Assembly: GCF_022376445.1 (NCBI RefSeq)
Contig: NW_025955018.1
Coordinates: 62,001 to 126,000, forward strand
Direction of reading: 5' to 3'
Source of the DNA: Fomitopsis serialis
Lineage: Eukaryota > Basidiomycota > Agaricomycetes > Polyporales > Fomitopsidaceae
DNA length: 64,000 nt
Positions 1 through 64,000 of the stretch are shown here, piece after piece. The position numbers were made by a program, and so were the translations under genes. Each line of letters starts with the position of its first letter. Position 1 is the stretch's first letter. Under the pieces are notes generated by a model, which was not told where the DNA came from, did no database searches, and saw nothing but the letters and a program-made list of their open reading frames with translations.

Positions 1-381
1 GCTTGGACCGAAGCAACACGCGAGTTACACGGCATATTCTCCACCATCCGTAGCCGTCAGCTCGAGCACATCGAGGTTCACGTTCGAGTTTACGTCGACG
101 ACAGTATTCTCGAGTCTGAGGAGCCAAGCGCTGTTCTCGAGAAGCTCGACCTGCGGGGCCTGCACGAGGTCATGAGCCAGCCGTACTTCGACACATTGAA
201 GGATGTCGAAGTGAAGATGACGATGTGGCCTCGGACCGATCAGACCGAGTCGGATGTGGACAACATCGGTCAGAAGCTCGAGGACGTGTTTCATGGCTTG
301 CTCCGGCCATGGTCTGATCGCGGCATAGTCGACACCTCCTGCGTGTGGCGGGATGATGGGCGGAGACAGTGGTCGAGGTGA
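1..381 (+). CDS. F-box protein copy A, 3' end only
   Basis: The frame is open from base 1 and ends with TGA at 379-381, so the F-box and most of the gene lie left of the window. The 126 visible residues match the tails of the other copies: the RELHGIFSTIRSRQLEHI block, the SILESEEPSAVLEKLDLR block, then MSQPYFDTLKDVEVKM and LLRPWSDRGIV. In family members the N-terminal F-box is expected to bind Skp1 in an SCF ubiquitin ligase, with the rest recruiting substrate; that role is inferred from the family. The tail is of the RPWSDRGIV type shared with copies E, G and H, whereas B, C, D and F have QPWSARGIV. The copia element begins 45 bp after the stop, so the 3' processing signals may be displaced. 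Confidence 0.85.
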   Translation, partial: AWTEATRELHGIFSTIRSRQLEHIEVHVRVYVDDSILESEEPSAVLEKLDLRGLHEVMSQPYFDTLKDVEVKMTMWPRTDQTESDVDNIGQKLEDVFHGLLRPWSDRGIVDTSCVWRDDGRRQWSR

Positions 382-425
382 GCTCGCTCTTCACCATGAT
401 CATGCGTCGTCATCATGCTGACTTG

Positions 426-763
426 TATCGCGTATACGACGTGATGGAACGGCGGCGAGTATCGACTCGGCGCGACGCAGGTGCTTGAGGGTCGGGGCGC
501 AGACCGGAGAGCTCGGGAGGAAAACTCTAAGGTAAGCATTGGCTTTGTCTATCTACTTATACACGTACAGGTACTGATCTGATACGACGGCGTCGGACGG
601 CGCACGTCGCACACGGTAGCCTCGAGGCTACCGTCTAAGGCGGGCGATGTACAGCCGGCGATAAGCGCCGGCGCGAGCATACGACGAGGACCGCATATCG
701 GCCTCGAGTCTAAGGTGAGTTCTGTTAGTACAATTCTATCTACACGGATCTAACATTCCGACA
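426..763 (-). repeat. 3' LTR of the copia element
   Basis: 338 bp, matching 5520-5857 without any difference I could find. In element orientation it starts TGTCGGAATG and ends CGATA. The polypurine tract abuts its inner edge at 764-772. Confidence 0.95.
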
Positions 764-772
764 CTCCCCCTC
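764..772 (-). other. Polypurine tract of the copia element
   Basis: On the minus strand this reads GAGGGGGAG directly before the 3' LTR, the standard place for plus-strand DNA priming. The pol stop codon (771-773) overlaps it. Confidence 0.75.
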
Positions 773-3700
773 AAACCTTCGCCAGTCCCATCGCGGCTGC
801 GAAGTGTTTGCACTTCATCGAAGGCAAGGCCTTCGTAAGGATGTCGGCAGTCATCTCCTCCGTAGGGCAGTAGGATAGCTCGATCTTGCCCTCCGAGATC
901 ATGTACCGAATGAAATGGTACCGTATGTCAATGTGCTTCGTTCGCGCATGAAAGCGGTCGTCCTTCGCGAGTGCGATTGCCGACTGGTTGTCAGAAAGGA
1001 GAGGGATAGGTCGCTCGGGTCCACCAAAGAGTTCATGCATGAAGGAGCGAAGCCAGATGGCTTCCTTGCTCGCGTGCGTGAGCGCGACGTATTCAGCCTC
1101 GGTCGTCGAGAGCGTGACAAGCTCCTGGCGTTTCGAGGACCACGAAACCACGCCACCGTTGAGCATAAAGACGTACCCCGAAATTGCATGCCTGCCCTCC
1201 GTGCTCCCACCATCTGCATCCGAATAACCCACTACCTCGTCGTCTCCAGTCCCTCCGAGAACCAACCAGAGGTCCTTCGTACCCTTGAGGTACTGGTAAG
1301 CCCGTTTGAGAGCATTCCAGTGTGCGAGTCCCGGGTTCTGCAAGTACTGGCAGATTTGCCCGACTGTCGCAGCGAGATCGGGTCGAGTCGCGACGACGAG
1401 CCACATAAGCGCACCGGCGGCTTCGCGGTAGGGTTTGTTTCGCATGAGTGCGAAATCTTCGGGAGTGACGGGCGACTGGTCCTTCGACAGGCGTGTGTGT
1501 GTGTCCATCGGCTGAGAGAGCGGCTTTGCGTCAGCGAACCCATATCGGTCAAGTATGGACTCGATGTATGCGCGCTGGGATAAGGCGATCGTGCGACGTG
1601 CCCAGTCACGCTTGATCTCGATGCCGAGTAGCCAGTGAAGTTCGCCGTTGTCGGTGATGTCGAGTTTCGAGCTGATTTCAGCCTTGAGACGGACCAGATT
1701 CGCAAGCAGTGAGCATACAAGTGTCATGTCGTCGACGTGAACGAAGATGATGTCGATGTTGCCGTCTGGATGGCGGCGGACGAAAACGGCGTGATCATGC
1801 TCGATGCGGACGAACTTGAAGCCTAAGAGAGTTGCTTTGAGGACTTCATACCAGCGACGACCGGCTTGCTTCAGTCCGTAGATTGGGACACGTGCTCGGA
1901 TCAGCTGGCCAGGCTTCAGGCCATCGAGCTTGATGAAGGGCGGTGGACGGAGGTAGATGCGCTCATCGTCATTGAGCTTGCCATAGAGGTATGCACTCTT
2001 GACGTCGATCTGGTGGGTGTGCCAACCCTTGCGAGCAGCCATGGTGAGGATAGCGCGGACAGAGGTCAGCTTACAGACAGCTGCGAAGGTCTCGTCGGAG
2101 TAATAGTCGATGCCGTCGACCTGGGTGTAACCCTGAGCCACGAGACGAGCACGGTAGGAGTTGATGCGATTCTGCGCGTCTCGCTTCGTGCGGTAGACCC
2201 ACTTCGTGCCGACTTCATTGATATCTGTCATGTCGTCTGGCGGATCCTCAAAGACCCAGCTGTTGCGAGAGATGAGTCGACGAATCTCGTCGTACATGGC
2301 CTCGAGCCACTTCGGCCAATCAGGCCGGCGTCTCGCTTCAGCGACAGTGCGCGGATCGAATCCGAGAGCTTCAGACGTAGCAGCCTCGACGAAGTATGCG
2401 ATGAACTCCTCAGAAGGGAAACTTCCAGGTTCAGGAAAGGGTGGTGCATCAGCGACAGAGCTTACAGCTCGTCCTTCTAAGATGTCGCGAGCCTTCGCAC
2501 TCGGTGTGCGCTTGCGCTTTCCAGTGACAATGTCGGGATGAACTGGCTCGTAGATTTCGCCAGGCTCAAGAGAAGGTTCTGGCTCGAAGATGTCTGTGTC
2601 GTGCTCAGGACTCGGAGAAGGGTCCCGGTGAGCACGCTTCGCAGGAGGCTCTGCCGCGTCGTCATCATTGATAGGTCCAATATCAACATCCAGCTCCCCC
2701 TCGACGCGCGGAGACTCTGAGCTGAAAACAACATCGCGCTCGACACTGATCTTGCGCTCCTCAGGCCAATAGACACGGTGACCGTTGGACGTGGGATCGA
2801 GCCCGAGCCAACGAGCAGGTTGACCGCGTGCGTCGAGCTTCGAGGGTGCATCAACACGGACATAGACGATGCAACCCCATGGGTGCATGTTGGAGACGTC
2901 AGGTGGATGCCCGTAACGAACTTCATAAGGCGACTTTCCACTGAGAGCACGCCGAGGCGTCCGGTTGTAGACATAGGTGCAGTATCGTAAGGCTTCACCC
3001 CAGAGCCATTTCGGCAGGCCTGACGAGATGAGACAGGCTCGTATGCCATTCAGGATAGTCCCATGAACGCGCTCGGCAACACCATTGTGCTGTGGTGTGT
3101 CATGGACAGTGAGCTTCCGCATTGTGCCATTTCGCTCGAGGTAGACAGAGAAGTCGTTGGATAAGAATTCGCCACCGCGGTCGGATTGGGCGACCTTTCG
3201 GGAGTAGCCGAGCTGAGTGGTGAGGCGAGAGTCGTAGGCAACATACTTCGCAAAAGCTTCACTCTTCATATGCAGCAAGGGTGTGTCTAGCCAGCGGCCA
3301 TGGTCATCAACGAGGGTGAGGAAATAGCGACAGCGGTCAATCGTCATGACGGACGCAGGCCCCCAAGTGTCCATATGGACGTGGTCGCCGAAACGTTCAG
3401 CTCGCGGCGACTCGCGCAAAGGCGCAATCACAGCACGACGAGCCTTCGCTTGCAGGCAAGTCGGGCACTCGGGCTTGTTATAGTCCGTGACGACAATCCC
3501 ATTGATACGACCCGACTTCGCCATCTGCTCAAGATATCCGTAATTTACGTGGGCCAGCGACTGGTGAAGATCGGCAAGGGACATGCGTCGAAGCGGGGTG
3601 GAGGCAGCGTTGGCGTCGGCGGGTGGGGGGTGATAAACACGGTAGAGGTTGTTCTCGCGGGGGATGACACCGATGATATCGTAGTTCTTATTGCATATGG

Positions 3701-3791
3701 TGAGTTCGCCCTTTTCGCCTGACCAATAGTAACCTTCGCTGTCGAGACAGCCCAGCGAGATCAAGGTCGCATGCATCCCAGGAGCATACAA
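771..3791 (-). CDS. Copia pol: integrase, reverse transcriptase, RNase H
   Basis: About 1006 residues. The start reads YAPGMHATLISLGCL, the region that normally follows the protease in copia polyproteins. Next comes the integrase zinc finger (HQSLAHVNYGYLEQM then CPTCLQAK) and the integrase core with DTWGP, SDRGGEF and NGVAERVHGTI carrying the D, D and E residues. The reverse transcriptase begins near WLEAMYDEI and has the active-site HVDDMT. RNase H at the C-terminus has GYSDADGGS, TEAEYVA and DNQSAIA, ending in the copia-type TKHIDIRYHFIR. No internal stop is present. It is shifted +1 relative to gag and has no ATG at its open end, so expression needs either frameshifting from gag or the element is disabled at this junction. 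Confidence 0.92.
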   Translation of the reverse strand: MYAPGMHATLISLGCLDSEGYYWSGEKGELTICNKNYDIIGVIPRENNLYRVYHPPPADANAASTPLRRMSLADLHQSLAHVNYGYLEQMAKSGRINGIVVTDYNKPECPTCLQAKARRAVIAPLRESPRAERFGDHVHMDTWGPASVMTIDRCRYFLTLVDDHGRWLDTPLLHMKSEAFAKYVAYDSRLTTQLGYSRKVAQSDRGGEFLSNDFSVYLERNGTMRKLTVHDTPQHNGVAERVHGTILNGIRACLISSGLPKWLWGEALRYCTYVYNRTPRRALSGKSPYEVRYGHPPDVSNMHPWGCIVYVRVDAPSKLDARGQPARWLGLDPTSNGHRVYWPEERKISVERDVVFSSESPRVEGELDVDIGPINDDDAAEPPAKRAHRDPSPSPEHDTDIFEPEPSLEPGEIYEPVHPDIVTGKRKRTPSAKARDILEGRAVSSVADAPPFPEPGSFPSEEFIAYFVEAATSEALGFDPRTVAEARRRPDWPKWLEAMYDEIRRLISRNSWVFEDPPDDMTDINEVGTKWVYRTKRDAQNRINSYRARLVAQGYTQVDGIDYYSDETFAAVCKLTSVRAILTMAARKGWHTHQIDVKSAYLYGKLNDDERIYLRPPPFIKLDGLKPGQLIRARVPIYGLKQAGRRWYEVLKATLLGFKFVRIEHDHAVFVRRHPDGNIDIIFVHVDDMTLVCSLLANLVRLKAEISSKLDITDNGELHWLLGIEIKRDWARRTIALSQRAYIESILDRYGFADAKPLSQPMDTHTRLSKDQSPVTPEDFALMRNKPYREAAGALMWLVVATRPDLAATVGQICQYLQNPGLAHWNALKRAYQYLKGTKDLWLVLGGTGDDEVVGYSDADGGSTEGRHAISGYVFMLNGGVVSWSSKRQELVTLSTTEAEYVALTHASKEAIWLRSFMHELFGGPERPIPLLSDNQSAIALAKDDRFHARTKHIDIRYHFIRYMISEGKIELSYCPTEEMTADILTKALPSMKCKHFAAAMGLAKV

Positions 3792-5448
3792 GACATTTCG
3801 CAGCTTGGGCCATATGCACAGCGCGAGTGAGACTCTCGTCCTCCGTGTACTTCCAGGTCTGGCGAATCAGCATGTCGCCTTCGCCTGTCGCATGGAAGAC
3901 TTGCGAGTTCGCAGCACGGATAGGGTGCGGGGTGATGGAGCGGAAGTTGACAAGGCGGTCTCGGTGTGGGGTCATATGGCGAGAGGCTCCAGAGTCGTAG
4001 ATGTCAACGCGGAGACCCGAGTCAACAGCACCCGAGTCGTCAGCAGCAGCAGCGACGGCAGGAATGGGCGAGAAAGCAGAAAGCTCGCACTGCTCCGCCA
4101 ATTCGGAACAGTCTATCTCGACTCGCTCAAACGCGCCAGGGGCAACCTCATCCGAGATCGCGCTCCACACCTCCTCGATGAAGGCGGACTGAGCCTCCGA
4201 GGCCATTGCAACATTCGGCGTAGCAGCCTTGTCGGCCGAGGACCCAGAAGCCTGCGCTGTCGACGCGCTCTCCTTTGGCTTCGCAGGTCGACGCTGGCTC
4301 GACGCGCTCGGACAGACATTCGCGCGGTGGCCCTTGCCTCCGCACTTGAAGCACGTCACGTCCTTGTCCGAGGACGCTGGCAACGTATCCTGCGACTTCC
4401 CGGAGGCTCCCCCACGCCCACGTCCTCGACCACGACCTCCGGATCTACCACGTCCGGATCCGCGGTTCCCTCCACCACGGCTCGTTGACGCAGTCATCGC
4501 GGTCTCGGATCGCTCGCCAGCCTTCGGCTTTTGAAGGTTGCGGGTATCCGCCTCGGAGCGTAACGCGGCAATGATCTCGCTCGCAGTCACGACGCGCGGG
4601 GTCTGGCCAGTGGAGAGGGTCGAGTTAAAAAGGGTCACAGCTGTGTTGAGCGCAGTGACGATGTGAGAAAAGGAACGGGGAATGGAGGTGGTAATGGCAT
4701 TGATGTACGTCTTCTCCTCAATTGTCGTGCCCATTTCGCCGAGCTCCTTCCGAAGCTGAGCGAGCTTGTCTAGGTGCTGCCGGACCTTTCGCTCGTCCGT
4801 GCACTTCAACGAGAAAAGACGCGCCTCGGTCCAGGCCTCGTGAGCAGCAGTGTACTGCCCAAACTCCTTGTCGAGGTCGGTGAGTATCGAAGCGACAGTG
4901 GTGTTGTCGTCGTATTTGACGAAGATCGCGTCCGGTAGCTTCTGCGTAATCGCGTTGCGCATCTGCGCGTGAAGCTTCGCGCTGTCGTCATCAGGCGCCG
5001 CGGTCAAGAGGTCGTCGCCATCGCAAGCACTCGCAGCAACACGTACACGCCGAATCCACAGGCGGTAGTTCTGTCCGTCAGCAGCAAGCTTCGGGACCTC
5101 CGAGAACTCTTTCGCAACGGTCGTAGACATCGCGCGACACTGGACTCGGATGGATGGTGGGGGGCTGGGTGGTGGCGAGGGCGAAGCCGAGGGTTCGGAA
5201 GGTTGAGGTTGGACAGGGGCAGGGGATGGCTCGCGGATAGAGGATGGAGAGCTCGGAGACGAACCAGAGGTGAGTTCTTCGTCCGAGTCGTCGTCGTCTG
5301 GGAAGGGTAGATCGCGGCGATCGTACGGAGGGAGGTCGTCGAGCTCGGAAACGGTGTGTCCGGTTTGCTGAAGGTAGGCGCGAGTGGCTCGACGAACGGT
5401 GGTGACTAATGGAACGGTCTGCGGGTAGGCGAGGAACTTTGCTGGCAT
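3688..5448 (-). CDS. Copia gag with protease
   Basis: Starts at ATG 5448 and gives 586 residues. The N-terminal part is a Pro/Ser-rich stretch, followed by the copia-type capsid domain (AADGQNYRLWIRRV, later FGQYTAAHEAWTEARLFSLK). An Arg/Gly-rich segment precedes a CCHC zinc knuckle (CFKCGGKGHRANVCP). The protease motif YDSGASRHMT, with its catalytic Asp, follows near residue 480. The last 50 or so residues are out of frame with the normal continuation, because the expected LRNVLYAPGM appears in the +1 frame. Gag and pol overlap over roughly 3688-3866. Confidence 0.9.
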   Translation of the reverse strand: MPAKFLAYPQTVPLVTTVRRATRAYLQQTGHTVSELDDLPPYDRRDLPFPDDDDSDEELTSGSSPSSPSSIREPSPAPVQPQPSEPSASPSPPPSPPPSIRVQCRAMSTTVAKEFSEVPKLAADGQNYRLWIRRVRVAASACDGDDLLTAAPDDDSAKLHAQMRNAITQKLPDAIFVKYDDNTTVASILTDLDKEFGQYTAAHEAWTEARLFSLKCTDERKVRQHLDKLAQLRKELGEMGTTIEEKTYINAITTSIPRSFSHIVTALNTAVTLFNSTLSTGQTPRVVTASEIIAALRSEADTRNLQKPKAGERSETAMTASTSRGGGNRGSGRGRSGGRGRGRGRGGASGKSQDTLPASSDKDVTCFKCGGKGHRANVCPSASSQRRPAKPKESASTAQASGSSADKAATPNVAMASEAQSAFIEEVWSAISDEVAPGAFERVEIDCSELAEQCELSAFSPIPAVAAAADDSGAVDSGLRVDIYDSGASRHMTPHRDRLVNFRSITPHPIRAANSQVFHATGEGDMLIRQTWKYTEDESLTRAVHMAQAAKCLVCSWDACDLDLAGLSRQRRLLLVRRKGRTHHMQ

Positions 5449-5502
5449 ACAGGGGTCCGAAAATGGGACAAAAAGCGCACGAAGATAGACCCTAAGCTCG
5501 AA

Positions 5503-5519
5503 GAGCGGGGCTCATAACC
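5503..5519 (-). other. Primer binding site for an initiator-tRNA fragment
   Basis: Just inside the 5' LTR the minus strand reads GGTTATGAGCCCCGCTC. Its complement, GGGGCTCATAACC, is the anticodon stem-loop of initiator tRNA-Met including the CAU anticodon. Priming from an internal tRNA-Met half-molecule is established for Drosophila copia and relatives; its use here is inferred from position and match. Confidence 0.8.
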
Positions 5520-5857
5520 TATCGCGTATACGACGTGATGGAACGGCGGCGAGTATCGACTCGGCGCGACGCAGGTGCTTGAGGGTCGGGGCGCAGACCG
5601 GAGAGCTCGGGAGGAAAACTCTAAGGTAAGCATTGGCTTTGTCTATCTACTTATACACGTACAGGTACTGATCTGATACGACGGCGTCGGACGGCGCACG
5701 TCGCACACGGTAGCCTCGAGGCTACCGTCTAAGGCGGGCGATGTACAGCCGGCGATAAGCGCCGGCGCGAGCATACGACGAGGACCGCATATCGGCCTCG
5801 AGTCTAAGGTGAGTTCTGTTAGTACAATTCTATCTACACGGATCTAACATTCCGACA
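5520..5857 (-). repeat. 5' LTR of the copia element
   Basis: Matches 426-763 over 338 bp. It is followed by the second ACTTG target duplication at 5858-5862. Confidence 0.95.
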
Positions 5858-5862
5858 ACTTG

Positions 5863-8830
5863 GCCTTGCCTCAAGCCTTCCTCGTCGGCAACAATGGAGC
5901 GGTGAGCCAGGGTCGCCGGCGACACAGGCATCCTCAGAGTGAATGGGAACGAGAGGCTGTCCCTATCTGGCTCCCGCGATGTTGTCGGATTAGGGTGCGA
6001 GAGTGCTATCCACTCGGTCACCGTGGGCAAACGAGTCGAAGGGACGAGGGACATGGTCAAGACTCAATGTTGTTGGTCTCAACTGTGTTCATTCTCGATT
6101 GACAGTAGACGAAAGACTTCGTCTCTGGACGTACGATACGTTTGTATCTTGGATATAAATCGTCGGGTACTGAGAGCGAACGGTCTACTTTACGCTTTCC
6201 GACTCGGAAACATTTTCGGGCTACTAAAATGAAACATGGTGTAGCTGATTATATTCACGATGAATATGTATGTGACATCTACACCTTGTACTATTGGATA
6301 TGGAGGGTCTCTTTGAAGTCGCAGTGTGACGGGAGGGAGTTAGTACCGAGAACAGGCCCTTCCCGCCGCGTTAGCAGACCTCTGTGCTGATCTGGGGATG
6401 CGCTGAACTAGTCCCTTCTCGCTCGAACTGAGATGGACCCGCTCGCGAACAGGAGCCGACGACAGAAGCCAGGTAGCCGCGGCATGAGCCTAGCAGCGGT
6501 AGACACAGGCCCGTCGACTTTGTCACCTGTGAGTGTAAGTTCATTGTCAGTGCGCCGTACAGGTTCCGGAGCATCGATAACTCTCGCCTGGTTGGACAGC
6601 GACGAGCGTGTGCGACACGAAACCACCACACACGACAGGTTCTGATCCTCACCAGAATAGACGTCGCATGGCGAGCATTGGATGCTAGCGGTGCGCACAG
6701 GCGGTTTCACTGTCCGATGAGACACCTAGCAACACAGCGGAGGGTCCTCGGCGGAGCAAGCGGATAAGTACTCCTGCATAACAAAGATCGGACGGAGGTT
6801 GGTCTTGATGGCCTTCCGTAGACGTGGGGAGTTGCTCGATGAGCAGATTGTCGTCTGCCGTGAGGTGTAGCGCGAACTTCGAGTCGAACGAGAAGTCGGG
6901 CTGAGCCGCCCTTGGGGATGAAGAGGACGGGTCTGGCTCGGAGGCTTGGATCAGCAGTAACGGAAGACCACCGAGAGAGGAGGGGAGGAACGACCATGGT
7001 GTCAGACGCATACCAGATCGTCTTGAATCTGTCGTACGGTGCCGAAGGTGAGACTGGTACTGTTTGGCAGGGTCGGCCTTGTCAAGCTACGGACTGAGGG
7101 TCACTCCGTGGGTCGACTGTGGGCCACGTACAATTGCCACCCTCGAGCTCTGGCAGTAGCCGATCGACGCGCTCAAAAGGCATATGTCGATAGGCCACGC
7201 ACTCCATCAGTTCTACTAATTCGATATCGCGACCGGCGTGTTCATTGAACTGCAAGATCGATTCTGTGAGATTCGAAGTCCGGATAGGTATACTCGTCTT
7301 ACCTTGGACAAATCGCGACGTCGTTCCTCAATCAGTCCTTCGTAGATGTTTGGTGACGTCGAAGAGAGGCACTGAGCTACGATGTTGGTCCTTCCGAGCG
7401 CAAACAAACGTTGGTTAGTCGTGACCGTTGTGCGCCGAGTAAGGGGTTTCCCAGGTTGAGAAATGTGTTCTAGCGGTGCAACAGAAAGTAAGGTAATCCT
7501 TGCCTGGAGTACTACAAAATAGCCGCGATAGAGTGGCGATCGACATCCTATCCATGGAAGGGTTAACATCGTAACATGTTGGAACTTGTTGCGTGCCGAA
7601 CTTCGTCTCTATGTGTTGGTCGACGTCAAGAACTTACTCACCCGACACGCATTCCCTTGCGTCTTACTCCTGTCGTCTCTCTCGCACGTCTACTGCATGC
7701 TCCCAGTATCCAGCGTCACGTCCTCCCGGGAGAGGTAGTCGGCGGTCACATAGCGTCTTCTCGAGAACGCAGTCTACGTTTCGCGACGTATAGCTAGCCT
7801 AATAGTGCCAGAACGTGTGAGGTTTGTAACACAGACGTATTGACTGAGGGACGAGTGAAGGAGCTCTGCTTACCGAGAATGAGACTCGTCGCCGATAGAG
7901 ACGAGCGACGCGATTGTGGCTGATCATGAGGCGAGACAGGGAACCGTCAGAGAAAGCTCGGCGAGGCTGCTCTGGTGCAGTGTCTTCTTGTTGCAGAACG
8001 CAGACGGTTCTTTTCGAGTACGAAATACAAGGCCGTATAAAGCGCGTGGCACAGATGCGATCACTGAGATAGGAGTTGAGGAGACCACTGGAGGGAGCTT
8101 GGGGAGGAATAGTTCTGTCTGGAGGTACAGTATGTAGCGTACGCGAGCTGAGTTCTGCAGCCGATGGACATTCGCTAACTCAGAGTGTGGTGAGAATCCA
8201 TCCAAGAGAGGGTGCAGTTTTCTCGAGGGCTTGCGCAATGAGAAGAGGAAGGAAGAGGATCATATGCCAGAGACACAAGAACTGGACGAGATGAAGGTCG
8301 AATACAGGGTGGCATGTGGCGGAGACTCGGCGCCCGGCCGTCCCCGGTGGCGTCGCCGCCTCGCTCGATGCTCTGGACGTCGACCAAGACGTCGACCATG
8401 GCATTACGACCGACCTCCTTCTGCGTCACAGGTTGTTCTTGGGCTGTTCTCCTCCTCTCTTGCAAATGGGCCGACATTCGTGCATCTCAGAACGCTTGTG
8501 TCGTCTCCAAGTGCACAAGAGGTCAGCCGTGTGAGGACACAGGTTCGTGTCTGCCCGTCTGCCAGTTACAGCCCATCGCGCAAGCAGCTAACGCATTCAT
8601 TAGCTTTCTCCATGTCTGTCAACGCTGTCGCACGCAGTAGATTCCAGAGAGGGTGTTGTATGGTCCTATCGATCATCTGTTGCGGTCTTGTTCTGCGTGA
8701 GGCCCTCGCCCTCGTCAGTACGGGACGAATAGGCCGACCTTGAGTAACGCGGCAGCGTTAGACTGTGGTAAGTATTCGCGCTTGATATTCTGATACACAC
8801 TGCGGACAACCCGGATTGTGCGAGGCGCTT
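5863..8830. other. Downstream flank of F-box unit A, no gene seen
   Basis: No open frame here resembles a protein I recognise. Several stretches are diverged versions of the DNA that follows the other F-box genes. Near 7370-7400 there is text like the GCTACGATGTTGG and GAGTGCGAACAG of 14640-14670. Near 7985-8010 there is a version of the CAGAACGCAGACG text of 39210-39225. The stretch near 8335-8400 resembles 39590-39650. The region is therefore read as the tail of unit A. Confidence 0.5.
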
Positions 8831-9073
8831 ACATGGGCCTAACATTGCAAGAGCGTGTATATTAGTAAGCCACTAAGTGAAAATCCCTAACATGGGAAGT
8901 ACATGCCTAGAACATGACGCGATTTCGGAACATAGGAAGAACATAGCACTTACATTCCCGATTTTGGGAACATTCGAAATGTTAGCCCGAACAAAGGAAT
9001 ACCATTCCCTATGTTACGAGCTCCGACTTAGAGCCGTAAAAATATACACGCCCTTACAATGTAAGTACCATGT
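8831..9073. mobile_element. Small MITE-like element
   Basis: About 243 bp with imperfect inverted ends of about 35 bp. The left end starts ACATGGGCCTAACATTGCAA and continues to GAGCGTGTATATT. The right end, reversed, starts ACATGGTACTTACATTGTAA and continues to GGGCGTGTATATT. It is more AT-rich than its surroundings and has no coding capacity. Short copies of GGAACAT and its complement recur inside. The flanks GAGGCGCTT (8822-8830) and GAGCGCTT (9074-9081) resemble an 8-9 bp target duplication with one indel, as in hAT or Mutator derivatives. The superfamily is not settled. Confidence 0.65.
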
Positions 9074-9081
9074 GAGCGCTT

Positions 9082-10593
9082 CGCACAACGCGGTTCGTCC
9101 GCAGTGACATCTCGCTGGCCCTGAATTGCACCAGCCAGCTTCGATCACAACCTTGAGAAACTGAGGTACAAGTACTACCTCTCGCACTCGGTCACGCAGT
9201 ATACGGTGAGCGAAGCTTTGAACGGATTCACTCTATCCTTCTGTGCGTCCCGACTCCACTCGAGAAATGTTGCCTTCTCTTTCTGTTACATTGTTAGGTG
9301 TGGATCGCCGCACACTGAGTATCATCTCGCGCCTGCGGCCGATCGTCCGTCTGCACCATATTGTCACGCGCGCCGAGGCCTATGGGACTCGAGCGTGACT
9401 AAATGGAAACCCCTCCTCCTCCTCCTCCCCAGTATCTTGCGCCGAACTAGAGTCAACAGCCTCGAGGGGAACTCGCGGCCCCGTGACTAGGGTCTATGGT
9501 CGACTTGTAGTGTCCGCACGAACTCGTGAACAGCCGGTCTTCAGCACGAAGACAGGAAGTGGAAAGGAGTGACGTCCGTCGGTGTCCCGTTCTTAGCAGT
9601 GTGTTAGTTCTTCCTATGCGCAGACGTGCCTTACATCGTGTCGAAACAGGCTACCAATCGGCAAGGCGTGGACGGAGCGTCACTATGCTCATGGCAACGC
9701 AACAGAGCTCACCACTCAACATGAGTCGTCGTAACCCTGTGCCTCGCCGACGAACGTCACACTGAAACGGGAAATCGCGGATGCGTACTCCGATTTGGCC
9801 ACGCTCGAAGACTGCCATCCGCGCTCGTATACGGCACCCGCCCGTACGTACCAGCCAATGAAATCGGACCTGCGTGTTCTTTCGAACCAGCGCCCTTCGC
9901 TGTATGCGTCTTTTGTTCTGGCGTAGTGCCTTGTCTGATTAACGTGTCTCTAGGCACATCCCCCAGACCTGTCGTCGTGCCCAGAGACGCGCAGACACTG
10001 AGACAGCGCCGCTCGCTCGCTTGAACCTCCATGCCAACTCCTAGGACTAGAAGGGCGGACGCGGGACCGGCTCCCAAGAGAACCAAGTTGCGTCTCGCCG
10101 ACCTCGTACCACGCTCCCATGCCACCAGCAAATGTACCATCGCCTAACGACATTGGAGTCACTCCTTCGGCTCCTCCCCGATCTGCCGCTTCCCATTGAA
10201 CACGTTCTCAAGGCGATACTGTATCGCGTGTCCACACTGCGGCCCGTCGTTACGTCTAGCGTCAAGCCGTGCTACTCATGGCATGTCAGGGCGTATGTAT
10301 GGTTATGCGATTTCTCCGCGGCACTCATGCTCCCTTTCCGCAGTCCTGCAAGCCAATGCCGTACCCCGCGACGCTCACGGCTCTGTCGGCGACCCCAATC
10401 TCCGGACGGGCGGGAAGACGAGGGACAGTTGTACGGGCGTCCGGTGAGTGCTTGCAGAGAGGTCTTCGCGGTAACGACCGCTTACGTCGATCTTGCAGCA
10501 CGGGGAGGTGCCGCAGGACGAGACAGCAAGGCCGCCGCTGCGAGTTGGCTGTGGGCCAACAGAGTCCCTGGATGGGCGCCTCGAAGAACGCAG
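9082..10593. other. Inter-unit spacer, no gene seen
   Basis: No convincing gene. The stretch 10250-10530 (GACGGGCGGGAAGACGAGG, then TACGTCGATCTTGCAGC) has a relative at 40805-40965 in the same position before copy D, so it belongs to the repeated unit. A CTC microsatellite lies near 9413-9430. Confidence 0.5.
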
Positions 10594-10605
10594 TTAGGGT
10601 TAGGG
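10594..10605 (+). promoter_or_regulatory. Telomere-like TTAGGG pair upstream of copy B
   Basis: TTAGGGTTAGGG lies 343 bp before the proposed ATG of copy B. The same 12 bp occurs 330 bp before copy D, with a degenerate form at the same distance before copy C. Budding-yeast Tbf1 binds TTAGGG in promoters, and plant telo boxes are the reverse complement. A regulatory role here is inference. Confidence 0.4.
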
Positions 10606-10936
10606 CAACTGACGGCCTGCTGCGTCGCACACTCAGGCTGGCCGCGGCTCAGTGGATTGTCCCACACTCATATCCGGGCGAGTGCGGCGCGGCGACGAAT
10701 TCTTGAAGCATGGCTAGGACTGGCAATATGTGAAATAAAACGTCCCGGTGAGTTGCGGCAGTCACCGTGCGGCTCATCAAACCCTCACACACAGCTCTTC
10801 CCAAGTACTCAATAGCCTCGCTGCATCCTCGAGGCCCCCTTGCTACTTGCGTTCCCACCCCCACCACTCCTCCGCTCACGGCTGCGCCCTCCCTCATAGC
10901 GCATACATCCACGTCGTACGGGGTGCGAGTGCCCAG

Positions 10937-12656
10937 ATGTCCGATCTCCAGCCTACCGTCGGTCGTCTTCTGTCCATGATGATCCCGATTCCCGACTGAT
11001 GCGCCGTTCACCTAGCTTCTTTCCCCTTCCCCCGAGGACGCCTCACACGTACAAGTCGTGCCATCGAGTGCCGGCGACGATCATATTGGTGTCGGTCAGA
11101 GTCTTGCCAATGAACAGAATGACGTAGGACCGAGTGCCGATGGGCAGAGCAATGATGAATCCAGTGCCCATGAATGGGTTATCCACAGATACACCGGAAA
11201 ACGGACCTTCAGACGCTGGCGGGACGCCCGTTTTCAAGGCACCCTGCCGCTGGCCCTCTCCGCTCGCATCCCGCTCGAGGTCTTCGAGTTCGTTGTCAAC
11301 GAGATGAATCCCCCCGCATTGACCGTCGCGGCGCTGGCCTGCACAGCATGGTACCCTCGAGCAATGCACAACCTCTACCACACCATCGTGATTCGCAGCC
11401 GCACAAGCTACAACCTGCTGTTCAAGCAGTGTCACGTATCACCACGCGTCAAGCAGTGGCTCGCGAGCACATGCGAGCTGACGGTAGACGAGCATTGGAT
11501 TCACATTGACGACGAGTACCACTGGGTTGACCTTATGGCCCAGGAAAAGGGTGAGGACGAAGACGGGAGCGTGGAATTCCCACAGCGTAGAAACAAGAGC
11601 AATAGCGACAAATCCTTTTTACCAGCACTACCGTCTGCGCTCGCTGCTCTGATGCCTCGTGTACGCATCCTTGACTTCTCCGGTGCAGGACTTCGTTTCA
11701 TCCGCACGGACTTCTTCCCCGCCCTGTCGAGGTTCGAGTCTGTCAAGTCGTTGACGCTTTCCTTTTGTGACCTGAACAACGTGACCCAGCTGCGGCGGAT
11801 TGTGTCTGCCTTCCCCCAACTTACAGACCTTACGATGATGTATCTTAACTTCGCTCTGCAAGGTGCTGCCAGTCACGCGGGAGCCTCACTACTTCGGTCG
11901 CCGTCTCACACTGGCACGCGTCTTCGATACCTTAACGTCAGCGTGCATGATGAACACATGGCGATGTTCCTTGACTGGATGGCGCACTCAGACCTCTGCA
12001 CCTCACTTGCGGATCTGACACTCGTGTCAAACATCCCCCGGGGCTACATGACAATTACACCCCTTAACCAACTCCTCGAAAAGGCGGGGGCATCGTTGAC
12101 CCGTTTCTACGAGAGGTTCTATAACGGTGAAGCCCATAAATTGTCTTGCGTACAGACTTCACTACTGATGCACATGCACAATGTAGTGTATCACGGAAAC
12201 CTGTTTCAAAACACCGCCTTGCAATCCTTGGACTTCTTGCTGCATGACATCAATCACACGCCCAAATACCGTGACGAGGGGCCTCAGCGCGCGGCGTGGA
12301 CCAAAGCAGCAGACGAGTTACACGCCATATTCTCCACCGTCCGAAGTCGTCAGCTCGAGCACATCACGTTCGACGTTTACGTTAACGTCAACGACAGCAT
12401 TCTCGAGTCTGAGGAGCTAGGCGCTGTCCTCGAGAAGCTCGACCTGCGGGATCTGCACGAGGTCATGAGCCAGCCATACTTCGACACATTGAAGGATGTC
12501 AATGTGGAGATAGAACTGTCAAAACTGTTGTCTCGGCCCAATCAGACCAAGTGGCATGTGGACAGCATCGGTCAGAAGCTCCAGGCCATATTCCATAGCA
12601 TATTACAGCCATGGTCTGCGCGTGGCATGGTCACAGTCACCTGGAGGCGCATCTGA
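10937..12656 (+). CDS. F-box protein copy B
   Basis: Proposed two-exon gene. Exon 1 (10937-10957) encodes MSDLQPT, an intron of 58 bp ends in CACCTAG, and exon 2 (11016-12656) is open to TGA, giving about 553 aa. The F-box lies near residues 80-120 (ARIPLEVFEFVVNEMN, then ALACTAWYPRAMHNLYHT). An acidic linker and Leu-rich repeats follow (VRILDFSGAGLRFI, LTLSFCDLNNVTQLRRIV), ending in LQPWSARGMVTVTWRRI. The exon 2 frame has no ATG before the F-box, and the same exon 1 and phase recur in C, D and F, which is why this start was chosen. The donor (GTCGGT) is weak, so the N-terminus is less certain. Expected role: an SCF substrate adaptor of unknown target. Confidence 0.82.
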
Positions 12657-12666
12657 TATTGTAAAT

Positions 12667-12720
12667 GTGAGTGAGCCCGTTTGCATACACACGTCTGTCT
12701 CACTCTTGTCTCCCATTCAG
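12667..12720 (+). other. Probable 3'-UTR intron of copy B
   Basis: A 54-bp GTGAGTGAG...CCCATTCAG segment begins 10 bp after the stop codon. The matching segment in copy C is 37060-37113. D, E, F and G also have a GTGAGTG donor within a few to about 40 bp after their stops. A splice this close to the stop would not be expected to trigger decay of the transcript. Confidence 0.55.
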
Positions 12721-15193
12721 AAACACCCAGAACGTCTCATGCCAAAGACGCAGCACGTCATCCGAATGGTACAGACGTAGGTGACGGCAACGAGGCCTCG
12801 TCACCTCCGGTACGGAGCACGGGTGTCGGTCGTCTGGCTCTCTTTTATCTATTGACCGACTTAGTGGAAGGACGGGTTTCTTGGCTTTGGTATGGAATTG
12901 ACTCGAATTCAGTACGGTAACTGGTCTGCATTGACTTGCGCGTCCTGCGATGACTGAGACGTGCTGCGCTTGGACGATGACTGAATGTACTACTACATCG
13001 ACGACCTGGGCTCGAGGGTATCTATATGCGACTGTAAAGGACTTCTCAGATCTATCGCTACGATCAGACGAATTGTATCCTGTTTCGGATCGTTATGTCC
13101 ATGTTCAAAACGTCCGCGCAGGTCCCCGACAGTAGAGATGTCGAACTGGTCCAAAAATGTTCCATATTCGTAACAGTACGCGGACGGCCAGAGGGTTCAG
13201 AAGACCTAGCGTGAGCGACGCCTGACGCGTGGCTGAGACCGAGCTACCATGGACGCAGATCGTCGACGCGCTCGTGCTGATAGACATGACGAGGGCCTTG
13301 CTAGGGTCAATACGAGAGGCGCGTTTGTGAGAGCGGCGAGAAGCTTGATTAGCAGCCTGTTGCCGAAGATGATATGGAGCCCAATTCTGTTGCGAGACGA
13401 GGGAGAACTATGAGAACTGGTCCGTCTGAAGAGGACGCTCACAAAGTCACAAACCGCAAGGAGACGTCTCATATGGAAAACCCTACGGAGAAGAAGTGAG
13501 ACAGTCAATATATATGTCGCATGTCACGTCGATCATCTCACCGCTGACGGATCTAGGGGCACCACCGGGCGAACGCGACCCGGACGTCTCGAGAGTCAAC
13601 CAGCTGGGCTCAACAAGCTTGAGCGCGCGTGGATAAGGTCCTGGAAGTCGAGAACGTGACGCCTGTATCGCCTTGACGCACTACAACTTTATGGGCTGCG
13701 AAATACGGGCTCATTTTGGGCGAGCGAGTGTCCCTGCAATATGACGAGATCAAGGACATGCTAGAACGGAGGCTCCTCGATGAAGTTGCATTTGCGAGGA
13801 ATTTCGTACACAAGAATGAAGCGTCGAGAGGAATCGATCCCTGTCGGAAAGGTAACGCGGAGTAGCCACCTCATCCAGTGCACATCAAGTGATGTTGTCA
13901 GTGTTATGACGCGTGAAAGCTCGAGAGCAGTCGTGGGAGGTGTAGACGCACCTGCTGATGTTCATCCGCTGGACCCAGTAGGCATCTCGTACATATACGA
14001 CGCCGTCTGGAACTCACGACGTCGCAGATTGGAGGCCCGTATGGAAAGGGATACAGGTTTGCTGCGTCATTGTCGACCTTGCTCCTGAGAGAATGCGGAC
14101 AGTGGTACACTGTCTTGAGATGCGGTGCATTATGTTCGTGCCGGCAAGACTAGTTTGATGTGGGACTCGGGAGCCTCGGTACTGAAAGATCAGGTCTACG
14201 AAGATCGAGACGGGCATACTAGCATGGGAATCAGTGAGGTGTAAAGCAAACAAGTCGTCCTCACCTGGCAAACAAGAGAAATTCCATAGGAGTACTACGT
14301 GGCTTGTGAGTCGTCGGATTCACTAGTCTTCACCGCCGCGAGTCAACTGGCACGGTAGATGACGAGCCTCCCTGCAAGGGTGGAGGTTGAATAGCAGTAG
14401 GTCGGCCGCAACTGTCATTTCAGTTCCCCGTAACGATGACTGCAATGGAGATCAGTAGGTCGTGCGCATACTGGATCTCATTGCCGTAAGGATGGGTCGG
14501 CCAGCTGCCTCGGCGGTAGTGATATGTATAACCGAGAAGTCGGAAGACGCGACAGACATACTCACCTTGCCTTGGGCGAGACCACGATGTCATTCACGCC
14601 CCAGAAACGTCCACGGAGGTGCAGGCTAGACCATACGCTATGATGTTGGCACACTCGAGTGCGAACAGTCGACAGTTGGAGCGATACCCCCAGTAACGGT
14701 CGCGCACAGTTTACCGACGTCGACACAGGAAGACAAGAGAAGCGTGCTCTGCCATATGTACTTCAGAGCTTATAGTACCATATGAGATGGGGACAGCGCT
14801 CACCGTGCTCAAGCGTCCACTGCGATGCGTTCGGCGACGAACTATGCTCTGAAAAGGGTTCTGATGCACTACTGGACGATGAGCATGTCCACCGAGAAGC
14901 AGAGGTTACTTAACTGACAGACACTCATCCTTCCGCTGTCTTCGTCTCGTTCAAGCTTATACGACGAGCGACTCGTCAATGGTACCGCGTCTTCAAGCTT
15001 CAAGTCTCGTCACGGAACAGACAGAACTGTCGAGTATGTATGCTTCTCCCATGTGATAATTTAGGATGCGCGCAACACAACAGTACGCACTAGAGCAGGA
15101 CTCGAAGAGACCCACTTGGTCGTTTGGCGGAGGGTGCACGGTTGCGGAGGATGCGCGGCCCGACTCGGAGCCGAGTTACGCGGACGTGCATGC
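12721..15193. other. Downstream flank of F-box unit B, left part
   Basis: No gene recognised. The stretch is collinear with 37114-39391 behind copy C: GGCTCTCTTTTATCTATTGA, TTGACTCGAATTCAGTA, TCACCTTGCCTTG and GTTGCGGAGGATGC occur in the same order in both. It ends GCGGACGTGCATGC, where the 14.9-kb element starts. Confidence 0.7.
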
Positions 15194-15214
15194 TGTCGCA
15201 ACTTTCTTTCGGGG
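15194..15214 (+). repeat. Left terminal inverted repeat of the 14.9-kb element
   Basis: TGTCGCAACTTTCTTTCGGGG, matching 20 of 21 bases with the reverse complement of 30044-30064. Confidence 0.8.
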
Positions 15215-15567
15215 ATACCAATCCCCGAGTATTGGAATGCGCATTCCTATTCTGGTAGAATGATAAGATTACATTACATTGCCGAAAAATGGTCTGCGGC
15301 TCTTTGCAATGGCAGCTCGACGATTGGAAGATCGGCGGTGCATTCGGATGCATCTCGGATCCCCAGCGGAGATTGGTATGCGATTGCAGTCACCGTCTAC
15401 GAGATACCAAAGGGAGAACAACGATTCGATAACGATAACAATCGCCGATTGCCATCGCATTGCGCCGGAGGTACTTCAGCGATCGTCCTCGCATCGCCGC
15501 ATCGCCTCTCCCTGCTTTGTCCCTCCGTCCCGTCTCGCCATCTCACCGTCGCCTCGTCTCCTTGAAC
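15215..15567. other. Left subterminal region and transposase promoter
   Basis: Repeats of related motifs occur here: ATTGGAATGCGCATTCC, GATTGGTATGCGATTGC, GATTGCCATCGCATTGCGC. CACTA-type transposases bind such subterminal repeats. The transposase ATG follows at 15568. Confidence 0.55.
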
Positions 15568-18500
15568 ATGTCTGTCCCTCCGGACACACGGAAGATATGT
15601 CCTCTGTGCTCAGGAGGCTATAGTGCTCGAGGCTTCCCAGCGCACTACCGAAAATGCGAGAGGGTGCATGCGAACAAAATCCGCGACGAAGAACTAATGG
15701 AAGATTTGAATAGGGCACATAATCAAGGTGTGTGTAGTACTCTTATCTTGGGATGAAATCTATTGAGAGAAATTGAACATGTAGCCCAACAAATGCAAAT
15801 GAGGAATGTTGAGCAGGCAGTTGCAGAGGCCCGAGGTATATATCAGCCTGATCATTCAGGTAATAGTACATTTATAATCCTTGTATCTGTTCTAGTATGC
15901 TCAACTATAATTTGCATTTTGCTCATCATAGGCATTCCTATGGAGGGCCCTAGCTATGTCCCAGAAGATGGACTAGACCCTCAGCTTGGTGAGTACAAAA
16001 CACTGTGGCAGTCAGTATTTTGACATGGTTGTAACTTACTTTCATGTCAGGACAGTATACAGGGACTGACAATAGGGACATGTTTTTGCAGGAGAATGAA
16101 GCCCCATGTATGGCTTTATAATGTTGTATTGTCAATTGTAACCACTCAGCACACACAATAGGTCCCTATAAAGTGGGTGATATCAAGACTGTGTACCATC
16201 CCAGACTAGGGAAGGAACCCTTGATTCAGTCCTTGCAAGAGTACAATACTGGAGAGACAAACTTGAGGACAGCACCCCTAAGCACAGACAAGCCTTGGAG
16301 GCCATATGTCACCCGTTGTGACTTTGAGTTTTCAGAACTTGCACTTAGTGCATGTCTCAACAAGGAGCACATTGAGGCTTTCATAAAGCTTATCCAGACC
16401 ATTGCCTCTGGTCAAGATAAATTCACAATATCCAGTAACTCAGAGCTTGTTGAGCTTAGAAAATCAGCTTCAGTCCTGTTGACCCCTGTGTGTGATCATA
16501 GTACTTGTATCTGAGACCAATTAGATGACTGACATATGATTCTACAGTTCCAAGAAATGAAAGTCACAGTTGACTACAATGGAGAACCCCATGATTATCC
16601 TATCTGGGGTCGTGATCTTTGGGATTGGGTCATGGATCAACTCAGAGATACCAGGTTGACTCCTCACTGGGTCTGGGACACTGTGAGGCTTTTCAGGTGG
16701 AATGGGGTTGGATGGATGCGCTTTAGACATGAACCATGGACAGCTGATTTGCTTTGGGATGTTCAGGTTTGTAAAAGAAATTCTACAAAGTAGTTCAAAT
16801 TAAGCTGAGACTTTTACACAGACAGAATTGCCAGAAGGTGGAACACCTCTTGGGCTCATTGTCTATGCAGACAAGACAAAGCTTTCCAGTTTTGGATCAG
16901 AGAAGGGATACCCAGTCATTGCACGTTGTGCTCAGCTTCCTGTGGAAATTCGCAATAGTGATGGGATAGGTGGTGGTGCAATTGTTGGATGGCTTCCAGT
17001 GGTAAGTCTCTTAATGCCATGCCATATGGAAACTTTAATTACTGTGTATTTTCAAGGTTGAGGAAGGTGCTGCTGAAGATGGCAAAAGAGACTATGTGGA
17101 CCACAAGAGGATTGTCTGGCATGAGGCTTTCTATAAACTGTGCAAGAAGATGGATCCTCTCTCCAAAACTGGGTTCCAATGTGACCTTCCTAACCTCAAG
17201 AAATTGTTCTTTCCATTTGTTGCAATGTTGGTTGCTGACTATGAAGAACAGTATGTCTTTCAATCTCAATAAAATCATCTAACTGATTCAGTGATAGATG
17301 TGTCATGGCAATGATCCGTGGAGGTCACCATAGTCTCTGCAATTGCCCCAAATGCCTTGCTGAGTCTAAGAATCTCTCCCTACTTGAGATTTGTGCACCA
17401 TTGCGAACTGCAGCTAGAAGTCAGGAAGTTGTGGGGCTAGCTAAGAACAGGAACAAGACAGAGGGAGAGGAGCTACTCAAAAAGTTTGGTCTGAGAGGAT
17501 TAGCAGTGGGTTATTTTGTGCTATTGCCAAAGATCTCAGCTCATGCATTGATAGAATGTTTTCTGGAAGATTGGCTACAGTGATCCTCATAAAGCCCTAT
17601 CTTTTGACAAGCTACATGCATATGCTATTGGCTTATTTGGGGATCATCTCTGGCCAGAGATCATCAAGCTGGTCAAGCTTCTGGGTCGTCTAGCAATGGG
17701 GATGGTAGACAAGCAGTGAGTCTTTATGTTACTTGAATACATATATATATATATATCTCACATTGCTCTGGTAGAGCTGATGAATTCCCTCGGTGGAGAG
17801 GTCTTGCCCATTTCAAGCAAGTTGTTGCAATCAACTTCAATGATGGATCCAAGTTTGAGGATCTGTCCAAGGTATATGAATATTGACTATGTATATGCTG
17901 TGTCTTATCATTGTACTGCAGATCACACCATACATTGTGCACAATGTCATTGCTCAGATCCATGGCAGTGAAGGCTACCTCTTGCTATGCCTGCTCCGCA
18001 AGTACCTGGAGCTAGACATGTACTGTTCATTTGCAGTGCAAACAGATCAGAATATTGCTGCAATAAGGGCTAAGCTGCTTGAATTTTCTCAATCCCTGAA
18101 GGTCAGCACAGTCCAAGTTGCTCATGTTATCTCAGACAATTAATGACACATTCACTATAGGAGTATCAGTCCAAGACTGGCCCAACTGGGAAAAATTGGA
18201 ACTTTCCAAAGGCACACAGTCATCAGCATGTCCCAGAGGATATAGAAGCAAAGGGGGCCACTCGCAATTTCAACACAAAGCCAGATGAAAAGATGCATGG
18301 CTCTGTCAAGAAGACATATCTCCGACGCTCAAACAAGCGGGATGTAGCATCACAGGTGAGAATCTAATATACTACAACAGTTACATGTCTGTGAATATTG
18401 AGGACCAATTCTTGTTGCAGATCCTGACAGCAGACCATGATACAGCTGTCGCACGCATAATCCGTGCCAATATTGAAGATTATGATGAGCTCAACAACCT

Positions 18501-19264
18501 TGATGGCTCAGAGGAAGATGCAGATGAAGATGACATAGATCAAGATTCTGGACCCACACCACCTCAGGTCCAGAAATCCAAAGCAAAGTCAAACCTTGCT
18601 TTTGGTGATAATCTCATATTGGGAGCACCTCAGAAGCCTACCACCATTGCAGATTTCACAGCATCCAATGAGATTTACAAGGATTTGCTTGCTGACCTTG
18701 CTGCTCTACTCAAGTATATGGATTACAAGACTCCTGAGGGTAATGACATTCAAGTCACTCCTCAGGATGAGGTTTGTACTCCAGCATAAGTTATCATAGG
18801 TCATTGTGCTCATTAGCATATTTCAGGTTATTGAATATCGATTCCTCAAAGTGCACTATCAATCCCTCGAAACATGGAAACAGAGCACTGATTACTTGCG
18901 GTGCAATCCAAATTTCTATGGACAAGAGCGCCGTGATCATGTCCTCATGGATGTCGAAGACGGAGAGCTTTTTGGACGTCTTCTCTTCGCATTCACATTC
19001 TCTGTGAATGGGACAAGGCACCCTTTTGTCATCCTCAAACCACTAGATGGAGAGATTACAGTAAATGACCGGGACAAGGACCTTGGGTTCTATCGGCTCC
19101 GCTCAGGAGAGCACGATGCAGAGTTATTTCCCGCTGAACATCTTGTACGAGGTGCATTGATTACATCGGACCCCGGGAATCACCAGGAATTCTTTGTCGT
19201 AGATCACGACCCCGATATGTTTTGTCGTCTCAATGCTCTGCGTAGTTCGCGTTTCGGGGTGTAG
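15568..19264 (+). CDS. Plavaka-type transposase, 14 exons, intact
   Basis: Deduced exons: 15568-15727, 15770-15859, 15932-15988, 16162-16487, 16548-16766, 16822-17001, 17057-17250, 17298-17505, 17555-17715, 17775-17871, 17922-18101, 18161-18355, 18421-18771, 18827-19264. All phases join, with GT-AG ends, to give 951 aa and no lesion. The N-terminus has a C2HC-like zinc finger (CPLCSGGYSARGFPAHYRKC). Plavaka-family landmarks follow: IWGRDLWDWV, YADKTKLSSFGSEKGYPV (the DKT region), VGWLPV, VADYEEQ, CVMAMIRGGHH with CNCPKC, FPRWRGLAHFKQV, YLELDMYCSFAVQTD and NWNFPKAHSHQH. Introns are AT-rich and short. It should cut and move the surrounding element. The family name rests on my recall of related agaricomycete proteins; KDZ relatives are the main alternative. 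Confidence 0.88.
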
Positions 19265-20022
19265 TACTTAGATCTGTGGGAGACTCAATCATTATCAATG
19301 TGCCTTGAGATTGTGATACTATTGCACTGACTCGTATGACTCGGAGCTCGTAGAATACAATCACTTGTGCATATGATCTTTGAGTCGATCTACGTGCGCG
19401 CATTCCCTCGCGGAACATCTGAATGCACGCCGGGTTGGTGGAATCGCAGGGCGACGAACCGAGGTGCGACGTACCCTGTCTCAGTCCCCTCAGACCAATC
19501 ATCGAAAATGTCAGATTTGGGCTGCGCCGTTACCAGACGTGGTAGATCGTATGGGTAAGTCGAGTGGCTTGCACGGGATCGAATGGAGAGGCGGTTACCA
19601 ACCGATACGCCCGTATCACCAGCGGGAGACATACCAGATCTCTGGTGATGTGATGCTCAGCACGCAGCGATTCATCCACGCAGAGGAACCTACCTCCATC
19701 ACGTCACAGCCCAGCAAGTGGGCGGGGTCTTCAAGCGAGACGGGGCATACTTTGTAAGCAGTGTGATAGCCGGCATCCAGCTGTGCCCATGCCAGTGGTA
19801 TACATCGCGGGCGAACGCTAAGCATAGACCGCGGGATGGTGCGCTGCGAACCAACTTGCGGCCCGATTCTGGATCAACTGCCTGGCACCGAACTTGGACT
19901 GGGTCCGGGCAGATGAGGGAGGTCATGTCGACGTGCCGGTCGACTCGCTACTGACGGCGGCGGTGGGTGTGGCTGGGATAGGTCCGAATGAAGCAGACTG
20001 TAAACTGAGTGCCGACTAGATA
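19265..20022. other. No gene seen, start of the internal cargo segment
   Basis: Base composition becomes GC-rich again after the AT-rich transposase gene. Open frames here (for example 19718-19954) do not resemble any protein I know and have no clear splice structure. Confidence 0.4.
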
Positions 20023-20425
20023 TCAATGCAGAGGGGTCGTTTGTCGAGGTAGTGTACCGATCTTGAACTCGAATGCTCGCTCTTTGCCTTCGTCGTGATC
20101 ATCTTCTCCACCTGGCGCATCTCCGAGCCCGCCAATACTGACTCGCTCGACTTGAAGAGGCCCATGCTCGCCGTGACCACTTGTACGGTCGAGCCGGCTG
20201 GAAGGTCGGTACGGGTGGGAGCGAGCCGGGACTGTGATCATGATGGGGAGACGGGTGAAACGAAACGGCTTATTATCAGAAAACTACACGTTGTGTAGTA
20301 CTTGTGTACTGACCGTTCTCGTCACCTCTAGGCTTACCCTAGATACGACCTCATCGACGGACTCGGACTCCGGGAAGTGGGAGATCGTGTCGGCAACTCT
20401 GTCCAAGTCTCACAAGCCCCTGCCT
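20023..20425 (-). pseudogene. Possible 3' exons of an unrecognised host gene
   Basis: On the minus strand one block reads LDRVADTISHFPESESVDEV (about 20425-20341) and ends at a GTAAGC donor. A second block (about 20241-20023) reads RVSIGGLGDAPGGEDDHDEG and KERAFEFKIGTLPRQTTPLH followed by a stop. Both look like real acidic fungal coding sequence, not antisense noise, but no start or upstream exons are visible. It would be convergent or overlapping with nothing else, and lies divergent to the FHA relic. The family is not recognised. It may be the tail of a neighbour dragged along with the captured segment. Confidence 0.35.
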
Positions 20426-20938
20426 TCGTCAACAATGACACCGCGTGAGAGTATACATACACACCCCTTTGTCGGTCTCCCAGTTCTCTGCGGACCCAGC
20501 AACTCATGGTCACCGGTCGGACCACGACCAGTTGTGTCGCAGTTCATGTCGTGCGGGAAATCCCGCGATGCACCAGTTGACAGTACCAGCCTGGAGGAAA
20601 TGTAGAGAGAGATGTATAGAGAGAGATGGGGTCGACTAGGTTGCTCGTGAAGGTGGGGATGCAGGTGCGAGACGTCGTTCGCAGGGTTCGACCAAGGCGG
20701 GTCGACCAGCACCGATCGATCATTGGTGAGTGTGATCGGTGGGCTGAGGAGAATGGCGCCCGTCTCCCACTCCCATCCCACTCCCATCCCACTCCCAGTC
20801 TACTCCCGTTAATATCCTCCTTTACGCCCGCTGCTCCCTCTCCGTCTCGTCACCGTGCGTTTTCCTCCAAGTCCTGGCAAGGCCCGTCGATCGTGTCCCG
20901 GATTAAGCCCTCCTACCCGTCTTTGGATCACAGCAATA

Positions 20939-23033
20939 TGGCGGAGACATCCGCAGTCTTCCGTCTGCAGGTGAGCGAGACCCACCAGTGGCGACTACTA
21001 CACGCGAACGCACGGTTGCTTTGGCCCTTTCGGGAGGCCGAGTGATTAGCTGCCCGTTTGTAGAAGATCGTCTCTGCTGGTATGCACGCTCGACTGCAGC
21101 GCGGCTGCGGATGTCTCCCTTCGCCCACGCATCCTTTCGCGTAGTCACCTGCCCGCCCGCCCATTCATTGGCTCTAGCACGACACCCATACCATCCGCCA
21201 GCCCGCCCCATGTCGTGCCCGTTACACTCCCTGCACTCTATCTCTACCCGCTCAACGCCTCATGTGTCCCAAAACACGCTCGTCAACAACCTGCGCGTCA
21301 AGATCGGTCGCCAGACGAACGCGAAGACCGTCACCGCCGAACGCAACGGATCCTTCGACTTGTACGTGCCGATTGGTAGGAGCATGCTGGGGTTCGGGAG
21401 GAGGGCGGAAAGGTACGTCGCAAGGCAGGCGGCGCGCCGGGAATAATATAATCTCACTCATTGCATCACATTCCCGGACGCGTGTAGATTTACATCAAGG
21501 ACGTCAAGAGTTCTAATGGAACGTTCATCGACGGCGACAGGCTGAGTCCTGAAGGGCTCGAGTCTGAGCCGTTCAAGCTCAAGTCCGAAGACATCGTCGT
21601 ACGTCCCTCACCCGTCGATAGCCAGTGTCCCTCATGTTGAGACAGGCATATTGCACGTCAGGAATTCGGTATCGACATCGTCGGCGAGGACAACAAGACC
21701 ATCATACACCAGAAAGTCGCAGCGCGCGTTCTCTGCGCACTCAACGACCTAGATGCACAAGCCGCCGCACGGGCAGAGGCGCAACAGAACCCACCCAGCT
21801 ACGGCACTGTCGCGGGGAAGGCACCCGCCGGAAGTGGCTTCAACTTTTCAAGCCAGCATCAACCCTCTGCGAACGGCGTACCGGGACACCAGTGCCGCCC
21901 TTCCATGCCGCAAGGCTTGGTCGATATGGGTGGCATGGGCGGAAACGTGCGCCCGCCAGGCAAGAGTGGCCTCACTTTCGACCATATCCTGACCTGGATC
22001 CAAGGCGAGCTGCAGTGAGATGCATGATACGCTCGGGGGCAATCTGGTGCGTCCTCTTTGGAGCCAACTTTGAGGACGACGACTGAAGTAGCCGTGATCA
22101 GCCACCTAATCTCCCTCCTTACCCCTCAGTCCTTCCCCCGAGCCAGTTCCACGAGACCCAAACGTCGCTCGCTACTCACGTCGAGAAGATCCGGACGCCA
22201 GAAGACAAGCTTTCACAGCAAGCTTTCACAGCAAGACACTATCAAGTGCGAAGTGAGCACGATGCGCGAGCTCATGGAAGAACGTCAGCGCGAGATGGAG
22301 ATGCCTCGAAGCCTCAGCGTGCGGAACTGGCGCCATAATCAACCGTCCGAAGAACACTACATGTCCGACGATGATGGCGCTCGACGCATCAATATGATCG
22401 TCCTACAGGAGCTGGAGAGGGTGGATGAGGAAGATGAGGAGCAGCCAACTGCGGAAGACGACGTACAGCGGAGGCGACGGAGAGACGAACTCGACCGGGG
22501 ACGCCAGAGCCGACGGATGGGTATGGTCGAGGACGAGGAGCAAGAGCAGCGCGATCGCGCTCGCCGTCGCCGTTGCCACCACCCGCACCAGTGACTGTCG
22601 CCGCACCGCCGCCGCCGCCGCCTCCGACCGCCGCCATCCCCGACGAGCTCATGGAGCGCCTCAACACGCTGTCGAAACAACTCGAGACAGCGCTTGAGTT
22701 CTCGCGCTCGCTCGAGGCGCAACACACTATGGCCCAGTCCACAATCCAAATGCTCGAGTCGAAGGTCACTTCGCTGGAGAGCCTTGTCCACGACACGCAG
22801 TCGCAGGTGCAAACTCAGGCGCAGACTACTGAGCAGCTCGCCGAAGCTGTAAAGGCGGCTGAGACGCCACCCCAGGGACCTCCACTGTCATCTGACGACC
22901 GTGACCGCGAGTCGCTGACGGAGATCGTGAACGAATGGAAGAAGAGCGTCGAAGGGTACTGGACTGGTACGGGAGGAGTGGACGGAGGAGCGGGGGCGGT
23001 TGCGTCGCGTTGAACTTGGTGTTTGCTAGGTTG
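20939..23033 (+). pseudogene. Decayed FHA-domain gene (Vps64/Far10/SLMAP type)
   Basis: Starts MAETSAVFRLQ before a GTGAGC donor. The FHA domain follows (LVNNLRVKIGRQTNAKTVTA, then IYIKDVKSSNGTFIDGDRLS, then FGIDIVGEDNKTI). Later come a Gly-rich linker, an Arg/Glu-rich coiled coil (MRELMEERQREMEM), a Pro run and a second coiled coil (DELMERLNTLSKQLETALEF). Family members are the tail-anchored FHA subunits of the STRIPAK complex (Far10/Vps64, SLMAP). Lesions: a frameshift before LVNNLRVK (about 21283); the phosphopeptide-binding SRQH block replaced by out-of-frame sequence with TAG (about 21385); a frame break after WIQGELQ (about 22015); and another near 22970 that removes the VREEWTEER continuation. 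It is dead, inside the 14.9-kb element. Confidence 0.75.
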
Positions 23034-23127
23034 CCTGTTACCCTGCCTGGCGGCGGCACTCCCGCTCCTATATCACGGCTCAAGATCTTCCGTACCTGCT
23101 CGATCGACCTCGGATTATGCTCTGAAG

Positions 23128-26100
23128 ATGTCTGACTTTTCTAGTATCACGCCCTCAACAGGGCCGCCGCGGTCACCTCTGTTTGGCACCGCGACGTTCT
23201 CAACACCCTCACCAACTCAAACACCCATGTCTCCATCAAAGCTTTCTTCATCCATCCGTTCTGGTGGGTTTCTACCCAATTGATCCTGTTGGTAACTTAA
23301 TGTCTGCGTAGCCACACCAATCGCATCGTCGTACGACAGCGATGACGCCTCGTCAGGCCGACAGATGCGCCGAATCGTTGTATCACCCTCTCCGATATCA
23401 AGAGACTCCGACACCTATGCGTACGAAGAAGACTCAATGAGGGACGCGGCAGAAGTGGAGGCCGAACTTGCTCAAATCAACGACGATATCGACGACTTCC
23501 TCTCCGAAGTTTCGCGAAACTCCTCCAGAGACGCTTCCACCTATACATCCTACACTGGGCCGTCTACATACACGTCTTACACCGGCCCTTCGACGTATAC
23601 TACACGCACGGACAGTGTCTCAAACGCTGGATCTGGGACGTCTGGCAACTTCCGCGCCGCAGCGGGGCCCATGCCTACGACTGAACGCGGACCGCGAGTC
23701 CTCAGCACAATCTCGGAGCACACAGAAAATACACCATCGAGACCCTCTTCGTATCCTTCCGCCGGTGATGCTAACCGGCTCTCAGCCCACATCGAAGGCA
23801 TAGTGTCTCGTTCTCGCTCCGCCACGGAACCGTCTCAAACGACGCAGCCTCCGCGTCCGCTTCCATCAACTCCCGGCCCCAAGGTAGTGGAGCGTATTGC
23901 ATTCTTCGAGGACCGTACAGCGGCATCATCTGGCAGTCCCGGGCCATTCTTCGGACACGCTAGGACGGGCTCGGCGCCGTCTGCCATTCGGTCTCCTAGT
24001 CCTTACACGACGACACAGAGTCGCTCAATGCCGACATTGAGCAGCACAGCTTATGGGTATGGTAGTACAACAGGTTATGGGAGCGCTTCATACGGCTCTC
24101 GGCCTTCGTCGCGCACGGGCTCTGCGGTATCGTACTCGGGCCCCAACACCACGATGTCCTCGATGCTATCGCCGCCACCTCGCGCGCACAGTGCGCTCTC
24201 TTGGGACTCTTTCAATCCCACGAGCACCGAGGCGACGACGCTCACTACCCGCACGCCCGTCTCCGCTACCACTTACACTGCGTCAGGTATGGGAACCGGG
24301 ACATACACCAATCCGAATTCCAATACGTTCTCCAATACACTCTCAAGCTTGGACCCGACGACGACTACCCAGACGACGAGTACGCTTACCCCACGCCAGA
24401 TGACACCGAACGACCGCACAGCGTTGAGCCAAGTGCGCAACGTGATTAGTCGGTGGAAAGGAGCGCACACCCTCGATGTGGAAGTCAGAGCATTCTACGA
24501 CGTCGCCATCGCCTACCCAGAGCGATGGTCTCTTCAGCATCCGGCGCAGGGCCAGCAGGGGCAGTGCGAGACTGAGAGATCGTGCGCTCCAGGCGGCAAA
24601 CAGAAACAGTGGCAGAAGGGCGAGCGACCCCGTCTCGATGGCTGGCCTGGATGAGAGTGGCAGCGGGGATCTTAGTACTAGCGGGCTGCTTCCGCCACCG
24701 TTCGATATCAATGAAATGGGACAGTACGCTGGAGCCACGGAGACTCAAGAGGTAAGCACATTCGTCATATACGAACTATCATCGTGTGCTCATCGTCGGT
24801 ACTTAGCCGCTTCGCATTGGTCTCTTGTGGTACCTCAATGTGCACGCGCCGCCCTATAGATGGCAGCGCTGCCAGGCCCTCCTATACCCGCACATGCTAC
24901 TGCTCTCCTGGATCGCCGCGGGTGGTGGCCGTGGTATCGTTACCTTGGATCTGTTGAACTCTACGGAAGTGCAGTCGGCCAAGTCGCCTACGCATCATGG
25001 TGCGCAGGAGGATGTCGGGACGATGGCCGCGATCATGCAGAGCCAGAACGCGAGTACAGGCGTGGAGACGCAGTTGGGCGAGGCTGAGCTGATGCAGACG
25101 CTTAGCCCGTTCCACTTGCACTACAGTGACGGTATCGAGAGGCTAGGAACGGACAGTCCGAGAGAGCGAGTTCGTTGAGTCAGCGCTATTTGGTACGTCC
25201 TTGCCTTCGACTCAGCAGTTCTTACTTACACCGGGATGCAGGGATGTCCTTGATCGCGCGGTATCCATTCCGGACTGCTCGGTCAGCGGCTCGCCGATTG
25301 GATCGGTTCGTACTATGTATACGTTCACCAGCACAAGCTCCTCGCCCTCAGGGACCGCGTCGGGATCTGCGACGACTCGCTACGTCCCTCACATCGACAC
25401 AATGCCAAACATCTCGGACCTACAATCAATCTCTGGATCCAGCGTTCGTAGTGGTATGTCGCGCAGGCCGTCACTTGCATCCGCCCATCGCACGCGTGCC
25501 ACAAACGACTCAGCCGTTTCGAATCAGGCATTCCTATACCCCGGGGATCCGCGCGTGATTGGCCCAAGCCGAAGCAGCTCCATTCGCCGCACCAGCTCCA
25601 TTCGCCGCACCAGCTCCATTCGCCGCACCAGCTCCTTGACCGACTTCGACGAGGAGTTTGCGTCGGCAGTTCGCGCCCGGGATTGGGCTTTGATCTTGGT
25701 TTAGCAGGGGGTGTGCCCGTGGGCGATGGCTCGCCCATGACAATTTCGAGTGGACAAAGGTTGGGTCGCGACGTGTACATGTCCCGCCAAGTGTAGGGAG
25801 GGGAAGTGAGGGAGCGCGTAGTCGTGCCTCCGACAGCGCGACGTCCATCTCCGACGATGTGTTCTTCTCTGCGACTGGACGATCGCGGACCCCCACGTCC
25901 AGCCTTTACTCGTCTTCGTCGTTCACAAAGGGTCTGACCACGACAGACACCAGGACAGGCACCGGCCTCGGCACTGACGAGACTGTGGTGGACATTGTTT
26001 CTGGGTCGGGCACCAACATCGTCGCGTCGACCTTGTCTCTCAGAGGCACGACGTCCGCATTCATGCTTGGTGACTCGCACAGCGGTTCAAGCGGCCTGCC

Positions 26101-26999
26101 GTCGACGTCACCTTCGCGCGGCGACCTGACTCGGTCGAGGTTTGTTGCGTGTCGAACTCTTAGGAGCAGCTCGCGGTCGTACTCCCCCTACAATCAGAGT
26201 AGCGAAGACACATCTGAAAAGGAGAATTCAGGGAGCTACACCCGACCGCGAGTCGATCGTCCACTGAGCACGCTGGAGACCTACACCAGCTCACACATTC
26301 CAGCGAGGTCTTACGCCCCTACGCCGTCATCTTGGTCTTGCACGCGGTCAACAGATGATTACACTAGATCTTCGGACGAGCCTAGACCGGACAGCGAAGT
26401 GGCGAGATCGATGCAGTCAGCGACGTCTATACCGTCGTCGCCTTCCGAGTCAATAGCACCGACGCCAACGACAATCTCTCTTCCTCCGAGTGCCCCTTCG
26501 CCTACTATTATATACAATACTCCAGTCTCTACTGCATCCTCTATCTCCATTGACTCATGTGTTGGGGCCTCAATCTCTTTTGGAATTCCTACTGTTGATT
26601 GCGCAAGACGATGTATCCACCGAGCTGGGACGACATTCGCGCGCATGCTCTCGCATCTGTCGGCAATCTAGCACATGTTCTGGGCGCGGTATGTGCTTTC
26701 AATTGTGACTCGGTTCGTGCAGCAACACGCCAATCGCGCCCCGAGTCGTGTTAACCACATCTCGGACAACCCACGTAAAGATACGCGCACGTACTGCCAC
26801 GACTACGGTCACCCTTAGTCTGTGCGCTGTTACTGCGATACTTCTTCATGCCTCACCTCTTCTCAGAAGTCTCGTTGCCGCCGCAGGATGGGTTCGCAAT
26901 CGAATTGCTGACTTCCGCCGACATAGCCATGAGTGTTCGGCCTTCCATGCTGATGGTCCAGCATCGCCAAAGTCTTATCAGTGAGAATCTACATGCGTA
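23128..26999 (+). pseudogene. Decayed Ser/Thr-rich protein gene with PH-like segment
   Basis: Begins MSDFSSITPSTGPPRSPLFG, then a long low-complexity Ser/Thr/Tyr region with a tandem TYTSYTGPS repeat. A later exon encodes PLRIGLLWYLNVHAPPYRWQ, then LLSWIAAGGGRGIVTLDLLN, which I read as a PH-like fold with low certainty. Further Ser/Thr-rich exons follow to about 26999. Lesions: one extra base near 24460, so the VISRWK and SEHSTTSPSPTQ frames no longer join; a Trp codon changed to TGA at 25176-25178 (RVR-stop-VSAIW); and further breaks after 25690. Same orientation as the FHA relic 100 bp upstream, so the two probably arrived as one host segment. Confidence 0.6.
25576..25635 (+). repeat. 18-bp tandem repeat, three copies plus a partial
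   Basis: AGCTCCATTCGCCGCACC is repeated three times exactly and then starts a fourth time. It encodes Ser-Ser-Ile-Arg-Arg-Thr repeats in the relic gene. Confidence 0.9.
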
Positions 27000-27124
27000 G
27001 TCGCAACGTCAAACTACATCGATGAATGTGAGTGTGTGCGCACATTTAACACGTCGAGGCTCAACTGACAGCTTGGAGCTCGCCCATCCGCATCACAGGC
27101 CTATTCCGCTTTACGCTGCTAGTT

Positions 27125-29250
27125 ATGCCAGGCCCCCGCCAACCTAACATCCACTCGTCGAGCCGCGTCGATGGCAGCGAAGAGAACTATGATCTCGCCG
27201 TCAGCGGTAGTTCGGACGAGGCACAGTCGGGGACTCAGACTAGGGTGACGAACGCAGCCTCGGGCTCCCTGGCGTCGAACGAGTGGCTAGCAATACCCAT
27301 ACCTGGCCCAGGTGCAACCATTGAACAGTACCGACAGGTAAGTCAGTTGCTTCCGGTGTGACCGAATACTCAGTATACTGTTGCATAGTGTCTCGTGTTA
27401 TACCAGCTGGAAAACACGAACTTGCGAGCTGATCTTCAACGGGTTCAACTCGAGCTCGGGACGCTGAAAGCCGATCTACGCGCCGATGGCCTTCAAAACC
27501 GCCGCAGTTCAAAGGGTAAGGCTGGCATGCCACGCGACGATGACATGGGGACAGCCGCGCGCAAGTACGCTATCCTCGTCTCACCTTGGCTGCAGCCACA
27601 GGCCTTCAGTCTGCCTAGCCGTCCCGACATCGACCCACAGAGCAAGATACGGTATACAAACCCCGGAACGATGCAGGCCGCCGAAGCCGCCGAGGTGTAC
27701 GACATTGTTCCTCAGCGTCTGCATCCTATCCTCGGGAGCAACGATTCTACTTACTCGCAACAAGTAAGTAACCATCCACGCATTGTGTGCTTATCAGTAT
27801 TCACGCCAGCTCAGTTCCGGACAGATGTGCAGCAATCACGATCCAACGCTCTCAACACCGCACTAACCTGTGCAGGTCAGATCTTCAACATGCCGCAGGA
27901 GCGCTTTGCTCGCACTGGGAGCTACGATCGCGCAAAGGATGCTGCGATGCAGCAATTCATCCGCGATGAGAAGGGCCTTTATGGCCTGCTTGTGCCGGTG
28001 CTCTATCCGGAGGACGATATGCGTATCAACAAGGTCTTCCGCAGTATCTACGTCGCGAAAGTGAGTACTTGTAGTAACTCTTCATGTTGTACTTAGAACT
28101 GGACTTACATCGGATTAGATAGCGAAGGTTATCCTCTTCGGACCACAGTCTCTTTCGCGAGAAGGTGGTGCACCATCAGGCAAACCACCGATTGGCAGGG
28201 CGTGGAAAATCAAGGTCCCGACAGATGGCTTGATTGCCTTTGCCTCAGTTGTGGTTCGTTCCCTACTTCTGATGCGCAGTTGTCGATCTGATACCCATCG
28301 GAAGGCACGGTACATTCTATCGCCTGATACCCAATTGTCGAACGAAAGCAAACCTGGTAACAAGACGAAGATCTCCTACTTCGACGATTTCAATAACTAC
28401 AAGCACATGCTGATCTTCATGGAGGAGTCGCGAAAACGCAAGCTTGTCGAGTTCTACCTCGAACATACCTTCGATGTAACTCCGGAGCCGCGAGACACAG
28501 GGTCCGCTACGACGAACCCGATTGGCACGCGTGAAGCAGCCTTTGCCAGTGCATTGCAAGCGGTCAACGAGGCCAGTTTCATAGCTGATTCAGACGATGA
28601 TGCTGAAGGCGCAGACGACGAGGACGAGCCTGATGATCACATTCCCTCCTCTAGCGCGCTGTCCCAGCTTACTTCGATCTCGTCGCACGCCAGCTCTCTG
28701 TCTAACGCCTTCGATGGCCTGGTGATCGGCGAACAGGCTGCTTTTGTTGAGGCTGCACCGGCTGGATCATCAGGACACGTCGCGCTCGCTGGACCATCCT
28801 ACGCTGTCGCACCCACTGGGTTCCCATCATACATCACATCGACTGTACCATTGCACGTCGCCGCATCAGCTGGGCCGACACGCGTCGCATCACCTGGTCC
28901 ACCCGGAGTAGTCGGTGCCATGTCTGGTGTAGCAACACCTCCTGGAGCTGCCCCCATTCCATCGTCCAGTCTGGCACCCGTCGCGTCGCCGACTGCATCT
29001 ACCCCTGTCGTAACCCCTGGGTTGCCCCCATCACTAGGGCGGGAGCTCCGGGACCGGCGCCGGCCCCTGCGCCCAAAAAGATCCGCGCAAAGAAGAACAA
29101 GGGTAAGGAAGTGGATCGTGTCCAGCTTCAGCAGACTACAGATGCCCCTGCGGCTACCAGTACGGTTATGCCCGCTGACTCGGCGGCCGATCATGGTGGT
29201 ACTGCTCCTCGCACTCTGCGAACGCGAGCCGCGGTTGCGCGGAATCGTTG
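27125..29250 (+). CDS. Agaricomycete protein of unknown function (DUF6532-like?)
   Basis: Exons about 27125-27337, 27389-27763, 27815-28060 and from 28119, with a likely further intron 28249-28299. The N-terminus is acidic, then a short coiled coil (LENTNLRADLQRVQLELGTL). The core reads ARKYAILVSPWLQPQAFSLP, LYGLLVPVLYPEDDMRINKV, FRSIYVAK and ILFGPQSL, ending YILSPDTQLS and KISYFDDFNNYKHMLIFMEE. This core resembles a large agaricomycete family of unknown function, possibly DUF6532; the label is tentative. The C-terminal Ala/Pro/Ser tail switches frame near 29020-29045: a basic ending (KKIRAKKNKGKEVD, then RTLRTRAAVARNR) lies in another frame and stops at 29250. So either a small intron or a frameshift is present. 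It lies just inside the right end of the element, opposite the transposase. Confidence 0.65.
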
Positions 29251-30043
29251 ACGTCTACTTGCGGCAAGGGTGTCCAGTTGTCTTTGATGTAGCTTAATTA
29301 GTGCCATTGCTCGCTGACGTCTTGCTGTTCCTCGTCGTGTGCTGTTCCTCATCCGTCGTCGTGCGCTGTACCTGTTAATACTTGATCTGAATAGTATTGT
29401 GGTTAGTTGAGGTTTGTAATGGCTGAAGGACAAAGATGTCGTCATATTCTAGGGACGTTTATACCATCCATGCCCAGTTAGCGTAGCAGTATGCACCCCT
29501 TTACTATGAAACCAAGGTATGAGTTATCTAAGTCGCGCGTTCGAACCCTTTTCTGACCATCTCATTAATAGACGCCCATACAAATGTCAAGTAACCGTCA
29601 GTAAGCGTGTAACACTAAATACTAGTGATGTAATAGTGAGTTCTAGTGATCTGTACTGAGCATAAATACTGATACCGTTAGAACTACAGTAGTAACTTGA
29701 TAGTAGTAACTGACGGGACAGTCACTGCGCGTAGACCGGGACACCGTGAAATAGTATGAAATTTTGTCATTGCCAGTGAACCCTTACATATAGAATTAAG
29801 ACCGATACGTATTCATATGACATTCGCGGCATTGCAATGCATAGGATTGGCTTCAATCCAATGTGTCTTATGTTGATTGGTATGCGATTATAATTGATCG
29901 TCTCGAATTGGGTTATACGTTGCGCAATTATAATTAACAGTCTGAGATTGGAATGCGCATTGGAATGAGTTCGCCTTCATTAACGCGCATTGGATAGCCA
30001 TCAGCGTCTACCGCAATTGGAATCCAATACAATGCTATTCAAA
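29251..30043. other. Right subterminal region of the 14.9-kb element
   Basis: AT-rich and without coding capacity. It holds many variants of one motif on both strands: ATTGGTATGCGATTATAATT, GATTGGAATGCGCATTGGAA, ACGCGCATTGGATAGCC, CAATTGGAATCCAAT. The same motif family occurs in the left subterminal region. Confidence 0.6.
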
Positions 30044-30064
30044 CCCCGTAAGAAAGTTGCGACA
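30044..30064 (-). repeat. Right terminal inverted repeat of the 14.9-kb element
   Basis: Reads TGTCGCAACTTTCTTACGGGG on the minus strand, with one mismatch to 15194-15214. The bases GCATTA follow, then the mariner element. Confidence 0.8.
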
Positions 30065-30070
30065 GCATTA

Positions 30071-30094
30071 AGATATGCCCAGCTCACTTTCGAC
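30071..30094 (+). repeat. Left inverted repeat of the mariner-like element
   Basis: 24 bp identical to the reverse complement of 33160-33183. Confidence 0.92.
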
Positions 30095-30367
30095 TACATC
30101 ACGTGCACAGAAATTGGGCGCTTTACACCGGTTTGGCAGGCAGAAGTACGAGAAATTATGTTACAGATATTCTACGGGACATGGGAGAAAAAGGGAGACT
30201 GTCAATTTGTAGTAATGAGGTATCTCTCAAGGTTGACAGTCGATTTTAACTGCCACGATGTCTGGGAATGAGAGTCAGTGACGAAATGTGCTCGAGAAGG
30301 TTTGATTACCTAATCACTGGGATATTGGGATATTCCCGATTGAGCGACATGGCTGAGCACCTCCCTA

Positions 30368-32970
30368 ATGTCTCCAAGGAACAAGCGAGCTCGCGTCGGC
30401 CTGAAGAATCTCGGTCACTGTGCAGTGAAGAAGGAGGAGAGGGTTGAGGTCTTGGATGTAGAGAAAGAAATTGTGAGTTCATTGTTCATATTGTATCAAC
30501 TCGACGCTGTATACTCACGAGAATGGGCCCGGGATAGGTACCAGTTACACCCATGGATATAGAGAGCCTGCCAGTGACTCTAGAGGAGATACACAACAGG
30601 ATGGAACAAACATTTGTGGAGATCACACAGCCTACCTGGTCGTCCCCATCGAGAAATGAACCCTCCAAGTCGATCCTCGTAAATGACTCACCGAGGACTG
30701 CATCAGAACGCGGAACTGCCTCGCTGCCTACACCCGAGTTGGACGTGCACATGGCAGATAGCAATGAGCTTATCGAGGGCAATTGCTCCAAGTCGCAGGC
30801 CATGCAGTGCGACAGCCCGGCGCCTGTGCAGGACGAGCCACCAGGCGATGTTCCACGCGCTGCGATGAAGCGCGCACTGTTTGAGCCACCGCCATCGATC
30901 GAGGAAGCAAAGTTAGCTCACCGGGACCTGAGTGAACTTCTGCGGCCGAGGCGGAAGAATGGGAATGGATACTTGGCTTTTGCTGGTGGTGACAAGCTCC
31001 AACGGCGAATGGAGCAGATCAAAATGTTCTTGCATTTCTTTGTGAGTGTCGACGAGTCTGGGCGGCACATTGGCTGGGCGGCTGCCTCGCTCAAAACTGC
31101 TCAGGCATGGGAGCAAGGTCCGCACCAGGCGCGGAAGCTTCGAGAATGGACGCGCAACTTCATGGAAGACCATCATTGCTTACCGTTTACGCCCGAGGCA
31201 ACATGGAAGACGTCTCTTTTGGAGAAGCCTGATCTGAAAGAGGCAATCAGCGAGCACCTCCAAAGCATCGGCAAATATGTACGTGCCATGGACATCGTCG
31301 AGTACATGGCAAGGCCAGATGTTCTTGTCACATATGGCCTAACCAAGCCGATAGGCCTCTCGACAGCACAGACGTGGATGCACGCACTCGATTATCGCTG
31401 GACGAAGGATCCATCGGGTCAATACATCGACGGGCACGAGCGCGCAGATGTTGTGGAGTACCGAGATAAGGTGTTCCTGCCCGCAATGGCAAGGTTGGAC
31501 CGATCCACGCGAGACTTCATCGATGGACACACCGTGCAAGGCCCTGTCCTGCCAGATGGGACTTTCCGGCAGGACCCAGGCACATATAATTGCCTTGTTG
31601 ATGGCGTCCCCCTGGAAGGCTTCGAGTCTCAGCTGCCGGATGAGGCCTTCCGGTGCAGTGGGCCCGAGTTTGACGTCCAACTGTCGGATGGGTCAACTCG
31701 CCAGGGTGTTGAGATTGAACTCACAATGCCAGATGGATCGATGCGGCGGGGAATTCGAGTCAATATCCCTGACAGTGGCGCCGAGGCTGCAACTGCAGCC
31801 TCGGGCAGTACTGAGTCAACTCCACGGCGGCCGCGGCGGGTGATCTTCTGGTACCACGACGAGTCGACATTTTACGCCAATGATCGCCGCCACACTCGCT
31901 GGGTCCTCAAATCCGAGCGGGCAACACCACGTGCAAAAGGTGAAGGTGCATCACTCATGGTTGCCGACTTCGTCTCAGCAGACTATGGGTTCTTGCGCTC
32001 GCCCGATGGGAAAGAGTCCGCGCGGGTTCTGTTTCGCGCAGGCAAGAACCGAGATGGATACTTTACCAATCAAGAGATCATTGACCACGCGACACTCGCC
32101 ATGGATATTCTCTCGCGACACTATCCAGATGACGACCATGTGCTCATCTTTGACAATGCACCCACACACCTGAAGCGTGACGACAATGCACTGTCTGCAC
32201 GTCGCATGTCTGCAAAGCCCACTGCGCCCGGTAAGCCCCTCTTCGGCGTCGATGTTGACGCAATCGGCGAAGACGGGCGCCCGATCTATAGGCCCGACGG
32301 CAAGAAGCAAAAGCAGCGCGTACGAATGGGCGATGCTCGCCTCCCCGACGGCCAGCCGCAGTCATTGTATTTCGATGATAACTCGGAGCGGCCAGGTGTT
32401 TTCAAGGGAATGGTGAAGATTCTCGAGGAGCGCGGAATTGATACTTTGGGCAAACGAGCGCAGTGCGCCGACTTCAAGTGTAAGCCACCTGCTCTTGACT
32501 GTTGTGTCCGGCGCATACTGTACAATCAGCCGGACTTCCGTGACATCGAGAGTGTGTTAGAGAAGCAGTGTGGGCAACAGGGCTTTCAAGTCTTGTTCCT
32601 GCCAAAATTCCATTGCGAGCTCAACCCCATCGAGCAATGCTGGGGCTTCGCCAAGAGGGTATACAGGAAGTGTGCACCGTCAAGCCTAGAAGCCGTTCTC
32701 GAAAAGAATATGCTCTCTTCGCTTGACATCATCCCATTGGAGTCAGTTCGAAGGTGAGTCTGCTTTGACTTCGCACGAACTTCGCTTTTTCTGACACATC
32801 ATGCCTGACTATGCAGGTTCTTTATTCGCTCACAGCGTTTCATGGACGCATACCGTCGCGGGCTGTCTGGCAATCAAGCCGCCTGGGCAAGCAAGAAGTA
32901 CCATGGGCATCGGGTGCTTCCGAACAGCATCCTCGATGATCTCGAGAAGGCTGGGATCTCACGGATGTAG
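30368..32970 (+). CDS. Tc1/mariner (IS630-type) DDE transposase
   Basis: Three exons (30368-30472, 30565-32753, 32817-32970) join in phase to 815 aa with no lesion. The N-terminal third carries DNA-binding regions (YLAFAGGDKLQRRMEQI, later WMHALDYRW). The catalytic part has FWYHDESTFYANDRR (first Asp), HVLIFDNAPTHLKRD (second Asp) and FLPKFHCELNPIEQCWGFAK (final Glu), as expected for a DDE enzyme of the IS630/Tc1 group. A Cys-rich block (CADFKCKPPALDCCVRRI) lies before the last motif. The last exon ends HGHRVLPNSILDDLEKAGIS. Several acidic inserts make it longer than a classic mariner transposase. It matches a lineage common in agaricomycetes. With intact ends, the element looks capable of movement. 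Confidence 0.93.
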
Positions 32971-33159
32971 CTTCAGACTCTCAGTGCCTCGTCCCATACT
33001 GTTATTGTGTATATATTAACCTCTCGCACATCTCGCGGTTTCGCAGCCCAACATCGACGACCCCTTATCATACATGTCCTAATCCGTACCCCTAATCCTA
33101 ACTGCGCGCTACTGACTTATCCCTCGTGGCACGTGATGGTTTTCTGACGCCCATAGTCG

Positions 33160-33183
33160 TCGAAAGTGAGCTGGGCATATCTT
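33160..33183 (-). repeat. Right inverted repeat of the mariner-like element
   Basis: Reverse complement of the left end, followed by the TA target duplication. Confidence 0.92.
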
Positions 33184-33185
33184 AG

Positions 33186-35031
33186 CAGTTAGCAAGTTGT
33201 GTATGTGTCGCGCGTCTGGTTGGACGACATAGCGTCTGAGAGTGTCGCGCGACGCGTGTTGATATTAATGTGGTGGTATCCACCGAGGGTGTCAAGACAA
33301 GTGCAGAAAACGCTTCCAGTCAGCGAGGAGGTACGAACAGGCGCTCGTAAGCATCTCGGAGGAGCGGGCCGACCACCACGGGGCGAAGCTGAGAGTCGGG
33401 GCTTGCGAGGACGGAGAACGTTGACGGCGGTGTATGAATGGACGCGACGAGGACATAGCGCGGACTGATCCTTTCCTGTGAACACGGAGATGCTTGATGT
33501 TTGAATTGCTGTCCAGGGCCACAGAGCATTACCGTCGTGATATGTAGCGCAGGGTCCCGAGTTGAAGAGGTCGTGCTGAGTTGCTCCGACAGAGCTGGGT
33601 GCGTCCGAAACTAAGCATCAACAGAAGACCGCCCAGATGGGAGGGAAGAGACGACCGCGATGTCCGCCAGATCGTCTTGACGTCGACGTACGACAGAGAG
33701 GCCAGTTCGATGAACGCGGACAGGATATCTCGGAGTCAGAACGACACAGAGTGGACCGACAGGGTATACGGCGTCCGTAGTCACGCCGGTGGACCCTGTA
33801 CAGGGTATTCCCTCCAGAAGACGTTCGGAAGGCCGATTGTTGGCTCTTCATAGGCGGGCAACGGGTCTGGAGAGGACTTCTGCGCAAGCAAGTGCGAGCT
33901 CGTGAACGTGCTTGGATTGATGCCCGTCGACGTACCGGCCCTTTGTGCAGTCCGTGCGACAGAGCGACGGCGATCGAGGAGAAACGGGGAGTGTCGCCTC
34001 GGTGCGCAGACTCTTGTAGCTGGATCCTGATGCTCTGCCGGAGGTTCGCAGTCCTTCGCTGGTACGTGATCTGGCCGTCCTTGTAGCCCGCCCAGGATGC
34101 ATGGATCCGGAGCCGCTGCCGGTCTTGAAAACTGAAGTCGACGCACAGCACGGAAGACACGGGCATGGCGGCGTACACGTAGCATGTGCCCCGTCATTCG
34201 CGGATCCACTGCGGGACGTCCCTCCGCTTTGAAATAGATGGGCGGGGATGCGGTCGCCTGGGGCACAACGTCGATTCTAAGTGAAAGCTCACCGGCGAAT
34301 GTGAAACACGGTTGCCTGCGCGATTAACTATCAAAGAAGTGCCGTTATACATGGGGACTGGTATGCGCACCGTGCTTCTCGTAGCCTTTAAGCTCCGACA
34401 ACTACCAGCCTGAGTACCCCTGCTGGCACCACAGCAGGCTCGAGAATGAGCGCGCCGTTGGCTCCCCTCAAGGATCCTAGGCTTCACGATCCGTATGTTC
34501 GGCTCGTAGGGCGCAGTTGTCCGATGAGAATCCTACCTAGTATGGCTGCATCTGTGATGCGCAGAGTGTCAACGTGAGCAGAGCACTGACAGGATTGTGA
34601 CAGAGGGAATTAGCAGAGGGCACCGGAACGAAGTGGAAGAACTGGCGGTCTGTTGGCCAGACGATATCAGTTGAGATGGGCATGCGGCGTCGTTGACGAC
34701 ACTTGAGACAAAGTAACTATGTAGCGCTTTGGCGTCACGTAGTCCAGGATCTTGGAAGGAGAGGTGCGCTGTCCGGTGAGGCGGATCGGAGCCAAGGAGA
34801 AACACGCCGGCAGCGAGCTCTGGACTGGAGGTGCGCCGCCTGGGCTTCAATATAACATGAGCGGTCGGATTGGCACGATGCATATTGATCAGGCCAGCGA
34901 ATGCTGAAGGGGAGACAGCAGGGCGAGTGGGCGACACCGGGGACAGCGGGGAGCAGGCGCAGTCTCAGACCGAGGCTGCAGCAGGCCGCAGACTCAGAGA
35001 CAGCCGGCGACCGTGAGCGCCTCGAACGAAG
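33186..35031. other. Flank of F-box unit B, resumed after the insertions
   Basis: GCAGTTAGCAAGTTGTGTAT at the left edge matches 39404-39423 in unit C with one difference, and the match continues through CGAGGAGGTACGAACAGGCGC. No gene is recognised in this 1.8 kb. Confidence 0.6.
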
Positions 35032-35043
35032 TTAGGAGGAGGG
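35032..35043 (+). promoter_or_regulatory. Degenerate telomere-like motif upstream of copy C
   Basis: TTAGGAGGAGGG stands where copies B and D have TTAGGGTTAGGG, 333 bp before the ATG. The surrounding text (TCGAACGAAG..., then CTGCGTCGCACACTCAGGCT) is shared with B. Confidence 0.3.
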
Positions 35044-35364
35044 CATGGGCCGCTGCAAGACCGCTGTCCTCCTGCGTCGCACACTCAGGCTGGCCGCGAT
35101 TCAGTGGAACGTCTTTCGAGCAATCGTATCCGGCCAGTGTCTGTGGCGCGTCGACGAATGCTGGCAGCATGACTGCCGGCCTTGGGAGGGGGGCCCCGGT
35201 CGCGGCAGTCACCGTGCGGCCCATCAAACTCTCGGTCGACACAGCTCTTCCTAATATACGAGGCCCCCTTGCCACTTGCACCCCACACCCACCACTCCTC
35301 CGCCCACGACTGGGCCTCCCCTCATAGCGCATACATCCACGTCGCGTGCTTGTAGGGACGTGCG

Positions 35365-37049
35365 ATGTCCGATCTCCAGCCTACCGTCGGTCGTCTTCTG
35401 TTCATGATGATCCCGATTCGACTGACGCGCCGTTCACCTAGCATCTTCCCCCTGCCCCCGAGGACGCCTCACACGCTCAAGCCGTGCGATCGAGCGCCGA
35501 CGACCACATTGATGTCGGTCAGAGCCTTGCCGATGAACAGATCGACCAGGGACCGAGTGCCGATGAACAGAGCAATGAGGAATCCAGTGCCGTTCATTGG
35601 ACTTTCCAGGGACTCGACAGACCACGGATCTTCAAACGCTGGCGGGACACCCGTCTTCAAGGCACTCTACCGCTGGCCCTCTCCGCTCGCATCCCGCTCG
35701 AGGTCTTTGAGTTCATCGTCGACGAGATGGATCCTCACACGTTGATCGCCGCGGCGCTGGTCTGCGCAGCATGGTACCCTCGAGCGATGCGCAACCTCTA
35801 CCACACCATCAAGATCGGCAGCCGCACAAGTTACAACCTGCTGTTCAAGCAGTGTCACGCGTCACCACGCGTCAAACAGTGGCTCGCGAGCACATGCGAG
35901 CTGACGGTAGACGAGCCGTGGGATCCCTATAGAGACGTGCACATGAACAACCTTAAGGCCCAGGAAAAGGGTGAGGACAAAGACGGGAGCGTGGAATCCC
36001 CGCAGCATAGAAACAAGAGCAATAGTTCCAAATCCTTCTTACAAGCACTACCGTCCGCGCTCGCTGGTCTGATGCCTCGTGTACGCATCCTTCACATCTC
36101 CAGTGAAGGACTTCGCTTCATCCGCACGGATTTCTTCCTCGCCCTGTCGAGGTTCAAGTCTGTCAAGTCGTTGATGCTTTTCGATTGCCAACTGAGCAAC
36201 GTGACGCAGCTGCGGCGGATTGTGTCTGCCTTCCCCCAGCTCACAGATCTCACGATGCAATCTGTTTGGTTCGTTAAACATGCTGCCAGTTATGCGGGAG
36301 CCTCACTGTTTCGACCACCATCTCACATGCGTCTTCGATGCCTTACCGTCAGCGTGGATGATAAACACATGGTGATGTTCCTTGACTGGATGTCGCGCTC
36401 AGACCTCTGCACCTCACTTGCGGATGTGACAGTCCGGGTCGATAATCCCTCCATGGCACTTAGTACACCACCTAACCAACTCCTCGAAACGGCGGGGACA
36501 TCGTTGACCCGTTTCTACGAGGTGTTCTATGGTGACGGTGAAGCCCGTGAGTTGTCTTGCGTACAGACTTCACAACTGATGCACATGCACAATGTAGGTG
36601 CTCACGTAAACCTGTTTCATAACACCGCCTTGCAATCCTTGGACTTCTTTCTGCGTGACATCAAACACACGCCTGAAGACGAGGGGCCTCGCGTGGCGTG
36701 GACCAAAGCAACGGACGAGTTACACGGCGTATTCTCCACCGTCCGAAGCCGTCAGCTCGAGCACATCGGGGTTGACGTTGCGCTTGACGTCGACCTCAGC
36801 ATTCTCGAGTCTGAGGAGCTAGGCGCTGTCCTCGAGAAGCTCGACCTGCGGGACCTGCACGAGGTCATGAGCCAGCCATACTTCGACACATTGAAGGATG
36901 TCGAGGTGAAGATGCACCTGTGGACTAAGCCCCATCAGACCCAGTCGGATGCGGACAGCATCGCTCAAAAGCTCCAGCCCATGTTCCGTGGCATGTTGCA
37001 GCCATGGTCTGCCCGTGGCATAGTCACAGTCGCCTGGAGGCGCATCTGA
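35365..37049 (+). CDS. F-box protein copy C
   Basis: Exon 1 (35365-35385, MSDLQPT), intron ending CACCTAG, exon 2 (35442-37049), about 542 aa with no lesion. Exon 2 starts HLPPAPEDASHAQAVRSSAD, an acidic lead into the F-box (ARIPLEVFEFIVDEMDPHTL, then VCAAWYPRAMRNLYHTIKI). Leu-rich repeats follow (VRILHISSEGLRFIRTDFFL, LMLFDCQLSNVTQLRRIVSA) and the end is QPWSARGIVTVAWRRI. It is closest to B and D. Most variation between copies falls in the Leu-rich and linker parts, while the F-box and C-terminal blocks are nearly constant. It is flanked by the same upstream and downstream DNA as B. Confidence 0.85.
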
Positions 37050-37059
37050 TATTGTAAAT

Positions 37060-37113
37060 GTGAGTGAGCCCGGTTGCATACACACGTCTGTCTCACTCTT
37101 GTCTCCCATTCAG
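37060..37113 (+). other. Probable 3'-UTR intron of copy C
   Basis: A 54-bp GTGAGTGAG...CCCATTCAG segment starts 11 bp after the stop, same as in copy B. Confidence 0.55.
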
Positions 37114-40100
37114 AAACACCCAGAACGTCTCATGCCAAAGACGCGGCACGTCATCCGAATGGTACAGACGTAGGTTACGGCAACGAGGCCTCGTCACCTC
37201 GGTACGGAGCGTGGGTCGACGCGAGTGTCGGTCGTCTGGCTCTCTTTTATCTATTGACCGACTCAGTGGAAGCACGGGTTTCTTGGCTTTGGTATGGAAT
37301 TGACTCGAATTCAGTATGGTAACTGGTCTGCATTGACTTGCGCGTCCTGCGATGACTGAGACGTGCTGCGCTTGGACGATGACTGGATGTACTACTGTAC
37401 ATCGACGATTTGAACTCGAGGGTATCTACATGCGACTGTATCGGACTTCTCTATCGCCACGATCAGACGAATTGTATCTTGTTTCGTATCGTTATGTCCA
37501 TGTTCAAAACGTATGCGCAGGTCGCCGACAGTAGGGATGTCGAACTGGTCCAAAAATGTACCATATTCGTAACAGTACGCGGACGGCTAGAGGGTTCAGG
37601 AGATCCAGCGTGAGCGACGGCGGACGCGTGGACGCAGATCGTCGACATCGTCGTGCGGGTAAGGGTGAATGAGGCCTTGGATCGATACCAGAGGCGTTTT
37701 CGTGAGAGCGGCGAGAGACTTGACTAGCAACCAGTTGTCGAAGGTGATGGAGCCAGAGGTTCCAAGGCGAGGGGAACCACGTAGTGGGTTAGTTTTGAAT
37801 AGGACACTCACATGGTCATGAACCGCCGGGATCCGTTTGGAAGACCCTAGGGAGAAGAAGCGAGACAGTCACTATATCTCTCACGTCACGGCGATCATCT
37901 AATCGTCAATGATTTTCAAAGGCACCGCCAGGCCAACGCGACCAGGACGTCTCGAGAGGTAACCAGCTGGGTTCAACAAGCTTGAGTGCGAGGATAGGGT
38001 GCTGGAACCCGAGAGCCTGCATCGTCTTGACGCACTGTACCGTTTTGGCTTGCGAAATGCGGGGTCTTCGTGGGCGAGCGAATGCCCCTGCAATGATGAG
38101 ATCGATAACACGCAAGGACTGAGGCTCCTCAATCGAGTTGCATATGCGAGGAATCTCGTACGCATAAATGAAGCGTTGAGAAGATCGATCCCGTCGGAAA
38201 GGTGTCGCGAAGTATCCACCTCTAGCAACGCACATCAAATGATGTTACCAGCGTTCACGCGCGAGATCTAGAGCACAGCCCAAAAGAAGTTGTTGGACGT
38301 GTAGACGTATCTGTTGGCATTCGCTCGCTGGACCCGGTAGGCATATTGAGAGTACACGACGTCGTCTGGAGCTCACCGATCTTTGATTAGGACACCCGTG
38401 GGAAGAGGAGTACACGCTCGCTGTGTCGTCGCCGACCTTGCTACTGAGACAACACGGTCAGTGGTACATACACTGTCTTGAGACGTGGTGGATAACGTTC
38501 GTACCGATACTGGACTGGGTTGGTATAGGAGCCTCGATATTGCAAGAACAGGTCTGCGACGGTCGAAACGGGTATACTAGCATGGCAGCGGGTCAGTAGG
38601 TGTGAAGTAGACAAGCCACCCTCACCTGGAGAACAAGAAGAGTACGCTAGGAGTACTACGTGGCTTGCCAGTCGTCAAAGTCATTTTACAGCCGCGAGGC
38701 TTAATCTCATCGCCGAGAGTGAAATGTCAGATCGAGAAGTTGGAAGACACGACAAACAAATTCACCTTGCCTTGAGCGAGACCGCGATGCCTTTCACGCC
38801 CTAGCAACGTCCACAGAGGTGCAGGCTAGACCTTACGCTATGGAATTGAAACGCCCGAGTGAGAACAGTCGACAACTGGAGCGATACCTCGAGCCGAGTA
38901 ACGGTCGCGCAAAGTGTACGGCTTGATACGGAAAGACAGAAGAAGCGTGTTCGGAGAAATTGTGAATCAGTACTTCATAGCTTAGAGCGTCGCATGGGAT
39001 GGGAAAAGTGCTCACCGTGCTCACAATTCCACTGCGATGTCATGTGCCACGGACACTCGTTCGGCACTCTGCAAAGGAGTCTGATGCGCTCCCGGACGAT
39101 GGGCCATGTCCACTGAGAGCTAGAGCTTATTGACCTGACAGACACTCGTCCCTCTGTTGTTTCCGTCTCGTTCATATGACTCGCCCATGGTACCGCGCCT
39201 TCTCGTCACAGAACGCAGACACAATTGTCGAACTTGTGCCCTTCTCCCGTGCAATGATTGTGGTATGTGCACGGCGAAAGCGTGCTCAGCAGAGCAGGTC
39301 TCAAAGAGAAATGCCTATGAGCAACCGTCGTTCGGAGGAGGGTGCAGCGGTTGCGGAGGATGCACGCGAGCCGAGTCCCGCGGACGTGCATGCGCATATG
39401 CATTAGCAGCTAGCAAGTTGTGTATACATCGCGCGTATGGTTGGACAAGGAGGAGTCTGAGAGCATCGAGCCACGCGTGCTGAGATGGGGCGGTATCCAC
39501 CCAGATCAAGAACGGTGAGGGGGTGTTCAAGACGGACGAGGTACGGACAGGCGCTTGTAAGCTCGGAGGAGCGGGAGCGGGCCGGCCATGGTGGCGTCGC
39601 CGACTGCAGGTTGCTCCTCCGAGTCCTCTTTGACCACCGCGACCGCGGACCTCCGCTTCGATCCTGCTCCCCGCTACTCTCGCTGCTCCCGTTGGCTTCC
39701 TTAGGGACTTAAGCACTTACGCTATGACCGCGCGGGTAGCAAGTGTCGCACACACGACGGTGGGGACCCAGGTTCGCGTCACGCACATTTGTTGCAGACC
39801 TCTGAGTTCACCGTCGACGGGATGTCAGAACAGACGGCCCCGACCTTGGTCAGTATGGTTGCCACGACATTCATGTTTATGGTGCCCTCACGCCGTGTAT
39901 GTGCAGATCTCAACACGTCGTGAACCTCGACCGCATCAGCCTCGGCATCGTGTCCGAGCGGCGCCGCACATCTCTGCCCAACAGGCCCGCGCTCGACCGC
40001 GCTCCCGGTGATCGCATCGCACCAATCTCGCCGTCAACATTAGCATCTGCGCGCGCTGCTCCTCGCCTTCCCCCACGTGGTGTATAACGCACAAAGCTTG

Positions 40101-42024
40101 AGCCACACGGAGATCGCCTCCTGTACGTTCCGTTTCCATTCGCCGCGGCCAAATCCTACTGTCATTCAGTTAGTCACGTTGCTGAATTTGATCCAGTGTA
40201 CGCTGGATGACTTTTCATAACTTCCTCGGATTGTCTGCTCGTCCAGCCATCCCTGATATCTCGCGATTCGCCAGACGATCATCACGCGCCCTTCTAACAG
40301 GCCTTCGAACGTCGATCGTAGATCAACGCAAGTACGACTTCAGCCATATGAGGACGACACTCTTGGTCACCATTGGGAGGTTCGTTCTCGCTAGATGTCT
40401 TTCACTGCACGATTTAATGGTATGTCTGACGGTTCTCTTGAACAGCACATCCTCGCGGCGCGTCGCGTCGGTCAACGAACCTCTCGACGCAGCAAGGCCT
40501 TCCTTGACCCGCCGACACAGCCTGGAATCTGGTGGAAACCATCCATCTATCGCACCACCGGTAGTTCGGACGATGTCACCGGTAAGTACGCGTCGGAGAT
40601 CATCACGCCAACCTACTACCTAACGCTGCATTCAATGTAGCACTCCGGCATCGCATTCTTCTGTGCCATGAACCACCATGAGTGATCGTCCGAGCGTGTG
40701 GAACAGTTCGTAGTATACCCTCCGCTATGCGAACCGCCAGCTCGCGCGCATCGAGATCGGGTGTTGGACCGCACTCTGATTCATCCAGCGCCAACGAGGA
40801 CTTACATTGAAGCCCCGCGACGCTCCCGGGAGGTTCGGTCGGCGACGCCTAATCTCTGGACGGGCGGGAAGCCGAGGACGATCATCCGAGGGTTCGGTCA
40901 GTGCATGCATGCAGGGGCTCCTCACGGCTACTCCCGCTTACGTAGATCTTGCAGCGCGGGCTGGTGTGGCTGGACCTTCGGATTTGGGCGTGCAGGGACG
41001 ACGATGTTTACGACGCTGTGCGGACGAATGAGATTCGGGTGGAGTTCAACCCTACAGAGGACCAGGGCGCGTAGTACGTACTGCATTCCAGTCAATGTGA
41101 CGAGATTCCGATGAGCAGGCCGTCGTCGAGGCGTGAAGGATGATGTGCAGCCCGAGGTCGCAGTTCAAGACAGATCGAGCTGAGCACGGAGCCGAAGAAA
41201 TGCGTCCGGTTGTTGAACACAGAAGGAGGCCTTACATGGACGGAAGATATCCAAGGGGGTGGGCTTCCACAGACGTGAGCGGACATCGCGAGTCGAGTGG
41301 CGGTGCTCGATAAGCTTTGTCACGCGAATGAGGTCCCCGTTCCCAGCAGCGAGTTGTGTGGATAGTCGGTAAGTAGTGATCGCCTTGTCTTCGTGCTGTA
41401 CCTCCGGGCAACGTCCCGGGCGCTGATTGCACTCTTCATAGGTAAGCGGCGCGACCGGAGAGGGCTCCCGTGACCCGTCACGATGACCTAGCGACAACAC
41501 CTACTCGACGCGGCAGGCTTATGTGCGATACAGCGAGCGTTCGACGAGAGTGGGATGGTACGTCATCAGCACGTAGAACTTCGTCGCAGGTAGTACCGTG
41601 GCAGCGCTCTTGGATGTTCGCAGTCCGTTCGCGTGGTACGCACTCGTCATTGCAGTTCTTCCACACTCACCGGACTTAGTGAGCGTTTCACACAGCGCGA
41701 TCGACCATCCTCGTCCCAATGCGAGAGACGATCGGAGAGCCCCCTCGACCTCAAGCCCGACAGCCGTTCCCACCCGGACGACGTCGCGCACCGCATACCT
41801 CGGGACCTCGGAGACCTGACGCTGCAGCGTGATGCCGATGTACGACCCCTGTAAGGACGACGTTGCCAACGGGCTCGATTGTAGCTCCTCGTTGCGGCAG
41901 GCCCGCGGGTAGTGTGAAGGGTGGGCGACACCGAGGAAGGCGGGAGACAAGCCCGCCGTTGGCACTCTGCTGTCCAAATCGAACGGGAGGCCGCTGAGGA
42001 CTGGGAGCGTCTCGAAGAACGCAG
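37114..42024. other. Downstream flank of unit C and leader of unit D
   Basis: No convincing gene. The part to 39391 parallels 12721-15193, and 39404 onward parallels 33186 onward. 40805-40965 parallels 10360-10510. A short open frame at 40395-40640 (81 codons) has no recognisable features. This block gives the uninterrupted layout used to interpret the insertion in unit B. Confidence 0.6.
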
Positions 42025-42036
42025 TTAGGGTTAGGG
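42025..42036 (+). promoter_or_regulatory. Telomere-like TTAGGG pair upstream of copy D
   Basis: TTAGGGTTAGGG lies 330 bp before the ATG, within AAGAACGCAGTTAGGGTTAG, which is shared with copy B. Confidence 0.4.
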
Positions 42037-42354
42037 CTGAACACATGGCCTCAGCCCCTGCCCTAAGGCTTCTGCATCGCACGGTCAGGCTGGCCGCGAC
42101 TCGGTGGAACGTCCCACAGTCATATCTGGGCCAGTGTGGCGTTTCCAAGAATTCTGGGGGTCGCGGCAGTCACCGTGCGGCCCATCAAACTCTCGGTCGA
42201 CACAGCTCTTCCTAATATACATGGCCTCGGTACGTCCTCGAGGCCGCCTTGCCACTTGCACCCCCACCCCCACCACTCCTCCGCATACGACTGGGCCTCC
42301 CCTCATAGCGCATACGTCCACGTCGCGTGCTCGCAGGGACGTGCGATTGCCCAG

Positions 42355-44045
42355 ATGTCTGATCTCCAGCCTAGCGTCGGTCGTCTTCTGTCCATGATGA
42401 TCCAGATTCGACTGACGTGCCGTTCACCTAGCATCTTCCCCCTGCCCCCGAGGACGCCTCACACGCACAATTCGTGCCATCGAGTGCCGACGATCGCATT
42501 GATGTCGGTCAGAGCCTTGCCGAGGAACAGATTGACCAGAGACCGAGTGCCGATGAACAGAGCAATGAGGAATTCAGTGCCGATGATTGGATTTTCGACA
42601 GAGACATCTACAAATGGATCTCCACTGGCAGACGATGGCGGGACGCCCGTCTTCAAGGCACCCTGCCGCTGGCCCTCTCCGCTCGCATCCCGCTCGAGGT
42701 CTTTGAGTTCATCGTCGACGAGATGGATCCTCACACGTTGATCGCCGCGGCGCTGGTCTGCGCAGCATGGTACCCTCGAGTGATGCGCAACCTCTACCAC
42801 ACCATCAAGATCGGCAGCCGCACAAGTTACAACCTGCTGTTCAAGCAGTGTCACGCGTCACCGCTGGCATGCGTCAAGCAGTGGCTCGCGAGCACATGCC
42901 AGCTGACGGTAGACGAGCAGTGGGATTACTTTCGCGACGTGCACAAGGACGAGGCCCAGGAAAAGGGTGAGGGCGAAGACGGGAGCATGGGATCCCCGCA
43001 GCGTAGAAACAAGAGCAATAATGACAAATCCTTCTTACAAGCACTACCGTCTGCGCTCGGTGGTCGGATGCCTCGTGTACGCGTCCTTCACATCCGCAAT
43101 GCAAGACTTCGTTTCATCCGCACGGATTTCTTCCTCGCCCTGTCGAGGTTCGAGTCTGTCAAGTCGTTGACGCTTTCCTTTTGTTACCTGAACAACGTGA
43201 CACAGCTGCGGCGGATTGTGTCTGCCTTCCCCCAGCTCACAGATCTCACGATGCAAGATGTTCAGTTCGCTCAGCGTGCTGCCCGTTACGCGGGAGCCTC
43301 ACTATTTCGGCCACCATCTCACATGCGTCTTCGATACCTTGACGTCGACGTGGATGATGGAAGCATGGCGATGTTACTTGACTGGATGTCGCGCTCAGAC
43401 CTCTGCACCTCACTTGCAGACCTGACAATCACCTCCTCCTCCGAGTCCTCCTCCATGGCAATCACACCCCTTAACCAACTCCTCGAAACGGCGGGGGCAT
43501 CGTTGACACGTTTTTACGAGAGCTTACCTGACGGTGAAGCCCATAAGTTGTCTTGCGTACAGACTTCACTACTGATGCACATGCACAATGTAGGGTCTCA
43601 CACAAATCTCTTGCAAAACACCGCCTTGCAATCCTTGCACTTCTCGCTGCGTAGCATCGGCCACATGCCCGAACACGAGGGGCCTCAGCGCGCGGCGTGG
43701 ACCAGCGCAGCGGACGAGTTACACGGCATCTTCTCCACCGTCCGAAGCCGTCAGCTCGAGCACATCGGGGTTGACGTTACGGTTTACGTCCACCACAGCA
43801 TTCTCGAGTCTGAGGAGCCAAGCGCTGTCCTCGAGAAGCTCGACCTGCGGGACCTGCACGAGGTCATGAGCCAGCCATACTTCGACACATTGAAGGATGT
43901 CGAGGCGACGGTGACGCTGATGCCTCTGCCAACTGGTCAGACCAAGTCGGATGTGGACAGAATCGCTCAGAAGCTCGCGGCCATGTTACATGGCATATTG
44001 CAGCCATGGTCTGCTCGTGGCATAGTCACCGTCACCCGGTTCTGA
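42355..44045 (+). CDS. F-box protein copy D
   Basis: Exon 1 (42355-42375, MSDLQPS), intron ending CACCTAG, exon 2 (42432-44045), about 544 aa. It has the F-box (ARIPLEVFEFIVDEMDPHTL), an acidic insert (DEAQEKGEGEDGSMGS), Leu-rich repeats (VRVLHIRNARLRFIRTDFFL, LTLSFCYLNNVTQLRRIVSA) and the end QPWSARGIVTVTRF. The tail is shorter than in B and C, which end WRRI. No lesion. It has a three-codon insertion (about LAC) after HASP relative to B and C. Expected to act as an SCF substrate adaptor; target unknown. Confidence 0.85.
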
Positions 44046-46014
44046 ATTCGCGTATCAATACTGCAAATGTGAGTGACCCCGCTTGCACACACACGTCCGT
44101 CTTACTCTTGCCTCCCGTTCAGCCATTCGGCATCACTCAGGAGTCCTCGCGCTGAAGCCGTCGCCCGTCATCCGATCGGTACAGACGAAGGTGGCGGCAA
44201 CGATACCTCGTCACCGCCCGTACGGAGCGCGGGTCGATGCGAGGGGATCGGCCGTTCAAACGTTCGCAAGCGGTCGTCTGGCTCCCTTTTATCTATCCCC
44301 CGATTCAGTGGAAGGACGTTTGTCTTGGCTTCGGTATGGGATTCACTCGGATTCGGTATGGGCACTGTCTGGACTGACTTATGCTTGCTACAACGACTGA
44401 AATGTGGTGCGCTTGGACGATGACCGAATGTACGATACATCGATGTTTTGGGCTCGAGGGTGTTGGTGTGTGATTGGATCATGCTTCTCCGTCGCTACGA
44501 TCCAACAAATTGTGTTTCGATTCCCTATTATCGTGTTCGTGTCCATAACGTACACGTAGGTCAGTAAGAGTTGTCGGTCAGCAATCAACACCGCAGCGCG
44601 TGAGCACTCCCCAGGGCGAGGGGCCAGTCACGTACGCAAGGGACCTCCTGCGGGGCCGTATGCATGATCGAGACAGTCAAGCGATGATGATCCACTCATC
44701 CCGAGCGCACCAAATGACACGACCGATGTTCGTACGTATGGCCCGAGGAGTTGTTTTCGAGAGAAGCCGGGAGCAGGTTACAGACGTACCCGCCACAAGG
44801 TCAGCCGATTGTTGCGACGTGAGCATAGCAGACGTGCATGCTATGATGCCGTGCGGAGAGGTCTACAAAGATTGGTCGGCGTGGTGAGGTCCACTGAGCG
44901 CGAGACACATGATCCAACTATTTACGCACCTAGCAAACACGAGGGACGTCAAGAACTCTCACCTGGCAGGAGAACACAGGGTGAGCCTGTGTGACGTGAA
45001 ACCGCTGTGCGTGAGAGGATGTGATCCTCACTAGCATCCGCGCGCAGGTGGCCCCGCTGGCGGATTCTGATGGGACGTTTAACAATACAGCGGAGACTGG
45101 AAAGGATGAGACAAGTACCTCTAGTCGACAAGGAGCGCATCGCCTTTCCTGAGTATCCTGGGTGCGTCAGACCCGTGTGAATGTCTTGTCCGTGGCAGCT
45201 ACGAAGTCGGCTACACCTCTGAGTGTCTGCTCAGCGTCGCTGCCAATCAAATTGCGGAACAGTACGTCAATGGCTGGCAGCAATGAACTGAACCTTGCGT
45301 GCGCGAACGGCACGATCGAGCGACAGGACGAATGCCCTAAAGGTTGAATCTCACCTGAACTAGAGCGACCGTGGCGCATACAGTCGCAGAGCCCACTCTC
45401 GTAGCAGAGGCAGGCAACTCCCCGTCACACTCTCGGTCATGTTTGCGAGACGATAGGTGTACAGGCTCGGGTCTGGACATGTACCAATCAGCAGTGATAC
45501 ATACGGTTTGATTGCAGTGATGGCTCACCTACAGTATCGTCATTGCCTCTTCCGTTGTTCCTCTCTCTTCGTTCTATCGATTTCATTTTGCAGCATTGCC
45601 AACCAGCGTGGCACGTAGAGAAGAGTCGAGCGCCGCGTTGGGCCCTTGGAAGTTGGAACACGAAGCCAGACCCCGCGACACGCGTACGGGCTGTTCAGCA
45701 TCGCAGAAGGGACACAAAACTGTCAAATCTGAAATGGGGTAAACCTTCGTATGGATGGGATGAGGCTGGCTAGTAGTACGGGTGGTTAGCTGTGGTTAGA
45801 TGCGCGAGGAGCCTACCAATTGCAGAGTCGCACACCTTGTCATGGGTAGCGTCTAGCTGTGAGTATCGCTTGAACAGGCTGACTTGCACGTTGACCCACA
45901 CACTGGCTACAGGTACTAGCAGCAAAGCGAGTGCAGATGGTCATTGCGGCAGGCTGGCATCGACGCATCAACTCGACTGCAAGTCCGAGTAAAGACTTGT
46001 CAAAGACGATGCCA
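44046..46014. other. Downstream flank of F-box unit D, no gene seen
   Basis: The first 400 bp parallel the flanks of B and C, including the GTGAGTGA donor near 44069 and TTTTATCTAT near 44288. Later parts are more diverged. Short open frames (for example 45162-45347) are not convincing. Confidence 0.5.
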
Positions 46015-46020
46015 GTGCTT

Positions 46021-46286
46021 TACCGTTACCCGCTAGTCCGTGGATGAAGATCCCGCGCCACACGCCTCAGCCACCTCGCGTCTCGCGGCCGTCGCCTTCA
46101 TGCAATGCCCAATACCTCGCTCGAAACTCATCGTATGGCCTCGGCGACCTCATTTTCGGAATCTACGCGTCAAACGCTACTCAGGCATGTTGTCAGAAAG
46201 GCCAAATCGAGAGGCAGCTGCGCGCAAGACCCCACAAGAGTCCGGACGAGTCGGCGAACACCCGCACGCAGCGTAAACGGCGCGTG
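46021..46286 (+). repeat. Left 266-bp arm of the inverted-repeat element
   Basis: GC-rich and open in more than one reading frame (for example from 46040 and 46044), with no recognisable protein. Its perfect partner on the other strand is 47755-48020. Confidence 0.92.
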
Positions 46287-46504
46287 CGTGTCACATATCG
46301 CATGTCGGGAGGCTGGAGGGTGCTATGAGTGGTTGATTGAGCCAGGGTTGAAGCTGTTTGTATAGTGAGTCTTCAATGCTAGTGTTGTTGTTCTTTCGTC
46401 CCTCTGTACTCACGCGAGCAGTCCCGGGCTTATGGGATACTGGTTCGCCACATTACAAGTTACGTCGCACCGTGACACTAAGTATATTCAATCTTCATAT
46501 ATGT

Positions 46505-46567
46505 ACAGTCATCTACCCCCTGGTGAGTCGCTACCCCCCCAGTGGGTCGACTGCCTATCGCGGGTGA
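46505..46567 (+). repeat. Inner 63-bp inverted repeat, left copy
   Basis: Starts ACAGTCATCTACCCCCTGGT and contains a run of seven C. It pairs perfectly with 46998-47060. No target duplication is seen around the pair. Confidence 0.9.
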
Positions 46568-46997
46568 CAAGGATAAATCGGGAATGTAGACGCCCGGGGA
46601 TCGCTTCTTATCTCTCAAGCCCGACGCGATGTTCGCGGCTTACCGTTTGGGGACTATTGAATGTAAACAGACCCGTCTTAATGCATGCATAGTCCGAATA
46701 AATGTCTAGACTGGTACTTCGAATACATGAGCAGCCTTTTGAGACTACAACAGTACAACAAAACCAGAGGTGTCGGACTAGGACTGATTTAATCCTTATA
46801 TGTATATATTGTACCCTACAGCATGCTCATGTACAGTACATTCGTTGTGGTAAATGTACACTAATTGCTCGTTGCCCTGCAAGCCATGCAGATTCTAAGC
46901 CCACTCGGAGGTGACACTCCCGGTAGACTCAGTGCGCGCGACGCGTCCCTCGTTATCTCGGAGTAGATAAGATGTGGATTACCAAATCGGGCTCTTA

Positions 46998-47060
46998 TCA
47001 CCCGCGATAGGCAGTCGACCCACTGGGGGGGTAGCGACTCACCAGGGGGTAGATGACTGT
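46998..47060 (-). repeat. Inner 63-bp inverted repeat, right copy
   Basis: Exact reverse complement of 46505-46567, separated from it by 430 bp of AT-rich DNA without genes. Confidence 0.9.
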
Positions 47061-47351
47061 ATCACTGTCAATATAATATTACTGCTTGTAGGAAGTCCAG
47101 CCGAGCCGATACAGTGGTCTTCATGACTGTTGGGTATAATCTCACACCTAACAATCAAATGGTATTCTACGCTGTATGTAATAGTTCATGAGTGCATCAA
47201 GGGTCTACCATTGCATCAGTACCAAGGCCTGGAGCCAAGATTCACGACCATTGACAATTGCACACGGTACAGTATGTGCACCCGAGTGATGAACTCACTT
47301 GAACGGTCTTGACTCCTGAGCTCGAGTTCTCCGTGTCCGGGACATACTATA

Positions 47352-47685
47352 TGTCGGAATGTTAGATCCGTATAGATAGAGTTGTACTCACAAAACTCAC
47401 CTTAGACTCGAGGCCGATATGCGGTCCTCGTTGTATGCTTGGGCTGTCGCTTATTGCCAGCTGAACATCGCCCGCCTTGGGCCGTAGCCTCAAGACTACC
47501 GTGTGCGACGTGCGCTATCCGACACCGTCATATTTGATCAGTACCAATGTACATGTATAAGTAGACAGACAGAAATACGAACCTCGTAGTTTTTCCCCCG
47601 AGCTCTCCGGTCTGCGCCCCGACCCTCAAGCACCTGCGCGTCGAGTCAATACTCGCCGCTGTTCCATCGCATCGTATACGCGATA
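47352..47685 (+). mobile_element. Solo copia LTR nested in the inverted-repeat element
   Basis: 334 bp, starting TGTCGGAATGTTAGATCCGT and ending CGATA like the LTRs of the 426-5857 element, but with many differences, so it is an older relative. A CTATA target duplication stands on both sides (47347-47351 and 47686-47690). Loss of the interior by recombination between LTRs is the usual origin. Confidence 0.9.
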
Positions 47686-47754
47686 CTATAGTTCAGTCAC
47701 CCTACAGCCTACCCTGTTCTCCTGGCCCACGATGTAAGTATATACTATGGCACT

Positions 47755-48020
47755 CACGCGCCGTTTACGCTGCGTGCGGGTGTTCGCCGACTCGTCCGGA
47801 CTCTTGTGGGGTCTTGCGCGCAGCTGCCTCTCGATTTGGCCTTTCTGACAACATGCCTGAGTAGCGTTTGACGCGTAGATTCCGAAAATGAGGTCGCCGA
47901 GGCCATACGATGAGTTTCGAGCGAGGTATTGGGCATTGCATGAAGGCGACGGCCGCGAGACGCGAGGTGGCTGAGGCGTGTGGCGCGGGATCTTCATCCA
48001 CGGACTAGCGGGTAACGGTA
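47755..48020 (-). repeat. Right 266-bp arm of the inverted-repeat element
   Basis: Perfect reverse complement of 46021-46286; ends at the second GTGCTT. Confidence 0.92.
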
Positions 48021-48534
48021 GTGCTTGGTCGGAGCAGCGGAGGCGCCGACCGGACGAATCTCGGCCTATTATTCCACCGTCGCGCGACGGCTTTCAAGTC
48101 CTCAATGCTCTCGACGTCCACCGTGCACGTTCATATTCTACGCACTGGCAGTACTTACTTGGTCACACTCTTGTCAACACGACTCGCGCTCCAACTGGAT
48201 CACTCCTCTGAGCTCTCTTCGCCACGGACCACGGTCTCTCTGTCGAACGTTTCCTGTTGTCTTGAATTGCTCGGGAGGTCCGTCGTTGAGCTAGGGCGAC
48301 TGGCTGCTCAGCATGGTCTACCACCTGAGGCCTGAGGCCCAGTGCGCAAGAACTGTGCTGCATCTGGCGGTACCATGAGCGGAGCGCGGCGATGCAGGGT
48401 GCTTGGGTGTACGTGATGTGATGAAGTAGAGTCCCTTGCAGTCGTTCGTGGGGTGAGTCCGTCTCGGTCCTAATGTATGCTGCGTTATCCGACGTATACG
48501 ATGCAGGATATGCGATCAGCCATACTTTGCCATG

Positions 48535-48720
48535 ACGAAGCATGTCGCAGTGGAGATGGAGCTCAACGTTCTACGGGGTTGGAGCAAGGCAGACATAGAC
48601 GGCATTGGTCGGACGGTCGTTACCGTGTTTCGACGCTTGCTCCGGCTATGGTCTGACCGCGGTACAGTCGATATTACCTGGGCGTGTAACAATCACTCTG
48701 TTGTTCTCGAGCGACTATAA
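48535..48720 (+). pseudogene. F-box family C-terminal fragment (copy H)
   Basis: About 60 codons: TKHVAVEMELNVLRGWSKAD, then IDGIGRTVVTVFRRLLRLWS and DRGTVDITWACN. This matches the last 60 residues of copies A and E (DVEVEM, GRKL, LLRPWSDRGIV). No F-box or repeat region precedes it within several hundred bases, so it is a truncated relic. It carries changes at otherwise constant positions (LLRLWSDRGT). Confidence 0.65.
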
Positions 48721-50732
48721 ATGACATGCAGGCGAGTGCACTCTGCTTCGACGCAAGCTTGAGCCCTTGCTCATTCCCGTGCTGAACTGATCGAGCAGAA
48801 CACTTCCTGATGAAGACACACCCGTAGATTGCTCCCGTAGTTCTGCGAGTCTCATCTAGTTTCTCTGGCACAAGCACTTCAGCTTCAGCGTCATTTCGTG
48901 GTCAAGGATCTGGACAAGCGCGACATAGAGAAATTCTGGACTGCGTGGCTGCGTGACTAGCAGTCCCTAAAGATGTTCAGGATCTTGGTAGTCCATCGTC
49001 ACGCCAACTCAGATGCAGATATCGCGCTGTATGGCGAGCCTCGGTTTCATACCAGAGCATTCGTATAGTGCAGTTTGTGAGTCATACTAGGTGCTGTAGT
49101 TCGCCCCGTCGCTTCCCTACTTTGCTGATTCTATGTTGCACACTTGTGTTGCTCGTATCGCACGTGAAGCTTGAAGCGTGAAGGACCACCCCGAACGTCA
49201 GCTGTAGTTCAACGTACAACCCCAACAGTACGAGGATGGTATGCAGAGACATATCGAAGAGTTGGACGAATCACCGTGAGTAAATTCGTGCTCGCTAGGA
49301 TCTACTATGTCCTCCGTATCTGATGAGCTCTTGAATCCCCGCGACGCGTTAGGTCAGGCAGCGGACGTCTCGATGCAACCAGGCCGAGCCTGCTTTGTTA
49401 TTCGAAATCTGCCCCGGGCCAGTACGTGTTATTGGATCATCATGCCAACGACTGCTTCGCAACGCTTCCGTATCACACTCCTCACTACCCTGAACCACAG
49501 ATAACTATTGTCCGGACGCGTTCTCAGGCTATGCAGTACCTCGCCGCAGTTCGAGGACCCCAGGACCCGGTCGAGCAGGAGGACTGACGCCAAAGATACT
49601 CCTACAATGCGGGAGATACTTAATCAGCAGGCCGTTGTCTTGGTGTGGTGCGTAGCCTGCTCTTGAGATGTCAAGCTGAACTTCCCCGACAGGGCGCCAT
49701 TGGGGCCCTAAATCGCCTGGCGGTGCTTCGTACGTACGGCTTCCGCAAACGCGAACGGGATTTCTCTAAAAAGCAAGAAGCTGTACCTGGCGAGGATGAC
49801 TGTACGGACGAGGTCCGTAAGCTCGAACGCGAGTTGTGTGGCCCGTAGGCAAGATTCGTTTTCGGGCTATTTTTCTGTCGGGGACGCTCACCCTTTAGGT
49901 TGGCTCTTAATCGGTGAAAAGCATGTCCAGGAAAAGCTCCTGGCTGGCCGAGCTGGTGGTGATGCTTGTATTCACCTTCCCCGACGCAGCAGGCCTACGC
50001 GCGATCCAGCGAACGTTCCATACACGAAATTAGTATGGTCGAACACTAGCACATCTGTCCCCAGGTGGCCACTCCGCAGGTTCTTCATGGCCCGTGCGCG
50101 CGGTACGGACCCTATCTGGGTTGGCAGCCTCCCCGGGACGTGTTCCGACCTACGATGTCTTGTCTCGATCCGCGCGGAAACAGGACATATATGTGCCCAG
50201 CGCCCTCAATGCGTAATCAATCACTGCTTCTGGTAAATTATGAGTCTCCGCTTCACACCCGTCCATGACTGACCGTTTTTGTTGAGGAACTACTCCGACT
50301 GTGTGGGCTGGAGCATGCTGGTGAACGCGGTGTGTAACTAGTGCGTCCGTGCGCCACTACGGTGTAATTCTACATGCAAATGCACATGCTCATATGTGAA
50401 CGACTGCAGAGGGCCATGCCTCGCCATTTGTGGCTTAATATGGACACCCGGGCCCACACGCACGGCCAATAGTCTTGCACATATAAAGACCACTTTTCGC
50501 GGTGCGTATTCCCTCGGCGGTCTTAAAATGACTTGGAGGGGCATACACTCAGAATTGGGATGTGATTGCCTCGTTGCCGTCGTTCCATATTCACGGAGCG
50601 CTCTTGGGTCTGCCCCCCTTCCCCGTTGTCCCTTTCCTTGCCGATATGCCTTGAAAGTACCGCTCTCATCGATGCCCAGCGGTCGCGCATTTGATGTGCC
50701 ACCAGGACTTTCTCTCGCCTCGAGAGACGCGG
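48721..50732. other. Spacer with short decayed coding-like stretches
   Basis: Three stretches look like old coding sequence with stops: about 48893-49080 (RHFVVKDLDKRDIEKFWTAW), about 49412-49587 (GQYVLLDHHANDCFATLPYH, then TPHYPEPQITIVRTRSQAMQ, stop) and 49645-49848 (LRTYGFRKRERDFSKKQEAV). None is recognised. They may be fragments of one lost gene, since all are on the plus strand. Confidence 0.35.
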
Positions 50733-50743
50733 TTAGGGTTAGG
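50733..50743 (+). promoter_or_regulatory. Telomere-like motif upstream of copy E
   Basis: TTAGGGTTAGG lies about 280 bp before the open frame of copy E, inside GAGACGCGGTTAGGGTTAGG, related to the B and D sites. Confidence 0.35.
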
Positions 50744-51013
50744 AGCGCTGACTCCTGCTTCAGCTTGCTTTGTCAAGCTAGTCAATTCTATGCAAGGAAG
50801 TTGCACAAATCGCCATGTCCGCTCTGTTACTGCGCCTCCATTCACGACTGCGTTGCCACTCACAACGCGCGCGCGGCGACTGTACGGAATACCCTTTCTC
50901 TTCCTCCTCGACCTTGCGTGAACGTCGCCCAGAATGCGGACTAGAGTTGGTTCCTCTCCTGTTCGTGCGAGAACCTAGCTGATGTATACGCGCAGTCCCC
51001 CTCCACCGAAAGT

Positions 51014-52495
51014 GTGCCACTGGAAAGCGCACTTGAAGTCACGCAACGGAGTGCCAATGGGCATCTTTGCAGTGGTCAGAACAGTACCGATGATGACACA
51101 GACAGTGAAGAGGAATCGAGTGCCGATGATAGGTACTGGCCATGGAGCCCCTGGGACGACGCCCGCTTTCAAGGCACTCTGCCACTCATCCTCTCCGCTC
51201 GCATCCCGCTCGAGGTTTTTGGACTCATCATCAATGAGACGGACCAACCCACTTCGGCAGCCGCGGCGTTGGTCTGCACGGCTTGGTACTCTCGAGCGAT
51301 GCGCGTCCTCTACCATGAAATCCAGATCAACGACCGTACGAGCTTTGACATGCTGTCCAAGCAGTGTCGCGCGTCTCCGCGCGTGAAGAGGTGGCTCGCT
51401 ACCACGCACGAGCTAGTGGCCAAAGACAATGAATGCGTGTTCAGAACAATTGCGAGAGGCCCTCCATTCCTTCAGGTGCTACCCATTGCACTCGTTCATG
51501 CAATGCCTGGCGTACGCACCCTTGACATCGCAGGAGGAGATCTTCGTTTCGTCCGACCGGCTTTCTTGGTTGGCCTGTCGCACTTCAAGGCTGTCACGTC
51601 GTTGTTCCTGCGCGAGTGCAATTTGAACAACATTGAACAGCTGCGGCGCATCGTCTTTGCCTTCCCTAAGCTGACGGACCTCAGTATAACCCATATCAGT
51701 CTCACTCAACAACTCAGAGGTCCTGCCTGCAACATGGGAGCCACACTGGTTCAGTCCCCACGTCTTCGACGCCTTCGAATCGATCTCACCACCGAATCAA
51801 TGGCAACGTTCGTTGACTGCATGACACGCTCAGGCTGTTTGACCTCCCTCGAAGAGCTAACACCTTTGATGGACAGTAGATACGAATACTTTGCACATGC
51901 CATGAGCAAAGCCCTCGAAGCCGCAGGGGCATCCCTAACTCTGTATCACGAACAGTGGGCAGGGAACGAATGCGAAACTGACGGTAAGAGTACTTGTCAA
52001 CTCCCACCAGACCTCGCCGCTGATGCACATGCACAACGTACTATGTATGTAGGTGATGATCACGGCATTCTATCGCAAAACACCGCCCTGCGATCCTTAG
52101 AATTCACGATGAACGATATCAACCCAGACATCGGAGATCGGGCACTTCTCTGGTGGGTCAATTGGGTGGACGAGTTATACGGTGTCCTCTCCAACATCCG
52201 GAGTCCTGATCTCGAGCGCATCAAAATCCAATCCAATCTTGGTTACAACACAAGCGACCACGATTACAAAGAACTGGACATTGTCCTCAAGAAGGTCGAT
52301 TTCGTGGCCTTGCACGAGGTCATGGGCCGGTCATATTTCGACGTTCTGGAGGATGTTGAGGTAGAGATGGGCCTAATCGGAGTAATGGATGACAGCATAG
52401 TTGACGACGTCGGTCGGAAACTCAGACGCGTGTACCGTGGTTTGCTGCGGCCATGGTCTGACCGCGGTATAGTCAGCGTCACCCGATGGATATAA
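51014..52495 (+). CDS. F-box protein copy E
   Basis: Open for 493 codons to TAA, but the frame has no ATG before the F-box, so translation must begin in an upstream exon I could not place. An acidic leader (STDDDTDSEEESSADD) precedes the F-box (ARIPLEVFGLIINETDQPTS, then ALVCTAWYSRAMRVLYHEIQ). The linker is shorter than in B-D, then Leu-rich repeats (VRTLDIAGGDLRFVRPAFLV, LFLRECNLNNIEQLRRIVFA) and the end LLRPWSDRGIVSVTRWI. It is clearly diverged from B-D and shares the RPWSDRGIV tail with A and G. A GTGAGTGAG donor follows the stop near 52525. Confidence 0.8.
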   Translation: MPLESALEVTQRSANGHLCSGQNSTDDDTDSEEESSADDRYWPWSPWDDARFQGTLPLILSARIPLEVFGLIINETDQPTSAAAALVCTAWYSRAMRVLYHEIQINDRTSFDMLSKQCRASPRVKRWLATTHELVAKDNECVFRTIARGPPFLQVLPIALVHAMPGVRTLDIAGGDLRFVRPAFLVGLSHFKAVTSLFLRECNLNNIEQLRRIVFAFPKLTDLSITHISLTQQLRGPACNMGATLVQSPRLRRLRIDLTTESMATFVDCMTRSGCLTSLEELTPLMDSRYEYFAHAMSKALEAAGASLTLYHEQWAGNECETDGKSTCQLPPDLAADAHAQRTMYVGDDHGILSQNTALRSLEFTMNDINPDIGDRALLWWVNWVDELYGVLSNIRSPDLERIKIQSNLGYNTSDHDYKELDIVLKKVDFVALHEVMGRSYFDVLEDVEVEMGLIGVMDDSIVDDVGRKLRRVYRGLLRPWSDRGIVSVTRWI

Positions 52496-52510
52496 CACTG
52501 AGATTAGCTC

Positions 52511-54788
52511 TGCGCATTGTAGACGTGAGTGAGCTCGTTTGTATACACACACATATATCTCACCCCTGCCCCCGCCATTCCGATAGGCTGACTGCTCTAC
52601 GGCAGGTCACCCGATCGGCACAGCGGCAATACAGAGACATCGTCCCCAGCAGCATCCTCGGCGCGCGGGTCGATAGGAGCGACTGGCTCGCTCACAAGAG
52701 ACTGCCAAGGCTGGATGGATACTCAATGCGCTGGACGCGAGACCTGCCAGCGGTGCTGATAGCTCCGGCGAGTACGGTTGTATTATCACTTCCCTCTTTG
52801 ACTACTTAAGCCCATCGCTATAATTCAACGAGACGCACATAAATGTAATCAATGCGCGGGCTTCACGTCAACGAAAGGCATAGACCAGATTGTGTGCAGT
52901 ATCACAAGAGTATGCGTTTGGATGCCCCGCACGAGCAGATATGCGAGTCAATCAAGTCACTCAGCAGCGACCGATCAGCGCAAGAGCCCTCCGTGACGAG
53001 TGGCGTTGAGAGGAATGGACCCCGTCGGAAAGGCGAATCGGAGGAGACGAAGGTTCGGAGGAGCCACTTTATGCAGCGTACACCAGGTGACGAAGCCAGC
53101 ATTCGCGCGCATGGGATCCAGAGAAGAGGTTGAGAGAAGCCGCGGAAGATGTAGACGCACCTAGTATTCGCTGAATCTGGCTCGGAGGCATCTCGTACGC
53201 ATACGACGGATGCAATGAACCTATAGGTTACGCAGCGGCGCACTCGTTCTCATTGCCACATGTATCGGTTGGCGGGCTCTGCGTCGGTGGTGATGAGCTG
53301 AAAGACCAAGTTTCTCGAAAAACAGGAATACTCGCCAAGTTGCCTTGGGCGAACTTGTCGTGACGCCAGTCGTGCCCCAGGACAGTCCACGGACGCGCAG
53401 GTGACGAACATTTATGTTCAAGCTGAAGAGAAGAGCCCGCTTGCGTACCTGACAGCCATTGTCTTGTCCAACCTTCTCGTCTCTTCTCTCTCGAGGCTTC
53501 TTGAGTTGTCATCAAGCTGGACCTGTACGGAGAACTGCTCGGTCATGGTGCCGCGTCTTCTCGTCGCAGAACGCGGATAGGGCTGTCAAGTGTGTATCCC
53601 TCGCTCAAAGCAAGTTCGTGGAAGACGTGGAGCAGGAGTGTGCTCACTGGAATAGTAGTCGAAGAGCCCTCATAGTTCCCGTTGTGCGACGGAGGGTGAA
53701 AGGGTTCCGGAGAAGGAGCGCGAGCTGAGTCCTAGGCCGCGCATCCAGGCAAGATTTAGCGGAACGTTATCATATCCGATCGCTGTAGGTATAGAGGGCT
53801 AGGTATCAGAGGGTGCGTGGAGGAGATTTGAAGAGTACTTGGAAAATACTTGGCTCGAAGAGGCCTGAAGAGGCCTGAAGAGGCTTGAAGAGGCTTGTAG
53901 AAGCATGAAAAGACTTGCAGAGACTTGAGGCCTTGAGGAGGGCGTGAAAAGTGCTCAAGCCTCAAAAGACGTGCAAGAGATGAAGCGACTCAGCAAGCGC
54001 GGTGAAGAGGCGCTCGACCGCTCCGAGTCCACTGTTGTTCTCAGTTCTGGACGTCGACCAACGCGACCCCGCCGACCCTCTCTCCGACCCAACTTTTCGC
54101 TGTTCTTGCGGATCCCGTTGGCCTAGCGACTCGCAGCACCTGTACCATGTCCACGTAGGTTGCAAGTGCCGCCGGGACCCAGGTTCGCATCCGTAGTACA
54201 TCTGTACATTGTAGTCCGTCGCGCGGGCCTCGACTGACGCGTTCGTTCTTAGCGTGAATTGGCCGTTCAACCTTGTAACGCGACCATATAAAATGCAGGT
54301 ATCCTTCTATGATATGAAGTGTCTACCGCGAAATGCATCATCGGACATACGGGTTCATCGTCTACAGAACGAACAGGCGGCCCCGACAATGGTCGGTACG
54401 GCTGCCACGGCATCAATCTGCTTGGTGCTCTCCATGTACGTACGGCTCTCAACGCGGGCTCTCGACTGCGCGGCGTCGGCTTCAGCCTGCGCGTCCCGTC
54501 CAAGCCGTGCTGCACCAATGGCATGTTCGACCATTGGTTCGACCCATCCTTCTGCATGAGCGATGGCCAGCTGGGTCATCCCGAGGTCCAACTGTGCTCT
54601 CCTCGCTGAGGCGCTGATGATCTACCGAACCCTAGTATCTTGCCGGCCGTCGACGCTCTCCAATGCTGTGGGGAGGGTTAATACTTGCGCCACCCGAGGC
54701 CACTCCAATACCTGTGTGTGCGCTCACAGCTGCGCCCTCTCTTTAGTGCATACATCCAGGTCGTGTACGCGTAGGTTGTGAGTGCTTC
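52511..54788. other. Downstream flank of unit E and leader of unit F
   Basis: No gene recognised. CGTCTTCTCGTCGCAGAACG near 53560 matches 39199-39222 and 7985-8010. The stretch 54395-54500 resembles 39840-39960. It therefore belongs to the repeated unit. Confidence 0.5.
53856..53935. repeat. Imperfect 10-bp tandem repeat
   Basis: GAGGCCTGAA, GAGGCCTGAA, GAGGCTTGAA, GAGGCTTGTA, GAAGCATGAA and further decayed copies give a 10-bp period over about 80 bp. Confidence 0.8.
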
Positions 54789-56364
54789 GATGTCCAAGCC
54801 CAAACCTAGCGTCGGTGATCTTGCTTTTGTCGATGCTCTCGACTGATATGTTCACTTAGCATTTCCCCCCTCTCACCGGCACCGTCTCACACGGACAGGT
54901 CTCGCCATGGAATATCGACGGGACTCTTGACGTCGATCAGAGCAGTGTCGATGAAGAGAACGACGAGGTATCGTGTGCCGACAGACCGAGTGCCGACGGA
55001 CAAAATGCCGATGAACAGAGCAACGAGGAATTACGCGCCGATGAATGGACCTACGACGCGAGGATGACTCCAGCACCGCAAGACAGGTCTTCAGAGACTG
55101 GTGCGACGCCCGTTTTCAAGGCAACCTGCCGCTGGCCCTCTCCGCTCGCATCCCGCTCGAGGTCTTCGAGTTCCTCATCGACGAGATGGATCCTCCCACA
55201 TTGGCCGCCGCAGCGCTGGTCTGTGCACCATGGTACCCTCGAGCGATGCACAACCTCTACCACGGCGTCGATATTCGCCGCGGCGCGCGCTTCAACATGT
55301 TGTTCAAGCAGTACCACACATCTCCCCGTGTGAAGCAGCGGCTCGCAAACACATGTAAGCTGATAGTAGATGAGGTGAGTGCTCACTCCGACGTGCGTAT
55401 GCGGACGGCCCTGAGTACCAGGAAAAGGATGCCCTTCGTTTCATCCGCACGGATCTCGTCCTCGCCCTATCGAGGTTCAAGTCTGTCAACTCGTTGACGC
55501 TTGACCAATGTCGGTTGAACAAGATCACGCAGCTGCGGCGGATCGTGTCTGCCTTCCCCCAGCTTACCGATTTCACCATGCATAGTATCCAGTTCGCTGA
55601 GCAAGGTGCTGCTAGTTACACGGGAGCCTCGTTATTTCAGCCATCATCTCACGCGCGTCTTCGATACCTCGACGTCAGCGTGTACGAAGAACGCATGCCG
55701 ATGTTCATTAACTGGATGACATGTTCAAGTCTCTGCACCTCGCTTACGGATCTGACAGTCCGGTTTGACGATCCCTCGATGGTACAGACCCCTCTTCAAA
55801 AACTCCTCGAAACGGTGGGAGCATCGTTGACCTATTACCGCGAGGACTACGATATCAATGGCCGTAGGAGTCCCTTCATGCTACTTATAGACTTCGCCGC
55901 TGATGCGCACACACAATGTAGGTGGCCACGTCAATCTGTCGCAGAACACCGCCTTGCGATTCTTAGACTTCGGGTCGCATCGCGTCAAACACGAGGGCGA
56001 AGATCAGGGGCAGGGCGCGTGGACCAAAACAACGGACGAATTACACGGCATCTTCTCCACCATCCGCAGCCATCCACTCGAGCACATCGAGTTCCGCGTT
56101 CACGTTAGCTTTGATAACAGCATTCTCGAGCCTGAGCAGCCCGGCGTTGTCCTCGAGAAGCTTGACCGGCGGGACCTGCATAGGGTCATGGGCCAGCCAT
56201 ACTTCGACGCCCTGAAGATAGTCGAGGTGAAGATGTACCTGGTGCCTCAGACATACTGGGCCAGTACCCCGAGAGCTTGCGACATCGTCGATCAGAAGCT
56301 CGTGACCATGTTCGGTGGCATTTTGCAGCCATGGTCTGCCCGTGGTATAGTCAACGTTACCTAG
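54789..56364 (+). pseudogene. F-box protein copy F, broken
   Basis: Exon 1 (54789-54809, MSKPKPS) and exon 2 from 54860 (HFPPLTGTVSHGQVSPWNID) keep the same intron position and phase as B-D. A frame break near 55065-55090 separates this leader from VFRDWCDARFQGNLPLALSA and the F-box (RIPLEVFEFLIDEMDPPTLA). A second break with loss of about 120 bp near 55375-55440 removes the acidic linker. A third near 55880 precedes VGGHVNLSQNTALRFLDF. The C-terminus (KLDRRDLHRVMGQPYFDALK, then LQPWSARGIVNVT, stop) is still readable. Three breaks make it a pseudogene, though GTGAGTGC at 55375 could be a splice donor in a partial rescue. Confidence 0.75.
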
Positions 56365-57692
56365 CTTACTAGTATGATCCTTTGATATTGTAACCGTGAG
56401 TGGAGCCCGTTTGCGCGCACACACTTCCGTCTAACTCCCGTTCAGCCATTCAGCAGAACCCAGGAACCCTCACGCTAAGACGTGGCGGGTCATCCGAACG
56501 GTACAGACGAAGGTGGCGGCAACGATGCATCGTCACCGCTTGTATGGAGCGCGGCGGGGGGATCAGTCGTTCACAAGCTGTCGTTCGGCTCCATATTATT
56601 TATCGGCTGACTCAATAGGAGTACGATTGGCTTGGGTCTGGTATGAAGGTGACCCGGATTCGGTATGGTTACCATCTCTATTGATTCATGCTTGCTACGA
56701 TGTCTGAATGTACTATAAATCGACAATCCAGGCTCGAGGGTGTCGGTATTTGATTGTATTGGACATGCTGAAACTCGAGACATAAGAGCAGGTCAATATC
56801 AAGTTCAAGTACAATGAGTACGTATCTGACCGTCAGATAGCGGTGCCATAGAAGGGGCTCCAACCGGGGTGGCACGAGGAAGCGGGAGAAATTTGCCTCG
56901 CACTGCCGCAAAAGAAGAGAAATCGCATGTCGACGGGAGACGTACTGTAGGAGCGAAGGCCAACCGCGGACCGACGTTCCTTGGCGTCCATGGCCTACGA
57001 CAAATACATCGCGTGCCAGACTTGAGTCACTTGAGGTAATCGCACAGCACGCGCTCCGTACCTACTAAGGTCGGGCGGCATCAGTATCGTCGTGAGGGTA
57101 TCAGTCGGCGCCGTTTGCTCCCGACAACTGAAGCAAGTATGTCCCGGCACCATCACTCGCAGATGCTTGATATGGTTCCATGCGGCACGAATCACCCAGA
57201 GAGGCGACCAGAGGACGACTGCACAGTCGCATCCGAATTGCAAATTCAAGTTGGTAGGGCTTGTCAAAGAGCGTTAACGTCCTGACCAATGAATGGTTCG
57301 AGCGTATAAGTAGTACTTACCAGCATCGTGAAGGGCACGAACTTCTACGCATCTTTGACAGTACCTGCCAGTGCGCTACTGGTACGTAGCGCTCGCATAC
57401 ATTGTCCGCTTCATCAGTACATATCCGAAAACGCGGGATTGAAGGCATGCAGCACATCTTTCAAGGGGCGCGATGAAACGACTTAGTCTGATCGGCAAGG
57501 GCAGTATCCTTTGTTTCTTTGTCTGGTGCAGGGCGAAGCCCTGTGTCGGACTGTACAAACGGGGGAATCTAACGTGAAACAGGCGAGGGCGGCAGTCATG
57601 GGGAGGACACCGGGAAGACAGTATCGATATCTTCATATAGGTATCAGCACCAGCTGGCAATGAGGGATTGTATCCGTCCAACCTTCTCCAAT
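56365..57692. other. Flank of unit F, no gene seen
   Basis: The first 330 bp parallel the other units (GTGAGTGGAGCCCGTTTGC, then CGAACGGTACAGACGAAGG). Nothing is recognised further right, up to the glutamine-synthetase-like gene. Confidence 0.5.
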
Positions 57693-59328
57693 ATGGACGC
57701 AACTTCAGCTTCTAGTTTTTCGATTGCCTACACCGCAGATCATGGCTGGACACCGAGGTACACATCCGTGGATGACCTACGGCTCCAGGAACGCGGGATC
57801 AAGCACGTGCGCGTGCAATTCGTCGATTACTCGAACACGGTGCGCTTCTGGGTGCTGCCCGTCTCGTACTTCAAGCGCGTATGCAAGCTCGCGCGTCCGA
57901 GCATGACTCTGTCGCCCGTCGCTCTCGCCTTCGTCGGCGTCCGGTTCGCCAGCGGCTTCAGCCGCATGGGCGAGTGCCTGTTTGCGATAGACCTGAACAG
58001 CTTCCGCGTATGCACGTACGCACCCGGACACGCCGTCGTCTCGACGTGGTTACAGGAGAAGGTGCCCTCACCGACCGGTGCGCTCGCGATCCCGCTGTGT
58101 CCGAGGACGATGCTGCAGAAGGTCGTCGACGAGGCCAAGGAGAAGGCTGGCCTGACGTTCCTGGTCGGCTTCGAGTCCGAGTTCGTTTTGCTGAAGAACG
58201 CATCGTCACCGCCCGAGCTGGTGAACAACGCAGGATGGAGTTGTTCCGCGGGGCTTCGCACGGGTGCAGTCGAGAGCTCTGTGCTCGACGAGATCGTCGA
58301 GTGCGTCGAGGAAGCCGGCATCGAAGTACATTACATAGTCGGAGAGGCTGCCCCTGGACAGGTATTCGTAACCGATTCTCTCAATATATATAATTGGCTC
58401 ACCAGTCATCCTTGTCTCCAGTATGAACTAGTGACGGGTCCGATGTCCCCTCTTGACGCAGCCGACGCTTTGGTGTTCACCCGAGAGACCATCTACAACA
58501 TCGCGCATAAGCACGGGCTCCGTGCGACCTTTGCTCCGCGCCTGCTGGCTGATAGCAGTGAGTACCCAATAAACCGAGCAATGAACTACGAGGTGGACCA
58601 GTCATGCTCACTAGCGTTTCCATAGTCGGCAGTGGCGCGCATATGCATTTGTCGCTGCACTCGACCGTCCCATTTACAGGCCCGGACACCCGATCAGACG
58701 CCGCGTTAGCACCCGAGCTCACACCCACCCAGCGCTCCTTCCTCCAGACACTCGTCGAGCACATCGCTTCCCTGAGCGAGCGCGATCACACTGCCAACCA
58801 ACGCCTCCTACAAGCGCGTCGAAGACGGCATCTTCTCGGGCGGCACGTACGCATGCTGGGGGTGGCACAACAAAGACGCTCCTGTGAGAATCTGTGGGGA
58901 CGGGCGGGCGAACCACTTCGAGGTGAAGACGATAGACGGCACGTCGAACCCGTATCTTGTCTCGGCCGGCATCTTGGCGGCTGGATTGGAGGGCGTGTTG
59001 AACGGGGCGGAGCTGAAGACGGGGAATTGCGCTAAGCCCGCGGCGCGGATGAGCGAAGAAGAGAGGAAGGCGGTGGGGTTGGAGAATCCCCGTCGCTTTC
59101 CCCGGACAGTCAGCGACGCTCGGCGGATGCTGGACGAGGATCAGTATCTGAAAGAGGCCCTAGGCGCCGAGTTCGTGGGCATATATCTGGGAGTGAGCAA
59201 GGTGAGTCAAGTTCCTCGACAGCGGAACAATGTACTCACGAGTGCCTTCCATGACGCAGTTGTTAGAAGAACATATGACACTGCCTACCGAGGAAGCGAC
59301 AGTTACCCGTCTTGTCGAGACCTTCTAG
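57693..59328 (+). pseudogene. Glutamine synthetase family gene, one frameshift
   Basis: Start at ATG 57693. Exons 57693-58361, 58422-58557, 58626-about 59201, and a last exon ending TAG at 59326-59328 (LLEEHMTLPTEEATVTRLVE). The N-terminal beta-grasp (VQFVDYSNTVRFWVLPVSYF) is followed by the catalytic domain: GFESEFVLL, YELVTGPMSPLDAADALVFT, GSGAHMHLSLH, NKDAPVRICGDGRANHFEVK and GTSNPYLV. This is the FluG-like / gamma-glutamyl-amine ligase branch, not the main nitrogen-assimilating enzyme; the substrate is unknown. Between EHIASL and the expected ITLPTNASYKRVEDGIFSGG the frame shifts by +1 at about 58774-58781. The rest is well conserved, so loss is recent, or the shift could be a sequencing error. 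Confidence 0.75.
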
Positions 59329-59689
59329 AGCACGTCGCATTCTTTGGTCCAGATTAACAGAGAGGGACACCAGTTCAGGAAAATATGCATAAGGCTTATC
59401 ATTGCGCTACGTCGATTGCTGCGATAGTTTGGGATATCACGCTGAGACGACGACGACCCGTTGGCACACAGGCACAGTTGATGGCGCTGTCCACGGAAGA
59501 AGCCAGTGCTGAACACTTGACAGAAGTCTCCTAGTCGACACGAGTATCACAGCTCGTTCCTCGTAAGTGAGCTTGACCTACACAGCTTGGAGAGGTTCCT
59601 ATATGCGATACTCCATAGGCCTGATATTGCTCGTCCGGGTTAGCGGCATGCATAAAGCACAAGCTCACGACCTTACTGCCGCCGGATCG

Positions 59690-61078
59690 TCGGTAGTATG
59701 CAACCAGACGCGTGATCGTCTCCTCTTCGCTCGGAAGTTTCATGTACTCCTCCAACAACTGAGAGACGCGTACTAAGCGTAGGTCACCCCACAAACAAGG
59801 CATGACGCACCTTGTTCACGGCTGCATATTTCGTCACGATCTCCTCGCCCAGCTTCTCACTGAGGTACCGATCTCTCTGCAGCAGCTGCCTCGCGTCACT
59901 CACCGTCCACGGAGACGAGTTCGACGTCCCGTCCGCCGTCTTGATCTCCAAGTGGTGCGCGCCCTACGTGCCGCGCAGCCGGATCGGCGCGTCCTTGTTG
60001 TCCATGTCCCAGCAGGCGTACGCGTAACGCCGGCCTAGATACCGTCGAGCATGCGCGCGTAGGACGCGGAGGTGGGCAGCGTGAACGCGCAGAGGGAAGG
60101 CAGTTGCTCGAGGATGCCCTGGAGGAAGGACCGCTCCGTGTTGGCGCGAAAGCCGCGTCGGGCTGCGTGTCTGACGCTGGAGACTTGCCTGAATGGCCAG
60201 AGAAGTGTAGGTTCGCACCGTTGTCACCTGCGGAGGACGGATGCTGCGAGTCAGGCGCGCCCCGTGGTGGTCTGTTGAGAGGAAAGCTTACAGTTGTCGG
60301 CGTGCAGCTGTGGGGCGAACGTAGCATGGAGGCCATCCGTGCTGGCGACGTTGTAGATGGTCTCTCTGGTGTGCACAACTGCGTCGGCTGCCTCGAGCGG
60401 GGACAGAGGGTCGGTGACAACTTCGAACTGTCGGTGTCGCGTCAGCATACATATTGCTAGAACGAGCTGCGTGTAAAGGCTTACCTGTCCAGGAGCCGAC
60501 TCCGCGTCTATCATCTGCAAGTCAAACCCTGCCTCCTGCAGGTCGTCTGCGATCCCCATCAATACGGTATTCCCCACTACAACTGTCCAGAATTTCGCCG
60601 AACACGACTAACCGCCATCGACCACCGTTACGGGCTTGGGAGATATCGCGCTCAGGAGTATAAACTCAGACTCAAAGCCAGCGAGGAAGAGTCCGGCCTT
60701 GGCCTGAGCCTCGTCGACGATGTGCTTCAGCAATGTCCGCGGACACAGCGGGTTGGCCAAACTGCCGTTCGGAAGCGGGGCCTTCTCCTGAAACCAGCCC
60801 ATCACCACCGCCTGCCCGGGGGCGTACGGGCACAGACGGAAACTGTTCAGGTCGATGACATAGAGATGCTCGCCCGTCCCGTTAAACCCCTCGGCCGCGT
60901 TGAGTCCCACCAGTCCCAGCGTGACATGAGATAAGCCCACCTCAGGGCGCGCCGTTTCGCAAAGTCTGGTGAAGTATGAGACGGGGAGGATACGGAAGCG
61001 TACTACGGTGTTGACCAGGTCAACCCATTGCACGCGCACATAGGCGACCCCTCGTTCTGCCAGTCGTAGAGCGTGCAC
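59690..61078 (-). pseudogene. Glutamine synthetase family paralog, dead
   Basis: Tail to tail with the plus-strand copy. Recognisable blocks: ALRLAERGVAYVRVQWVDLV, ILPVSYFTRLCETARPEVGL, FLAGFESEFILL, FEVVTDPLSPLEAADAVVHT, YAYACWDMDNKDAPIRLRGT, HHLEIKTADGTSN, and the last exon LLEEYMKLPSEEETITRL. Lesions: TAG in place of Trp after VVDGG at about 60610; frame breaks around the GSGAH motif (about 60230-60290); stops at GI-TAG and RGT-TAG; and a deletion joining GTSN directly to WTVSDARQLL, removing about 50 residues with the NPYL motif. It cannot encode an enzyme. Confidence 0.8.
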
Positions 61079-62180
61079 GGACGCGTACTTTGGCTGTGAA
61101 GCCTGTTCAGGCCTGTAGACGACGCCGATTTACGACGTGGTGGGAGATAGTCTGACTGAGTCGTAGGCAGGGGCGACGATTGGGTGTTGCTGCGAGTCGA
61201 TGCCTCCTCCGAGTCGCGAGGCTCGCAGACGACGGTGACTGCAACTGAACTCGGCGGCATCTCGGCGCGCCACCTGGGAGACCTCGCGCCAGCCACCTCG
61301 CCCGTAGACCGTCATGCTCATTCCAGTCACGCCTGTCGCTACGCAGCTCGTAGCGACTGGCAGAAAGCTAGCAATACCTCTACGTGCAGCGTCTGGCGTC
61401 GCCGTAGGCCCCTTTCCGCTAGTGCCCAGCAAGCTATACGTCGCCTCAAGCACTCTCGGTCGCCTCGCGGGAGCATCTTCCCATCTCACATCGTGGGCTG
61501 TACCCGTTGAAAAGGCGCATATGACCGCTGTAGCGGGCATGGCAGATAAGCAGGGTGGGTGGAAGAGACAGAGGCTAGTGTAGCAAAGCGTGGGTGGCAA
61601 CGCAGCAGGGCGGTGAGTGTTCCTCATGAATGCACGTCTTCGCGTAACTCGCCCCGCCCGTCTTGCAGACGCACACTATACGCTACGGCGCCGTCCACCG
61701 CGCTTTCGCGCACGCCCGTTAATTCAGGTCTGCTGCTTGACCGTCCACATCATGTGAAGGAAGTTACACATGAATGCGACTCTAAGTAGGTGCACCTATG
61801 TACATATCTTGGGCTGTTGTGTTTGTGGGCAGGCTCGTACTGCGCGCATTCACACTGCACGACCGTAACCCGTAACGTCGCTACAGTTGTTGTTGAACGT
61901 TAACGACGTTGAACGCTGAATCTCGACGAGCGGGGTAAGTGCGGCGCCTTGACGAGCGTTAGCAGCGTAACCCGGCGATCAGCGTGCGATTCATCAAGAT
62001 TTCGGGGCACAGCCTCTGCTAGTCACATATACATGGCCTTGGTGCGTTCCTGCATACATAGCTACTCCGGGATAGCATTGTGCGCGATCACCACCCTAGC
62101 GATGGTACCTTCCAAGTTTCGTATGCTGCGCAATCCTAGCTCATGCATTCGGGTAGCGTTTGTCTCCTCCCTTAGGCGAC
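61079..62180. other. Spacer, no gene supported
   Basis: An open frame on the minus strand (61130-61627, 165 codons) has no ATG-proximal features, domains or codon pattern I can defend. The rest holds nothing recognisable. Confidence 0.45.
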
Positions 62181-63620
62181 ATGCCATGCACACAAGTCGC
62201 ACAACGGGGTCCAGATAGGCTGACTTACGACGACGGATCGGGTGCCGACAAACGGAGCGCTAACGACTCGAGCAGACTTGTCTCTGTGCAGAGCGGCAGC
62301 TTGCTATTGACCGCCGATGCTGCTCGCTTTCCGCTCGAGGTCTTCGAGGACATCATCGACGCAATGAACACCCGCACGTTACTTGCAGCGGCGCAGGTCT
62401 GCGCAGCATGGTACCCTCGAGCCATGCGCAACCTCTACTACGCCATCGAGATAAGCGGACGCAGAAGCTTCGACATCCTGTTCAAGCAGCGTCGCACGTC
62501 TCCTTATGTCAAGCAGTGGCTCGCAACTACGCGCGAGCTGCGAGTCAGAGACGGTAGCACCATCGCTGTTCAAGTTGGTGGCAGAAATCCTCGCTTTCTT
62601 CACGCACTCCCCCCAGCCCTTGGCCACGCACTGTTCAGAGTGCAGCGTCTTGCGATCAGTGGGCTGCGTGGTGACGAGCACCCGACATTTTTTCTTGGCC
62701 TGTCGCAGTTCTCGTCCGTCGTGTCACTGGAACTGTCCCTGTGTTCGCTGAACCACATCTCACAGCTTCGGCGGATCATATATACCTTCCCCCTGCTTAC
62801 AACACTCACACTAGAAGATATCCAAATCGCTCCGCACGATACTGTCAGTTCTGTGGGGGCATCCTTTCGGTCACCATCTGATGTGCATCTGCGCCATCTA
62901 CATATCACTGCGCACCGGAAGCCCGAATTTATCGACTGGATAGCGCAGTCAGACCTCTGCGCCTCCATCGAGGATCTGACAATCTGGCTACTGGTACAAG
63001 ACGAATCCGCGCGGCAAAGCGTCGGCGCACTACTCAAAAGCGCGGGGTCTTCCTTGACTCAATTACAATCTCATAGTAAGGATTCACCTTTCCTTGCTCC
63101 TCCGACTTCGCCGCTGACATGCATGCTCGGTCTAGTTGTCCACGGCGACCTAGTGCACAACACCGCCTTGCGATCCTTGGATCTCTATCTCAATAGCGTC
63201 CCTCTCACGGCAAAAAACCAGGGGCTTAACACGGACAAACTAGCGCGCCAGTTACACGGCGTCCTCTCCACCGTCCGAAGCCACGAGCTCGAGCACATCG
63301 CCATCGCGACAAGCATCCACTGCAACAAGAAGGACACCATCCTCGCCGCTATCCTCGAGCACCTCGCATCCGCCCTCGAGCACCTCGATCTGCGGGCCCT
63401 GCACGCGGCCATGAGCCAGCCGTGCTTCGACGCGCTGAAGGCTGTCGACGTGAAGATGGACATGCGGGGTCTGCGGATGGACAAGGGGGGCCTGCAGCGC
63501 CGCAGCAAGGCTGAGGTCGAGGAATTCAGTCGGACGTTCGAGGCCATGTTCCGGGGTTTTCTCCGGCCGTGGTCTGACCGCGGTATAGTCAAGCGCTTCA
63601 CCTGGGTACGAATGCCGTAG
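62181..63620 (+). CDS. F-box protein copy G
   Basis: From ATG 62181 it is open for 479 aa to TAG; an upstream first exon joined at the CTTAG near 62175 is possible by analogy with B-D. F-box: ARFPLEVFEDIIDAMNTRTL, then AQVCAAWYPRAMRNLYYAIE. Leu-rich repeats follow (VQRLAISGLRGDEHPTFFLG, LELSLCSLNHISQLRRIIYT). The acidic linker of B-D is missing. An extra block (KKDTILAAILEHLASALEHL) lies before the conserved LDLRALHAAMSQPCFDALKA, and the end is FLRPWSDRGIVKRFTWVRMP. It is the most diverged full copy. GTGAGTGAG follows the stop. Confidence 0.82.
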   Translation: MPCTQVAQRGPDRLTYDDGSGADKRSANDSSRLVSVQSGSLLLTADAARFPLEVFEDIIDAMNTRTLLAAAQVCAAWYPRAMRNLYYAIEISGRRSFDILFKQRRTSPYVKQWLATTRELRVRDGSTIAVQVGGRNPRFLHALPPALGHALFRVQRLAISGLRGDEHPTFFLGLSQFSSVVSLELSLCSLNHISQLRRIIYTFPLLTTLTLEDIQIAPHDTVSSVGASFRSPSDVHLRHLHITAHRKPEFIDWIAQSDLCASIEDLTIWLLVQDESARQSVGALLKSAGSSLTQLQSHSKDSPFLAPPTSPLTCMLGLVVHGDLVHNTALRSLDLYLNSVPLTAKNQGLNTDKLARQLHGVLSTVRSHELEHIAIATSIHCNKKDTILAAILEHLASALEHLDLRALHAAMSQPCFDALKAVDVKMDMRGLRMDKGGLQRRSKAEVEEFSRTFEAMFRGFLRPWSDRGIVKRFTWVRMP

Positions 63621-64000
63621 ACGTGAGTGAGCTGCTGCGCGTGAACGGGAAGATGTCTTACCTCCTATCCGTGTTAGCCGTCTGCGCCCCATGGCTTTCG
63701 AGACAAGCTCGTTTGCTCCGACCGGCGGTGACTCGTAGTCGGGACGCTGTCTGGGGTTTGGGAACTGAACCTGTTGGTTACAAAGCGCCAAGTCAAAGCA
63801 ACCGTTTTGCCTGGACACAACGAACCGCGCTTCGCCGAATAGCGATCACTGTCCAGAAAAACATATGACATTGGATAAGATATGAGCATACTTTTGGGTT
63901 GATTAGACATAAATCATGATGAAGAAACGGAAAGCCTATCATAAGGAGAGAACTGGAAACGGAAGAAAGCGATCAAGCAAAACGTATGTAAAGCAGATCA
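63621..64000. other. 3' flank of copy G, no gene seen
   Basis: GTGAGTGAG at 63623 marks the usual donor after the stop. Nothing else is recognised to the window end. Confidence 0.5.

Follow-up and report, generated by a model that had tools for sequence, protein, structure and literature searches.

A DNA transposon of 14,871 bp fills exactly positions 15194-30064 (plus strand) of the 64,000-nucleotide stretch of DNA analyzed here, from the wood-rotting polypore Fomitopsis serialis (the window; bases 62001-126000 of contig C534). It is very likely a cut-and-paste element of the PlavakaA lineage with a two-gene core, which would consist of the left end, a transposase gene, a DUF6698 gene, and the right end, and with a patchwork of DNA from at least three host loci, on different contigs, built up between the two genes. 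What is new, judging from the sequences, is an apparently autonomous PlavakaA element that carries a multi-locus chimera; its mobility together with the cargo is putative.

The limits of the element are given by its ends, its target site duplication (TSD), and a related empty site. The left terminal inverted repeat (TGTCGCAACTTTCTTTCGGGG; 15194-15214, plus strand) and the right one (TGTCGCAACTTTCTTACGGGG, reversed from 30064; 30044-30064, minus strand) have the form TGTCGC..GCGACA and, read inward, give TGTCGCAACTTTCTT[T/A]CGGGG at each end; direct comparison bore out the 20 matching bases of 21 reported in the first-pass annotation of this DNA. A search for empty sites returned an uninterrupted site on contig C35. 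The left flank of the element has a 93% identical relative there (841 of 878 bases), and the C35 sequence, which includes TGCATGCATTAGCAGCTAGCAAG, runs through as TGCATGCATTAGCAG; the window reads, in order, TGCATGC, the 14,871-bp element, GCATTA, a second transposon, and TAGCAG. By comparison with the uninterrupted C35 site, the duplication made by the element is 2 bp (GC), with copies at 15192-15193 and 30065-30066. Both the C35 site and unit C in the window are without the entire 15194-30064 interval. C35, which may be the allele or a paralogous F-box unit, is called a related uninterrupted site only, because toward the right of the window, at ~38.7-50 kb, the best partner is another contig, C267 (92-99%). 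The F-box flank had been described as continuing on both sides of the element, and GCAGTTAGCAAGTTGTG is indeed where it picks up again, although not until 33185. In between lies the second transposon, a Tc1-like element outside the Plavaka element (30071-33182, plus strand) with a DDE_3 open reading frame (ORF) at 30538-32757, ends AGATATGCCCAGCTCAC, and a TA duplication at 30069-30070 and 33183-33184; only 6 bp separate its end from the Plavaka element.

A 21-base pattern representing the ends (one N, up to 3 mismatches) had 10 matches in the 66.2-Mb, 806-contig genome, and a reversed control pattern at the same threshold had none. Two of the matches are the ends of the 14,871-bp element, and six are the paired ends of three 269-bp elements. 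Another, at C796:323605, is a lone end whose interior also contains a counterpart of the right subterminal stretch of the element (29438-29586, plus strand; 72% identity to C796:323975-324124), and the last, on C348 with 3 mismatches, appears unrelated by eye. The search for other copies thus yielded short relatives and a lone end, but no second full-length copy of the element ends, with or without cargo, was found in this assembly; the genome searches scored the best candidates only, so copy counts are lower bounds. The 269-bp elements (C257:86397-86665, C334:250535-250803, and C804:115931-116199) are non-autonomous relatives with near-identical ends that were possibly moved by the transposase of the 14,871-bp element or by a related one; an exact 2-bp duplication is present in only one of the three. 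The subterminal octamer ATTCCAAT/ATTGGAAT occurs three times in the right 400 bp and once in the left 300 bp, compared to once in the 14.2-kb interior and not at all in the 46 kb outside the element; the evidence for the shared subterminal motifs described earlier for both ends is thin on the left. An ARAGORN scan of the window found no tRNA and gave no support to 29438-29586 as a tRNA-like stretch, which was dropped as a candidate; an Rfam scan gave one match (E 0.99), far under its cut-off.

The transposase gene (15568-19264, plus strand) was called intact in the first-pass annotation, and its frame is indeed open after splicing: 15 exons placed by eye encode 965 amino acids (aa) with no internal stop. 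The deposited model (B0H18DRAFT_1086042; P0001) is spliced differently and encodes 837 aa; the two proteins have 0 mismatched residues and 47 gap positions, which come from the different splicing. One read-through frame of the gene matched PF18759 with a score of 37.1 bits against a cut-off of 26.3. The conserved acidic residues D315, D419, and E681, C439/C442 of the C(2)C motif, and H657/H661 of the H(3)H motif are invariant across 15 aligned proteins, and their spacing suggests that they are the catalytic residues. Among the best 47 of 164 candidates, which were scored, the closest other transposase in the genome reaches 29% identity. In the accessible text of a 2025 survey (PMC12730594), PlavakaA is defined by TGT..ACA ends and a 2-bp TSD, and Plavaka is placed with CACTA/EnSpm relatives, with which it shares C(2)C and H(3-4)H motifs. 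The F. serialis element has 5'-TGT..ACA-3' ends, a 2-bp TSD (GC/GC against the related empty site), and a Plavaka transposase with DDE residues and with C(2)C and H(3-4)H motifs between the second D and the last E, as PlavakaA does in that text. Ends, duplication, and transposase fit PlavakaA, within the CACTA-like clade. The element differs from PlavakaA as described there in that its cargo is a multi-locus host gene chimera; the same text names a TET/JBP gene as Plavaka cargo, in PlavakaB.

The origin of the DNA between the two genes was traced by searching 19250-29700 against the genome and then aligning the matching loci. Three captured pieces were recognized. Piece 1 (20074-20229, minus strand) is ~0.15 kb from the 5' end of a host gene, with a start codon at 20165. 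Its relatives at C87:15391 and C301:243277 are 72 to 73% identical over 112 bases (E values of 1.6e-15 and 3.7e-14), and the piece includes the first codons after the start. The third gene described earlier on the other strand corresponds to this one minus-strand gene start.

Piece 2 (21150-23009, plus strand) is a shortened, 1.86-kb copy of an FHA gene, with 85 to 87% identity to its parents at C792:157888-159867 and C780:3985-5965; the match is firm from 21173 and weaker from about 21150, and about 80 bp of the parent are absent at 22139/22140. The two parental contigs are alike across the FHA region except for 3 of 2699 bases, and the C780 gene matched the FHA domain in Pfam at 27.8 bits (cut-off, 20.7); its product is a putative STRIPAK-type, tail-anchored protein. 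The captured copy keeps an intron, seen by eye in the alignment as a GT..AG stretch separating FHA exons, and because this intron is retained, the capture was of DNA. In one alignment, 9 of 10 indels in the FHA C-terminal frame are not divisible by three, as are 4 of 7 in the first part, introns included. Further partial copies of the FHA gene, with stretches 68 to 95% identical and with varying boundaries, occur on C47, C779, C54, C36, and C94, so that this gene seems to have been duplicated piecemeal and repeatedly; when these fragments were compared with the gene, and the reading frames near four of them listed, nothing linked them to the element.

Piece 3 (23009-26625, plus strand; 3.6 kb) covers the 5' part of a Ser/Thr-rich gene together with sequence upstream of it; the parent lies on the minus strand at C556:165528-160987. 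Identity is 93% over 3.4 kb (23009-26411) and 73% over the last 0.2 kb, and about 0.9 kb of the parent is absent at 26411/26415. No Pfam family matched this gene, and “Ser-rich” is a reading of its translation. In one alignment each, indels not divisible by three make up 2 of 3 in its first exon, 3 of 4 in the next frame, and 9 of 12 over the whole 3.4 kb with non-coding sequence included. The same-orientation FHA and Ser-rich relics described earlier were confirmed via these parents, and their boundary is sharp: the match to C792/C780 ends and the match to C556 begins at one base, 23009, placing the fusion at 23009-23010 with about 1 bp of shared sequence (by eye).

The cargo is therefore best described, from the alignments, as a chimera of three host loci on different contigs and not as one contiguous block. 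The first-pass annotation had pictured a Plavaka-type element with host DNA taken up as DNA and since decayed, and the retained FHA intron and broken copies support this. It had also proposed whole host genes, which is not supported: all three pieces are incomplete. The copies bear frameshifts and deletions. The stretches 19266-20073, 20230-21149, and 26626-27124 had no source in the genome search except for a short repeat, 21004-21067, which recurs at seven other places (86 to 95% identity over about 37 to 64 bp). This repeat is enclosed by a 14-bp inverted pair at 20943 and 21105 (20943-21118) and, with that pair, is perhaps a tiny separate insertion.

The Ser-rich piece has 0.045 substitutions per aligned site over its 3.4 kb (0.020 in the first exon and 0.097 upstream), and the two FHA parts have 0.071 and 0.089. 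Because the coding values are lower and third positions are the most changed, these counts suggest that much of the divergence is older than the capture, with another allele as the source. The unequal divergence of the pieces suggests, in turn, either that capture happened at least twice or that the FHA DNA came from a more distant source. At the junctions, read by eye, about 1 bp is shared at 23009 and at 22139, and 3 bp of filler are present at 26411. Judged by these three breakpoints, capture may have proceeded when breaks within the element underwent error-prone repair, through template switching or end joining; the differing divergence of the pieces makes two or more such events probable. 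The cargo could have been added after insertion at the 15194-30064 site, and because one copy was found, we make no choice between capture before and capture after insertion. The transposase, for its part, would still be able to move the element and its 269-bp non-autonomous relatives.

Other origins of the cargo were weighed against this stepwise patchwork. That a single event took up one contiguous three-gene host segment, as proposed in the first-pass annotation, would be in keeping with the FHA and Ser-rich pieces adjoining in the same orientation, but we consider it very improbable: the pieces match C87/C301, C792/C780, and C556, with two of them fused at 23009, and substitutions differ between the FHA (7-9%) and Ser-rich (4.5%) pieces. 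The intact FHA/Ser-rich gene pair that it would predict was not seen either; the parents lie on separate contigs, and the DNA fetched around each (40 kb of C556, 15 kb of C792, and 10 kb of C780) had no match to the other parent's gene, although C792 ends about 7.5 kb beyond the FHA gene, and the linkage comparison reaches no further on that side. The 66 kb of parental DNA contained no pair of element ends and one 3-mismatch match to the 15-bp end. It is harder still to credit that the host-like block stood at the site beforehand and that the Plavaka ends flank it by coincidence, given that the C35 site and unit C lack the whole interval and that nothing was found in favor of such a history.

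A separate mobile element inserted between the transposase and DUF6698 genes, such as a Helitron carrying gene fragments, is an unlikely source of the cargo, though less so than a single host segment. Helitrons have 5'-TC..CTRR-3' ends with a hairpin. Part of the interval has no assigned source, 21004-21067 recurs at seven places and lies within a 14-bp inverted pair, and capture of gene fragments by Helitrons in fungi is described in the accessible text of PMC4289320. Against this, exact inverted 12-mer pairs joining 19266-21200 with 26400-27200 numbered 0 (0.09 expected), and among the matches listed there was no other copy of 26626-29437 and only two short stretches of 19266-21172. None of the inverted repeats among the pairs listed (25 of 28) lies at the cargo limits. 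The patchwork of separately captured host fragments remains the reading that we favor.

At the right end of the element is a large plus-strand gene that the first-pass annotation had not included (27125-29297; B0H18DRAFT_537372; P0121). Its deposited 653-aa protein contains a DUF6698 domain (31.8 bits; cut-off, 23.7); the unspliced frame of the window reached only 13.2 bits. We consider this gene probably the element's own second gene. That it is instead a fourth captured host gene is a possibility that we rate well below this, though well above a Helitron origin of the cargo. Capture would be in line with at least 18 DUF6698 loci in the genome, none near another Plavaka gene, in a search that also missed the element's own pair. 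No close parent was found, however: a genome protein search with the gene gave 2 matches, both to itself, and a large protein collection had one other relative over threshold (P0122, from F. schrenkii; 35%). The deposited model, moreover, maps to the window with splicing gaps only. In Psilocybe cubensis, two protein clusters fuse Plavaka and then DUF6698, in the same order as in the element, with a partial match to the DUF6698 domain in a third Plavaka protein; the identity between P0121 and P0054 is 26% over 329 columns. These fusions come from one species, may be merged gene models, and were obtained in a search that returned long proteins only.

For the neighborhood comparison, 56 DUF6698 matches were merged by eye into 22 loci, of which the 18 over the cut-off were used (those on C165, C457, C86, and C260 were under it), and 139 Plavaka matches were merged into 122 loci. 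No DUF6698-Plavaka pair was found between the 18 and the 122 loci, the nearest being 50 kb apart; counting the four weaker loci, the nearest Plavaka gene is about 15 kb away, on C260. This negative is weak because both searches missed the element's own genes on C534, as they miss split genes. DUF6698 as a general companion of Plavaka was accordingly set aside, on that weak negative.

DNA transposons that capture genes are described, in the accessible text of the respective papers, from plants (PMC8903248 and PMC13317346), animals (PMC8277862), and fungi (PMC3538342). Like the plant Pack-CACTA and Pack-TYPE elements described there, the F. serialis element has host gene fragments between inverted repeats and belongs to a CACTA-like clade; unlike those non-autonomous plant elements without a transposase, it is fungal and has an open transposase frame, and it is for this reason not filed as Pack-TYPE. 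The model given for plant Pack-CACTA is aberrant excision of neighboring copies (PMC13317346). Single-copy animal Pack-TIRs are attributed mostly to gap filling, with microhomology (median, 2 bp) at one or more breakpoints in 67.6% (PMC8277862, in the portion available); a single copy is common to those cases and ours, whereas the three sources, the Plavaka family, and the fungal host are particular to ours. The hAT element that transduplicated histone H3 in Pyrenophora tritici-repentis (PMC3538342, accessible part) is similar in having a full transposase, a central ORF, and a host-derived gene, but its long form has 10 almost identical copies and keeps the histone ORF, in contrast to the one copy found in F. 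serialis and its decayed fragments. In a literature search that covered few subscription papers, the accessible text of PMC12730594 and PMC9674265 yielded no Plavaka host gene fragments other than TET/JBP genes.

Capture by cut-and-paste transposons has been described, in the accessible literature, mostly in plants and animals, and in plants in non-autonomous elements; here, the gene shuffling known best from plants is seen in a barely studied fungal lineage, in an element that has retained its transposase. With the parents identified, how and in what order the pieces were captured becomes testable in other strains. The findings also suggest a possible role as a transposon accessory protein for DUF6698, whose function is unknown in Pfam. 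More speculatively, and we hold this only as a tentative proposal, PlavakaA elements could be actively shuffling exons in mushroom-forming fungi, as autonomous transposons with two genes that have the DUF6698 protein as a second transposition factor and stitch separate host gene fragments into new chimeras in successive captures.

Other repeats were observed elsewhere in the window. Two direct repeats of 338 bp (426-763 and 5520-5857) are 100% identical and are possibly the long terminal repeats of a young retroelement; at 47352-47686 there is a further copy, inverted and diverged (86%). The region 46021-48020 has inverted 277-bp arms that are 98.9% identical and an inner inverted pair of 68 bp, and parts of it recur elsewhere in the genome at 87 to 99% identity.
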